Shown: positions 1 to 64,000 of the stretch, piece by piece
Layout of the letters: each line of letters opens with the position of its first letter
How positions within the stretch are numbered: the first letter of the stretch is position 1
Source: Chelonoidis abingdonii
Taxonomy: Eukaryota; Chordata; Testudines; Testudinidae
Assembly (NCBI RefSeq): GCF_003597395.2
Contig: NC_133782.1
Span: 10,285,060 to 10,349,059, forward strand
Length of the DNA: 64,000 nucleotides
Direction of reading: 5' to 3'
Notes under the pieces: model-generated
What the model was told of the DNA's origin: nothing
What the model saw: only the letters and a program-made list of their open reading frames with translations
Databases searched by the model: none
Program-made: the position numbers and the translations under genes

Positions 1-200
1 TCTTGGACTAAATGTAGCAGGAAACTTTTTTTTTTTTTAAATCTCATCTCTGATAATGAAGAGAAACTATCCAGGGCAGGAACACACAATACAGGACATG
101 GTATGCGTCCTCATACCCCCTGCAAAACACATTGGGGGAGATTTGCAAAGGTACCAATGGCAGGTAAGCACCTAACTCCCAATATTATGTATCAAGTGGT

Positions 201-300
201 AGCATCTAGGAGCCCTCGTCAAGACTCCAGTGCGCTAGGTGCTGTACAAACACAGAACAAAAAGATTATTCCTCCTCCCCCATAGCTTACTATCTAAGCA
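201..300 (-). repeat. MIR/L2-type SINE 3' fragment
   Basis: The plus strand carries the widespread amniote SINE/L2 3' module (tgcgctaggtgctgtacaaa, then acagaacaaaaagatta and agcttactatctaagca) in its reverse orientation. The sense version of the same module lies at about 7600-7720. It is only a fragment with no coding potential. The family is recognised from memory and was not searched. Confidence 0.55.
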
Positions 301-774
301 CATTTATAATTCATTGACTTTCACTGGGAGTTTGGAGCCTGACTGCATATATGAATTTGACACACTCTCCTATTTTGTTTGCACTGAGAATCCCCACCCT
401 GGAATAGTGTGACAGGGTAAATGATCTTGCAAACAAGACACGTATTTTGTGGAGGTATTTTTCACAGGGATTTTCCTTTATATGCTGCCACAGTGTTGCG
501 ATTAACTAACCTCTTTATGAAGAAAACAAAAATGCCCTGGCCCAGGTCGTATACATTTCAGCAGTGTCCCAATAAGTCATATTCACACTCGAAGTAAGAG
601 CAGTCAAGTCAGCAGAGGTGCAGCAGTGGTTATTTATACCCCTCTGTACACGTGTGTTTAATATTTTCTAATCTCCATAGCATGGAGCTTTGTTCTGACA
701 TTTTTATTCTTTGCAATAGAGACATTAAAGAAAAATAGGTTAAAGAGACGTCCTACCAATTTTGGTCTCTAAGG
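301..774. other. intergenic, nothing recognised
   Basis: AT-rich sequence with no convincing ORF, repeat end or RNA gene that I can see. Confidence 0.5.
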
Positions 775-990
775 TACCTGTCCTGGGGTTGGGGCATTGG
801 ACTGGGTTCAGTTCCCCACTCAGCCAGGGATTTCCTGTGTGACCATGGACAAAGTCACGGGGCCTTAGGAAAATGAGGGAAATTGCACTGCCCTACCTTA
901 CTGGGGTGATGTTAGACTAAAATTCATTAATGAAGTGTGAGGCGCTCCAAGACTGTGGTTACAAGGGCCATAGAAGTGACCTAGACAGAT
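775..990 (+). repeat. MIR-like tRNA-derived SINE
   Basis: It contains the typical order of this SINE: a B-box-like stretch (ggttcagttccccactcag), the core phrase cctgtgtgaccatggacaa, a short CA-rich core, and a 3' part with gtgaggcgctccaagactgt and agggccatagaagtgacct. It is diverged and has no sharp ends. A related copy is at about 15385-15545. Confidence 0.6.
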
Positions 991-2047
991 ATCCAAATGC
1001 CACCCAATTCCTGTCCCCAGCACATCCCATTCACCACAGCTGTGTAGCAGCGAGGTCTGTGAGTGTTTGTAGCTCCTTCTCCAAGGCCTGGCTCAAACCT
1101 TCTCCCTGGTGCTTGATATTGTAGCAGCTTCTCCCCCTCTCCTCATGTGGGCTGGGTCCTAGGTTCTTCATTTTTCTGACTCCCAGCACCTCCACCTAAG
1201 TCTTAGGCCCAGTACTCAGGGGGTGCTGGGATATTGCACAATGCTGCTACCGGGAAAGGAGTATAAAATCCAGTCCACAAGAAACACCAAAGTACATTAA
1301 CACAAACCACAGCAAAAGAATGACACCCAAAATAACAGTGTTACAAAGGGGCCTTTATTTGGAGCGGGAACATAGATTCTGGAGAAGCAAAGGGTCAGGT
1401 TTAACAGATACTGAGCATCAACTCCCAAGCCCACAACTCTTCCCAACCCCTCCCTGTTCCATCTGGAAGGTGCCAGGCAGATGGGACACTGGAGACAAAT
1501 GGCACAGCGCTCTGATCAGCTTAAACAAAAAGGGTCCATTTACTGTGTCTCCGCCCCTGGGTGGGGCAGGGTCCTCTTCTGGCTTCTTGGTCTGTGTCCT
1601 ATGAGGGTCTTGTCTGGCTCTTGGTAGCCGGCACTGGGTTGGTTCCCTGCCACTGGTCTCTGCTGGGCTGGAGCTGCCTGACCCATGCAACTGGATCCCA
1701 CAGCAATGCAAAGATGTCCCCTTTGCACACAGGGTCTGGGGGAGTCAACCAGAGATTCCCTGAGCTGCTCTGCTTCTCGCAGCTCCCAAACTCAGAGCTG
1801 AAACTTACAGTCTCTTTGTCTCTGAGCCAGGCTGGCTTATCCTGGGCCCAGCAAACAGCTTGTCCAGAGCCCCCATGCAGACGCCTGCCTGTTGACCTCA
1901 GCCAGAGTTTCTAGTCCATTCTGCCCCCATCCCTGATGCTGAGTTTGCTAGAAGATGGTGTCAGAAGGCTCTGGTAGCCATGACAGTTGTAACCCCTTTG
2001 CTAGGATCCTGTAGAGGCTCAGTCTGGCACTCCACAAGCTGGCAATA
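991..2047. other. intergenic, nothing recognised
   Basis: Short overlapping open frames on both strands have no family resemblance and look like chance. The segment between about 1263 and 1915 may be an old repeat, but I cannot name it. Confidence 0.4.
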
Positions 2048-2209
2048 GGGTTGCCATCTGTCTAGGTTTTACCAGGATTGTTCCTTTTCTGAGGTAGTTA
2101 TCCTGGGGAATCTGTGAGGGGGCTCAGTACACACTGCCTGCTGTCCAGTTTTAGGGGCTCAGGATCATCATGGAGGGCCTGAGTTTTTGTACCTGAGAGA
2201 TGGCAACCC
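2048..2209. mobile_element. TA-flanked MITE with inverted ends
   Basis: The ends are inverted: gggttgccatctgtc on the left, and gagagatggcaaccc on the right. TA dinucleotides sit immediately outside both ends, as expected for a mariner-type target duplication. It is 162 bp long and non-coding. Confidence 0.6.
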
Positions 2210-2364
2210 TAGTTGGCAAAGTCCAGGTGCGGGTTACATGAATATCAATCATCTTCCCTCAGCAACAAAGTAGCCTCAGGGCTGCACCCCCACTGCTGCC
2301 GCCCCCACCCCCATCCCACACACAGACACATACACCCCTGGATCCATTGGCTCTTCAATTCCAC

Positions 2365-2638
2365 ATGACAGAACAAGGAGTAATGGTCTCAAGTTGCAGT
2401 GGGGGAGGTTTAGGTTGGATATTAGGAAAAACTTTTCACTAGGAGGGTGGTGAAGCACTGGAATGGGCTACCTAGGGAGGTGGTGGAATCTCCTTTCTTA
2501 GAGGTTTTTAAGGTCAGGCTTGACAAACCCCTGGCTGGGATGATTTAGTTGGGAACTGGTCCTGCTTTGAGCAGGGGGTTGGACTAGATGACCTCCTGAG
2601 GTCCCTTCCAACCCTGATATTCTATGATTCTATGATCC
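2365..2638 (+). mobile_element. CR1 LINE 3' end
   Basis: Classic CR1 3' terminus: the last part of decayed ORF2 (ttggatattaggaaaaactt, a wall of aggaggtggtggaatctcct), then ggttggactagatgacctcc and the diagnostic 8-bp tail repeats attctatgattctatgat. It is 5'-truncated as most CR1 copies are. The clear 3' tail sets the strand. Confidence 0.9.
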
Positions 2639-5282
2639 TAGCCTTGTGCAAGGAATCCCCATGGAGACCATTGCTATCCTGGGAAGCAGGGATGGACCCC
2701 CTGGGCTGGCTCCTTGAATCCTCCTTCCCCAGTACCAATCCTGCCGTGTCCAGTGCCTTACACAGCTGCAGGGAGGACAGCAGGATTTCCGCCCCAGTAT
2801 TTAATTCATACCGAGCGAATCAGATACTTGTTTAATACCATCCCTCTCCTACAGTATAGCATCTAAATCCTTTCCAGTCTGCAGCTTTGTTCCCTTTCTT
2901 GCCTCCTCCAGTGTTTAGAAATGTGAGGGACGCCAAGCCAGGCATGTGCAAACCTCCCCACGCAGCTCAGCCCAGGTGTCTAAATCCTGACCCACAGCAA
3001 ACCTACTAATCCAGCTCTTAGCCTTTTGGAAGCAGAGGATGCCAGTTACAATGAACTGTGGTAAATTGCAAATTAGTGAAAGGGGGAAAACTGAGGCGAG
3101 GAAATCACCAAGATCATTTCACTCAGAGCCTAACTGGGATTTGAGCCCTAGACCTGAAGGGATGCTTGTTTAATTGCATTTTCCCCATTTGTTCACTTAT
3201 GTGTGGAGCCTTAGTTTACGCATGCAGCAGATTTTGACTTGGTACCGTCCAGACTAATTTAAAGCATATTTGCATTGTGCTGAGCTTCAGTGTTGCACCA
3301 TCGTGTGGCTACTTAATGCTGTAAACCGCAAATTTAAACACACAATGAAGGGGGGAAAAAACACCCTCTACTTGAATTTTTATTTGTTGCACCTTTGTAC
3401 CAGCAATTATGGTATTGTGCTAAGCATCATTTATTTTCTCTGTTGCTCTGTGGTATTTATATCATGCCAATCACTGCAATTTACACTGCATATTGACACA
3501 TGCTAATCCCACATGTGGACATCTGTATGTTCCAAGGCAATTGCAAGCGTAAGTCCCCTTTTTCCACCCACAAATGGCACTTTGCTTGTTCTCCGCAACC
3601 ACTGCACTTTTGAAAGTCATAAAAACAAATTTCCTAAAGTACCAGATAGAATTAAATCCACTAACCAGAGCACATCTGTCTCAAAGGAAAATAAAGGGAG
3701 ACATTTTTATCTTTCATTCTAACTTACCACTTAACAGAAATATACGAATAAGTTGGACAACCAAAAAGATTTTAGTATAAAGGACAAACTCTACCGCAAG
3801 CATACAGCACGAACACCCATTAAAACATAATGGGCTTCTCACCTTCCTTCTCTGTATCACCCATTAATTAAGATATAATTTTTTAACAGTGAGGCTAATT
3901 AATCACTGGAACAACGTCCTAACAAAACCAAATCTCCTCACCCCCGTCACCGCCAGACAACCTCCCTACCAAAAAAGAGATTCTTTATAAAGAGGTTTGT
4001 TTTGAAACTGAGCAACACTGAATATTCTGCCTTTACTTCTGCTGCTTTGTCCAGTAGCCTCCATATCCAGTTTACTGATGCCATCTTCTGGTTAGTTAGT
4101 TATGTATGTTTATGTAGCAAAAGCCTCAGTCAGAAGCTTTAGTATTTTATCAGTACTGTTAAAGAGTTTTCTAATCACATCCCAAAAATAGTTTTCCTTA
4201 TTTTTAAGAATGTTGATCAAATTAAATATTAGAAAATTATTAGTAAAGTAATAACATTCAGCATTTATGAATAATCATTATATTTTACAAAGACAGTTAT
4301 GAAAGTATGATTCCAACAATTTTGCTATGTTTCCCATAGTTGACCATTAAGATATGTTGACCATTAAGATATTTTATAATATTTACAATATATCTTATTG
4401 GTGGTATTCTCTCTGATCTGGCACCAGATTATCCCAAATCATTGGACATTCTACCCCTTGAGAGAAGGTGAACAAGAACAAACCATATGTAATAGATGTC
4501 AGGATGCTTAATGCACTACTGGAAACCACTCAAATACTACAGGATGAGGGTGGTATAAGAGCCTATATAGAACAGAGTCGCTCTTTATGTGCTGCTGGGA
4601 ATTTTCGGTGTGTCATAGAGTTGGGGGACTCTGTGCATCTGGGTTGTGAGATGAGATGTGAAACTGAGACCCTGACTACTTGTGGTCATTAAAGAGCCGA
4701 TAGGATTTTTTTATATTCACCCTAGTGTCCTGGCCAAATCCTGCATCAGGTAAATACATCCCGCCTAGCAAAATCTCCCCCTACAGTTTCAGCTGAATAT
4801 ACTGAACTTCACTTCCTGACCTAAATGTATGCGTAGTGTTGCTGAAATAAAGGGTTGATATTATTACCATTTTTGGTCTGAGTGGCTAGCCAAAATTTCA
4901 GAGTCCAGTAGACTGTTCCAACTAGAAGTGGAAATTGATGGAGTTTGGTATTTTCTTTGATGCAGCTTTGTTTATTTACAAAGAAGGTACAAAGTCCTGT
5001 GTCTCTGAGCACCGAGGGACTCAAATGACAGGAAACAGCTTCTTTTGCTCAGAGCACCGAGAGCTCTCATTTCAGCCTGCCCCTCTGACCCAAAACTTCT
5101 TTTCAGATTTCTTCCAAAGTCAGCTACCATGCTTTCAGCTGCTCCTTCAGGCTGTCTGTCTCACTCAGCCTGTTCCTGTCTGATCTCAGTTTCTGTGTGA
5201 TCTCTCTAGGTCTTTGTCCCCCTGTAGCAGCAAGGCCATATAAGAGGTTTATGGATCAGCTGCTGCTCCTGGCTATTAGGCG
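2639..5282. other. 3' flank of CDH26, no gene seen
   Basis: I find no supported coding exon or RNA gene here. The open frames are short and unrelated to known families. Part of it could belong to a long 3' UTR of CDH26 if a distal poly(A) site is used. Confidence 0.4.
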
Positions 5283-5425
5283 TAGGCCCTGATTCAGCAA
5301 GGTGCTTAAGCATGTACTTTGAACGCATCAACAGTCCTATTGCTTTAAATACGTGAGCCATTTAATTGAAGTTAAGTGTGTGTTTAATTGCTTTGCTGAG
5401 CTGGGGTTTTAGGCCTTTGAATTTG
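5283..5425. repeat. palindromic interspersed repeat (gattcagcaa / ttgctgagc ends)
   Basis: The two ends are imperfect inverted copies (cctgattcagcaaggtgctt at left, a decayed complement of it at 5385-5420) around a short AT-rich middle. Diverged members of the same sort occur at about 7752-7850 and 56728-56860. It is a non-autonomous foldback repeat. Confidence 0.45.
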
Positions 5426-5782
5426 GCAGCAGAAGCTCCTGGGTTACAACTCCACTGTGGGCTGCGGGGGGTCATCATTCAGCAAAACACATGAGTTGTT
5501 GGGGGATGAAAGTTACAAGCTGCCTTTGATTCAGTGAACAGCAGTGACTATAACTGACTGTCTCTGACGACTAAGTGCTGTGAGCGGTCAGCTCCCTGCA
5601 CAAAGGGTCCTGCTTCTACAACAATTAGCAGGAACATTTTCTGAAGTGTCCGAAGTTGCTTCTGAAAATGGGGCTTAGCTTCCAAAGTCCAGACTCTCAC
5701 GATACTTACCAGCCGAACTCCCATTGATTTTAGTCGGAGTTAGGCACCTAAGTGCCTCTGAGGATCTGGACCCCAGATCAAT

Positions 5783-5788
5783 TTTATT
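5783..5788 (-). terminator. possible CDH26 polyadenylation signal
   Basis: The plus strand reads tttatt, which is AATAAA on the minus strand, about 475 bases downstream of the CDH26 stop codon. It is the first canonical hexamer I noticed past the stop. No transcript evidence is available, so use of this site is inferred. Confidence 0.35.
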
Positions 5789-6261
5789 CTAGATCCCTCC
5801 ATCTTTAAGATGTATCCTCATAAGGAAACATTAAAGGAAAGCACTGAGCCCTTGATCAGAAAGGGGAGACCCGCTGACTGCAGGCGGATAGGGATGCTTG
5901 ATGCCTAGGACCTGACCAGACTGGACCTGCACTTCAGTCTCTTCAGCTCAGAGAGAGTTGGAGTAACTGTTCTAAAAGAAAGATCTCTCTGCTGACAACT
6001 AAGGTCCTGTCAAGCCAGGCAGAGAACCCAAAGGGGAGCGACCCAGCATCAAGTTTAAACAGAAACAATACAAATCCAGACCACTGCCCGGCTCTGTTTA
6101 TAGTGTATCTCTCAGCCACACGTACAACTCTGGGGACATTCCCTGTAGGAGAGTGCCACCAAAGGTCAGCAGATGTTTGTGCTTGGGTCGAGTCTCTTCC
6201 AAACCTGTTTGGGAAGGTACCCACCATTCCATGGTTCCTATGAGAGTGGCTGTGACTGAAA

Positions 6262-6453
6262 TCACTTCTGGCAGATTTCACCCAGAGCGATGAACATTGG
6301 TCCCAGGGCGTCCAAGAAATCCTTGGGCAGTTCATCATCGTCAATGAGCAGGGACCTGAAAGAGTCACTTCTCTCTAGCTTTCCCTCCTCGGCATAGATG
6401 TGAGGTTGGTAAGTGACTATGTTCTCCTCCAGGTTGCTGAAGTGATAGAGCCT
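6262..6453 (-). CDS. CDH26: CDH26 exon 17 (terminal coding exon)
   Basis: Codes for the last 63 residues and a TGA stop at 6262-6264. It begins [11 protein letters not shown] after a pyrimidine-rich acceptor (ttcccttcctcag) and contains [10 protein letters not shown] and [11 protein letters not shown]. These align with the human tail segments HVANVLEDD, LPHVYSEEG and LQPDLLDSLG. Entry is phase 0, matching the donor at 7173. The short tail-end acidic block is the part of cadherin tails that normally engages catenins, but CDH26 is diverged there. Confidence 0.92.
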   Translation of the reverse strand, partial: RLYHFSNLEENIVTYQPHIYAEEGKLERSDSFRSLLIDDDELPKDFLDALGPMFIALGEICQK

Positions 6454-9400
6454 CTGAGGAAGGGAAAGAGTACAAAAAAGAAAACAAAATCTCCCTGGAG
6501 ACTCCATCTCTCACATCCCTTTGGAAGCCAGTGGGATTCATTGTAAGTAGCAGGTTAGCAAGAAGTCCCAGGGTGATACTGTAAGAAACACTAGTCACTC
6601 CACCCAACCAGCCAGCTCCTTTAAGGCACATCAGCTACGCCAAAGAGCACCCTGGGAGCAGCGCTGCAGTACAATAGCACTGGGAAGCTATAAGAAGAAA
6701 TCCAAAAAGCATGAAAAATTACAAGTTCCCCAGCCAACACACAACGGAAAGGGCAAGGAACCTGTCTTTACTCATGCACCTGCCATGGGAAGCACTGCAG
6801 CACCCAGCGCCTGTCCAGAAAGGAAAAGGTGCACATGTAGCAGACATGCATGTGTCCAGGTAACTTGTAGGTAACCAGAATGGCAAGCAAGAAGTGCTGG
6901 AGACACGAAATCTTCAGCAAAGGCTCAGAGATCATTGTAAGTGACCCCTCCTCACGCTCCCCCAGCTTGTGTACCTTGCTCTCAGCCAGGGGTTCAGATT
7001 CTGCTGCGAGTTAATGTCCGTTTTACACACCCTAGCCCCTTTTCCCTTTTCTGGAAGGTGTGTCTCTCCTATAAGCAGCTGCAGCCAAACTGGAAAGTTC
7101 CCATGGCAAACCGTGTTCCACAGCCAGGACTCACTGACAATACTGAGGAGTTCAAAACCAGCCATTCCCTACCTGATTCAACATTTCACCCACTGTTTCT
7201 ACAGTCACAGTGAGGGGTCTTCTGTGGAGTGTCTCCACGCGCCTAGAATTGTGGACCCCCTGAAAGAGAGACATAGCACTGGACCTCAGCAAGGCCATAG
7301 CCCCCCATCAAGATTTTACAAGTGTCATTCTGGTCTGAACAAATTCCTCAGCATTTATTGTATGCTATAGCTGTTTCTCCTGTGCATGTGTAACCCACAC
7401 ACCTCCTGGGTGTGGTGTTCTGTCCCATCTGGTGCCACCAAGACCACTGAGAGAGAGAGGTAAAAATGAGTCTGCCCTATAGCCTTCGCTAACAGCCAGT
7501 TGGCTTTTAGCTCATGTGGTAGAGGCTCATGCACTAAGCTCCAGAGGGCCCTGGTTCGGTCCTGCTCACCAAGGACCGGGGTCTGTAGGCATTCATGTGT
7601 CTGTCTATTTAGATTGCAAGCTCACTGGGCAGGGACCAGCTGCTACTCTGTTTTTGCACAGTGCCTAGCACGATGAGCCCAGTCTTGGGACCACCATAAA
7701 CATAGTGAATCATCATAATTCATTGCATTCCTTTCAGTTAAAGACACCAAAGGCAGGACCTGATCCTGCCAATATTTACTCACACAAGTAGTCCTTACTC
7801 GCAAAGGCCTAGTATTTTAAGTGAGGCTTACTGATTCAGGGTTACACTATGAAAATAAAGGTGCTGTGTTTTGCATTTTCTTCTAACCTGTCCCCAGACA
7901 GAGAGAGTTTGTGGAGCTCATTAGTGAGCATAACAAAGTGAAAGGCATTCTACTTACATGGAAAATGTGGTTGTCACTTACTGGTCTGGCCTGGACCATT
8001 GTACTGGCACCCTTTAAAAAATAAACACAGGGAACTGTTGTATGATTCCAGGAAAGTTATTAGGGGTTAGTAAAACCCATCACAGTTAACCTCTCATCCT
8101 TTCCACCATTCTCCCCCCTCTTCACCCTCCCCCCTAATACTCTATGCTAGTTTGTAGAGTTTACTTACACATAGACCTTGGTCAGAGTGTCCTCGACTGG
8201 ATGTAAGGGAGAGAAATGGTGCCATTCCATTTACATCCTACAATGACAAACAACAAGCTCACATCACTAAAATACCTGGCTGGATAGTTAAGAATCTTGT
8301 AAGGGGAAATAGTTTTATTCCGAATGGAGACTAAGCTTGAGAAATGTCAGCCTCAGAAAATGATAAGTGACTAAGCACAGTGCTCAGAATGGCAGTGCAA
8401 TTTCATTTTACTTACAGGGTTATTATTTTCAAATAGGGCTGTCTTAAGTTATTCTTTTCACTCTGGTTCATGTCATAGGCCATGTGTTAGGCACATGTGT
8501 GATGTTGGCAGACCAGGTGCCAGCTCATGCCAAAGCCCCGGGTCAATTCACTTGTGTATCAGTATTGACCAAAGTAATTGTTAAATATATAAGAATGTAT
8601 TTGGCGTTTAAACATCATGAAAAAGGGATGTTACATGCATTGTTTTTTACTTATCTGTATCCTGTTATAACGTAATTGCAAACATTTACATTGTAAATAC
8701 CTCTGTAACTAAATAACTCCTCAAAGAAGCCTTGTGGAATGCTAATGAAGGACTTTAACAGAAAAGTGTTAATTTCAAATCAAGTGGCCATAGTATGTGA
8801 TGACCGGAGGTCAAGGATTCAAAATCCATTCCTCTCTCACTGCTAGAGGAAAAGCCCAAATGGATAGAGACAGTGTCAGCTTGTTTTCTGACAGGAGATG
8901 GATTCAAGGAAAGACCCTTGATCTCTGGACTGTTTGGACTCTTACAGAGAAGTGTACCTGATGCAAAGCAGAGATCCCCAGAGACAATCTGAGAAGACTT
9001 TTGGGAAACTGGCAGTGTGGTTTACTTTACTATAGAATTGGCTGCCAGTATTATCTTTGGTGTAAGATCTGGAGTACCAATCGATATGGGGTAAATGACT
9101 GGTCTCTTGGGACTGGGAGCAACCTGATGTGGTCTGTTTTTGATTTGTGACCTTTTATCACAAAGTCCAGTTTGTCTGGGTGGCAAGATAGGCTGGAGAA
9201 TCTATGGGGACTGTCTGTGACTCCATGGTAAGACTGATATAGCAATCCAGGAGTTCACATTTGTTACTGATTTGGTGAAATCTAAATGTAGATCATCCTA
9301 CCAGCTTGGGGTGACTGCCCTGTTTTCCGACAGTCTGCCCTGAGGTAGGCTCACAGTTGTGAGCTACTCCAGACAGCATGACAATATCTCAGTGGTTTGA

Positions 9401-12400
9401 GCTTTGGCCTGCTAAACCCAGGGTTGTGAGTTTAATCTTTGAGAGGGCCATTTAGGGAACTAGGGCAAAAATCTGTCTGGGGATTGGTCCTGCTTTGAGC
9501 AGGGGGTTGGACTAGATGACCTTCTGAGGTCCTTCCAATTCTAATATCTACTTAGGGTGTTAAAAAGGGACCATTCCATTTACAAGAATATATAAACAAA
9601 CAAGTGGCTACCTCAGACATTTGTTTTCCTTTTCTAACTTCTGCACATGTAGAGAGTTGGCTGGCATAATCTGGCATAACCTGCAGAGGGCAGAGATGGA
9701 GACGTGCATTCATTAAATGTACAGAACAAAGGACTATTAATCCTTATTGGCTCCTAACCAATATTTTGCAGCCCCTGCCCTTCTTCATGTCATCTCTTAT
9801 TTCCCTGTTCTCACTAAACAGGCAGGTATCACATGGGAAATAGAGACAGAGGAGCCACTCAAATCTTTCCTCAGCAAAGCACCAGGTCTGCCTTGTTAAT
9901 ACATTCCAACGGGATGAGGTGTCCAAGAAGAAGGTTACCCAGAAAACCACTGGAATGGCAGAGGATGCATCAGAGTTAGTCCTCATTACCTGGATAACCC
10001 AATACCATACAGCAGGTCATTTTCCTGCCACATTCTGCTGAGAAAGGGAGGAGTGTTCTGCTCAAAACCAAATGACAGGAGATATGAGTGATAAGACCAG
10101 ATGGTTGATAATCTGGGCAGACAGATGTCAAGTTGGCAGGATCCTCACAATAGGAAAGTGGATATATGCTCAATTGCCCACCTGAAACAAAACGTTTTCA
10201 CACTCTACATTGTACTTGATTAAAGTCTGGTTGTCTTCTTCAAAAGGGAGATGGGCTTGGCTTTTCCTGTTTTCAGACCCACATGAACACCGCAGCAGAA
10301 GACAGCCTGCCACTGAAACAGGAAAAGAATTACCAGAACTACTGCTGACACCTCACAGCCTTTCAAAGCAGCCCCGCTGGCACCTCACTGAGCTCTATGA
10401 ATGTAGAGGTCAGATTTCGTATCATTCATTAATTCATTTTTCAGACATAGGAAATATCAGACTGGACTATACCAGGGGTCCAGCTAGCACAACATCCTGT
10501 CGCTGACAATGGCCAGCTCCAGCTGTTTCAAAGGAAGATGCGAGAAACCCCGCAATAGGCAATTGTGGAGTAACTTTCCTCCAAGGGAAATTTCTGTCTA
10601 ATCAACTCTCCAACACTGCCTACTATGAAGAACTCAAAGACGACCCCACACCACAAGAATTTAAGAATATCATCAAATCCTTCCCCCAAACAACTCCAAG
10701 AGAAATTCTACAAACTCATCCCCCAAAAACCCACCACTGGGACCTTCTACATGCTTCCCAAGATACAAACAAGGGAACCCAGGCAGACACATTATATCTG
10801 GCAATGATACTCTCAGTGAAGGAATATTCGGACTCCTAGAAACCATCTTCAAATCAGCCACCACACAAAAAGACTTCCTTTGACACAACCAACCCACAAA
10901 CTCCAGAACATCAACAATTTCCCTCAGGACACCATCTTTGCCACCATGGATGTCACTTATTTATACACCAACATCCCACACAATGACAGCATCACTGCCT
11001 GCCTCAAATATTTACAAGATGCTGGACAACACTCAGATCTCTACCCTGAACACATCGCCAAACTCATCCATTTCATCCTGACCCATAACAACTTTATATT
11101 CAACAACAAACATTTTGTTCAAACCATGGGAACAGCCATGGGTACTAGCATGGCTTTCCAATATGCCATCCTCTTCATGGGCCACTTGAAGAATTTCTGG
11201 ACAAATGTACCAGAAAACCACTGATAAACTTAAGATATGTCTATAATATTTTCATCCTCTGGATAGATGACCTAAAATTCCTCATAGATTTCCACCATAA
11301 CTTCAGCAGCCACCATCTGTCCATTAAATTCTCTCTGGAAAACTCCCACACTAGCATCAACTTCCTGCACACCAGAGTCAGTTTCAAGAATGGAACCCTA
11401 CAGACAACTATGTACAAGAATATGCTCTAAGGAGAAAGTCCAGGAAATACACTTTAGCGCACTGAAAACTGCCTTTACCAAACAAGAACACTCCACCAGA
11501 GAAGTGGATCACATCATGGTACCAGCCCTGAGAGAACCTACTTCAATACAGAAATAAAACACCACCTGCCCCCACACCTTTCCCTGTCACCTACCACCCC
11601 TTACTGGAACCCATAAGAGGAATCATCAAATAAATACAAACCATGCTCAGTGGGAACCCATCCTGAAAGAAATCTTTCCTGAATGCTCTCTGCTGGCCTT
11701 CAAACAATCCCCCAGCCTCTCCAAGCTCAGCATCAGAAGCAAGCTCCCCACTGACTAGGACATACCAACTCACAGCTGCACCAGACCCTGCCAAAACAGA
11801 TGCAAAACCTGCAGACATATCTCCACTGCTGCAGTGATCAACCCCTACCTCCATTGCTATCATAATAAATTGTATACCTCATTCAGTGCACTAACATGCC
11901 CAATTATAACTATGTGAGTGAAACCAACAATCACTACCATCTTGAATGAACTCACAGAGGAAAATAAGACAAAAAACACCACATCACTGTGAGTGAACAC
12001 TTTTCACAAAGTGATCGTGCTATATCTGACCTCTCTGTCCTCATCCTCAAAAGAAACCTGCACAACACCATCAAAAGACAAGCCCGGGAGCTTAAATTCA
12101 TAACTTTGCTAGACACTAAAAATCATGGATTAAATAGAGACACTGGATTTATGGTTTATTAAAACAATCTATAACTCACCAACAAAACCTATCCCACTCC
12201 CAGCTTCCCCCTTTTCCTTTCCTCCAGTGATGGGAGGTCCCTTGAAATCTGTGTTAGGCTAAACGATCTGTTCCACCTTGTACTGAGTGTCACAGCTAAA
12301 TACGTTTCCTAGACCTCAAGAAGAGTTCTGTGTAAGCTCGAAAGTTTGGCTCTTTCACCAACAGAAGTTGCCCCAACAATAGATATTGTTTCTCTAATAT

Positions 12401-15400
12401 CCTGGGACTGACAGGGCTACAACACTGCATATCTATTCCCAATCAGTTAGGGCTTGGCTAATGCCAAAAGTTTTAGCCTTATACATTTCAACTTCATCCA
12501 GGAATCTTCTCACTATCCTTATAAGTGCCTACATTCTACTCAAATTTTCTGTCTTCCTAAAGAACTCTTCTTGGCCTCAACGATATCGTTCTACGGAACG
12601 TGTGACTAATGTTGGCATGTGGCCATGAGTTCCACAGGTTAACTACATGCTGTAAAAGAGAGAATTCCCTTTTATCCATTTCAAGTGTCCTGCCTTTCCA
12701 TTTCATTGGAGGTCCCCTATATTAATACAAGAAAGAGTCAGCAGGAGCATGACATACATTTCACACTCCGCCTTATCTCATCTCCTCTCTAAAATACGCT
12801 GCCCTGAGCTTTTCATTTTCTCCTCAGACGGAAGACTTCCCAGGACTGTTCATTTCCACTGCTCATCTCTGGACCCTTTCTGGTTTCATTATACTTTTGA
12901 GACAAACACATTGTTCCAGATGAAAGTGTCCCAGGTCACCGTGGGATGCCGTTGTAGAACTGACAGTGTTACTTTCTAACCCACTCTTCAGACAGCCTAA
13001 TGTTGCTTTTTCGATCATGACTGCACGCTGAGCAAAGGTTTCCACTGAGTTCTCCACAGTAAAGCCCAGGTCCTTCTCCTGAGACGCTACAGCTAATTTA
13101 GAATGTCCCTCACCCCTCCCAAATATAGATGGGTTATTTAAATAATCCCTTCCAAGATCCATTACCCTTCATTTGTCAGCACTGGCTATCATCTGCCATT
13201 GTGCTGCACATCATGGCATTTCTGCCAAATAATTTAACAGACTGTTCTCTTGGTTGCTGGAGATGAAAAGACTGCAGTAGTCATTACAAGAGCACAGCTA
13301 TGGTTCCCATTGCACAACGAAGGTGGCTCCAGAATGTAATAGGGCTACAGATCATCTGCTTAGACCACTGAATGGTGGTGACACAAAAGATCAGTTATTT
13401 AGTTCCACCTCTACAGCACTCAGACATATTAAGAGAGTCAAATGGCCACTTTACTGCCACTTGTTCCCTCTAAAGGCAGGTACTATATGCCACATATTAA
13501 TAGGTTGCAGCTCTCATCTTATAGACAGGTGATGAGTAAGTGAGGGGTAAATTTTAGGAGGGTATCTTACCTAGAAATAACAGGAGGGCTGTCAAAATTA
13601 CAGCAATGGCACCACCTCCAAGACTTAATTGCACGGAGTTTGGATCTTCGCATACGCGTCCATCTGGGCAATGGCAGAGCCTCACAGACAGATTCTGCTT
13701 CACAGAGAATCCTTGCCTGTCCAGAATTAGGAGAGGCACCAAATACTTTCCACGTGGGAGGTTTCTCAACCTTAAAAGTTCAACTGAGTCACCTAAAAGA
13801 AGAAAGGCAAGAACTCCTGAGCCTCTTGTAAAAAGCAATAAACAGCCTGAAAGCACAGTGTTGTTGGAGGAGGGAGGGGCTTTTTTCCCCATTTTGAGCC
13901 CTTCTGAGTTATACGTTAGGTTCACAATCTGGTGTTTAATTTGCACACACCGCTACCCAGACAGTGTGTGCAAAGTGGATAACTGTATGTGCCAGTGTTT
14001 TAGTGCCTGCCTGTACCTGATAACTGTGTCCATTAAAATAGATCTATCACTTTCCAATATGTGTAATGCCTTCAGTTCCATAGTAACTGTGTCAATAATC
14101 CCAATAGAAAACCGTTTCTTGCCATATGTGAGATTTTAGAGGCCTCAAAGCAGAAGGCTGAATGATGCAAAATCCTATTGAGCCTGTAATCATGGACAAT
14201 TGTATTAAAAGACATCTAAGCAGATTCTGACCTCCAGAGTTACTCCAGTGTAACTCTGGAGTGACTCCACTGAAATGAGAGTGGACTTACTCTGAATCTG
14301 CTCTGAGATAGGAGTGCAGAACTTAAAACCCTGAAGTGATAATAAATAACAGATGGTAAACATGACTATGCCTGTGGGAAACAGTGACAGGATGACAAAG
14401 TGAGCAGGAGTTTCACAGAGTGTGTGGAAGGAAGAACTTACCAAAACTCTTTCCTAATCTCCAGTTTTGCTTTATACTTTTTGAGTCATCGGCGAGTTTA
14501 AATGTAAAAGGACTGGCATACGGATTGGAGTCCTCATCCTCCGCCTTTATGATGAGAGGAGTCAGTCTTGCTTTGTCACAAACTTCCAAGAAACGCGTGA
14601 CTAATGTTGGCATGTGGTCATTGATGTCAGACAGGTAAAGCAGAATAGTGCCAGTGCCCGTCTGTGGTGGGACACCTAGGTGGAGAAAACAGAGATAACA
14701 ATCTGACATGATTCTCCTGCCCAATTCATTTCCTATTAGTCCCTAAGTTAATACATTAGCAAGATGTAAAGACATTAGGATTTTCTGTACTGATCCTCCA
14801 TTCAGATTCACAGTCAATCATTTCATAGTGTGTCTTTAACCTGAGAATATGCTTTATTAGTAATGATCAGTTAGCCAGTAATAATTAACCCTTGATACTA
14901 CTGTCAATTAGATACATATCATCATCCCCTCTTCCAAAGGGTTAGCTGAGGGTATGTCTACACTACCCACTGCATCGGCAGGCTGCGATCGATCCAGCGG
15001 GATTGATTTATCACATCTAGTCTAGACACGATAAATCAACACCCGAGCCCTGTCCTGTCGACTCCTGTACTCCAGAGCCACTAGAGGTCCAGGCAGAATC
15101 GACAGGGGAGCGGAAGCAGTCGACTCACCATGGTGAAGACACCACAGTAAGTCGATCTAAGTATGTTGACTTTAGCTACGTTACTCACATAGCTGAAGTT
15201 GCATAACTTAGACCAATTCCCCACCCCCAGTGTAGACCAGGGCTGAGATACCAAGGAGTTAGATGCATTTCCAGAGGGCACACAGCAAGGTCATAGCTAG
15301 GACTAGAACATAGTCCTCCCTCTCATTCCCCAAGTCTCCTGTCCCAATTATGAGATCACAGAAGGAAGTACAAAAGGAAGGTGGATGGTCAAGAACTTGG

Positions 15401-18400
15401 GAGACCAGGGTTCAATTCTCTGCTCTGCCATAGATTTCTTGTGTGAGCTTGGGAAAGTCAGTCCATCTCTGTGCCTCAGTTCCCATCAGTACATGAGGGA
15501 TTGTAGCACTGCCCTACCCATGTAATCCATCATCTGTACTGCAGCTAATTAGTATCTGGGTAAAATCAGAGGTGTCGACTGAGACCTGCAATGCCCCACC
15601 TCTCCCTCTGCAAGCTCCCAACACAGCTGCAATCATCTGAGGTGATGAGCTGACAGCACCCTTATCTGCTAAGTGAGGCTAGTAGCAGGCCGTTCTCACT
15701 GAGGGAGGCTTCCACTTATCACACTCCCTTGGTCCTCTAGAGCTCAGATCTGGTGAACTTCAGGACATAGTACAAGTCTGGCCTGTTTTCCCAGGCGCTC
15801 ACTTGAGGCACTGATTAGGAGACAGAGTGGAGCACATTTTAGAGTGGGAAGCGTTAAGCGGGAGGCTGTTGGGAAATTAGTTTTCTTTGAATGTTTATTT
15901 GCTATATTGTGATGATAGTTGTGCCTTTATCCTTCACACGTGTGCCTGGAGAATTTGACAGGTGTCATTGAAAATCTGATCCTCTGAACAAATACGCAAA
16001 TGAGCAGCATTCTGGATACAAAACAAGCAGGGAGTTCTGAAAAGAAAGACTTACAGACACATAGCAGCAAGTGAAGACTTTATTCACTGTGCAATGGACT
16101 CAAGTATCCCCACTCTTCCTCAACAGGAACTATTTTTCCAGTAACTGGAGCTGTTATTCCTCTCTCCAGTGATGCTAATGCTCACAGCACATACTCAGAA
16201 ATGGTCTCATTTGCTACCATCTGAGCAAAAACTTACCATCATCTATGGCATGAATAATGATGGGGTAAACACCATCGTTCACACAGGGGGATTCCCGATC
16301 AAGTTCTTTCATGGCAGTAATAACGCCAGAGTTCTCATCAACAGCTACCCACCCTGCTGGATCATGAACTACTTTGTATCTGAAGAAAACAAGACAAAAA
16401 ACCCAAGGCCACGCAATTATAAATGTCTTAGGCACTCAAATACAAGTTCCATTACATCTCCTGGTATCTTTTTAAGCCTCAGATATTTCCACTCTGGGAC
16501 TTCACTTTGTTTAGTGTTTCTTGTCGATGAAAAGTGATGAGATGAGGTGGCTTCACTAGGGACTGAATTTTCTGTATCGGCCGAAACATTTGCAGTGTAG
16601 CTAGTGGCAATGCAAGGGTCCCCCACACCAGTGCTAATATGCCTTGCCCAGAGCCTGGAGGAACCACTGTTAAGGGTGAGAGGATGATTTAGTTTTCATT
16701 CCAGTTCAAGAAGGAGGAAGTCAATGGGAGTTCTGACCAAGCAAGCACTGTATTATTGGAATCATTATTTTTACTATTCCAAAAGCAAAACTAGATATTT
16801 TCTGTCTAAGTCTGGAGGGTTGGCTGGATCCAGTCAGTCTAATGCTCCAACATACAGTTTATGTTGCACTAAGCAGAGATTTCTTTGTTAAAGTTAAAAC
16901 GCTCTTTCCTTTATGTTCCTTAACAATTTCCCCAGCTCAGGGTTTACAGTGTCTCCACTTACTTAATCTTATTTGGCACCACATCTGGATCTACAGCTGA
17001 ATATTTTCCAAGCCTCGTCCCAGGCTTCACGCCTTCTTCTTTTTGAAAAACAAGTGTAGGAGGGTGAAATTCAGGAGCATCATTTCTATCTAGGACTTTC
17101 ACAGCCACAGATACACTAATGGGGGCTACAGGAGGGCTCCTCAGTTTCCCTTTATGACATGAAAACAAAGGTTCTTCGTTTTCAACAGAAATGACAAGTC
17201 TCTTCTCCAAGTCACCTTCATGGTCCAGAGGCTGCAAACCCAAAGAGAAGATTCCATTAGAAATTATGGCTTTTCCTGTGGAAAGATCATCTCTCTATAA
17301 GTGAGAGCAGTAACTGATCCCAAATTACAAGCAGCTCCAACTACTAACATTACAATCAATCTGTCCATGCTACAAAATGCCATATTGTATGAAATCTATG
17401 GCTTCAGTCACATTACCTTAATAACACTTAAAATGCCCTCATTTGTTTCGGGATCGGTCTCAACGATGAACCGTTCCTTTTCATTGCCTTTCACTATTTT
17501 GTACTTTGCTCTCCAAGCAGGTGTGTTTGGAGAATCTTGATCTTCCACCTGGAGCCTTAACACGCCTGGTCCTACTTTGCCTTCTTCAATTTGCCACTGA
17601 TACTGAAAAAAAAGAGGATTGTCTCATCAATGTCTAACCAGGAATCATCACATTGAACTAGTCCATCAATCCAGGTTCCCATCACACTTCCAAGCCCTGA
17701 AGATCCATTTCACAGAGGCCCTGTTCCTCTGCACTAGCTTCAGGATCCTTACTCCCTGGCAGTGCAGCTCCAGTGCAGATGTACAACTAGGCCCTCTCCT
17801 ACAGCTTCCTCCAGGATCCTGTTCCCCAGGATGGCAGAGGCTCTGTGGATATGGCCTGAGGTTGAGTAATCTCTGAAGATCTGGGTGGGGACATAATTCT
17901 GCACAGTGCAAATATCTCCCTAATAATAGTTACTTGCATCAGATTCTGTATCTTCTGCTGGTAATTTTAATTTTTTGTTTAGGGCTCAATGATGCCTCCC
18001 TTACTCACATAAAGTAGCACTTTACTCTGTGAGCTGACTTATTGATATCAATTAAACTACTCATGAAACAAGGTTCTGCTCAACGTGATTAAGGGTGGTG
18101 GAATCTAGCACTTGTATCCTGGAGCTTATCTAAAGAATGATCCATTGCCAGAGACCATGGAAGCTTATACCCATATGGAGTGAACAAATCACGATGTCTA
18201 CAAAGAACCATAGAACTTAACTGGCATGTTTTATCCCCACAAAGCCCAAACTTCATGCAGAAACCTACTGGAACAGGGTGCATTTTTGCCCTGAAGCTTT
18301 CAAACTCTGGCAAACAGTCCTGGGGAGTGAATTACATAGGCAGAGGTCTGACTAAGTCTTAGTCAGATGTTTGTTTTGTGCACTTTGTGGCCAATGCTGC

Positions 18401-21400
18401 AATGTAAGACCCTTTTCTCCTGGTCTGCACCTTAACTTATTAATACCCACATATACCCTGTCAAGCCTCCCACCTTCATTCACTAGAACAGGCAAGTTAC
18501 AAAACCAGTTTTAATTTTTCATACACAAATGGAAAATATTAACTGGACTAGAACCCTAAAATCCTCAGCTAATTCATAAGCTTTTCAGAACACTTTCCCC
18601 AAAACCAAACAACAAAGGAGGAGATAGCAGAGGAGAAATGGAAAGAGCATGCTGGCTGGAGATTGGTTGGTAGTTGGGTGGCTATAATTACTTTCAGCTC
18701 AGACTAAAGTCATGGCTCCTTTCTCAAGCAGAGAGGATTTCTGGTTCCTTAGAGGTCAGGAAGCCTGCTTCAGGAGAAGAGTTCCGGACTTCCTTAGTTC
18801 TTGGATGAGGTAGGGTTCCCCTCTCTCTCAGCCTCCGGTTCAGCAGAGAAAGCAATTACATAAGAACGGCTGTACCGAGTCAGACCAAAGGTCCATCCAG
18901 CCCAGTATCTGTTTACCGACAGTGTCCAATGCGAGGTGCCCCAGAGGGAGTGAATCTAACAGGCAATGATCAAGTGATCTCTCTTCTGCCATCCATCTCC
19001 ATCCTCTGATAAACAGAGGCTAGGGACACCATTCCTTACCCATTGATGCTTTCCAGATCCACAACAGTGGAGGATGCATTGCTAAACACAAAGAACATTG
19101 AGCCTACATTCCAGTAGGTTGTAATCAGCCTGGGGAGACTCGTAACTCAGCAGAAAGAAAAAGAAAACAAAGGAAAGGGAAGATCCTGACCATGAAACAA
19201 AACAATAAACACCCAAACTGGTCCCACTCTCCTCAAAATCACTCTAGGTTTTTTATAAAGCTCTCAGGCCAGGCTGTTCACTATCCTCCTTCCAGAGTCA
19301 TGTAGGAACTACATCTACCTAAAATATTTTTTTATGCAAAAAACAGCCTAGGGACTTAGCAACACGTCCAGTTCACAAACAAGGTTCTCATCACACATCA
19401 GGCTCTTCCTCAGATCAACTCTGGCCATAAGTTTGAGCTCTTTTCCAGAATTCCAAGGTAACTGTTGATTAATCCATAACCCTTTTAAAAATCACTTTCC
19501 GTTAGGCAAGCTTGGTTCATTGGTCCCATTGTCATAGCAAGCCCCCTCCTGAGAGCACCCTGCTGCCGGTATTAGAGACAGTTTTATCCTCTGACCTGAC
19601 AGTAGATACAACTCAACAAAACTTAACTTCTACAATGGGATATACAGAAGATACATAAGTAGCCAGGTGTACAGGGCATTATGTGAAAAAATTCTGGTTG
19701 TGATCCAATCAACATTTCCAATTGTCAGCTATATTAAAATTAATTGACTCTATAATGTGCATTTGCGAATGTAGGTATAATGGGATGCCCCACACTGGCA
19801 CTGAGAGGATTAACAAGAGCCTGGGAGCTGGAACCCAGAGAGGTGCTAAGTAGGTCAGTTAGCTGGTCCACCTGGAAGAGAGTCAGGACTGAGAAAACAC
19901 AGTTAGAGAGAGAGTCAGAAGAGAGGAGGCTGGGAGTTCCTGCTCTCTGAGAATGATCTGGTAGAAGTCAGGAGAGAGGAGAATTGGGAAAAGCTACAGG
20001 AGGAGAGTTAGTTTGTGTGGGGCATCTCAAAATGGAGGCAAGATTCATGGGAGGCAGCCCTGGGGTGTCAGTGTTCAGCTGAAAAGTAGAGTACCAAGGA
20101 GACTTGTGAAGGACTAACATTCAAGCCTGGCAGGGATGGAAGTGGGTCAGATTGTACTTCTGGTTTGGGATTTGGCGAAGAACTGTGGGGAAGAATCTTA
20201 CAAGCCAGAGCCCTGAAAGAAGGGAGTGTCTGAAGAGGCATGCAGGTGCACAATGAGCGCAGGAAGGGGCTGGTAGAAAGGTCTGTGGACAGGCTGAGAT
20301 TGGAAGTGGACCCGGGGAGGCAGCAAGGAGTCTGAGTAGATGGATCTTGGCTGCTTTCTACAGGGTCCCTAGACTGGAACCCAGAGGAGAAGAGGGTCTG
20401 GGTTTCCACACTGGTCACCAGAAAAGATCCTGGAGACCACTTGCGGAAGGACTACTGTGTTAGGACTTGAGATGGAGAGTTGGCTTGAGGCTGCCACTCC
20501 ATTGTTTATCAGACTCTGTTACTCCAGAAGAGATGGGACTAAATGTGGCCTGTCCAGAGGGTTGAGTCACAAGAAGACTCAGACTGCTGCAAGGCCAGAG
20601 AGGCTGTCGGTAAGAAGAGATCCTGCTACGCCATGCCCAGCCAAAAGAGGTCATGACAGCAATAAGTCATAGAGAAATGGCACTAAAACCTTTAGAGGAG
20701 CCAATATCAGTTCATGGGAATCCACTGAAATTGATGACATCCTGTCAAATGTCTTCCTGTCAACATTTAAGAGATTTCTATTGACATCATAGATGCCAAG
20801 GCCAGAAGGGACCATTCTGATCATTTAGTCTGACCTCTGCATAACAGGCCCAAAATAATTCCTAGAGCAGATCTTTTAGAAAAACACCCGACCTTGATTT
20901 AAAAATTGTCAGTGATAGATGAATTGTTCCAGTGGTTAGTTACTCACATCAATAAAAATGTATGCCTCATTTCCAGTCTGCATTTGTCTAGCTTTAATTT
21001 CCAGACATATTATCCCTTTCTCCGCTAGACTGAAGAGTCTATTATTATGTGTTACCTCAGATAGATACTTATAGAATGTCATCAAATCAACCCTTAACCT
21101 TCTCTTGGATAATCCAAATAGATAGACTCAAGGACCTCAATCATTAAAGGCCAGTTTTCTAAGCTTTTAATCATTGTCATGGCTCTTCTCTGAACCCACT
21201 CCAATCTATCAACATCCTTTTTGAACTGTGGGCACCAGAACTGGATAGAGTATTCCAGCAGCAGGCACACATTACCAAATATAGAAGTAAAATAATCTCT
21301 CTACTCCAACTCGAGATTCCCCTGTTGATGCATTCCAGGATGTCATTAGCGTTTTTGGCCACAGTGTCGCACTAGGAGTTTATGTTCAGCTGAGTATCCA

Positions 21401-24400
21401 TCACAACCCCCAAATCTTAGTGCTGTTTTATTAATAACTCACATCCATATGTACTTTAGCTTGATCTTGCAAGATGCCAAGCACTCTTAATTTACCACTG
21501 AGCATACTCGGCACCTGGCAGGATTGAAATTTCCTCATCTTGGCATGATTCAGTAAAGTAGCTGCACTTTTTCCTTACATTTTCCTTGGTAAATACAGGC
21601 AGGTGGTTGTTTGTATCTTCAACGGCAATGTTAACTGTTGCAGTAGATGACATTTGTGGAGTACCATGGTCTTTGGCTTTGATCAGAAGCTTGAAAGAGC
21701 TGGCAGTCTGAAAAACAAGTTAATTAACTTCCAAAATATAGGTTGGGAAAAAGTGTCTGGTCGCTGCTACAAAATTGATCCTTTAAACTACACTTCTACC
21801 CTGATATAACGCTGTCCTTAGGAGCCAAAAATCTTACCGCGTTATAGGTGAAATCGCGTTATATTGAACTTGCTTTGATCCACCGGAGCGCGCAGCCCCG
21901 TCACTGCGGAGCGCTGCTCACCACGTTCTATCCGAATTCATGTTATATCGGGGTAGATGTGTATTTATACTTGTGAATCTCTCCGTACTCCAGAGATTCC
22001 TATATGAATCTAAATTTACCTAAATATACATGGCAAGTATATATCATAACATATTATGTACTTCACCTGATGATCCAAGCATCCTGAAATCACAATAAAA
22101 CCACTGGTAGGATCGATGTCAAATCTGGGCTCTTTCAGATTGGGTGTCTGTGTCATAAGGGAATAGGTCACCCGAGAATTAGCGGTGTCTTCTTCATCTT
22201 TGTCAAGGGCTGTCACTTGGAAAACTGGCTCATCTAGGATGAAGAATTAAAGCCTTTATTATATGAGCTCACTACTGACATGGATGTGCTTGGGCCTAAT
22301 GACCTTTATCCCTCTCTACTACTTCCCTTCTCCCCTCATTACTCCAAGGCTTCTGCATGTCCACTAGACTCCTCTGAACCTCCACATATTCTCTCCACAT
22401 TTGGACTGAGGTTTGCCACTTATGTTTCTCTTCCTCTGCAGCTCCTGCCTCCTCTCCCACCATTATAATTACTCTAGCTCATTTAGGGACAGAAATTTAT
22501 AAGAGAGAGATACTATAAAGATATTTATTGCATTTCTGTATTTCTGTACTAAACATTCACTGGTTTCTAACCCAGCAGTGCTGCCAGTCAGCCTCACACT
22601 GTGTGTTCACATCACTGTTCTTTCCAAGCACACCCTGTCCAGTTTTTTGTTTATCATCTGGTTCATTAGTGGAACTGGAAAAGGTTCCATGCAAGGGAAA
22701 AACTAAAAATATTAGGGCTGCTTAGCTTTGAAAAGAGATGACTAAGGGAGGATGATAGAGATCTATAAAATGTGGAAAGAGTGAATAGAGAAGTGTTATT
22801 TATCCTTTCAACCAACACAAAAAAACAGGGGTCATCTGATGAAGTTAATAGGCAGCAGGTTTAATGCAAACAAGAGGAAGTACTTCTTCAAATAATGCAC
22901 AACCAGTGGAACTCATTGCCATGGGATGTTCTGATAGCCAAGAGTATAACATGGTTCAAAAAAAACTGCATAAGTTCATGGAGGATAGATCCATTGATGG
23001 CTATCTGGCAAGATGGTCAGGGATGCAACCCCATGCTCACAACTGCCTTAAGTTTCTGACTACCTGAAGCCAAGAATGAAAGACAGGATGGATCACTCCA
23101 GAATTATCCTGTTCTCTTCATTGCCCCTGAAGCTGTGGTACAGGCCACTATCAGAGACAGGATACTGGGCAAGATAGACCATGATCTGACCCAGTATGGC
23201 AGCTTTTATGTTCTTATCTGTAAGGATAAAAGGGTCCAATCCTGCAACATGCTCAGCACCTCCTGTAAGGAGCAGGGCCCTATCAGCTTCCAAGTCCAAC
23301 CACTAAACAACTGATTCATATGCCTACCAGGAACACTGAAAGCTCTACTGCTGAAAATGACTGTGTTGCATATGGAGATAAAGGATACTGGAATTATGCA
23401 GAAAGGCTCTAAATCTGTTCCCACTAAAATCAATGTGAATTTTGCCATTGACATCAACAGTGTATGACCCTGGGATTGTTATTTCCAGGTTGGAGCTGGC
23501 CCTGTCTACTTCCCATCCCTTTAAGTTCTCTACAATTGTGTGCAAGTTTTGACTGATAAAAAGGTACCAGACCCAAGGATGCTGGAGGTTTTGCTAAAGA
23601 TATTTGGTGTCTATGTATAACATGCTGCCATTGTGTATTTAAAGTTGATGTATACAATAACTTGGGCATTACAGCTTCTCACATGCACACTAAGACACTT
23701 CATGCAGGGCTTTCATTATGAACCTTCTCTGGTCTAGGAAAATACGACTTTAAGCCTCAAACTTTGCAACATCATTTAAACTGCATGATAAAAATGACTC
23801 CCTAAACTGCATTCTCTTTTTTGCTGCATTCTTTACAAGAAACTGATTTCAGACCAATTCTTCCTTTAGTTAAGACTTAATTCAATTGCCATACTGCAAT
23901 CAGAGGTGATAGTAGCAAAGGAATTACTATAGGGCCCAAGTCTGAAAACAACAGCTTGTATCATGGTATTGAAGGCAATGGGGATACTTGTGACAGTCTG
24001 TAAGCACCTTTTATTTGGTACTTACAGAATTTTGACCTGTCTGTACATTACTTATGAACCCAACAGAAATGGAAAATTGTTCCTTCACTCCCTAAACCAG
24101 TGTTTCTCAAAACAGGGGTCACTGCTTGTGTAGGGAAAGTCCCTGGTGGGCTGGGCCGGTTTGTTTACCTGCCCCATCCACAGGTCTGGCCAATCGCAGC
24201 TCCCACTGGTTGTGTTTCACCACTTCAGGCCAATGGGAGCTGCTGGAAGTGGCGGTCAGTATGTCCCTCAGCCCGCACCACTGCAATCAGCTGGACCTGC
24301 GGACGGGGCAGGTAAACAAACCGCCTTGGCCTGCCAGGGGCTTTCCCTACACAAGCAGCGTCCCTAGTTTGAGAAACACTGCCCTAAACCTATGTATATT

Positions 24401-27400
24401 TGACTAAAAACTACAAGGGAGGGGGAAAAACCCACAAGCCACTAAAAATCGCTTCTTTAGATAGCGCTTACCTGTATCATGGTTTTCTTTTATAGTAATG
24501 TTAAATTCCTCCTTGGGAAACTTGGGTGCATTATCATTAATGTCTTTAATCTTAACATTGAAAAATAAAGATCTGTCCACTATCTTCCCAGTCATTCTAT
24601 GTGCAACATCAAAACGTATCTGAGTAATGGATATCGATACAGAAACAAAAGTTAGCTGTCAGAATTGCACAGAAAATCTCTTTAAGCTATTTCAGTTATA
24701 AACATATTTGGCTATTTTTTTTCCTTTGCATCACTAACAATAAGTTGCTTCACTTGGCAAAGTAAGAACAACTCAAAACAATTACCATCTGCATTTAAAA
24801 ACTAAACATGGTAAAGTTCTAGACTTTTTGTAAAAATAAATACATAAATAAAATGGAAATGCAGCTGTGCAAAATAATCCTGCAACGGGAGAATCTAACA
24901 CATCATGTAAATTCAGAAGACCATTCCGGCACCTGCCTTTTGGTCCACTTGATGTAGTCTGTGAACCAGGCTTGGCAGGCTTCTTTCTAGGCCATTCAGA
25001 GTTGCTGCAACCAGGGCTGGCTTTCGGCCGATTCGCCCAATTCCCAGGAATCAGGCCTTGCACCTAAGAGGGCCCCGCGCCTTAGACATTTTTTTTTTAA
25101 ACTTACACCAGGTCCCTGGCTGCGATCTGCTCCGGGGTCTTTCGTGGTCCCGCTCCCTTGAGTGAAGCGAAGGCGGGAGCGTGGCAAGCCCCGCTCTCCC
25201 GGCTGGAGCCACGGCTGGAGCCCCGGCCGGAGCGCGGCAAGCCCCGCTCTCCCGGCTCGAGCCCCAACTGGAGCGTGGCAAGCCCTGCGGCCCCGCTCTC
25301 CCGCCTGGAGCTCCGGCCGGAGCGCGGCTCTCCCGGCTGGAGCTCCAGGCCCTCTATATAGCCTCCAGAGCCCTGGAGTAGTGAGGAGCTCTGGGGGCTA
25401 TTCGAAGGGCTAGGGCCCCGCCACCCCCATGCATTCCCCAGGGCTCCCACGGCTATTAAAAAGGTCCAGGGCGGGGTAGAAGCAGGGGAGTCCTGGGCCC
25501 TTTAAATAGCCCCCAAAGCCCTGGGATAGCAGGGAGCTTGGGGGCTATTCAAAGGGCTTGGGCTCCAGCTGCCTCTGCTGCACTCCCTGCCCTGCCCACA
25601 CCAGCCCCGCTTCCCCTGCCTGCAGCCAGCTCTGCACCCCATGCCCACAGCCAGTCCCTGTCAAACCCCCTGCCGTGTCTCCAGTCAATCCCTGCCACAC
25701 ACCCCTGTGGCCCTGCCCAAAGCCAGCCAGCCCCCCACACACACTGCTGCCCGCACCAGCCCTGCACATCCTGCCCTGTCTCCAGCCAACCCCTGCTGCA
25801 CCCCCCTGCCTGAAGCCAGCCAGTCTCACACTCCTCTGTCTCCAACCCTGCCAACCCCTGCCGCACCCCCCTGCAGCCCTGCCTGAAGCCAGCCCGCCCC
25901 ACACACCCCCTATCTCCAACCAGCCCTACACCCCCTGCCCTGCCTCCAGCCAGCCCCATGTCCACTGCTGCCCTGCAGTTCCAGGACAGTAACCCTGCAC
26001 ACCTGTTTCAATGAGGGGGGCAGGGAGCAGCTGGGACCCACACCTGTGAAACGGCGGTCATTAAAAACCAATCAACAGCATATATGATGCAATGTACATA
26101 ATATATAATTTCATTATTTATATAGTTAAGGAAAGTAAACAATACAAGAAAGAAATGAGAGGCTTTTTTTTCCACCTTTTTTTTTTTAAGTCATCCCTGC
26201 CAGGGCCCCGCCGAAAATGTTCGAATTGGACCCCGCACTTCCTAAAACGGCCCTGGCTGCAACTATGCACCAGCTTGGCCTGGTTTCCTCTTCACACTGT
26301 GCTTGTGGGGCAGCACTCCAGACAATAACTCATGTGGTGGAAGAGGGCCCAACTCTGCATCGGGAGGGTGGTTCACAATGCCTAGCCTCCCTGAATGCAA
26401 AGGCCATCCTTTGGTTATGGAACCTAAACATTGAGCTCTGACATTTGCATACAAGAGCAGAAGGAATTTTCTGATGACCGATATCAATACTTCCTTTATA
26501 CATCAGCATAAATTTGCTTCCAGAAACAGTAATGGTGCAATAGCACTGTACTACAGGCCAATAGTTTATGGTTTTACAACTCATACTTTGCTGCTAGAAC
26601 TGCAGTTTATCATGAGGTGTACAACAAGAACCTTAGACTTCAGGTTCAACCATGCTTCCTTAGAACTCGTGGTGCGGCTTTATAGCAATATCACCGTAGC
26701 TATGCAAGGAGTAAAATTCTGGGTTTGCAGCACTTCAAGCATGGCACAAAGGTTAGACAAGGACACTGATCAATGTTTAGATAATTGAAGCAATTTTATG
26801 GAGATCAATGGCCATGCAGATATTTATTGACATATTTATAACTCTTATGATATTTATTATCCTAAGAGTTAAGCAAGAAAGTAACAAACAAATACAGACT
26901 TGAATTTACTGCTGGATTTTCTCCTTCACATGAAACATTTAGCACTGGGAGAGTAATTTAGAGTTGCCATATGCTTAACTGTTCTTCTAAACTCTATTTA
27001 CCTTAAAAAAGGGGGTGTTCTCTCTGTCAATGGTACGATGCACGTACACATGTCCATTGGCATCGTCTTCTATAGAAAACAACCCAAACTCTGGAGATTC
27101 ATTTACACCAGGTCCACTGATTAAATATTTTATGGACATATTATATGACACTTTGTTGAACAGCTACAAAAGAAATGGAGCATTAGTGAAAAGCTAACTG
27201 TATCATAAGGATTAAGTTTCAGCACTGGGATTTAAAGGTTTTAAAGATACACTGACAAAAACTCAGGACAACATATTCATCTGGTACATTTATACAGTCA
27301 TAGTTATATGACTCCACGCTCTGGGAGAATAAATACCATAGGATGTTTCTAGCTACTATGTTAATTCAAATTGTGATGCCAATTTTTGATAAGAAGTAAT

Positions 27401-30400
27401 TTTTACCAGAAGTGGGAGATCTTCATAGTAGTTATGGAGCCTTTGTAATTAAGGGTTTGATCCAAATCCTATTGAAATTAATAGAAAGCCAGTTGGATTG
27501 GACCCTAACGTATTAAGAGCAAGGACAAACTCATAAATTAAAGAGCAACGAATCCCCAGGCCCAGTTAACTTGGACCCAAGTGTTCTGAAGGAACTGAAG
27601 AACAAAGGGTGTGAGCTGTTACCAAAAATCTATAATCACTCATCAGAATCAGCAACTGTAAAAGCTGATATTGAGAACAGCAAAAAGTTATGCCTATCTT
27701 TAAGATATGATCACTCTGAGAACCTGAGAATTACAGACTAGTGAACCCTACTTCATTATCAAGTAATCTTGTTGAAATGACAACTAAAAATTGATAAATA
27801 CTATAAAAAAATGCCTAGATGAACATAATATGACAGGGACAAGCCAGCACTGCCTCTGTAAAGCAATATCAAACCTCCCTACCACAGTTCTTTTAGTGTG
27901 TCCAAAAAAACAACAACCAGTAGATAATGGAGAACCAGTTGGACTTTCAAAAAGTCTTCCACAAAATCCCTTCAAGAGGCTATTAAGGAGACTAAGTAGC
28001 CATGGAATGAGAGGCAATGTACTCTCATTAAAGACCAAAAGATTAATCAAATAAGGAACAAACAAAGACTTCAGTTTTCTATTGGACTTTCTCCTCCATA
28101 TAAACTCTAATGTACCTAATGCTAACTCATAGGAAAAAACAACTCCTATAGACACTTTTTCCTCAGTTGTCCATGGATTTCTTTGCTTCCTCTGAAGCAG
28201 CTGGAGCTGATCACTGTCAGGGAAGGAATACTGGTCTAGATGGACCACTGGTCCAACCTGCTATGACAGTTCTTATGTTTCTATCTTATGTGGTGTGTAA
28301 GGAAGGTACCAGTCTCTCAAATGAGGACCAATCATGTTCCACAGTGGAAGAATGGTAGCCTCTCCACCCCATTACATTGGAGGCCTCAATCTGCGATGGA
28401 TAGTATTCTATAGAGGAAAGAGGAATATCCTTACTAAGAGTTTTTGTTTTACCTCTCCAGCAAGTTTGGGGAATGGTCCTTTGTCCTCCTCTTCAAGTTC
28501 AAAGGTGGTTATAACCCATCTCCTTTTTGTACGCCGTAGAGGATGAAGATTTTCTGACTGATAATGATCCAGCCCCTGTTGATATAATAATGAATTCAGG
28601 TCACAAAAGTGGGAGATGACTCTCCCAATAGATTATGAATTGCAGATTTTGCTTTTATGATTAAACTATTTTATAAAAGTCTGAGTATAAACCTAATATT
28701 TTAAAATCATTAAGTTCTCAACAGAACTGGGATTAGAACTTGGAATTTCCTGATTCCCAGCCCTGTGTGGGGTAAAATAGACAAGAAGGAAGAAAGTGAT
28801 TGAGCAAGTGTTGTACCTGTCTACTCTCTAATACAGGAGTTGGCAATATTTCAGAAGTGGTGTGCCAAGTCTTCATTTATTCACTCTAATTGAAGGTTTC
28901 ACGTGCCAATAATACATTTTAATGTTTGTAGAAGGTCTCTTTCTATAAGTCTATAATATATAACTAAACTATTGTTGTATGTAAAGTAAATAAGGTTTTT
29001 AAAATGTTTAAGAAGCTTCATTTAAAATTATATTAAAATGCAGACCCCCCCCCACATATGGGTGGCCAGGACCCTGGCAGTGTGAGTGCCACTGAAAATC
29101 AGCTCACATGCTGCCTTTGGCACGTGTGCCATAGGTTGCCTACCCCTGCTCTAATACTTCCTCTAATACGGAGTGAACTTTTCTCCAAACATGCACACTA
29201 ACAGGCGCAGCCATAAGAACAAATTTGACACTTGGATACAAGGGGGGCAGGTACCTGATGGAAACACTTTTGCAAATAGGCCACTCTTCCCTTCGACTTC
29301 TCAAGCATAAAGGGTTCATCAAAGAGCATGATCTAGCCTTTTAATAATGCAACTAATTCTTCTCTGCCTTTTCACATCATGGTGATTTCTTGCAAGCCAA
29401 GACTAGCACTGCGAATCCTAAACATTTACATATCACTCTACTCCCAATTTTAAATACATTATTTGTTAAGTAAATTAGTAGACTAACAAACCTTGCTGCT
29501 TGTCTTGTCGATAGTCTTTATTAGACTGACACTGTCCTTTTCAGGAGAGATGTTGCTGGCAGCAGTAACCTTATAAAACAAAATGGCTTTAATTAGAGGG
29601 ATGGCTAATTATAAGATGTCTGTGAGTCTTATGTAATATTGTACTTACTCAACAGAAAGTACATTGCCTTTTCAAACAGAAAAAGGAACCAAAAGACATC
29701 TGACTCTAAGAAGAGTTCTCATCAAGCATTTCCCAAATTGTGAAGTATAAAACAGAGCTTGATTTATAGTGGATTGGATTTCTTTATCTCTCCAGAACTT
29801 ACTGAAAGTTGCTAGTATCATAAATTTGTTTATCTTCTTGTAATAGTGTTGCTTCACACCTGACTCCATAAATTTGTGTTTTTTTCCAAATCCAAACAAA
29901 TACTAGGAAATACTAATATTCTGATACGCAGTCCTACAACATACCAGTACTTAACCTAAAAGGATAATTACCGTAGTACAGGGTACTCTTACACAAGCAA
30001 GTGGTCAATTATTTCTTTGCTTTAAGAGTGAGCTCGTTGATTTTTATGGCTTAAAGTGTTAGGTCCTAAAACAAGGACTTGTCAGGTGGGATTTTCAAAA
30101 GCACTCAGTGATGTCAGTATCGTTGGGAGAAGAACCATACCAACCATGAACAATTTTAAAAATCCCACTCTACTTGGTCTGCAGTTGAGATTTTCAGTGG
30201 AGACTAAGGGAGTCAAGACCCCAACTCCCATGGAATTTCAGTAGCTATCTAACTCCCTTGGGCTCCTTTGAAAATTAAAAGAAAGAAGTTCTACAAAACA
30301 ACTTTCACAGCTGTGGCATTTTCAGTGTTGAGCTCACAAGTGAAGGTATGTTTTCAACAAAGCTGAGACTTAGGCTCCATTTTCCAGATGTAGCCTGTAC

Positions 30401-33400
30401 CCACAAAACCGGAATTTTCAATTTTGTAACTGCAAAATTATTTGCAAGGGCAGTCAAGACCACTAAACTATTTTATTTGCAACTGCAATGTAATTGTGGA
30501 TCAAGTGTTGTGAGTGCCGTTTATGACCAGAAGAGAAAGCCCATCCTTTTGAAAGCTTTCTGTCTCTTTAGTTGTGATGCTCTGTACCTCGGGGGAACAC
30601 CCAGCACCCCCATCTATGTTCATCCTTGTAAAATGATTGTGTGGTATCCAATGCAAAGTTTGTCATGTCGGGTGTCTATGGAAGGCTCATGATGTAGTAA
30701 GTATTGCTGTTATAGTGATGTTATAGTTATGTTATGGGTTATAATTTCATGTATATAGTTGTGAGGCTGAAAATGTATCCTTATGGCTTAAAGCAGGCCC
30801 AGACAAGAACTCTCTAAGAGCAGACAGGCAGTTCACACCTCATCTGGGCAGGTATGGGGCAAACCCAGCCCAGTCTCACAGGAACAAAAGATGCTGGCAT
30901 AGGCAACAACAAAAAAATCTGTTAGGGTAGGTCTACACTGTGAAGTTATTGACAAAACGTTTTTCTTTCATGGGTACTTAAAAAAGCAGCCCCCCTCTCC
31001 CCCCCATGAAAGACAACAGTTTTGCCAACGCAAGTAGCAGTGTGAACGCAGCTTTATCAGCAGGGGCTGGAAGTATTTTGTCAGCAAAAGTGCCGACAAA
31101 GTACCAACAAAGAGCGTTTACACACGCTGACTTTTAGCGACAAGGCTGGGTCGACCCAGCTTGTCACTAAAAGCTGTGTGATGTAGACAAGCCCTTAGAT
31201 TCTCGAGGGAGTCACCCCCCTTCCTTTGGTCAGTTTGGAACTGTGATGAAGCAATGCTCACCTGACTCTGAAGCGAGGGGGAAAAGCCAAGAGGAAAGAA
31301 AGGACATGATAAAAAGGAGAGACATTTGCCATGCTCTCTCTCTCTTTTCCACCTACATCTACAGACACCACACCAGGCAACTGAAGTACTGATCAAAGGG
31401 GAGAGCCTGGCTGAAGAGCAACCAGCCCCCCTGTGGTGAGAAGCATCTAAGTTTGTAAGGGCACTGAAAATGTTAAGATCAGCTTAGAATTCGTTTTGCT
31501 TTTATTTCATTTGACCAAATCCCACTTGCTATGCCTTGACTTATAATCACTTAAAATCTATCTTTATAGTTAATATATTTGTCTGTTTATTCTACCTGAA
31601 GCAGTGCATTTGGTCTGAAGTGTGTCAGAGGTTCCCCTTGGGATAACAAGCCTAGTACATATCAATTTCTTTGTTAAACAGATGAACTCATATAAGCTTG
31701 CAAGTCCAGTGGGCATAACTGGACACTGCGAGATGGAGGTTCCTAGGGTTGTGTCTGAGACCAGAGATATTAGCTAGTGTCATTCGGTTACAAGTAGCTG
31801 AGAGCAGCTTACATGCCGGAGGCTGTGTGTGAACAGCCCAGGAGCGGGGTTCTCACAACAGAGCAGGGTAAGGCTGGCTCCCAAAGTCAAGGATTGCAGT
31901 GACCGAGCAGATCACGGGTCCAGATTACACCAGAGGGGAACATCATAATAGTATATGAAAGGACATTATATAGAACTAGTTATCTGCAAACGCAAACAAG
32001 CTTTTCCATGGAAGACCAAGTTTTTATCATAAAGGGCATTAAGCAGAAGCACAGTACAAAGGTCTGCTTTATTGCAACTGAAATTAGTGAAGTTACTCCA
32101 AGGTCTGTACCCATTTCCTTAAACAGCATACAAAAGTGTGAACTGCTGGTCAGAGAAATATTGTTCCTCCTTTCATGGCATGTTATCAGGTCCTCTAGTC
32201 TATCCCCTGGGGAGAGTGCAGGATTGATCCCCCAATGTATACGTTCTAATGCTTCACATGCTAGTTTGAAGTGTCTCCCAGGACCATATTGTGATATGCA
32301 TTGTTAATATCAATTGCTGTTCATTAACTGATTGAACAATATGGTCCACTGGATGGGGCCTTCACCATTTTCCATGGGAAGTTATTCCACAATCTTGTAA
32401 ACCTCAGCTCAGCTCAGCTGCTTGCTCCCCTAGTTACTCTCCTCTTCATTTCATTCCATTATTTTTAGCTACAGCCACTTTGTACCATGCTGATTTCTCT
32501 GTCTTCGGTATTTACACCCTTCCAGTATATGTGGCAGGCAAGTCATTCTCTGCCATTTCCACAGGACCATATCTTGAGAAGTGCTGGCTTCAGGTGCTCA
32601 GCAAGCAGTAACAGAATGTGGCCATAACTCAGTCTGTGCCTGGTAAAGCCCATAACCGTTCCAGTCACACTTCCCTTCCTTTCACTCTACAACACAGACT
32701 CAGGCTGTGGCTACACTTGCAGATGTAGAGTGCCGGGAGTTAAACCAGCCCTTGGAGACAGCAGCAGGGAAAGCGCTGCCGTGTGTTCACTGTTGCTCCT
32801 TGTGACTGTGGAGCACATCCACGTTAGCAGCTCTTACAACGCCACAGAAAGCAGTGCATTGTGGTAGCTATCCCAGTGTGCAAGTGGCTGCAGCGTGCTT
32901 TGGAAAGGGTTAGCAATGCTTAATGGGGCAGGCACAATGTCACATAATGCAGGTTCCCCAATCCCATTGTTCCATGAGCATCCTACTAGATTGCCAGCTG
33001 CTTTTCAAATGAGGGGGTGAGGAGTATGACAGGGAGTGTGTTGCATGTATGTGGGGGGAGAGAAAGTGTGTTTTAGGGGGGCAGAGTGTGTCAGCATGCT
33101 GTCTTGTAAATTCAGACAGAGGCACGGGGAGGGTGGAAACTCGACATCAGCCCCTACCCAGCACCTGTCTCACACACACACACGTACACACACACACGTG
33201 CACAAATGTCCTTTGCAGCAGGAGCATTGCACAGTAATGGTTTGCTTATGATAGTTAATTCTGCAGAAACTTTCACAAATGCTTAACTTCAAGCATCTCA
33301 CTACAGTAGAACCTCAGAGTTATGAACACCTCGGAAATGGAGGTAATTTGCAATTCTGAAATGTTCGTAACTCTGAACAACATGTTATGGTGGTTCTTCC

Positions 33401-36400
33401 AAAAGTTTACAACTGAATATTGACTTAATACAGCTTTGAAACTTTACTATGCAGAAGAAAATGTTGCTTTTAACCATCTTAATTTTAATGAAACAAGCAC
33501 AGAAACAGTTTCCTTACCTTGTCCAATTTTTTTAAAACTTTCCCTTTTTTTAGTTGTTTACATTGAACACGGTACTGTTCTGTATTTGCTTTTTTTTAAT
33601 CATTATTATTATTTCTGCTGCTGCCTGATTGTTCACTTTCGGTTCCAAGTGAAGCGAGTAGTTGAATGGGTCAGTTCGTAACTCTTAGGTTCTACAGTAG
33701 TTCCACTCATCTTAATGGGACTATTCATATGCTTTAAAGTAATTCTTTGTAGGACTGGGCACTGAGATTGGTACTAACACTTATGTATTATTTTCATCGC
33801 TTTACCTTGTAGCAATATCGTCAACTTCTTTGGTTATTTTTTGCCAAAGGGACCTATTTCAAAGAATCATAGACCTGGAAGGGACTTCAAGAGGTCATCT
33901 AGTCCAGTCCCCTGCACTCAAGGCAGAACTAAGTATTATCTATACCATCCCTGACAGGTGTTTGTCCAACCTGCTCTTAAAAATCCCCAATGATGGAGAT
34001 TCCACAACCTCCCTAGGCAATTTATTGCAGTGCTTAACCACCCTGACGGTTAAGAAGTTTTTCCTCATGTCCAACCTAAACCGCCCTTGCTGCAATTTAA
34101 GCCTATGGCTTCTGGTCCTATCCTCAGAGGTTAAGAACAACAATTTTTCTCCCTCTTCTTTGTAACCTCCTTTTATCTACTTGAAAATCGTTATCATGTT
34201 CCCTCTGTCTTCTCTTCTCCAGAAGAAACAAACCCAATTTTCTCAATCTTCCCTCTTAGATCATGTTTTCTAGACCATTAGTCATTTTTGTTGCTCTTCT
34301 CTGGACTTTCTCCAATCTGTCCACATCTTTCCCGAAATGTGGCGCCCAGAACTGGACACAATACTCCAGTTGAGGCCTAATCAGCGTGGAGTAGAGCGGA
34401 AGAATTCCTTCTCGTGTCTTGCTTACAACACACCTGTTAATACATCCCAGAATGATGTTTGCTTTTTTTGCAAAAGCGTTACACTATTGACTCATATTTA
34501 GCTTGTGGTCCACTATTACCCCAGATCCCTTTCCGCAGTACTCTGTCCTAAGCAGTCATTTCCCATTTTGAAGGTGTGCAACTGATTGTTCCTTCCTAAA
34601 TGGAGTACTTTACATTTATCCTTACAGAACTTCATTGTATTTACTTCAGACCATTTCTCCAGTTTGTCCGGATCATTTTGAATTTCAATCCTATCCTCCA
34701 AAGCACTTTCAACCTCTCCCAGCTTGGTACCATCGGCAAACTTTATACGTGTACTCTCTATGACATTATCTAAATCATTGATTAATTGATTTGTAGGCTT
34801 GGAAGGATTAGATTTTTGTTAGTAAATGTTGATTTCACCGAACATACAGAAACTGACAGATTTCCATCCATGATCATTTAAATGTATAGCTAGACAATGT
34901 AAGAAAAATTCTGCTTCAAAATGTGCTAGAATTGATTTAAGGATATTTATTTTGTCTATTATGCTGTTGACAACTTGTGTTTTAATGGGTATAAAGCCTT
35001 ACCTCATCTACTGTCATTAAATAATCAGTGTGTGGCTGCTCCATAACTTCGCACAACTATGAAAATGTTGGCCTGGAGCGGCAAACTGTGGCTCTATAAC
35101 ACAGGGAAACAGGTTGCTTCCAAATATGGGAGGGCTGAGACTAGCTCCTTTCCAGCACAAGGCAACATTCTCTCAGGCACAGGGGCAGGAATTAAGGAAA
35201 CTGTCCCAGTTGTTAGCTGGCGGAGTTCTGCAGCTGAACAAACAACAGAATCCTTGATTTCTTTTGACCAGATCTGACTTGATATGCTTTGATTTATAAT
35301 CTTTATAGTTAATACATTTGGGTTTTTTATTCTACCTAAAGCAGTGTGTTTGCTTTGAAGCATGTCAGAGGCTCCCCTTGGGATAACAACTCTGATACAT
35401 ATCACTTTTCTTTGTTAAATTGATGAACTCATATAAGCTTGCAGCGTCCAGTGGGCATAACTGGACGCTGCGAGACGGAGCTTCCTAGGGTTGTGTCTGA
35501 GACCGGAGATATTGGCTAGTGTCATTCAGTTACAAGTAGCTGAGAGCAGCTTACATGCCGGAGGCTGTGTGTGAACAGCCCAGGAGTGGGGTTCTCACAG
35601 CAGAGCAGGGTAAGGCTGGCTCCCAGAGTCAAAGATTGGAGTGATCGACCAGATCACGGGACCAGATTACACCAGAGGGGAACATCATAATAGTATATGA
35701 AAAGATATTATGTAGAACTAGTTATCTGTAAACACAAACAAGCTTTTCCGGAGAAGACCAAGTTTTTGTCATAAAGGGCATTAAGCAGAAGCACAGTACA
35801 AAGGTCTGTTTTTTTGCAACTGAAATTAGTGAAGTTACTCCAAGGTCCGTACCCATTTCCTTAAACAGCATACAAAAGTGTGAACTGCTGGTCAGAGAAA
35901 TATTGTTCCCCCTTTCATGGCAAGGCTTAACTTCAAGCATGTCACTACAGTAGAACCTCAGAGTTATGAACACCTCGGAAATGGAGGTAATTTGTAATTC
36001 TGAAATGTTTGTAACTCTGAACAAAATGTTGTGGTTCTTTCAAAAGTTTACAACTGAATATTGACTTAATACAGCTTTGAAACTTTACTATGCAGAAGAA
36101 AATGTTGCTTTGAACTGTGACAAAGTGGAACTGTTCTTAATGTTTCCTCTGAATACTGTGTGGGTGCCTCAGTTTCTGGCCGACACTCTGTCTCCTGGCA
36201 ACTAATGGCCCGAGCTCTCCACCCGCCCCCCGTAAGGGTATGCTAAAGGTATGGGAGAACAAAGAGGTCAGGTGACCTCCTGGCCCTGGAAAAGAACTCT
36301 GCAGAGAAGGAGGGGCTGGAGGGGGTTTCAGTTGGGAGCTCGCCGGGGACGGGAAGTGAGGGCAGATGGGGCTGTCTGGCTTGCTGGGCCCCAGAATGGA

Positions 36401-39020
36401 CTCAGCTGAGGGGTCCTGTTCTCTATACCTACAAGCTCTGTTTTAGACTGTGTTCCTGTCTTCTAATAAACCTCTGTTTTACTGGCTGGCTACCAGTCAT
36501 TGCTGACTGCGAAGTGGGGGTGCATGCAGGACCCTGTGGCTTCCCTAGGACCCCGCCTGGGCGGACTCACTATGGGAAGCACACGGAGGAGCATATGCTG
36601 AATGCTCCAAGGTCAGACCCAAGAAGGTGAAGTCGTGTGAGCTTCTTGCCCTGAAAACAGTCTGCTCCAAGGGAGAGGAGGCTCCCCAAAGACCTGACTG
36701 GCTTTGTGGGGAGCAGTTCCAGAGTATCGCCCGGGGACTCCGTGGCATTAACCATCTTAATTTCAATGAAACAAGGACAGAAACAGTTTCCTTACTTTGT
36801 CCAAAAAAAATTAACTTTTTGTTTAGTCGTTTACATTTAACATGGTACTGTCCTGTATTTGCTTTATTATTATTATTATTATTATTATTATTTATTTCTG
36901 CTGCTGCCTGATTGTTCACTTTCGGTTCCAAGTGAAGCGAGTAGTTGAATGGGTCAGTTCGTAACTCTCAGGTTCTACAGTAGTTACACTCATCTTAACG
37001 GGACTATTCATATGCTTTAAAGTAATTCTTTGTAGGACTGGGGACTGAGATTGGTACCAACAATTTATGTATTATTTCCATCGCTGTACCTTGTAGCAAT
37101 ATCTTCAACTTCTTTAGTTATTTTTTGCCCAAAGGAACCTATTTCATAGAATCATAGACCTGGAATGGACCTCGAGAGGTCATCTAGTCCAGTCCCCTGC
37201 ACTCAAGGTAGGACTAAGTATTATCTATAGGTGTTTGTCCAAACTGCTCTTAAAAATCCCCAATGATGGAGATTCCACAACCTCCCTAGGCAATTTATTC
37301 CATTGCTTAACCACCCTGACAGTTAAGAAGTTTTTCCTCATGTCTAAACTAAACCTCCCTTGCTGCAATTTAAGCCCATTGCTTCTTAACCTCTGAGGAT
37401 AGGACAAGAAGAACAATTTTTCTCCCTCCTCCTTGTAACAACCTTTTATGTACTTGAAAATTGTTATCATGTCCCTTCTCAGTCTTCTCGTCTCCAGAAG
37501 AAACAAACCCAATTTTCTCAATCTTCCCTCTTAGATCATGTTTTCTAGACCATTAATCATTTTTGTTGCTCTTCTCTGGACTTTCTCCAATCTGTCCACA
37601 TCTTTCCCGAAATGTGGCGCCCAGAACTGGACACAATACTCCAGCTGAGGCCTAATCAGCGTGGAGTAAAGTGGAAGAATGACTTCCAATGTCTTGCTTA
37701 CAACATCCTGCTAATACCTCCCAGAATGATGTTTGCTTTTTTTACAAAAGCGTTACACTGTTGACTCATATTTAGCTTGTGGTCCACTATGACCCCCAGA
37801 TCCCTTTCCGCAGTCCTCCTTCCTAGGCAGTCATTTCCCATTTTGTATATGTGCAACTGATTGTTCCTTCCTAAATGGAGTACTTTACATTTGTCCTTAT
37901 TGAACTTCATTGTATTTATTTCAGACCATTTCTCCAGTTTCTCTAGATCGTTTTGAATTTTATTCCTAGCCTCCAAAGCACTTGCAACCCCTCCCAGCTT
38001 GGTATCATCCACAAGCTTTATAAGTGTACTCTCTATGCCAGGGGTTCTCAGACTTTTGTACTGGTGACCCCTTTCACATAGCAAGCCTCTGAGTGTGACC
38101 GCCCTTATACATCAAAAACATTTTTTTATATATTTAACACCATTATAAATGCTGGATGCAAAGCAGGGTTCGGGGTGAAGGCTGACAGCTTGCAACCCCC
38201 CCATGTAATAACCTTGCGACTCCCTGAGGAGTCCTGACCCCCCAGTTTGAGAATCCCTGCTCTATGCCATTGTCTAAATCATTGATTAATTGATTTGTAG
38301 GCTTGGAAGGATTAGATTTTTGTTGGTAAACATTGATTTCACGGAAGATACACAAACTGACAAATTTCCATCCATGATTATTTAAATTTACAGCTAGACA
38401 ATGTAAGAAAAATTCTGCTTCAAAATGTACTAGAATTGATTTAAGGATATTTACTTTGTCTATTATGCTGTTGACAACTTGCGTTTTTAATGGTTATAAA
38501 GCCTTAACTTTTTAAAATCTCATCTACTGTTATTAAATAATTAGTGTCTGGCCCCTCCATAACTTCCCACAACTATGAAAATTGATTAAAAATCAAAGTG
38601 CTTAAAAGTGATATTATTAAAAAACAAAAACCAAAGTTGGCCAAGCCCACCTCCTTGAGATCAGCGCCTCTCTGAAGAAGGTAGGTTAACAGGCAAACTA
38701 TTTCAAGGGCAAAGATTTCTATTTCCAAAGGCTTCCGCCTCCCCCCTAACCAGCGTTACCACAGTGGGGCAGTTTAATGCGGTGGGGTGTAGCTGGTGGC
38801 ACTGAATTACCCCTGCACAGGTGCGGGGGAAACCTAGGCAGACTCTTATGTATCCTTTCTCCGGAGCTTCCCCAGCTCCCGTATCCGCTGCCTGTGCACC
38901 GCTCCAGGCTGCCCCAGCCTCTTCCACCGCACAGTGCCGCGCAGCCCCCGCGGAGCGCCCAGCCCCCACGGACCCCCGCGCACCTACCGCCAGGAGAAGC
39001 AGCGCAGCCAGGCGCCCCAT
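6262..39020 (-). CDS. CDH26: Cadherin-like protein 26 (CDH26), 17 coding exons, complete
   Basis: Single-pass adhesion receptor of the cadherin superfamily; human CDH26 is epithelial and is reported to bind catenins and alpha-E/alpha-4 integrins. Coding exons, minus strand, 5' to 3': 38988-39020, 29492-29569, 28453-28575, 27002-27163, 24472-24619, 22067-22233, 21579-21707, 17417-17602, 16963-17231, 16237-16379, 14442-14675, 13571-13792, 10182-10312, 8169-8237, 7958-8011, 7173-7259, 6262-6453. They sum to 2427 nt, 808 residues plus stop (human about 832). All introns are GT-AG and all phases join without a frame break. Predicted order: signal peptide 1 to about 15; prodomain ending RRTKR (51-55); mature start R56-W57; EC1 with DINDNAPKF (158-166); EC2 ending DTNNHLPVF (268-276); EC3 ending DRNDAPEF (390-397); EC4 ending DINDHMPTL (496-504); a Cys-bearing membrane-proximal domain (C597, C599, C605); transmembrane helix about 617-639; cytoplasmic tail 640-808. 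The FAM217B neighbour matches human synteny. No stop or frameshift was seen, so the gene looks functional. Confidence 0.93.
7173..7259 (-). CDS. CDH26: CDH26 exon 16
   Basis: An 87-nt, phase 0-0 exon encoding 29 residues that include VETLHRRPL and end VGEMLNQ. Human CDH26 ends the matching exon with MAETLNQ, directly before the terminal exon. The acceptor is strong (ctctctttcag) and the donor is CAG|GTAGGG. It is too short to stand out as an ORF and was found by scanning for the MLNQ end. Confidence 0.85.
7500..7720 (+). repeat. tRNA-derived SINE with MIR/L2-like 3' part
   Basis: The left part has an A-box-like stretch (tagctcatgtggtagagg) and a B-box-like stretch (ggttcggtcct). The right part is the L2/MIR-type module (attgcaagctcactgggcag, then acagtgcctagcacgatgag). 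It sits in CDH26 intron 15. A functional tRNA is rejected because the cloverleaf arms do not form. Confidence 0.6.
7752..7850. repeat. palindromic interspersed repeat
   Basis: It has cctgatcctgcc near the left end and a diverged complement (tactgattcaggg) near the right end. It is a non-coding foldback of the same type as at 5283-5425, in CDH26 intron 15. Confidence 0.4.
7958..8011 (-). CDS. CDH26: CDH26 exon 15 (two possible donors)
   Basis: A 54-nt, phase 0-0 exon reading [18 protein letters not shown], similar to human PSAASQSAQAR at this place in the tail. The acceptor is tttttaaag. Two good donors lie 24 nt apart: CAT|GTAAGT (exon end 7958) and CCA|GTAAGT (exon end 7982). Both keep the frame, so isoforms of 808 and 800 residues are possible. 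Which one is used cannot be decided from sequence. Confidence 0.7.
8169..8237 (-). CDS. CDH26: CDH26 exon 14
   Basis: A 69-nt, phase 0-0 exon encoding 23 residues beginning [11 protein letters not shown]. The human exon also encodes about 23 residues and begins DVEGQRPALLI. The acceptor is ttgttgtttgtcattgtag and the donor is TGT|GTAAGT. It codes for part of the cytoplasmic tail. Confidence 0.85.
8240..9384. other. CDH26 intron 13 sequence, nothing recognised
   Basis: No exon homology or repeat with clear ends is visible on either strand. The short open frames have no similarity that I recognise. Confidence 0.4.
9385..9555 (+). repeat. tRNA-derived SINE with CR1-like 3' end
   Basis: A tRNA-like head (tctcagtggtttgagctttg, then cagggttgtgagtttaatct) is followed by a CR1-type 3' end (ggggattggtcctgctttga, ggttggactagatgacct). 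The CR1 LINE copy at 2365-2638 shares that 3' end, so CR1 machinery probably mobilised it. Confidence 0.75.
10182..10312 (-). CDS. CDH26: CDH26 exon 13 (end of TM helix and start of tail)
   Basis: A 131-nt exon, phase 1 to 0. It completes Val632 and continues [16 protein letters not shown], then [13 protein letters not shown]. Human CDH26 has FLLRCYFV at the membrane exit and DEGHQTLVMYNAE in the tail, so the match is clear. The acceptor is ttttcctgtttcag and the donor is CAG|GTGGGC. The cysteines just inside the membrane could be palmitoylated (inference). Confidence 0.88.
10495..12445 (+). mobile_element. Penelope-like retroelement relic
   Basis: Decayed reverse-transcriptase reading with a YMLPKI-type N-terminal segment (about 10735), motif [14 protein letters not shown] (10947) and [20 protein letters not shown] (11125-11184), which are hallmarks of Penelope-like elements. 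A later stretch (about 11900-12160) resembles the GIY-YIG endonuclease and C-terminus ([25 protein letters not shown]). Several stops and frame changes interrupt it. At the RT catalytic motif the sequence reads [10 protein letters not shown], so the Asp pair is gone. The 3' end has a hammerhead-like core (12315-12343) and ends gggctacaacactgcat. Lies in CDH26 intron 12, antisense to the gene. Confidence 0.82.
12312..12360 (+). ncRNA. degenerate hammerhead-like motif at PLE 3' end
   Basis: A core CTCAAGA (12315-12321; consensus CTGANGA, conserved G changed to C) is followed by a short hairpin and GAAA (12340-12343). PLEs are known to carry hammerhead motifs near their termini. This one has lost a core base and should be inactive. 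Confidence 0.5.
12597..12626 (+). repeat. near-copy of a CDH26 exon 11 fragment
   Basis: Thirty bases match 14592-14621 inside CDH26 exon 11 at 28 of 30 positions, in the same orientation. The first mismatch is a CpG-to-TpG change. It ends where CR1-like sequence begins, which suggests templated filler DNA at an insertion or repair junction. Confidence 0.7.
12622..13190 (-). mobile_element. diverged CR1-type LINE fragment
   Basis: On the minus strand the reading includes [28 protein letters not shown] text ending in KPERVQR, which resembles the C-terminal part of CR1 ORF2. The plus strand shows the usual antisense phrases (gagttccacaggttaac, cctctctaaaatacgctgcc). It is old and interrupted, in CDH26 intron 12. 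Confidence 0.6.
13571..13792 (-). CDS. CDH26: CDH26 exon 12 (membrane-proximal domain and TM)
   Basis: A 222-nt exon, phase 1 to 1. It begins [20 protein letters not shown] (human GQSVELLTLRSLPRGNYLVP) and contains CHCPDGRVC (human CPCASGLTC). It ends within the transmembrane helix ([16 protein letters not shown]). The acceptor is cttcttttag and the donor is CTAG|GTAAGA. Codes for residues 558 to about 632. Confidence 0.95.
14205..14310. repeat. palindromic repeat (agttactcc / ggagtgactcc)
   Basis: It has inverted halves centred on tactccagtgtaactctgga. Similar foldback repeats occur at about 55031-55130 and 61985-62085. Non-coding, in CDH26 intron 11. Confidence 0.45.
14442..14675 (-). CDS. 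CDH26: CDH26 exon 11 (end of EC4, start of EC5)
   Basis: A 234-nt exon, phase 1 to 1, that begins [20 protein letters not shown] (human FPPQTATGTLMLFLSDIND). It carries the calcium linker DINDHMPTL, then FLEVC and a DPFTF-like stretch (SPFTFKL). The acceptor is ttttctccacctag and the donor is TTTG|GTAAGT. Codes for residues 480-558. Confidence 0.96.
14950..15245. mobile_element. non-autonomous DNA transposon (GTCTACACT-type TIRs)
   Basis: Inverted ends: gggtatgtctacactac at left and a complement of it at right (cagtgtagaccagggct). The middle has further inverted matches (gattgatttatca with gataaatcaac). Relatives are at about 48325-48615 and 30924-31197. Probably a Harbinger-type MITE family; that placement is inferred. 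Confidence 0.6.
15385..15545 (+). repeat. MIR-like tRNA-derived SINE
   Basis: It contains gggttcaattctctgctctg, then cttgtgtgagcttgggaaag and ctgtgcctcagttcccatca in the usual order. This is the same family as 775-990, in CDH26 intron 10/11 space. Confidence 0.65.
16237..16379 (-). CDS. CDH26: CDH26 exon 10 (EC4)
   Basis: A 143-nt exon, phase 2 to 1, reading [20 protein letters not shown], then KELDRESP and IIIHAIDDG. Human CDH26 has YELVHDPANWVSVDKNSGVV, DRESP and IIIHAVDDG. The LDRES block is the cadherin LDRE calcium-binding motif. The acceptor is ttgttttcttcag and the donor is GATG|GTAAGT. Confidence 0.96.
16963..17231 (-). CDS. CDH26: CDH26 exon 9 (end of EC3, start of EC4)
   Basis: A 269-nt exon, phase 0 to 2, that begins [20 protein letters not shown]. 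It includes the linker DRNDAPEF and [20 protein letters not shown] (human KEEGARPGTLLGTFNAMDPD). The linker is one residue shorter than the canonical DxNDxxPxF, and human has the same shortening (DANDPPAF). The acceptor is ctctttgggtttgcag and the donor is TTAA|GTAAGT. Confidence 0.96.
17417..17602 (-). CDS. CDH26: CDH26 exon 8 (EC3)
   Basis: A 186-nt, phase 0-0 exon encoding 62 residues: [20 protein letters not shown], then [14 protein letters not shown] and ending [15 protein letters not shown]. Human has QDRDSPFTSAWRAKF and [13 protein letters not shown]. The acceptor is ctttttttcag and the donor is AAG|GTAATG. The DQDSP and DPETNEG motifs are calcium-site elements of the repeat. Confidence 0.95.
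17604..18854. other. CDH26 intron 7 sequence, nothing recognised
   Basis: No supported exon. Short unrelated frames occur on both strands. Old repeats are likely but I cannot name them. Confidence 0.35.
18855..19075 (-). mobile_element. CR1 LINE 3' fragment
   Basis: The plus strand shows the antisense of a CR1 3' end: agaacggctgtaccgagtca, gaccaaaggtccatccagcc, cagtatctgtttaccgacag and aggctagggacaccattcct. The same phrases occur at 59865 onward. Confidence 0.75.
19790..20660. mobile_element. LTR-like element
   Basis: GC-richer block with no coding potential. It shares phrases with the LTR-like insertion at 60662 (acagggtccct...actggaacccagag against acagggtccctgggctggca). The exact ends and target duplication are unclear, so the boundaries are approximate. 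It lies in CDH26 intron 7. Confidence 0.4.
20785..21535 (-). mobile_element. CR1 LINE fragment
   Basis: Antisense CR1 phrases run in order on the plus strand: atagatgccaaggccagaag, ggaccattctgatcatttag, tctctgaacccactccaatc, and gtgggcaccagaactggat. On the minus strand a fragment near 21300 resembles CR1 ORF2 (ECINRGISS). Decayed, in CDH26 intron 7. Confidence 0.75.
21579..21707 (-). CDS. CDH26: CDH26 exon 7 (end of EC2)
   Basis: A 129-nt, phase 0-0 exon encoding 43 residues, including [20 protein letters not shown] and ending [13 protein letters not shown]. Human has FTLLIRARDCGEPSLSSTTT and GNNHRPAFTQEN. The linker has Asn where canonical cadherins have Asp, and human shares this loss. The acceptor is ttttcag-like and the donor is AAT|GTAAGG. 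Confidence 0.96.
21791..21961. mobile_element. small MITE with tctaccctgatataac ends
   Basis: Terminal inverted repeats tctaccctgatataacgc and gttatatcggggtaga, about 16 bp, enclose a GC-rich centre. It is 165-170 bp and non-coding, in CDH26 intron 6. Confidence 0.65.
22067..22233 (-). CDS. CDH26: CDH26 exon 6 (EC2)
   Basis: A 167-nt exon, phase 1 to 0, reading [20 protein letters not shown], then [18 protein letters not shown] and ending ISGCLDHQ. Human has QPIFQMLAVDLDEENTPNSQ and RLSGCLDYE. The DKDEED stretch is the usual start-of-repeat calcium motif. The acceptor is ttcttcatcctag and the donor is CAG|GTGAAG. Confidence 0.95.
22640..23220 (+). mobile_element. CR1 LINE 3' end
   Basis: Sense CR1 sequence: gggctgcttagctttgaaaa (LFSL-KRD region), tggaactcattgccatggga, agttcatggaggatagatcc, and the 3' end acccagtatggcagctttta. 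Several stops. It lies in CDH26 intron 5, antisense to the gene. Confidence 0.85.
24098..24381. mobile_element. hAT-type MITE with perfect 8-bp TSD
   Basis: The ends are CAGTGTTTCTCAAA and its complement (tttgagaaacactg), with long subterminal inverted matches (tgcttgtgtagggaaag). The direct 8-bp duplication CCCTAAAC flanks both sides (24090-24097 and 24382-24389). In CDH26 intron 5, 284 bp, non-coding. Confidence 0.9.
24472..24619 (-). CDS. CDH26: CDH26 exon 5 (end of EC1)
   Basis: A 148-nt exon, phase 0 to 1, reading [20 protein letters not shown], then the linker DINDNAPKF and [12 protein letters not shown]. Human has YFDVVERSTGKIVDTSLIF, DVNDHAPQF and KEFNITVQEN. FNIT is a conserved N-glycosylation sequon. 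The acceptor is ccattactcag and the donor is ACAG|GTAAGC. Confidence 0.96.
25012..26255. mobile_element. 1.2-kb hAT-type non-autonomous element with GC-rich core
   Basis: Ends CAGGGCTGGC and ggccctg with inverted subterminal sequence (attcgcccaattc at left, gaattggaccccgc at right). The 8-bp duplication GCTGCAAC is perfect (25004-25011 and 26256-26263). The interior has tandem ccggctggagc-type units (25190-25360) and a Cys/Pro-codon-like repeat tract (25560-25970). Open frames of up to 144 codons here are compositional. Lies in CDH26 intron 4. Confidence 0.85.
27002..27163 (-). CDS. CDH26: CDH26 exon 4 (EC1)
   Basis: A 162-nt, phase 0-0 exon encoding 54 residues: [20 protein letters not shown], then [18 protein letters not shown] and [10 protein letters not shown]. 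Human has [38 protein letters not shown] and VDREMTP. It has the EC1 signature ([11 protein letters not shown]) and a sequon NMS. The acceptor is cttttgtag and the donor is AAG|GTAAAT. Confidence 0.96.
27520..28290 (+). mobile_element. CR1-like LINE relic with RT and 3' end
   Basis: Decayed sense reading: [15 protein letters not shown] near 27555, then GTSQH (27835), VDNGEPVGL and [19 protein letters not shown] near 27920-28030, which match the RT segment preceding the conserved LDF-AFDKV region of CR1-type elements. The 3' end (actggtctagatggaccact, acagttcttatgtttctat) is standard CR1. In CDH26 intron 3, antisense. Confidence 0.75.
28453..28575 (-). CDS. CDH26: CDH26 exon 3 (furin site and mature N-terminus)
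   Basis: A 123-nt, phase 0-0 exon encoding 41 residues: [20 protein letters not shown], then [20 protein letters not shown]. Human has [13 protein letters not shown] and FPKLIGE. RRTKR is a furin-type site, and cleavage after it leaves RWVITT with the strand-swap Trp at mature position 2. I chose the acceptor at tatcaacag because it keeps phase 0 with exon 2; other AG choices at 28561 are less pyrimidine-rich. The donor is GAG|GTAAAA. Confidence 0.92.
28834..29148. mobile_element. hAT-type MITE with perfect 8-bp TSD
   Basis: Ends caggagttggcaa and ttgcctacccctg with flanking duplication CTCTAATA on both sides (28826-28833 and 29149-29156). 315 bp, in CDH26 intron 2. The same family lies inverted at 57522-58067. 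Confidence 0.9.
29492..29569 (-). CDS. CDH26: CDH26 exon 2 (prodomain)
   Basis: A 78-nt, phase 0-0 exon encoding 26 residues: [20 protein letters not shown], then DKTSSK. It finishes the signal peptide (LLLLAVTAAS) and starts the short prodomain. Human similarity is weak here, as expected for a fast-evolving prodomain. The call rests on good splice sites (ttttataag and AAG|GTTTGT) and perfect frame agreement with exons 1 and 3. Confidence 0.75.
30076..30275. repeat. palindromic repeat (ggattttcaaaagca ends)
   Basis: The left end gtgggattttcaaaagcac is complementary to decayed sequence at the right end (ggctcctttgaaaatt). The same style occurs at about 49605-49680 and 53155-53255. In CDH26 intron 1. 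Confidence 0.45.
30924..31197. mobile_element. MITE with gggtaggtctacact TIRs
   Basis: Left end ttagggtaggtctacactgt, right end complement gatgtagacaagccctta. TTA trinucleotides lie at both margins, as in Harbinger-type elements. Internal pairs include ctttcatggg with cccatgaaag. In CDH26 intron 1. Confidence 0.6.
32181..33283. other. copy-A-only segment with CA microsatellite
   Basis: Present in copy A and absent at the matching point of copy B (35925). It contains a GC-rich block beginning ggctgtggctacacttgcag (32706) and a CA/CACACG tract at 33170-33205. It could be an insertion in A or a deletion in B; I saw no clear target duplication. Confidence 0.5.
33304..33697. mobile_element. Tigger-type MITE, copy A
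   Basis: Terminal inverted repeats cagtagaacctcagagttat and its complement (gtaactcttaggttctac) with TA on both sides (33302-33303 and 33698-33699). 394 bp, non-coding. The duplicate at 35948-36980 is the same insertion interrupted by an LTR. Confidence 0.85.
33855..34770 (-). mobile_element. CR1-like LINE fragment, copy A
   Basis: The minus strand reads [20 protein letters not shown] and [20 protein letters not shown], and further 3' [20 protein letters not shown]. These are C-terminal CR1-type ORF2 segments. It is frame-broken. The paralogous copy is at 37140-38030. Confidence 0.85.
36116..36747 (+). mobile_element. solo LTR of an endogenous retrovirus
   Basis: It begins TGTGACAAAG, ends CTCCGTGGCA, and has an AATAAA at 36466. 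The flanks are tgaac (36111-36115) and ttaac (36748-36752), a 5-bp duplication with one mismatch. The matching empty site in copy A reads ttttaaccatc. 632 bp, no internal viral genes remain. Confidence 0.9.
36865..36892. repeat. (ATT)n microsatellite
   Basis: About nine ATT repeats inside the copy B Tigger MITE. Copy A has a shorter, interrupted tract at the same place. Confidence 0.9.
37140..38030 (-). mobile_element. CR1-like LINE fragment, copy B
   Basis: The minus strand reads [40 protein letters not shown] and [20 protein letters not shown], then [20 protein letters not shown]. It is better preserved than copy A. Confidence 0.88.
38039..38259. mobile_element. hAT-type MITE with perfect 8-bp TSD
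   Basis: Ends CAGGGGTTCTCA and its complement (tgagaatccctg). The duplication CTCTATGC is exact at 38031-38038 and 38260-38267. 221 bp, absent from copy A, so it is younger than the duplication. Confidence 0.92.
38988..39020 (-). CDS. CDH26: CDH26 exon 1 (start codon and signal peptide)
   Basis: ATG at 39020-39018, then [11 protein letters not shown] and a donor GCG|GTAGGT. Joined to exon 2 it gives a normal signal peptide ([13 protein letters not shown]). An alternative donor four bases downstream would break the frame. An upstream in-frame Met at 39077 is possible but would put charged residues ahead of the hydrophobic core and lies in the predicted 5' UTR. Confidence 0.8.
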
Positions 39021-39082
39021 GGCCAGCAGAGGCGGTGACCGGAGCGCGAGCGGGTCTGAGCCGCTGCACCGCAGCATCCCCG

Positions 39083-39092
39083 CTTATAAAGC
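39083..39092 (-). promoter_or_regulatory. TATA-like box of CDH26
   Basis: The minus strand reads CTTTATAAGC about 65-70 bases upstream of the ATG. A start site about 30 bases downstream would give a 5' UTR of roughly 35-40 nt. The motif is near-palindromic. Use is inferred. Confidence 0.45.
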
Positions 39093-39560
39093 GGGTTGGA
39101 GGAGCGGCCTGGGCTGCATGTGCCGCCCCACCCCCTCCCCTGCAGGGACCGGCGCGGGGATACCGCGGCCGCTTCCCGGAGAGGCGGGGACCCGCGGAGA
39201 GATGGCGGGGAGCGAGGCGCTCCCCCTCCCACGCTGGCGGGGGGAGATGCCCGCGGTCCTTGTCAGTAGTTGCTAGAGGTGCAGGCAGAGCCCGGTTGCG
39301 AAGTGCGGGTCCGGGTCTGCTCTGCAGGCTCTGCTCCGGAGGCAGAGTTTGGGGCCGAGGCAGGTGCCAGCTCCGGAGCGCGCGTGGCTGGGAAGAGGGG
39401 GGTGGGCGCGCTACGCAGGGCCCCCGGGGAAGGAGGGGGGAGCTGCAGGGCTCGCGCCATTCTTCTGGGGCCTGATCCTGCGGCCCCCTCACTTCCACTG
39501 TCTGTCACCAAAGCGTGGAATTGCCGGGGCCCCGGGGGGGTCAGCCTGAGGAAGGGAGAG

Positions 39561-40549
39561 GGGGTGGGAGGCAGCTCTGGCCCTAGCAAACTGTGTCCTT
39601 GCACGTGGACAACATGAGGCTCTGCCCAGGGGAGATTGTGGAGATGTTCAAACTAGAGTCATTCAGCAATCTGCCCTGCTGGGCTCCACCTTGGTTGTGC
39701 TTGAGTGTAACCATGGGCTCTGGCTGGCTTCCTGATTGGAGGGAATAAATAGTGGTATCTCTTAAGCGCTACCCACTTGGAGCTCGAAAATGAGACACAC
39801 ACCATAGGTGCATAGGTGCTTGAAATGGGGGTGCTCCCGCAACCCCTGGCTTGAAGTGGTTTCCATTATATACAGGGTTTGCACTTTGGTTCAATGGGTC
39901 TCAGCACCCCCATTCCACAAACTGTTCCAGCATCTGTCTCACTGCATTGTCTAGGTCTCTGGTCTTTATCTCCTTTCTTACTGTAGCAGTAAAATAGTTC
40001 ACAGTCGGGTTGCTCTAGGAATTTTGCCGCCCCAAGCATGGCAGGGGGAGGTCCGCCAATGCCGCAGGACCAGCAGACCCTCCGCAGGCAAACCGCTGAG
40101 GGCAGCCTGCCTGTCGCTCTCATGGCACCGGCAGAGTGCCCCCTGTGGCTTGCCGCCCCAGGCAGGCGCTTGGCATGCTGTGGCCTGGAGCCGCCCTGTT
40201 CACAGTGTTGACAAAAATCATGCTTACTGAGCATCGGAGTTACAGCTCACTAGATGAATGGGGCAGTTTGCCCCTCCCAGTTGTTCCAGGCTCTCTGCAA
40301 GCTCAACTTGTTCATCTCAGCACCAGTTAGTCAAGGTCACATTTTTGTGGTTTTCTTCACAATCACAACAGTTGGAGATTTCTTTTAAGAAAAATGAAAC
40401 CTGAGATTCTGGAGAACAGCACAGTATCTACGGAAAGGTGGAGTGTGTTGCCTGGCCTGGTACCAGCTAGTTTCAAGCCTTAGTCAAGGGCACTCAGCGC
40501 CTCAGGGAGAGCTCAACACCTTCCAGGCTCTGCTCCACAGGTTCTAAAG
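39561..40549. other. intergenic, nothing recognised
   Basis: Upstream of CDH26. No supported gene. A GC-rich patch at 40025-40200 (gccgccccaagcatggcagg, gcagcctgcctgtcgctctc) looks like a repeat fragment. Confidence 0.4.
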
Positions 40550-40863
40550 CAGGTTTTGGCAACCTTTGGCGCGCAACCTGTCAGGGAAATCCACTGGTGG
40601 GTCGGGACGGTTTGTTTACCTGCAGCATCTGCAGGTTCAGCCAATCGCAGCTCCCACTGGCCGCGGTTCGCCATTCCAGGCCAATGGGGGCCAAGGGATG
40701 TGCTGGCCACCACTTACCACAGACCCCATTGGCCTGGAGAGGTGAAATGCAGCCAGTGAGAGCTGCAATCGGCTGAACCTGCGGACGCTGCAGGTAGACA
40801 AACTGGCCCAGCCTGTCAGTGGATTTCCCTAATGGGCCACGGGCCAAAGGTTGCCAATCCCTG
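40550..40863. mobile_element. hAT-type MITE
   Basis: Ends caggttttggcaacctttgg and its complement (ccaaaggttgccaatccctg). Long subterminal inverted matches (gtttgtttacctgcagcatc against a complement near 40795). Flanks ttctaaag and gtctaagg agree at 6 of 8 bases. Confidence 0.8.
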
Positions 40864-42021
40864 GTCTAAGGTCTTGTCTGCATAAGGGAGTTTTTGTACC
40901 ATTATAGCTAAACAGATGTAGCTCCCCTGAGATAAACTCCTCATGTAGACTCATTGCACCGGTGTAAAACAGGGTTGTCACCATGCTGCTCTCCTCAAAA
41001 TGAGTCAAGCCTCACTTCCCTCCAATGGAGTACAGGTACACTAGGGTGTGCTGCTCTGTTACAGTTCCATCAGCGTAGCTGCCACCCTGTGATGCAAACA
41101 TTCCTGATGTTGACAAGGACTAGATAATTTTCTTTAATATGCTATTTCACTTCCAATGTCGAGCTAAATTGAAGTGCAGCAAATCATGTCGTGAGCAGCT
41201 TGACCCATGTCAGTCCCACGCTGGCTCTAGCCTTTCTCCACTGGTGGTTTAAATGAACACCATTTCTGCTGATGCTACAATTCTAGCTCGTAACTCTGAG
41301 CTCATTGTATCAGTGAGGTATTTACCAGGACAGTAAAGACCACAATGTGTTAATGCATCATACTGTGTGTCATTTATCAATCAGTCCCAGAACCAAAGGA
41401 AACAAAACACTACCTCTGCTCTAAGAACCCAAGCCACAAAAAAGGAGACTTGCTGTAGATAAGGAAATCCCCCCATTCCTCATAGCTCAATGCAGGAGCA
41501 AGTGTAGTGATAGATGACTCACCTATTGCATTTACTGAGTAGCCTGACTATTCACACATGGATACCCAGTGTGTGTTCCTGAGCTTGGATTCTGGTGCCT
41601 TTACCAGGAGAAAGGGTGAAAATACGACCCTCAATTTAACTGACCAAAATCATAGAAAAAATCTGGGTTTACATACAAAAAGTCTCTTAGGAAAGTAAGA
41701 TGATTTCACTCAGCTGCTTGAGGCAAAGCACATATCATCAGCTCTTTACACTGAGTTTCTGCAGCCATGGTGTGCCCTATGTGGGATAACTGCAGTCAAG
41801 GGACTGCAGATTGCCTCCTCAGTGCACACTTGCGGGCAGACATTTCCTCAAAGGGCTGGGGAGGTTATGAGAGCATGGTCCCTTGGCCCTGAAGGAAGAA
41901 ATCTGCATCACAGCATAATCTGTGAACGTATACAGGTGAGCTCAGGGAAGGATTGTAGCCCGGTTGCCGGCCCTTACAAACACAATTGAGCCCTCAGTGA
42001 CTTTGGGTAAGTCATTTAGAC
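40864..42021. other. intergenic, nothing recognised
   Basis: No ORF or RNA gene that I can support. Some phrases (ttgtctgcataagggag) suggest an eroded MITE at the left. Confidence 0.4.
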
Positions 42022-42433
42022 CAGAGGTTCTCAACCAGGGGTACATGTACCTCTGAGGGTATGCATAGGGCTTCCAGGGGGTACATCAACTCATCTAGAC
42101 ATTTGCCTAGTTTTACAAAGGCTCCATAAAAAGCACTAGTGAAGTTAGTATAAACTAAAACTTCATACAGACAATGACTTGTTTATACTACTCTATATAC
42201 TATACACTGAAATGTAAGTACAGTACTTATAAGACAATTGATTTATTTTATAATTATATGATAAAAATTAGAAAGTCAGCAATTTTTCAGTGACCATGTG
42301 CTGTGATACTTTTGTATTTTTTATATCTGATTTTGTAAGCAAGCAGTTTTTAAGTGAGTTGAAACTTGGGGGTACACAAGGCAAATCAGACTTGTGAAAG
42401 GGGTACAGTAGTCTGGAAAGGTTAGAGCCACTG
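42022..42433. mobile_element. hAT-type MITE
   Basis: Ends CAGAGGTTCTCAACC and complement (ggttagagccactg). Flanks atttagac and attcagac match at 7 of 8. 412 bp, AT-rich centre. Confidence 0.82.
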
Positions 42434-44769
42434 ATTCAGACAAAGACCTAATGGGAGTTAAGTGCCAAAATACCTTTGAGGATCTGGGCCTTTGTCTGTT
42501 TCCTCATCTGTAAAATAGGGGCAATAACAATACCCACTGTGAATGATAAACATTAATATTGACACAAAAATGGTTATTGTTAAAGTTATAATTTATTCAT
42601 ATCATGTTAGGCTGTTACAAACTTTGTTGCACCTTGACTAAATCTGAAGAAATAACAGTATTTGTATTTGTATGTACCTGGTGCTTGGAAAATAATGTAT
42701 ATACTTATGTTTTCAGTTGGTTGTTTTATTAAAGTGTTCAGACTAATTAAAAAAAAAAGAAGAAGGAATCTCTGATTTCTCCCAATAAGTGACAGGCACA
42801 AGCAGCTTTGTTTTTGCAGAGTTGGTTTGGTAGGCGTTTTTAATTGTGAACTGTGGGTGAAGTTATTGTAGATTCCACTTTTGGGAACTATTTAGATAAC
42901 AGAGCAACATCCATGAGGAGTGTCTGTCAAGGAACCAGATTCCACTCCCTTGTCAAGAAACATGAAGATGTTATTTTTCTCAGACTTGATAGAGAAGTGG
43001 TGTGTAGCACCTGGTTGGCCAATGCCAGAAACACCAAGGCTGGAGCCTCTTCTTGTCTTTTTCTCTCTTTATAGAGGAAAAACTTCAGTTTTAAACAAAG
43101 AATTCTAGGAATAACCTAATTAAAAATTGATTCCTTCTGTAAACACTCTGAAATCTTTACATAACTTTAAGGAAAATAGGTATAGTTGGGAAATGTAGAA
43201 AATCTTAATTTTTTCCTTAAATGCTTAGAAACAGCTTAAGCTTCTCTGGGATGTTTATTTGCTAAAGTTTTGTATTTAAATAAATATAAATAGAGGTTTT
43301 ATGCACAAATATAGCAAGGTCACTTGGTCCTTTCACTGGCTACTAATATATAAGAAGCTATTTGCATATAAAATATTGTTGTTAATTTGGGAATTTAATT
43401 AGGTATCTGGCAGTGCTTAAGCAACTTCCCTATCAAACTCAGAAAGACAAGAGCCCCCTCTCCAAAGATTAAGAGAAAGGACAAAAATTTATTTGATTGT
43501 GTAAGTGTAAAGGACTTTATTTAACAATTATTCAACTTTGAAGAGACTATTTTGAAAGCTAATAAATTGTTTTTATAGATGATACAAGGGGTTTTGGACT
43601 TACATGAACAAAACCTCAACTCTCATGAAAGCCTAATGAAACTAAAGAGTATATCAGAAAATGGACTGAATATAAGAAAGAATTAAAACTCTAAACTTAA
43701 CAGAGGTTCTGAGATTTCCCTCTGTTGTTTAGACGGTTACAACTCTCGTTGTATTTACATTAACAAAATGCATATTCATGAGCTGAAGAAGCTATCTGCA
43801 CCATCCATCAACCAATGAAAGGGTGAAATCCAGCCATGCCCCAAAAGAGGAATCTTGCACCTCCAGTGAAATTATGAAATAAGAATATAAATCTCTCTGA
43901 ATTAAGAAAGCAGCACACTGCTCCCATCTCAACTTCAGCATCACAAATGTCTCAACACACTCTTCTCAGCCTGCTCATCTCATCTCCTTCAATTAAGCAA
44001 ACAGCAAGAAGACAAAGAAGCCACTTACTGCATCAGAAAGAAGCAGCCTCCTGTAGAGCACTACTTCTGCAGCATAATATTGTCACCAAGGCCCCAACAT
44101 GAGGGTGAGAAGACGTTTGCCAAAGCACGGCCAACAAACTAGGTTTAAATTTTTCTTGTAATAATTTTAATGAGACATTGAAATGCTATTGTAATTTAAG
44201 ACAATAATAGCTTCTCTTTAACACTAAACAGATTTAGACTGTATTCCTAACAAGGAGACATAAGCTAACTCAGTAAACAGAGAAAAAAGTGAATTTAATT
44301 TGAATATTAAGATTCTTAATGTTAATTAATCTGCCTGTCTCAGGACAGTTCTTAGAATGGCTTCTTTAAAGTAACCGAATTTAAATACTTTCTCTAGGTC
44401 CATAAGACTTAATTAAAATCACTCACCTTTCCCCATTTATAAACTGTTTAGGGTATCCATGATAAATCAAAAAGGACTCACCTGCCCTTAAAGAAAATTC
44501 CTTCGCCCATCTATAAACTCCTCTTGTATCTGTGATCCACTAATGCAGGACTCACTACTCATTTTGGAAATAATACTTTTTGGGCTTAACCATAGAAAAG
44601 CAGTCTCACCAGAGGTGGGTCCACTCTCAGCAGTGTAATGTCTATTAAAAACTCTCCCAAGAGGCATGCTGAAGTAACCATTGTTAGTATTTTTTTCCTT
44701 TCCTTAATAATAAAACTGTCATAGTTAGTCATTATTTGCAGTGTTTTTGTAGTCATGGTGGCGCCAGGG
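42434..44769. other. intergenic, no gene supported
   Basis: A MIR-like fragment lies at 42475-42550 (tgtttcctcatctgtaaaat). The stretch 43840-44130 (tctcaacttcagcatcacaa, gaagccacttactgcatcag, ccaacatgagggtgagaaga) looks like part of a retroelement leader with a splice-donor-like end, but I cannot assign it. Confidence 0.35.
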
Positions 44770-44777
44770 TATTAGAC

Positions 44778-44948
44778 AGACAAGGCAGGTGAAGTAATGT
44801 ATTGGACCAACTTCTGTTGGTGGAAGAGACAAACTTCTGAGTTATACAGAGCTCCGTGATCTGAAGAAGAGCTCTGTGTTGCTCAAAAGCTTCTCTTCCA
44901 CCAACAGAAGTTGGTCCAATAAAATATATTACATCACCCACCTTGTCA
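44778..44948. mobile_element. PLE 3'-end foldback dimer
   Basis: Two arms (44778-44832 and about 44888-44948) are near-perfect inverted copies: acaaggcaggtgaagtaatg against the complement at the right end. The sequence is the 3' terminal family of the PLE relic at 10495-12445 (accaacagaagttggtccaa). The centre holds CTGAAGA (44861-44867), a hairpin and aaaa (44885-44888), where the consensus is GAAA. I saw no clear target duplication. Confidence 0.75.
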
Positions 44949-44959
44949 CTCCTAGTTAA

Positions 44960-46392
44960 TAATTGTGAATATTTTGCTTGTTTTTTCTTGTGGTGTCCCC
45001 TAAGGGAGGGCAGGAACCCCATGTGACTAAAATAGTGGGAGTTGCATTCTTGACTTGGGTGAAGACAGACAGCTATTAAGATTTGGCTTGACCATCTCGT
45101 TTCTATAGATTATAAATTTAGTAATTTGGGGGATACAGTTACTTAACGCTCAGCTGAAAAAAAAAAACCCTTTCTACCCTACTGTCAGGCCTTCAGGTAG
45201 AAAGTACCATGTAAGTGCAAAGGACTGTTATCAAAGGGGAAAAAATAGTACAGAAGCCATCTGTACAGCGCAGCTGAGAGAAGATTTCAAAAATTTGTGT
45301 CTGTGATTTGAAATAAGCACTTGTACATTTCAGCACAAAAGGATAGTTGTCAGCCTTCCAGTGCTGGATAGTGGCAGCTCTTCCAGGCCATATTTCCATG
45401 GGCAAAAAATAGCTTTTTAATTAAAAAAAGCTCCCTGGCAGTATGACTTCGTTAGAGCTCTATTAACAGAGACTTCCCCTGGCTATGACTGACCCCAAAA
45501 CACGGGGGAGGCTGTGGAAAACGGCCTGTATTATTTCTCCCAAGGAATCTCCATGGTGCTGGAGAGGGCCCTCTACTGCTGCCATCTCCTATTTGTCCAC
45601 TCGCCACCCCTTCCTCTCTATTGCAGACCCTGGATTCCACTAAGATGCAGAGAGGTGTGGGAAATGGTGCCATCGAGGTGTTTGAGCATCCATTCTGTGC
45701 AGAACAACAGGAGACTTGTGCATGGAGGATTCTGCACTGTGGTAATCTAGGGGGACAAACTTGGGCCTTCAGCAGTTACATAGCGATTGGATTGTCCCCA
45801 AGAAGTTCACACGGTGGCTCATAAGGAGCAGGTTCACCACAGTTCCATGGTAGTTAGAGGTGTTCTGGGCAATGAGCAGACGTTTCTGACTTGGCAGATT
45901 TCTTATCAAACAGGAATTCGTTTAGCAATGATTGAGCTATTGTTCAATGAAAATGGATAAAAAAACAAATCCTAACTACTAGTTCAGGTAGCTCTAGTGC
46001 CAAGTGTTTGCTCATTTTATTTCACATTATAGATAAGCATCAGTGACAAAGGAAACAGGTACCTTCCTCCACGGAGTTCTTTGGAAATTTGATTTCCAAA
46101 TATTGTCAGTTATTGTTTTGTAAAAGCTAGACAAACATGACGTCATGTCACAGGGTTGTTTTCCTCTAACTATTTTTTTTAGCTGCCCAGCAGACTGTTA
46201 CCTCCTCTGCTCAAATAACTGATTAGGTCACACATTTATGCAACACAGCCATAAACAATGCTGCGATTGTGTTGCACTTCAGTGACACTTAAAGCACCAA
46301 TAAAAATAATGAGGATTCATTCCTTGGTACTGCAACTTTTGAAATACTTTAACTCAGCTGTTAAATAAATAAAACAATTTTTGCAACCTCAC
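44960..46392. other. intergenic, nothing recognised
   Basis: Short unrelated open frames only. Confidence 0.4.
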
Positions 46393-46812
46393 TGTAACAG
46401 GGGCCCTTCTGTGCTGATGTCCTTTTCCCTGCAGAAACTGTGTGGACTCCCCTGGGTGTGCTCTCCATGAAATTTTATTTCAATTCCCCTTCACTAGTAT
46501 CACCACAGTCCGCCATGCTCCTGTCTATTTACAATATTTGCCAACCTTTAGGCCGTCTCAGCAAGACCTGAGGGGAATAGAGGTCTCCTAACTCTCAGCC
46601 TTTTGTATTACTAGACTCAGCTAGCCCTGCTCCTTTCCTTCCTGTGCCTCTTTTATCAGCCTGGCGCTGATGGGGCCAATTAAGTTTTTCCCCCATCCAT
46701 CCCACCAGCCTGATCAGATTATTACCCCCCAATCAGCTTCTCCTGGGGCACTAATTAGCATCTAAGTGATCAGAGTGCAGGCTCACCCACTCACTCCCTG
46801 CACTCTGTCACA
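46393..46812 (-). mobile_element. possible solo LTR
   Basis: Plus strand begins TGTAACAGGGGCCC and ends CTCTGTCACA, so both orientations give TG...CA ends. The block is GC-richer than its flanks and has no ORF. The 5-bp flanks (ctcac, atcat) agree poorly, so this is tentative. Confidence 0.4.
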
Positions 46813-48320
46813 ATCATGTAAAATACAAGAGAAAATCTGAATTGTAACTTAAATAAAACAGGCACTGAATAGTACAGATGCAAGCAATAATATTTAAATT
46901 TTTAACAAACATAATGATTTGTCCTGCCATTTATTCCAGCGCATTATGATTTTTGCCAAAGACACTCAAACGTGATATCTCAGTAAGGCAAGGAAATATC
47001 TTGAGATGTGATTTATTGAACACAACTATGATTGGTATTGTGACAATGCTTACTAGCCATAATAAAGTTTAGCACTCCATTGTGTTAAGCACTGTAGAAA
47101 CTCGTAAAAAGATTCCCTTCCTAGAAAAGGGAGTCATTCTTTTCCTGTGGTTTACTTCCTTGATGCAAATAATACTGACAATATGTGCCCTGTAAAAATG
47201 ATTTTTCACTACCTCTCAGGTAAATCATAGAATTTCTGGAACTTCCTCTCCCCTTTAGGGTGCTAATTTCCATGGAAAACCTGTTACCTTTTTACCACTG
47301 GTAATTTCTGTGGAAAACCTTTACATTTTTACCAGTGGTGTTAGAGGAAGTGTGCTGGCAAGCTTTTTCTAATCTCAGCAATAGCTAGACTTCTAATTTT
47401 TCTGATATTTCTAACAAAACCTCAAGAGACTTCTTGTTTCAGCAAAAGAGAAGGATTCATTTTCCTTGAGGTAAATATTGACTTCAGCTTCATCTTGGTA
47501 TGCTTGATATTTTTATTTACTCCTTGTGTGAATAAATATTAATAGTTACCTCAGCAGACATCAGTAGCTACTCATTAGTAAATAACAATAAGTCTTCATC
47601 AGTTTGACTTTCTGTTAAACTCAAAAGGAGGGCATCACTGGGATGGGGATATACATCAAGTCTCAGTCGGGGGGGAAAGATAGATGGAGGATCAGTTACC
47701 AGGAATCATTGCAACTAAAAGCCCTGGGGCAGCCACCAGTTAGATTAATTGGTGTCTGGGTTTAGCTGGAACATGAGATCAGTGTTGGGACCAAAAGAGT
47801 GGGTGGGGTACACCTGTCCAAAAAACAAAATGTGAAAGAGTTACAGCAATTAAAAAGTATTACAGTCTTGCCCTTCAGCCAGCAAACGTTCCCTTCGGAA
47901 GGGCCCAACTGCCCCCAAACACGTATTTCAGCCAGTAGCTGGATTTTCAGGTCTTCTAAAAATCTTCAAACTCCATTAAGACAACCATTAATCCAGCTCA
48001 CAAATGCTTGTCCTGGCTTGCAAGAGCACAGTTCTGGTTAATGTTTGCTTTTCTTCTGTGACAAAATCAACAGTATTTTCTGTACCACACAATTGCTGTG
48101 GGCATGGAGAGAGAGAGAGTAACATTAGTACTTAGTTTGTAACACTCATGTGAAATATTTGATTATGATAAACCCATTTAAGCAACCCATCTGTATGTGG
48201 TAAATGAAAAACATTGCAACATAAATGAGTAAACTTAGAAAATGCACTTGTATCACTGGAGAGGAAGATAATGCGTTAATTTACCTTTATTCAGCATCTA
48301 GTTCTCAACTGAAATCTCAT
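46813..48320. other. intergenic, nothing recognised apart from a short duplication
   Basis: No gene. See the 38-bp tandem repeat at 47265-47339. Confidence 0.4.
47265..47339. repeat. short tandem duplication, about 38 bp, diverged
   Basis: Units 47265-47302 and 47303-47339 share aatttc..tggaaaacct and tttttaccagtggt with a few changes. Confidence 0.8.
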
Positions 48321-48324
48321 GACA

Positions 48325-48615
48325 AAGGTCACACCTACACTACCCGCCGGATCAGCGGATAGTAATAGATCTATCGGGGATCAATTTATTGCATCTCGTC
48401 TAGACGTGATCAATCAATCCCCGAATCGATGCCTGTACTCCACCTCAGCAGGAGGAGTAAGCAGAGTCAATGGGGGAGCCGTGGCGGTCGACTTGTTGCC
48501 ATGAGGATGGCCAGGTAAGTTGAACTTAGATACTTCAACTTCAGTTACGCGAATAGCGTAGCTGAAGTTGTGTATCTTAGATTGATCCCCTTCCCCCCAA
48601 TGTAAACCACCCCAA
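48325..48615. mobile_element. non-autonomous DNA transposon (relative of 14950-15245)
   Basis: Shares the order of the 14950 element: cctacactacccgcc at left, ttgcatctcgtctagacgtg, tgcctgtactccac, tagctgaagttgtgtatctt at right, then a decayed inverted end (ccaatgtaaaccacc). Confidence 0.65.
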
Positions 48616-50149
48616 AGTTTGTTTCCTGCATTTGACAAGACAATTATAGGACAAGCAAATAGTAAATTGAAATTCTTCTGCTTTGCTGTTAAGCAGAAAC
48701 ATCATATGGCCTCAATGGTATATAAAGGTTGAAATGTAGTAGATACTGCTTGCCTATTCAGCAGCAAGCCGGTCAGTGTCCAGTTACATGGATGGCCATA
48801 AGTGCATAAACCTCTCTTCCCCATGTATGCATCTTACTGAAACTTATTACTAACTTGTCCTGACAAAAGCCATTTCTTTTGCAAACCTAGAGACTGATTC
48901 TACAAATCCTTAAATAAGACAGTTCCTTCAACTTTATCTGAGTAAGAATGGGTAGAGTTGGCCCTTACCCCAGCCAAAGAATAAAAACATCAGTAGGAGT
49001 CAGGCTTCTGGGAATGCAGCGCATAGCCCCAAATTAAGGCCCAAACTTGCAAAGTACTGAGAGCTTCTCCGAAAGTACCGAGCACACACAACTCCCACAC
49101 CTCCCAGGGATTGCTCAGCACCTTGCAGAATTAAGCCCCAACAATAGGCCTCATCCTGTTGCCATTTATGTCTATGGAAAAAACTTCCATTGAATTCAAA
49201 AGAGCAGGATCATTTGTTGAAGGGCCACTTTAACAGCATAGGGGCTGATCTTACTTTCACCAAAATCAATGGGAGTTTTGCCACTGATTTAACTGGGAAT
49301 TGGAACTGACCCATAGTGTTCCAATGACAATCTTGTCCCAGCACAAATGTACCAGCTTCCCACTGTAGGGGACTTCTGCAGGGATCTGGATTTGTCCCTT
49401 TGTTAAGCGAGTTACACATATAAGCGAACAAACAAGACTTTAAAAATCAGCACCACGTACTAAGATGTACTGACCTATACCCAGCAAAAAGTAGTATGAA
49501 GGTTCAGTGTTAGACCTGAGGGTAGTGCTGTTTGCTGGAAAGAGGGGCTGCATCTCTCATTCTAGGGGTTATGGAATTAGCAAAGTGAGGTTCAATATGA
49601 AGCTGAAGAGGGGAGGATTTTTCAAAGGCAGAAAGGGGAGTTTGGGTGTCTAACTCTTTGAAAATCCCATCCTGAAAGAGCAGAGCACATCAGTGCAGAG
49701 CCTGGTGCTGTTCTCAGGTATCTCACTGACTTGGGACTCCCCCCACCACACATACACACCTGCTTGCAGAAGTTGGCCCAGCATGGGTAAAATTACTGTG
49801 TGCAAGAAAATCCTTTGATCATGAAGAAAGAGCGAATTTTTGCGCTTTGGTATCCCAGTATTAAACCACTGATGTCAGTGAATTTGTATGGATGTGAGGT
49901 CAGAACTTGCCCAAGTACTATGAATTTTTTTTGCTGTAGGATTGTCACCCCCTCTTGTCAGTAGGCAGTACGTCCATTTTAGGCCTAATTTTTTCACCTT
50001 CATGCAAATCTGGTATTTTTTTACTTTTACAATTCAATTATTTACATCCCAAACACCTAGTTATGAGGCTGATGTTATAGACAGGCTTCCTGTTGATTTC
50101 ACACTCATGCTACCCCACTGACTTTGGCATCCAGGCCTGTGGCACTACA
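48616..50149. other. intergenic, nothing recognised
   Basis: A palindromic repeat of the ggattttcaaaggca type lies at 49615-49672. No gene. Confidence 0.4.
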
Positions 50150-51157
50150 GCCTGGATGCACAAAAAGAGTTAGGTGGCTAAATTCCAGTTTCGGGACCAC
50201 TTCAATTCACAAAACTCCTGCTGAATCCTATAAGCATCTAAACTCACTTGGTGCCTACATTTTTTGCAGTAAAAGTTCCCAGGTACCTATGTTTCTGCCT
50301 GTGGACAGGTGCAGTGCAGCCTGCCACTAGGTACCTATTTTGCACCCAAGTCCCAGAGTGATTCACAAACTGGGGGACAACAGACATTCAGCTGCCAAAG
50401 TCGTTCGCGGGACCCGATCCAGTAAGCACGCCTACTGGATCAGGTCCTCAGGTAAAGTCACATAATATGGTGGTATCTGTAGGCCCTCCCTCATAACTTC
50501 TAGCCCAGTAGTTAGGGTACTCACCTGAAATATGGGATATGCCTGAGGGGAAGATGGGATTTGAACAGGGATCTGCCACCTCTCATGTGAGTGCTCTATC
50601 CACTGGGATAAGGCTGATGTGAGGCTGTCTCACTCTCTCCTTTTGAAACTGTTCCACTAGACAAAGACTTAAAGAGTCACTGGAGCAGGGATCCTGGGTC
50701 TACTCCATCCTGTGTGAGTGCTCTAACCAGGTTACAGAGTCAGTCTCATACGTCCGCTCTCACTCACTCACTCTCTGTGTCTGGCCCAAATGACACCAAC
50801 TATTTATCCACAATGCAACAGCTTCAATAGAGATTCAGGGAACCCACATCCCAAATCAGAATATTCCATAGCCCAGTGGTTTAGGCACTCACCTGACAGG
50901 GGATAAAGCCCATCCCTTCTCCCTATCAAGTGGAGAGGGGCTTGAACTGGACATATCCCATTGGCTACCTTACACAGCACCCTTTTGTTGTCTTTTGTGA
51001 ATTGCAGTGTAAGGCACCCATCTCTCCCCATTCATTGCACATGAGTCTAGGTGCCTGACTCAGAATTTGTGAATCGCAGGGATTTTCTAGGCACCTAAAC
51101 ATTAGGTGCTGTGATGCTCAGAATCACAACACTTAACTCCTTTTGTGCATACGTGAC
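50150..51157. mobile_element. 1-kb TIR element with internal tRNA-like modules
   Basis: Ends atgcacaaaaagagttaggt at left and complement cttaactccttttgtgcat at right (about 20 bp, few mismatches). The interior includes minus-strand tRNA-like promoter boxes (tggatagagcactcac at 50588-50603 complement, then gttcaaatccc at about 50560 complement) and related modules at about 50705 and 50870-50950. No ORF. Confidence 0.6.
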
Positions 51158-52469
51158 TTCTGTAGGACAAGACAGAATGTAAACGAGCACAAATGTTGGT
51201 CCATTGTTCTTTATATTACATTAATTCCACCTCATTTAAATCTTCCTGTTTCATTGGTCTCTCATTTTGGGTGTTTGTCCTCTCTTTGGACAAGAGCAGG
51301 CAAAGCTGAGTTGCAATCAGCAGACACTCTGCTAGGATTCACAGTAATGAGCTTTGCATCTTCATTAAAAATATTACTAACAGAGCAAAGATTGTATTGT
51401 GCAGCTCCCACTATCTGACCTCATCATTGCCAGTTCAGGCTGGGAAGTGACTGACAGTTTGCGTGGCTGTGGGTCAGGAAAGGTGATGATACATCGCAGT
51501 AAGCACTTATTAACACCCCTCCCCCCCCACACACACACACACAAAATTTGGTTTTACAATCTTGTGCAAAAGATACTAAAAATTTCACACCTCCCCACAC
51601 TTCCATCAAAATGGGTTCAAGTGTCATACGCTCAAGAGCTTGGTCATTCTACTTACAGCAATACAAAGAACAAGGATTGGGTAAATCTTGTGGACTTTTC
51701 CAAACAGCTCAAGCTGCTTTGGGGATGTGAAAAAATGTTTTGAGTTTACAACCATTTTTTACGCCTACATTCTAACCCTCAAGCTTTCCCCACACTTCAA
51801 CAATAACTCTGTTTTAAGAGGCAAAACATTTTTACTACCTAAGGGAATTTGAGCTTTATATGACCCCACCCCCAAAGCAATCTAAGCTGGTGCAAATGGA
51901 ATACGCAAAATTGCTGGGCCTGATTCTACTTCAATTCACTAGCATGTGTCACTAATAACTCCATACTGTAAACTGGCATAAGAGAATAATCAGGCCCAGT
52001 GATTTTTTTTGTTCTAATTTCTCTCTCTTTTTCCCATATAATATACACTCTGAGCAGACGTTCTGAACCTACAATGCTCAAATGGGTTTGAAATTAACTA
52101 AAACAAGTTTGTCCGCACCTAGCAGCATCACCAAAAAACAGCTTTTAATGCCTTGCAGACACTTACCCACATACTTAACTTGCTTGCAAGATCAGGGCCT
52201 AAGTATCTGTGAGGCTATCACAGAGCGTGTGAAGTCCATTGGATTGGGTAGTTTATTTTTCAAGTTCAATCAACACATTTTTCATAATACTGAAACTAAA
52301 TTCTTCCCACTGATTTGGAGTATCTTCAGGCAGAAGGTCAATAAAAGATTAACTTGTAGTCGCCACCTTGTGGCTGATGAAAAAAAACACATCAAAATGA
52401 CAAAGATACAGTATCACACTGTTACATGCCTAAGTGCTCTGCAAGGACGAGGCCCACACACACAGTGAG
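51158..52469. other. intergenic, nothing recognised
   Basis: A C-tract and CA microsatellite lie at 51521-51543. A foldback repeat with gggcctgattct / aatcaggccc ends lies at 51917-51990. No gene. Confidence 0.4.
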
Positions 52470-52830
52470 TTATTTGGCTTTAATGAAGGTAAAGTGACAC
52501 ATCCGCAACGGGGACCCTGGGCGTTGCTGTCACTTAGGCGGGGAACCCAGCACCGAAGCTCAGCTCGGCCTGGGTCGGAGTCCAAAGGCGGACCGGGAGC
52601 ATACAGTTATATATACACAATACAAAAGCAACTCATACATATGCAAAAAGGGACTTCCCACAGGCTATGTCCGCCCTTTGGCCTAAGGCCATACAAACTG
52701 GTTTCAACCAGTTAAAAGCAAGTTATAACTGGCATGCTGTGTCCTACAATGAGCGGCCACTTAGCAAGCAGGGGCTTTTCACAAGGCCACCGAGAAAGCG
52801 GAGACACCCTAGCTAGGCCGTGACACAGTC
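52470..52830 (-). mobile_element. LTR-like fragment
   Basis: GC-rich block; on the minus strand it reads tgtcacggcctagctagggt at one end and attaaagccaaataactc, a poly(A)-signal-like stretch, near the other. Ends and duplication are not resolved. Confidence 0.35.
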
Positions 52831-55800
52831 TTCCATAATCCCCTACACACACCTTTATGTAAATAAATAGACAGCATATATTGAATTAGCAAGATCGTTT
52901 TCCTATTGATATTACTAGCAAAAACAAACATCTGATAAACACAGGAAGCTAGGCTACAAAGTTCTCAGAAAGTTAATATAACTTAGATAATATTTTTACT
53001 TCAAGGTCCCAGAGACATAGACAAGGTTTTCATCTTGAGGCTAAAAGACCAAAAACATCAAGACACTTGATCACAGCCTTGGATAAGCCAAGAGACTACT
53101 CACACTTGATCTTCGCTCACAGAGAGCCGAGGAGCATACAGATACATCACATTTATGGCCTGATTTTCAGAGAGTCTGAACACCCACGTATCTCCTTGAT
53201 GTCTATGGGAGCTGCAGATGAGCAGCACCTTTGAAAATCAGGCCATTAAATGGCATCTATGGCATTTTTTTCATGGTTGAAATTTTAACTATTGTACAGA
53301 CACAGTGTATTGCACTGTACACTGAATATTACAAACCCCTCTCAGCAAAAACACCATGAAAAAGTTCTGTACTAGCTCCTTGAAATAAGTGTCAAGATCT
53401 ATATTGCCTCAGAAACAGCAATGACCATCACATACAAAGGGAGCATGCAGGGGGTGTTGATTTTTAAGGGAAAGTTTAGGAAATATGAAGTTAAGTGGGC
53501 AAAAATAGCCAGGTTATTGAAGGATATATATACGGGCTAGTGTACTTGTTTTGTGGCCGTTTTTCTTATATGACAGGTCCAGCTCGCAAGGATCCTATAT
53601 GCAGTACTATTTGAGCCACATCACTCCTCTATCTTATAAAAAAAGAAATTCCCACAGTATGGGGTCAGAGGGAAGAAAACATCAACGAGATCATTCTGCT
53701 AGGGCGGATGGGATTATCCCAAGCCCTCTGCATGTATCCCTTGAGTCCCGTATTGAACATGATAGAGGCAAACGGACATTCACATAGATGCTCTCTGACT
53801 CCATGCTGTTGCTACACCTCCTCCATGCTATTCTCCAATGCTCTTCTATTAGTACTGTGCTCCTCTCTTGTGACCCCCTGCTCTTGGGTGGGGGTTCTAC
53901 AGTGGGAGCATTCTTTATTCAGAAGTTTATCTCCAGACTGTAATAACTTCCAAGTCAATTCCCTGCAGGGGGGGGGGGGTGTGGGTGTGTGTGAGAGAGA
54001 GAGAGAGAGATGTGCAGGAGCCTGGGAAGTGCCAGGGGGGGAGGTGGAGGAAGGGTGCTGATAAGGCATCTGACATCCTCCATTCCACATGAGGAGGAGA
54101 TCCATGCACAGAGGATTTTCTTTGCATATAGATCCTCATGAGATGTTCTGGCCTTTTCACAGGTTGTTGACATGCTCTGGTGTGCCTTTTCTGCTCTTAA
54201 GGTCAATGTGGTGAGGTGTTATGCACCTCCAACTTCTGCTGAAGTCAACAAGAATGGACAACACTCAACACCTTGTAGCAGGTATTCAACATCTTCTAGG
54301 ACTGAGGCCACATCTAAGCAATCTTAATGATATAAGGCTTGATCCAAAGCCCATTCAAGCCAATGTGGTGGAGAGTAATTAGGGGAGTGAAGGCTACTGC
54401 AGGATACAGAGTTACAAGTGATTGTTGTTAGCTGTGATCTAGGGCAGTGGCTCCCAACATTTCTGGGCAAATGTACCCATATACCAACCACTGCGCCAGT
54501 TAGCAATTTCCTCTTCTTCCTAGTCCCATGACCAGCATCAATCTTCCCTGTCAATTTTAATGATAATCTCCAGACTGTAGTGAGCACTGCCACTGCCCAC
54601 TCCCATTTAGCTGTGTGCCCTCTAACCTGCAATGCCCGTTATACTCCAGAGGATTTCAAATAGAGTATGCTAAATTTTGAAAGATTGAGATCTGGACTTC
54701 CACTGCTGGTTAGCGTGCCCAAGTGGTGGGAGAGGGGTAGCAGTGGCGCAACAGGGCCATCATTCTTATGCAAAGGGGTTAGGCTTTGAATTCACTAGAA
54801 CAATAAAAAGCAGGGACTACTAGACTGGAACATCTGTACCTGAATGCTAAATTGATGGGAAACCGACCACAAGCAAAAGCTAATTTCATTGGGCAAGATG
54901 AGGGAAATGCAGAAAAAACAAACACACCTACAAATTGGAAAAAGTAAATTGGTTCTACATTTTTAAATGTAAATAATTTGAGGTATTATTAGTAATGTAG
55001 TTAAGGAAATGTTTGAGCTTAACAACATTTGGGGCCCAAATTCTGTTTAATTTGAACTCAGAGTAACTCCATTTAAGATAATGGAGTTATTGTAGGTTTA
55101 CACCAGTTTACCTGGAAGCAGAATCTCTCCCTACATTTACAATGAAACCTCAGAGTATTCATTTCAGTAGGCAATAAACAGCTAGACCCTTGGGTTATCT
55201 AAACTTGCAATAAATCACCTTAGTAAAATATTCCAAATCATGATAAATTTGATGTTCAAAGAAATCCTTGAATTTTAAGATTATCTGCAAAAGGTTTTCT
55301 TGACCTTAACATAAACATAATGAAACAACAACAAAAAACAGGAATGACTTTAAAATCAAACACAATAAATTCAGTTCAGTAAAAACTGGTCTGTTCCTTT
55401 TATACATGTGATCGTGAAGGCTGAATGAAAAGTCCAGAAAATGTATACAAAATGAGTGAATTGTGTACTTTAATCCTGTGCATAAATGATTCCCTCCATC
55501 TGTAGGCCCAGCATGTGCACAAACTAAAATGGAAGTAGCAGTTGAAAACAAAAAATGGATCCCATATCAAATTCAAGTAACGGCTGGGGAAAAAAGTCCA
55601 AATCTCACTGTCTACTGGTCTGTGGAGGAGCCAGAATTATGCCTTTAAGGAGCAGGCTGAAGCCTACAACCGAACTAGTTTGGGTGTAATCAAGGTCACC
55701 CTGCCCTGGGGCTGGGTTAAACAGGAAAAGGATTGGAGCAGGATGAAGGGGGTTAGAAGCTATGTAGGCTGTGATCTCAATGCCTTCTCTAGGGCAAGAC

Positions 55801-55926
55801 CAGAGATTTTGTTTCCTTACTAACTTTGGAGGCTCTGAACCAGGGATCTGAGGTAAGGAACTTATGAACTCCCTTAAGATTGCTGCTTTCCCTGAGCCCT
55901 TCTTAAAGCGGATATTTGCTTTGTTA
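52831..55926. other. intergenic, minor repeats only
   Basis: Foldback repeat with perfect ends (ggcctgattttca / tgaaaatcaggcc) at 53157-53248; G-tract, GT and GA microsatellites at 53968-54010; a foldback of the agtaactcca type at 55031-55130. No gene seen. Confidence 0.45.
53968..54010. repeat. G-tract/(GT)n/(GA)n microsatellite
   Basis: Eleven or so G, then gtgtgtgtgag and a run of GA dinucleotides. Confidence 0.95.
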
Positions 55927-56106
55927 CCTTATAGACTAACAGACGTATTGGAGCATGAGCTTTCGTGGGTGAATACACATGCAGCCGACGAAGTGGGTAT
56001 TCACCCACGAAAGCTCATGCTCCAATATGTCTGTTAGTCTATAAGGTGCCACAGGACTCTTGCTGTTTTTACAGATCCAGACTAAAATGGCTACCCCTCT
56101 GATACT
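55927..56106. mobile_element. PLE 3'-end foldback dimer with perfect 10-bp TSD
   Basis: The target duplication TGCTTTGTTA flanks it exactly (55917-55926 and 56107-56116). The left arm (accttatagactaacagacg...) is the complement of the right arm (...gttagtctataaggt). Only the right side carries the terminal ctggcta-type end (ccagactaaaatggctaccc, ctctgatact). The centre is hammerhead-like: CCGACGA (55985-55991), 6-bp hairpin, GAAA (56009-56012). Confidence 0.85.
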
Positions 56107-56116
56107 TGCTTTGTTA

Positions 56117-57012
56117 GTATGTTTTGGTCTGGATCTACTACATGGTGTAAGAATAAAATATGTAAGAATTGTTATTTGGAGAAAACACAAGTTTAGTTCT
56201 ATAAATGAGGAAAGGAAGCTTTGTTCAGAGTACCAGGAGAACAGACTTGTGTGTTTATCAGGCCAAACTGGTATTCAGTAATTTAACAAGCATTATGACT
56301 TACACCAGTGGAATCACCATTCTTACCTGCTTGATGTATTTATTTGACCCAGATTCAGATACTGCGGAATACAAACTTTCATTTAAAAACAAAGCTTTCC
56401 AGCCCTCCTACCATAAACTACCATAGCTCTGTTTAAAGCAGATTGAAATAGTTCTTAGAGGTGGAGACTGCCACACTGATCTCAATGCTGAAAGCTAAGG
56501 ACTTTAATAGCAAATTTTATTTTAAAAATGTCAGTGCCAACTGACCATACAAAATGTGCAGGTATCTGGCTGCTTAACTTCTGTAACCGTGTATGCAAAC
56601 GATCAAATAAGTGCAATTTATATAGTCACTTTTCAGAGGAGAATCTTGTTTCAGGTAATACTCACTGAATGACAGGATTCTTTGTTTTACTGGAATTTGG
56701 TTTTTAAAATAAGTATTAATGATTATGGCCCTGCTCCTGCACACCTTTGCTCATGTGTGTAATCCTTACTCTTTAGTACTTTCACTGACTTACAGGGAAT
56801 TTCTCATGTGAATAAAAGAGTACTCATACGAATGAAAGTTTACAGGATTGGGCCAAAAGGATGAAATTCACCCTTTGGATTCAAGGCCTTTTGAGCCAAA
56901 AGGTGGAATTTCACGCTCTCCCTGAAAAACGATGCACCAGCAGATACAAGGATTGTACTGCAGCTTGCTGGTAGTCCCCCACACCCTCAAATAAAGCCAA
57001 TTTATCTGATCT
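56117..57012. other. intergenic, nothing recognised
   Basis: A diverged foldback repeat lies at 56728-56860 (ccctgctcctgcac... caggattgggcc). No gene. Confidence 0.4.
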
Positions 57013-57072
57013 TTGAACTTCGCCTTAGCTGACTACATGCAGTTGAACTTCGCCTTAGCTGACTACATGCAG
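57013..57072. repeat. perfect 30-bp tandem duplication
   Basis: The unit beginning ttgaacttcgccttagctga occurs twice without a mismatch (57013-57042 and 57043-57072). Confidence 0.98.
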
Positions 57073-57521
57073 TCATGACATGCAACTACATAGCTTTAAA
57101 ATAATTGCAACTTGGCTTGATTATTAAAAATGGAAAAAATACAATATATTAAAGTGATGTTCTTCCATCATTCTATCAGAGATCCACATGTTTAGCCTAG
57201 AGCTGACTAGGAAAACAACACTGAAAATCACTCAAACTATTCCTGAGCATATGACTTCATTTTGAATGTACAGTAAAATATACTATTTTATTACTACTTT
57301 TATGAGCATTCATATTTCCAAAGTACATACAAATACATGCTATAAAAGTTTATGGAGCTGAAGTCAGGCAGCACACAACGAAAATGAAACAACTCAGCAT
57401 TTTAGATAGCAAGTTCAAGCAATAGCAACATAATTTAAATTGCTTAATTTGTTCTCTTGTATTTACAGCTTCTTAATGTAAACCATAATAGGCAAGAACT
57501 ATGAAGAGTCATGATTTAGTC

Positions 57522-58067
57522 CAGGGGTAGACAACCTATGGCACACGTGCCAAAGGCGGCATGTGAGCTGATTTTCAGTGGTACTCACACTGCCCGGGTC
57601 CTGGCCACCCATACGGGGGGGCTCTGCATTTTAATTTATTTTTAAATGAAGCTTCTTAAACATTTTTAAAACCTTATTTACTTTACATACAACAATAGTT
57701 TAGTTATATATTATAGACTTATAGAAAGAGACCTTCTAAAAACATTAAAATGTATGACTGGCACGTGAAACCTTCAATTAGAGTGAATAAATGAAGACTC
57801 GGCACACCACTTCTGAAAGAAGAGGAGTACTTGTGGCACCTTAGAGACTAACACGTTTATTTCAGCATAAGCTTTTGTGGGCTACAGCTCACTTCTTCCG
57901 ATGCATAGAATGGATCCAAAGAAGTGAGCTGTAGCCCACGAAAGCTTATGCTGAAATAAACGTGTTAGTCTCTAAGGTGCCACAAGTACTCCTGTTCTTT
58001 TTGCAGATACAGACTAACATGGCTGCTACTCTGAAACCTGTCACTTCTGAAAGGTTGCCAACCCCTG
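57522..58067. mobile_element. hAT-type MITE interrupted by a PLE foldback
   Basis: Ends caggggtagacaacctatgg and complement (ggttgccaacccctg). Flanks atttagtc and acttagtc match at 7 of 8. Without the nested insert it is about 312 bp and matches 28834-29148 in inverse orientation. Confidence 0.9.
57819..58041. mobile_element. PLE 3'-end foldback dimer with perfect 11-bp TSD, nested in a hAT MITE
   Basis: CACTTCTGAAA flanks it exactly (57808-57818 and 58042-58052). Left arm gaggagtacttgtggcacct and on is the complement of the right arm ending aggtgccacaagtactcctg; only the right side has the terminal part (cagactaacatggctgctac, tctgaaacctgtc). The hairpin gtgagctgtagcccac with GAAA (57939-57942 region) sits near the centre, but its CTGANGA half is mutated in both arms. 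Confidence 0.85.
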
Positions 58068-59864
58068 ACTTAGTCATATGTCAAGTAACAGCTCTGATGC
58101 TGGTCCTTGGAGCAGAAGATTAGCATCTACTATATAAATATTTTCTTCTTTGCTTTGAGAAGGTGGGGCCATATCTTCAGTTGCTGTAAAACTGTGCCAT
58201 TCCATTGGCTTGGAATGACACCAGCTGATGATCTCATCCTTCAATTCTTTGGTAATTGTTACACTACTCTCTCTACTTTCCTGTCTTCCACAGAATTCTA
58301 GTCTCCCAAAACAAACACTTCAGCCCAAACATAGTCCTGAAACAGTGCCCAGTCCTCGCTGTAGAGTTACTTTCTGTGCCACATGACAGCAGCTTTCACT
58401 ATCTGGAGTTATTTCACCCACTCCTGAAATTGGAACCCAAACAAGGTGAAGCAGAGCAGGACAGTGCTATGGACAGTAGGTGGAGATGTATATAAGTGAC
58501 TGAAAAGGGACTAAAAATGTATTGGTGCTTCAGCAGAAAGCATGTAGAACACACCATGTAAACCCTCTCCCCAGGGGCCTGATTTTCAATGGGAGCTGCA
58601 GAGCTCAGCACGTTTGAAAATCACAATCTAATGGGATCCATCATTTTCCCTTATTCTTCAAGCCTCATAGGAGAGGTGAGACTGATCAGAAAGTACAAAA
58701 GTTTCATCTAGAAAGTTTGTTGGAGAGGAAGAGGGAGAGGAAATCACAACAGAGCAATAAGACAGTGGTCAAGTTCCTCAGAAATTTTCCGAGTAGGCTG
58801 GAAAAAGGGCCTTGAATATAAATTATTGGGAGAGGGGGAAAGGTTCAGGCAACAAAAAAGGCTTAAGAGATCATTATAGATGCCATATGTATGAGCCTGA
58901 AGGTTTCCTTAGGCATTTTATGTGGGACATTCTGGACAAGGAAGGAGTAACCATAAAATCAATCTATAGCTGTCCCAGACCAACTAGAAAAATGCTATAC
59001 CAAACCCTCCATCTTTTCTGTCCACTGATCAGTTTGTTTTAGTCAAAGAAATTCTTTAGAGTTAGGGAAAGCAGTGCCACAAAACACAGTAACTTCAAAA
59101 GTATAGGGCAATGGTTACTTCTGTGTCTTTGGTCTAGACATTGAAAGAAATGTGTAATTATCATAATTCTTGGGCTACCTTGCTCCTGACAACTCTCATC
59201 TCTCCCTGCTGACCAGGTAGGAGAAATCACACTAAAGAAAGATATGAAAAAGGCAGACTCCAGTTCCCAGGGACAGGTGTCCATGTCACGAAAGCCACCA
59301 CCACAAATGGCAGCCCCAGCAATGAGAGGGAAGAATGGTCTGAAATACTGAATTACCACAGACCTGAGGAGGAGGTCTGAAAGGGGAAGGCTGCCACTCT
59401 CACAGCCCAGGATGTGTAGACAAATAACTTCATTCAATAGGGCTGTCAGTTCACTTTTCACCAGCATGACAGTCACATCCTCTTTTTAAAGCTATGAAAG
59501 AGGAGCTGATTGAAGTGAGAAGTTTGGAATAGCTGGGCTTTAACTCATTCCTGCTCCTGGGAAATGGTAACATTACTCCACTGGGCTTAATTTTGTTTCC
59601 AACATTTGAGGGGAAAATATTTTCAAGGTTGTTTGAATCCAATTACTGTCACTTGTAACAGTGTGATTTTATGTAGACAAAACCAGGCTGTTGTCTCACA
59701 ACAAACTTATCTTTACTGAAAAAAAGGGAAGAGATGCATCTTTTCTCTAAACCATTGTGGGCCCAACCCTACAAGCTTTTCAGTAACTTCAACCTCCATT
59801 GCCATCACTAGGAGCTCAGAATGAACAGGCGCTTTCAAGATAAAGGGCCCAATCACAACAGAGT
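58068..59864. other. intergenic, nothing recognised
   Basis: A 145-codon minus-strand frame at 59039-59476 has no recognisable domain, no visible splice context and no repeat identity. I treat it as chance. Confidence 0.4.
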
Positions 59865-59986
59865 GAACATAAGAATGGCCACACAGGGTCAGATCTGTAG
59901 TCCCATCTAGCTCAGTATCCTGTCTCCTGACAGTGGCCAGTACCAGAGGCTTCAGAGGCCATGAACAGAACAGGTCAATTATCAAG

Positions 59987-60191
59987 TATCAGAGGGGTAG
60001 CCGTGTTAATCTGGATCTGTAAAAGCAGCAGAGAATCCTGTGGCACCTTATAGACTAACAGATGTTTTGGAGCATGAGCTTTCGTGGGTGAATACCCACT
60101 TCGTCAGACGCATGACGAAGTGGGTATTCACCCATGAAAGCTCATGCTCCAAAACGTCTGTTAGTCTATAAGGTGCCACAGGATTCTCTGC
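59987..60191. mobile_element. PLE 3'-end foldback dimer with perfect 13-bp TSD, nested in CR1
   Basis: GTCAATTATCAAG flanks it exactly (59974-59986 and 60192-60204). Here the full terminus (tatcagaggggtagccgtgt) is on the left and the right arm stops at caggattctctgc. Arms about 60030-60107 and 60114-60190 are inverted copies. The centre carries an intact hammerhead-like core on the minus strand. Confidence 0.88.
60069..60107 (-). ncRNA. intact hammerhead-ribozyme-like core
   Basis: Minus strand in order: CTGACGA (60107-60101), A, six-pair stem GTGGGT/ACCCAC with loop ATTC (60099-60084), GAAA (60083-60080), a two-pair mini-stem GC-TCAT-GC (60079-60072), then TC (60071-60070), the expected UH cleavage position. 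This is the architecture reported for Penelope-like elements. Stem I pairing is not obvious, so activity is uncertain. Confidence 0.6.
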
Positions 60192-60661
60192 GTCAATTAT
60201 CAAGTGATCCATCCCTGTCATCCAGTCCCAGCTCCTGACAGGCAGAGGCTTAGGGGCACCCAGGGCACAGGGTTGTATCCCTGACCATCTTAGCTCATAG
60301 GCCCATCAATAGCTATCCTCCATTATTTATCTAATTCTTTTTTGAACCCAGTTATACTTCTGGCCTTCACAACATCCCCTGGCAACGAGATCCACAGGTT
60401 GACTGTGCACTGTGAAAAGAAGTACTTCTTTATGTTTGTTTTAATTCTGCTGCCTATTAGTTTCATTGGGAGACCCCTGGTTCCTGTTTGTGAAAGGGTA
60501 AATAACACTTCTTTATGCCCCCCTTAGTCATATCTTTTCTAAGCTGAATAGTCCCAGTCTTTTTAGTCTCTTCTTATATGGAAGTTGTTCCATGCCCTTA
60601 ATTATTTTTGTTGCCCTTCTCTCTACTTTTTCCAATTCTAACCTTTTTTTGAGATGGGATG

Positions 60662-61366
60662 ATGTGATGGAGTATACCAAACCCTCTGAGGTCTCCTGGC
60701 CCTGCCACACCCTGCCCCCCAAAAAGGGCAGTGGAGCGGGTCCTCCAAAGTGCCTAGAGTGGCTGTGTGGGATACAGCCAACCAGGGCCCAGCAGCCTCA
60801 TATAAGAAGAGCTGCAGGGCCAGAGGAAGATAAGTTCCTTGCTGGAACTGTAGGAGTGTGGATGGTATGTGGTTGGCTGACTGAGCTACAGAACCCGACA
60901 GGGCAGTGCTGCCAGAAGCTGCAGAGAGTAAGAAGGACCCATGAGCTGATTGTTGGGACTCTGTTAGGACAAGGTCCTGAGGTAAGGGTGAAGACAGGGC
61001 AGGGCTGTGGGGAAGTGGCCCAGGGAATTAGAGAAGCTGTGCAACATAGTTAAAGGAATACAGCAGATGGTTGCAATCTACAGGGTCCCTGGGCTGGCAC
61101 CCAGAGTAGTGGGTGGGCCTGGGTCCCCCCACCTCATCCCCCATTAGCCACTGGGGGAGAAGTGGCCTGGACAGTGAGGCACCCAAGAGGGAACTGAACT
61201 ATAGTGACCCAGATGGAGAGCCGTAGCCAGGAAGCCCCAAGAGGGCAAAGCCATTGTCTCCAGGGAGGGAGCCCTGGGGTGCTGCTCTATCCCAGAGGAG
61301 GGATAATCAAAGTGTGTGCACTTGGCCAAGGGGGTGCTCACGAGAGATGAGTGCACGCTGTTACAG
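60662..61366 (+). mobile_element. LTR-like insertion inside CR1
   Basis: Splits CR1 antisense sequence (tttttttgagatgggatga | ... | ggtgaccagaactgcatgca). It begins TGTGATGG and ends CTGTTACA. Flanking five bases gatga/ggtga agree at 4. Internal phrases resemble 19790-20660. No ORF of interest. Confidence 0.6.
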
Positions 61367-61600
61367 GTGACCAGAACTGCATGCAGTATTCCAAGTGTGG
61401 GAGTACCATGGATTTATATAGTGGCATTATATGATATTTTCTGTCTTATCTGTCCTTTTCTGAATAGTTCCTAACATTCTATTCGCTTTTTTGGCTGCCA
61501 CTACACACTGAGCAGATGTTTTCAGAGAACTAAGCAGAATGACTCCAAGATCTCTTGCTTGAGTGGCACTAGCTCAAAACATTAAGAGGGTCACCTTCTG

Positions 61601-62335
61601 AATGACATAAAGCAGCAAGACCTACAAGGTGGACATTAAGGAAAATGGTCTAAGACTACAACAAAGGTAGCTGTATAAAAATATTCAGGCCATATCCTTG
61701 GCCTATCACCAGATGAGCGGATGGCAATCCTTTAGCAGCGGTATGATCTTAACTAACAGAATCTCTTCTGACTCAGAAGATTACTTCAAAACATTCTCTG
61801 CTCCCCAGACCAGTTCGATTTTGTGCTCTTCGCCCAAGAATCAGAGACTTTAACTTTGCATAGATAAGCCTGGCCAGTTCTATTCTCTTATAAAATCAAC
61901 AAAACTCTTCTCCATCAGAAAGAAAAGAAAATCTGTCTCACCCTATATGGCACACGTGTGTGTCTGCTCAATGGAGAGTGTATGGATTTGATTCTCCTCT
62001 CACATACTCCAGTGTAAATCAGGAGTAATTCCACTGAAATCAATGAAGTTACATGGGTGTCAGTGTGAGAAGAAATCAGACATTTTATGTTTTCCTAACC
62101 TTATTCGCTAGAATCTTCTTATATACGCAAGTGTCTACTCTTTGAGTAAAGACCAGTGGGAGACATTTGTCTTCAGAGAAAAATATTCCCCGTTGGCCCT
62201 GCTATGTACTTAAATGTGCAGAAATTTGCAGCAAGAACAATTTTCTACAGGATTTCCTGATGAGGAAAAACCATGGTCCCTCCACTCTCCAGCAGTCAGC
62301 ACTGCATTGCCAATTTACTAATTAGTTATTCTTCA
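61601..62335 (-). other. FAM217B 3' UTR/flank
   Basis: Directly downstream of the FAM217B stop. No canonical AATAAA was spotted close by. A foldback repeat of the gattctcctctca type lies at 61988-62085. Confidence 0.4.
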
Positions 62336-63526
62336 TTATTTAAATGTACATGATGTTTGCTTCACACCATTTGTTTTTAACTTCTTGTCCCCTGTTGGTT
62401 TCTTGGAAGGAACAAAATTATTAGCATTTCCATTCTTCTTCAGATTTGAACACGCCTGCGGTTTTCGCCCCTGGGTGGGGGCAGCTGAACTATGGAACTT
62501 GGGGGATTGTTTGAGGGGTCTAATATTACCAAGATCCTGAATCTTAGAGCTGCTTGCACAGGGCTGCATATTGAGAAGTTGCAGCTTGATGGCTGACCTC
62601 TTATTCACCTCATTCCTCATTTCACAGGCATGTCTCTGTGGGGCTGACGTGCCACCCATAACCTCAGCAACTTTTGAGTGACTTGGATATGCATTTAACT
62701 GGCTATTTTCTTCACAGTGTACATCTCTTCTGTGAGCTGAAAGGCTGATGGGGAGCTTTATAACACTTTCTTTGGGAGTTAACTGTTTGTTAGGCGAAGG
62801 GCTATGCAACGATTTGCCTTTGCCAAGGCTTTTTAGGGTCCGAATGATACTAGGAGCCGTCTGAGGCCTAGCTTTGGCTGTCTTTCCTTTCTCGTTCCGT
62901 ATAGTTTGCACCTGCAGCCACTCCAACTGCAAAAGCCGATCGATATATTTCTCAATAAATCCTGCTGGTTGTGGTCGAGATTCCGATTTACACTCTGTGT
63001 TAACAAACACTGCCAGCTGCTGCAGGTCCCAGGAGTTGAAAGGAGGTGGGAGGAAGTCAGGATAATAATATATTGATTCTTTATAACCTGCATCAAAGAG
63101 GTGTTCAAAACATGCTGGGTCAATTTCTTCAGCTCTGAGGTTGAGTTCCGGCGGTGTGCAGGGGGAAGGGGGAATAGGAATTCTTTCTGAGTCGGAAAGG
63201 TCACTGGCACTATCCTCAGCAGCATCCTCTTGAATAATTCTCACTGACTGAAAGTCAAGAAACATCTCATTCACAGAGGTCCCTGGATATTTAAAAGTGC
63301 AAGGGACAGCTTCAGTCACATGCTCTCCAAGACTTCTTTGAGTTTCTCCTTTTTGATTCGAATAAAATCTTTGCATCAGTGCATCTTCTGCCCTACTGGA
63401 GCCACCTTGTGAATTCCCCTTCAAATTGGAAGGGATTCTGTGTAGTCCAGATTCACTTTGCCTTCCTTCCATGAGGTCTTTCTTTGCCCCTCGTACTTTG
63501 TACAGTGATGTGCAAACACTCATCAT
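62336..63526 (-). CDS. FAM217B: FAM217B, main coding exon
   Basis: Intact 396-codon frame. Function of the FAM217 family is unknown; no enzyme domain is visible and most of the protein looks disordered and basic toward the C-terminus. Diagnostic blocks: SASDLSDSERIPIPPSP (106-122), TPPELNLRAEEIDP (124-137), YYYPDFLPPPFNSWDL (153-168), EKYIDRLLQLEWLQVQT (192-208), KARPQTAPS (218-226) and the C-terminal KKLKTNGVKQ. Human FAM217B (about 383 residues) has the same blocks in the same order. The start Met lies one base inside the exon after an acceptor cttttcatgtag, so upstream exons are likely non-coding. A second Met follows immediately. Its position 5' to CDH26, same strand, matches human 20q13.33. 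Confidence 0.95.
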   Translation of the reverse strand: MMSVCTSLYKVRGAKKDLMEGRQSESGLHRIPSNLKGNSQGGSSRAEDALMQRFYSNQKGETQRSLGEHVTEAVPCTFKYPGTSVNEMFLDFQSVRIIQEDAAEDSASDLSDSERIPIPPSPCTPPELNLRAEEIDPACFEHLFDAGYKESIYYYPDFLPPPFNSWDLQQLAVFVNTECKSESRPQPAGFIEKYIDRLLQLEWLQVQTIRNEKGKTAKARPQTAPSIIRTLKSLGKGKSLHSPSPNKQLTPKESVIKLPISLSAHRRDVHCEENSQLNAYPSHSKVAEVMGGTSAPQRHACEMRNEVNKRSAIKLQLLNMQPCASSSKIQDLGNIRPLKQSPKFHSSAAPTQGRKPQACSNLKKNGNANNFVPSKKPTGDKKLKTNGVKQTSCTFK

Positions 63527-64000
63527 TCTACATGAAAAGAGAGAGCATTTACAGTTAGATCATTTAACCCCTTTTGGAACTCCAACTACCCCAGGGCTAA
63601 CTCCACAACCTCTGGAGCCCCAGCTGCATCCACAAGATGAGTCAAAGACTGAAAATAAAAGAAGAGAATTGGTATGACTTGAGAATCTATGAATGAGATG
63701 ACATTAATATTAAACTTGCAGAAATAACCTTGCCTAATGTCGCATTTAATGCTTTGACCATTTTGATGCACATCACTTACAATGTGTTTATATGTAAAGT
63801 GTAGAATATATAGAAGCAAATTTGGATCTGCAGGAAAAGGGAGGCTGTCATAAGTAGGTAGGTGTCATAAGTAGGTAGGTAAGGGTTAAGTTTCTTTTAC
63901 CTGGAAAGGGTAACCAAACACCTGACCAGAGGACCAATCAGAGAACTAGATTGTTTAAAGTCAGGGGCGGGAATTTGTATACTCGGGGTCTTTTTTGTTT
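63527..64000 (-). other. FAM217B: FAM217B upstream intron
   Basis: Begins with the putative acceptor (catgtag on the minus strand). No further exon is recognisable before the window ends. The stretch 63846-64000 (aagggttaagtttcttttac, accaatcagagaactagat) looks like the start of a retroelement. Confidence 0.5.
63846..63879. repeat. perfect 17-bp tandem duplication
   Basis: tgtcataagtaggtagg occurs twice in succession (63846-63862 and 63863-63879). Confidence 0.95.

Follow-up and report, generated by a model that had tools for sequence, protein, structure and literature searches.

Short inverted dimers of pLTRs in the turtle Chelonoidis abingdonii are insertions of Penelope-like elements (PLEs), probably produced by target-primed reverse transcription that began at each of the two broken target ends. 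PLEs have been counted as a third retroelement class. On how they finish an insertion, self-priming has been proposed for their inverted pLTRs (PMC3846280), as against a purified enzyme that cuts and extends both strands (PMC11167929). Small natural dimers record both start points and both end points of the cDNAs and can therefore discriminate between these ideas; the ones analysed here speak for synthesis that began at both ends of the target.

Three such inserts (A, B and C; Table 1) lie in the window, by which we mean the whole stretch of 64,000 nucleotides that was analysed. They are real head-to-head inverted dimers, and their target duplications (TSDs) of 10, 11 and 13 bp were verified, in agreement with a sequence-only reading of the window. 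That reading had one arm stopping 30-40 nt short of the 3′ end, whereas the shortfall is 60 nt in A, 44 nt in B and 41 nt in C. The arm that reaches the outer 3′ end and bears the tail is called R here, and the antisense one that lacks the tail L. The arms are complementary at 92% (A), 95% (B) and 97% (C) of positions. In the top foldback of the window 59 of 60 arm bases are paired, compared with 32-35 in ten dinucleotide-preserving shuffles.

Table 1. Inverted dimers in the window and their parts (positions in the window)
Feature	Positions	Strand	Description
Insert A, whole	55927-56106		TSD TGCTTTGTTA
A target duplication, left copy	55917..55926	.	TGCTTTGTTA
A L arm	55927..55979	-	antisense; without 3′-terminal 60 nt; start ~+69, end in stem II loop, +18
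A R arm	55978..56106	+	sense; extends to outer 3′ end
A hammerhead-like core	55985..56012	+	CCGACGA - stem II - GAAA; U4 = C in A
A target duplication, right copy	56107..56116	.	
Insert B, whole	57819-58041		TSD CACTTCTGAAA
B target duplication, left copy	57808..57818	.	CACTTCTGAAA
B L arm	57819..57909	-	antisense; outer end 44 nt short; longer at centre, continuing through sense GGATCCATTCTATGCATCGG
B R arm	57910..58041	+	sense; 3′ end complete; begins within core at AAAGAAGTGAG
B target duplication, right copy	58042..58052	.	
Insert C, whole	59987-60191		TSD GTCAATTATCAAG
C target duplication, first copy	59974..59986	.	GTCAATTATCAAG
C R arm	59987..60113	-	sense on minus strand; 3′ end complete
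C core	60080..60107	-	CTGACGA - stem II - GAAA
C L arm	60114..60191	+	antisense with respect to R; short by 41 nt
C target duplication, second copy	60192..60204	.	

The termini had been called Penelope-type, and they are indeed pLTRs of PLEs, preceded in long copies by a GIY-YIG-type endonuclease frame. In copy L089 an ORF (3264-3623) lies directly 5′ of the pLTR at 3695. The ORF itself has no GIY-YIG Pfam match; relatives are named or profiled as GIY-YIG, P0004 scoring above and P0007 just below the Pfam cut-off. Homologous body sequence adjoins the pLTRs in L087, L088, L090, L091 and L043, and the minus strand of L087 encodes YTDDIFIIW, a candidate trace of a telomerase-like reverse transcriptase, upstream of an endonuclease-like piece and a pLTR. 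The reverse transcriptase (RT) fragments gave no Pfam match, and partial relatives carry PF00078 (P0010, P0012). A PDB search returned nothing relevant, and exact patterns had no match in viral and bacterial collections. Two hallmarks of PLEs are present: a GIY-YIG endonuclease coded beside the termini, and a pLTR with a tail (about 39 nt in the turtle), an inverted 5′ pLTR and a short TSD. Kilobase-long copies with an inverted pLTR share the plan of the short dimers (L088, L089, L090), and L065, L072 and L075 are long foldbacks. The termini are not those of an unrelated SINE lacking full-length PLE copies, a possibility raised with the sequence-only reading.

The motif CTGANGA-hairpin-GAAA had been placed at every symmetry centre. 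The literal string is found in C (minus strand, 60080-60107) and is absent from A, which reads CCGACGA, and from B, whose left arm reads CGGAAGA in sense. A hammerhead-like core adjoins the centre, and folding predicts that hammerhead geometry is feasible in the RNA of some copies: part of them combine the CUGANGA...GAAA motif with a predicted, near-isoenergetic hammerhead-type fold. Position +7 is C in 34/67 arms and T in 29/67; about half of the copies have CCGA instead of CTGA. The covariance models suggested as a check gave nothing above chance, the Rfam hammerhead families having no match at the gathering score in the whole window or at E<=10 in 55900-60250.

Further copies were collected from the genome (2.26 Gb), which protein matches likewise mark as a turtle's. 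A tail-only query supplied an architecture-blind set, in which 40 of 642 candidates were scored and yielded 24 short foldbacks. The foldback-query set (n = 24) is biased, since the query's own centre resembled the recurrent GAATAC/ATGCATC junction. In all, 54 foldbacks were dissected, and there are 51 dated inserts. The queries needed a tail, so pairs without tails were invisible. Left out were insert B from the A-family counts, a query across the palindromic centre of C and the 40 places matched by the tail of C from all counts, L026 and L028 (tail on both arms, orientation ambiguous) from the junction counts, and L071 (Ns). Spurious short L matches (score <12) were taken as monomers (L056, L068, L070, L072, L077, L081, L085); L072, placed among the monomers at first, proved to be a long foldback. 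The B-family tail had no match against the whole genome, its words probably being too common.

Each dimer was inserted as one unit, as had been supposed: TSDs are present in 51 of the 54 dissected foldbacks and measure 10-16 bp in 47 of these 51. The outer ends of the arms form two clusters, and that of the L arm is tight, falling at +85..+99 in 46/51 dated inserts and 19/23 in the tail set. All dated foldbacks, obtained with tail-requiring queries only, pair an outer with an inner end. For the two-tailed cases L026 and L028 no TSD was found, and L026 seemingly continues into the element body. Among the copies examined, none is clearly a tail-less single insert; L043 lacks the tail, but an antisense piece and Ns lie beside it, its other arm running into the Ns. 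Another query gave an antisense partner in 10 of 40 loci, with apparent outer ends at about +47..+75 in 8 of the 10, which seemed contrary to the tight L start. In the two of these loci that were re-examined, the matches had broken off too early, for which an extra A in the query is the probable cause; the end lies at +92 at least in L092 and at about +79 in L093.

The inner ends of L, by contrast with its outer end, are scattered (-15 to +50 in the tail set), so that the L arm was probably begun at its outer end. Either arm can be the longer at the centre. Among the 24 architecture-blind foldbacks, L outreaches R by >=5 nt in 10, R outreaches L by as much in 8, and the two agree within 4 nt in 5; the remaining one, L078, is nested (the script scores it as L-longer). 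With shared bases assigned to R the tally becomes 11/10/3, and by the same rule R is longer in 24/24 of the biased foldback-query set. L062 (GGATGCATGTATTCACC) is the mirror of the common GAATACATGCATCC. The main cluster of arm ends in the architecture-blind set (20/48) is at -3..+4, the putative RNA 5′ end, and 18 of the 24 foldbacks turn within 3 nt of it or before it, as judged by the stop of the longer arm. Arm ends are not concentrated at the predicted ribozyme cut (1/48 at +36..39, 3/48 at +34..39). Whether ribozyme cleavage or the hairpin sets the turning point had been asked; ribozyme cleavage does not, nor does the hairpin by itself, and the turn-around points are largely scattered without relation to the hairpin, a pattern that had been named as refuting the sequence-only reading. 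A fixed hairpin turning point was rejected.

The sequences of the two arms are also informative. At the A/T subfamily site +48 they are discordant in 4/23 tail-set loci (17/1618 at other A/T sites) and in 0/24 of the foldback-query set; the script lists a fifth tail-set case, L083, which by eye is an alignment artefact. Some dimers thus seem to hold two RNAs. Rare variants are shared between the arms of a locus 11 times, in 8/52 loci (shuffled mean 0.96, maximum 5), and across 28 loci the two arms show no fixed difference. The arms of a locus usually match, so that in most cases a single RNA, or else two RNAs of common source, would have been copied. Such a match is explained more simply by a cDNA snapping back on itself than by priming at two ends.

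We favor the following course of events. A staggered double cut would leave two 3′ ends at the target. One would prime at an outer start site on the pLTR RNA (about +124..+135) and give the R arm, the other at an inner start site (about +85..+99) and give the L arm, the PLE 'tail' corresponding to the 39 nt that separate these sites. Both minus-strand cDNAs would head for the 5′ end of a capped, uncleaved template, probably the A two bases before ATGCATC, 30 nt below the TATA box, or would halt early. Their 3′ ends would anneal and join head-to-head, often via 1-7 nt that are shared or palindromic (e.g., ATGCAT), with fill-in thereafter. The kilobase-long copies L088, L089 and L090, which follow the same plan, support this model. 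Several observations weaken it. The arms of a locus usually match, no clean tail-less single insert was seen, and the two-tailed cases had no TSD. The constant outer/inner pair is not predicted by the anole enzyme, for which the accessible text gives no strand difference in start site (PMC11167929), and either arm of a palindrome might also have been shortened by a later deletion at its centre.

A tight L outer end, a variable landing point and occasional chimeras would also result if RT ran along the sense RNA as far as its 5′ end before jumping to an antisense element RNA, whose own 5′ end fixed the outer end of L. Bidirectional pLTR promoters have been suggested for the rotifer Penelope (PMC3846280). 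We consider such a jump unlikely: counted roughly along the published RNA, the L outer end is about where the anole inner start site would fall, the published tail is the difference between RT start sites (PMC11167929), and the antisense RNA is purely hypothetical here.

The sequence-only reading had the cDNA from one target end reach the hairpin, fold back, copy itself and stop short of the 3′ end. Arms that are usually single-source, nested centres in which cDNA ends were able to flip locally (L052, L078), and an R arm that is longer at many centres (8/24, besides the biased set) agree with such snap-back copying. Under it, however, the R arm with its tail must be the one that extends further at the centre, and the tail-less L arm is longer in 10/24 architecture-blind foldbacks and in insert B. 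An L arm longer at the centre yet without the tail means that R was not copied from L, nor L from R. The tight outer and scattered inner ends of L, the different subfamily alleles in 4/23 loci and the loopless ATGCAT centres (L020, L027, R36 in L036), which are ill-suited to an intramolecular hairpin, also speak against it. As the only route snap-back is largely refuted, and its part in these dimers is improbable.

Palindromes could have been perfect at birth, by any route, and later asymmetric central deletions would then shorten either arm randomly. Both L-longer and R-longer centres are expected in that case, and 13/20 tail-set centres lacking inserted bases have 1-7 nt of microhomology. 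We give this little credence, as the longer arm mostly ends at the putative RNA 5′ end, the arms are short (about 90 bp), and non-native junction bases, e.g., the extra G before ACATGCATC in L013, L015, L061 and L069, resemble products of reverse transcription. A master foldback, transcribed and retroposed as a dimer with its centre inherited, is very improbable and was rejected for most architecture-blind copies, whose centres are nearly all different: the GAATAC/ATGCATC junction with 3 shared bases is exact in 11/24 of the foldback-query set, where the query had a similar centre, but occurs once in the 24 architecture-blind foldbacks, and the 28 loci without a fixed difference between the arms also speak against a master.

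Priming from both target ends has a more specific form, which we put forward only tentatively and would not yet bet on. PLEs may finish the second strand without LINE-like second-strand priming: two reverse transcripts, one for each end of the target and in many cases both read from a single RNA bearing two start sites, would anneal via the palindrome at the RNA 5′ end, each then priming the other. If so, the 5′ palindrome of the pLTR would serve to join the two, and full-length elements would carry its scar in their inverted pLTR.

The turtle core resembles the minimal type I hammerheads of PLEs (PMC7761336, as far as its accessible text goes), which likewise have CTGANGA, a short stem II and GAAA with helix III nearly absent; this placement is our own. 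It differs in that about half of the turtle copies read CCGA and none of the Rfam models matched, and ribozyme activity is putative, judged from sequence. The Poseidon PLE of Anolis carolinensis (PAc) also has a hammerhead motif at its pLTR, in a different sequence family. Its enzyme cleaves both strands of the target, extends each of them and uses two internal RT start sites, the spacing of which is the 30-40 nt tail (PMC11167929); by our approximate count along the published RNA, these sites and those in the turtle are similarly distant from GAAA. The main text of that paper draws no link to inverted dimers ('palindrom' has 0 matches, and 'inverted' is found only in inverted dT). In the endonuclease-bearing Penelope of Adineta vaga, head-to-head pLTRs occur as well, with TSDs of 8-10 bp, an optional 31-bp tail on one inverted pLTR, an inverted 5′ pLTR 37 bp shorter and, as in the turtle, junction palindromes and a TATA box, there 20 bp before an initiator-like site (PMC3846280, accessible text). 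The A. vaga pLTRs mostly flank an ORF or a long insert, whereas in the turtle pLTR-only dimers of about 180-220 bp prevail. That study preferred self-priming on an antisense template, which the turtle centres do not fit. Head-to-head pLTRs and their tails were described previously; the evidence on mechanism is new.

The sequence-only reading had described three inverted dimers, each framed by a perfect target duplication, and both points stand: inserts A, B and C lie where they had been placed, with strongly complementary arms, and their duplications are all exact direct repeats (see table). A chance origin of these foldbacks is excluded, because 59 bases match in the window's best foldback of 60 bases, as against 32-35 in ten shuffles. 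One arm had been thought to fall 30-40 bases short of the other; the measured unmatched ends of the longer arms exceed that range in all three. Insert B is nested in a hAT-like transposon, which ends in CAGGGGTAGACAACCT / CAGGGGTTGGCAACCT and is flanked by an 8-bp repeat whose two copies differ at one base (ATTTAGTC/ACTTAGTC).

Features of the window and, for the dimers, their measurements
Feature	Positions	Strand	Target duplication (bp)	Arm complementarity (%)	Unmatched end of longer arm (nt)	Remark
Decayed Penelope-like coding copy	10700-12400	+				RT-type and EN-type stretches, many stops
Tandem duplication	57013-57072					30 bp, exact
Insert A	55927-56106		10	92	60	
Transposon	57523-58066					Hosts insert B; presumably hAT
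Insert B	57819-58041		11	95	44	
Surroundings of insert C	59870-60640					Resemble what we take to be a CR1 LINE tail
Insert C	59987-60191		13	97	41	

On homology, these are the termini of a Penelope-like element (PLE), as had been proposed. The pLTR in locus L089 comes after an ORF whose relatives are GIY-YIG nucleases, and body homologous to that of L089 adjoins pLTRs in L087, L088, L090, L091 and L043. L087 codes for a putative reverse-transcriptase (RT) piece, YTDDIFIIW; the order is RT, EN, pLTR, with partial matches on the RT side. The assembly that holds the window measures 2.26 Gb, and its protein matches, to Chelonia, Gopherus, Lepidochelys, Caretta and Chrysemys, make the host a turtle. 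Three matched proteins filed under Listeria and Morganella (P0004, P0008, P0012) show a 54-86% match to turtle Penelope EN/RT over part of the query, and are probably animal DNA inside bacterial records.

R denotes the arm extending to the outer 3' end, and L its partner. Position 0 is the A of ATGCATC[C/T]GACG on a real long copy, L065; this ruler has one extra A near +47, so that beyond it mapped arm positions and ends dated by target duplication run one high. Copies were gathered in three samples. The first query was itself a foldback; of its 2563 candidates 40 were scored, and all 28 dissected loci were foldbacks; without the window insert (L001) and L009, which also belong to the tail set, these loci form the biased set. 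The second query took in only the final 66 bases of the R arm and was otherwise blind to architecture. The 40 scored among its 642 candidates (the tail set) comprise 24 short foldbacks, 3 kb-long foldbacks (at L065, L072 and L075, whose complete forms are L089, L088 and L090 respectively), 12 single or unresolved places and 1 with Ns. The third, drawn from contigs C1 and C2 at fixed steps and 200 kb in total, held 7 copies of the two families, five of them A-type; four of these were foldbacks (L031, L034, L036, L048) and the fifth, L043, has an antisense piece continuing into Ns.

The arms of tail-set foldbacks are unequal at the centre, and either may be the longer. Counted by furthest extents, L exceeds R by 5 nt or more in 10 of the 24 (L049, L050, L057, L061, L062, L063, L069, L079, L083, L084), R is longer in 8 (L054, L059, L060, L073, L080, L086, L001, L009), the two lie within 4 nt in 5, and one, L078, scored L-longer by the script, is nested; with shared bases assigned to R the counts become 11, 10 and 3. 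By eye, L is longer in L092 and R in L093, two further loci. On that same assignment R is longer in all 24 of the biased set, whose query had R longer, and two of these (L020, L027) are really symmetrical. In nested centres (L052, L078) the sequence changes direction two or more times, which would suit a cDNA end that folded back briefly before it was joined. Two fixed-step loci, L031 (about 2124-2240) and L034 (1345-1467), have their turning point in or next to an internal ACGT palindrome near +50, with arms about equal; no such centre occurs among the 24 tail-set foldbacks.

These centres bear on the ribozyme. The longer arm stops at or before +3 in 18 of the 24. GAAA falls at +30; by our placement (stem I GCAU/AUGC, cut at GAAAGCUC^AUGC) any hammerhead cut would come at +37/+38. 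A turn-around at that predicted cut, which had been entertained, is contradicted by the 48 tail-set arm ends, of which 1 lies at +36 to +39 as against 20 at -3 to +4 (5 lie at +17 to +21 and 3 at +34 to +39). The core CTGANGA...GAAA attributed to every insert is literal only in C; A reads CCGACGA and the left arm of B reads CGGAAGA in sense. Position +7 in dissected arms (n = 67) is T in 29 and C in 34, a state partly linked to the subfamily site at +48, and because CTGA and CCGA are thus about equally common, roughly one copy in two lacks the hammerhead U4. The hammerhead-type fold of L065 and L022 reaches -12.9 versus -14.1 kcal/mol for the best fold, and a hammerhead family search of the window with Rfam returned no hammerhead.

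A target duplication of 6-18 bp, commonest at 12, flanks 51 of the 54 dissected foldbacks and defines the first base of each arm. In all 51 dated foldbacks R ends at +124 to +135, a range favoured by sampling because the queries contain the tail. L ends at +85 to +99 in 46 of the 51 (19 of 23 in the architecture-blind set alone), and in the others, insert A among them, at +60 to +82.

We think it probable that two reverse transcripts, each begun at one target end, account for this anatomy. The two cDNAs would then join where their ends share a short sequence or are palindromic (ATGCAT at 0; in L031 and L034, at or next to ACGT near +50), a joining that we infer from the centres. Such two-ended synthesis covers centres with either arm longer, the L outer ends, loopless centres, and kb-long copies with similar ends. 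It has weak points. A template jump is one, although unlikely, and later trimming of palindromes is another, about as unlikely. In each of the dated dimers an outer start is combined with an inner one, a uniformity that tells against two-ended synthesis, although tail-bearing queries could not reveal tail-less pairs; nor was a clean tail-less single insert found among the fetched loci. Snap-back copying, the mechanism of the sequence-only reading, makes L a copy of R and is just as improbable as trimming: L could not then exceed R at the centre, as it does in those ten tail-set foldbacks and in insert B, its outer end would mark where copying stopped, and loopless ATGCAT centres (L020, L027 and R36, the foldback in L036) could arise only with difficulty. 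On the same grounds the turtle dimers do not fit self-priming on an antisense template, which the authors of PMC3846280 preferred for rotifer Penelope.

Two-ended synthesis leaves room for one RNA or two. Rare variants are common to both arms far more often than in shuffled pairs: there are 11 such cases, spread over 8 of the 52 loci (shuffles: mean 0.96, maximum 5 in 1000), one example being an identical small deletion in L054. At +48 the script scores the arms as matching at 17 of the 23 tail-set loci; of the six mismatches, those in L052 and L083 are by eye artefacts of alignment, and the 4 remaining discordances exceed the background of 17 in 1618 A/T sites. None of 24 is discordant in the biased set; L028, outside that count, disagrees. 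Since rare variants are shared between arms, yet +48 discordance is above background, a single RNA source gave rise to most dimers, and two sources probably to a minority.

Long copies continue upstream of 0 with TATATATACCTGCCCCTGGAAATTTCCACTACATGCATC and close variants (L065, L074, L075, L043); L066 has a CA repeat in place of TATA. With the TATA box beginning about 32 nt upstream of 0, transcription is expected to begin near A(-2). Four arms passing A(-2) (L013, L015, L061, L069) have a G there that is missing from long copies, which would match the expected product of copying a cap but is suggestive only. A template RNA left uncut by the ribozyme would fit the anole element, whose ribozyme mutants insert normally (PMC11167929).

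In their excerpted parts, neither PMC3846280 nor PMC11167929 connects inverted pLTR dimers with two-start, two-strand activity, and two-ended synthesis as the cause of dimers is announced neither in the titles and abstract openings surveyed nor in the excerpt of PMC12910113; such silence does not prove novelty. The components have been described: for PLEs, pLTRs in inverted orientation, tails and palindromes at the junction (PMC3846280), and two start sites with two-strand activity (PMC11167929). The anole enzyme initiates reverse transcription at two sites that lie one tail apart, and it acts on both strands of the target, cutting and extending each (PMC11167929); in the turtle, the roughly 39 nt that separate the L and R outer-end clusters equal the size of a PLE tail.
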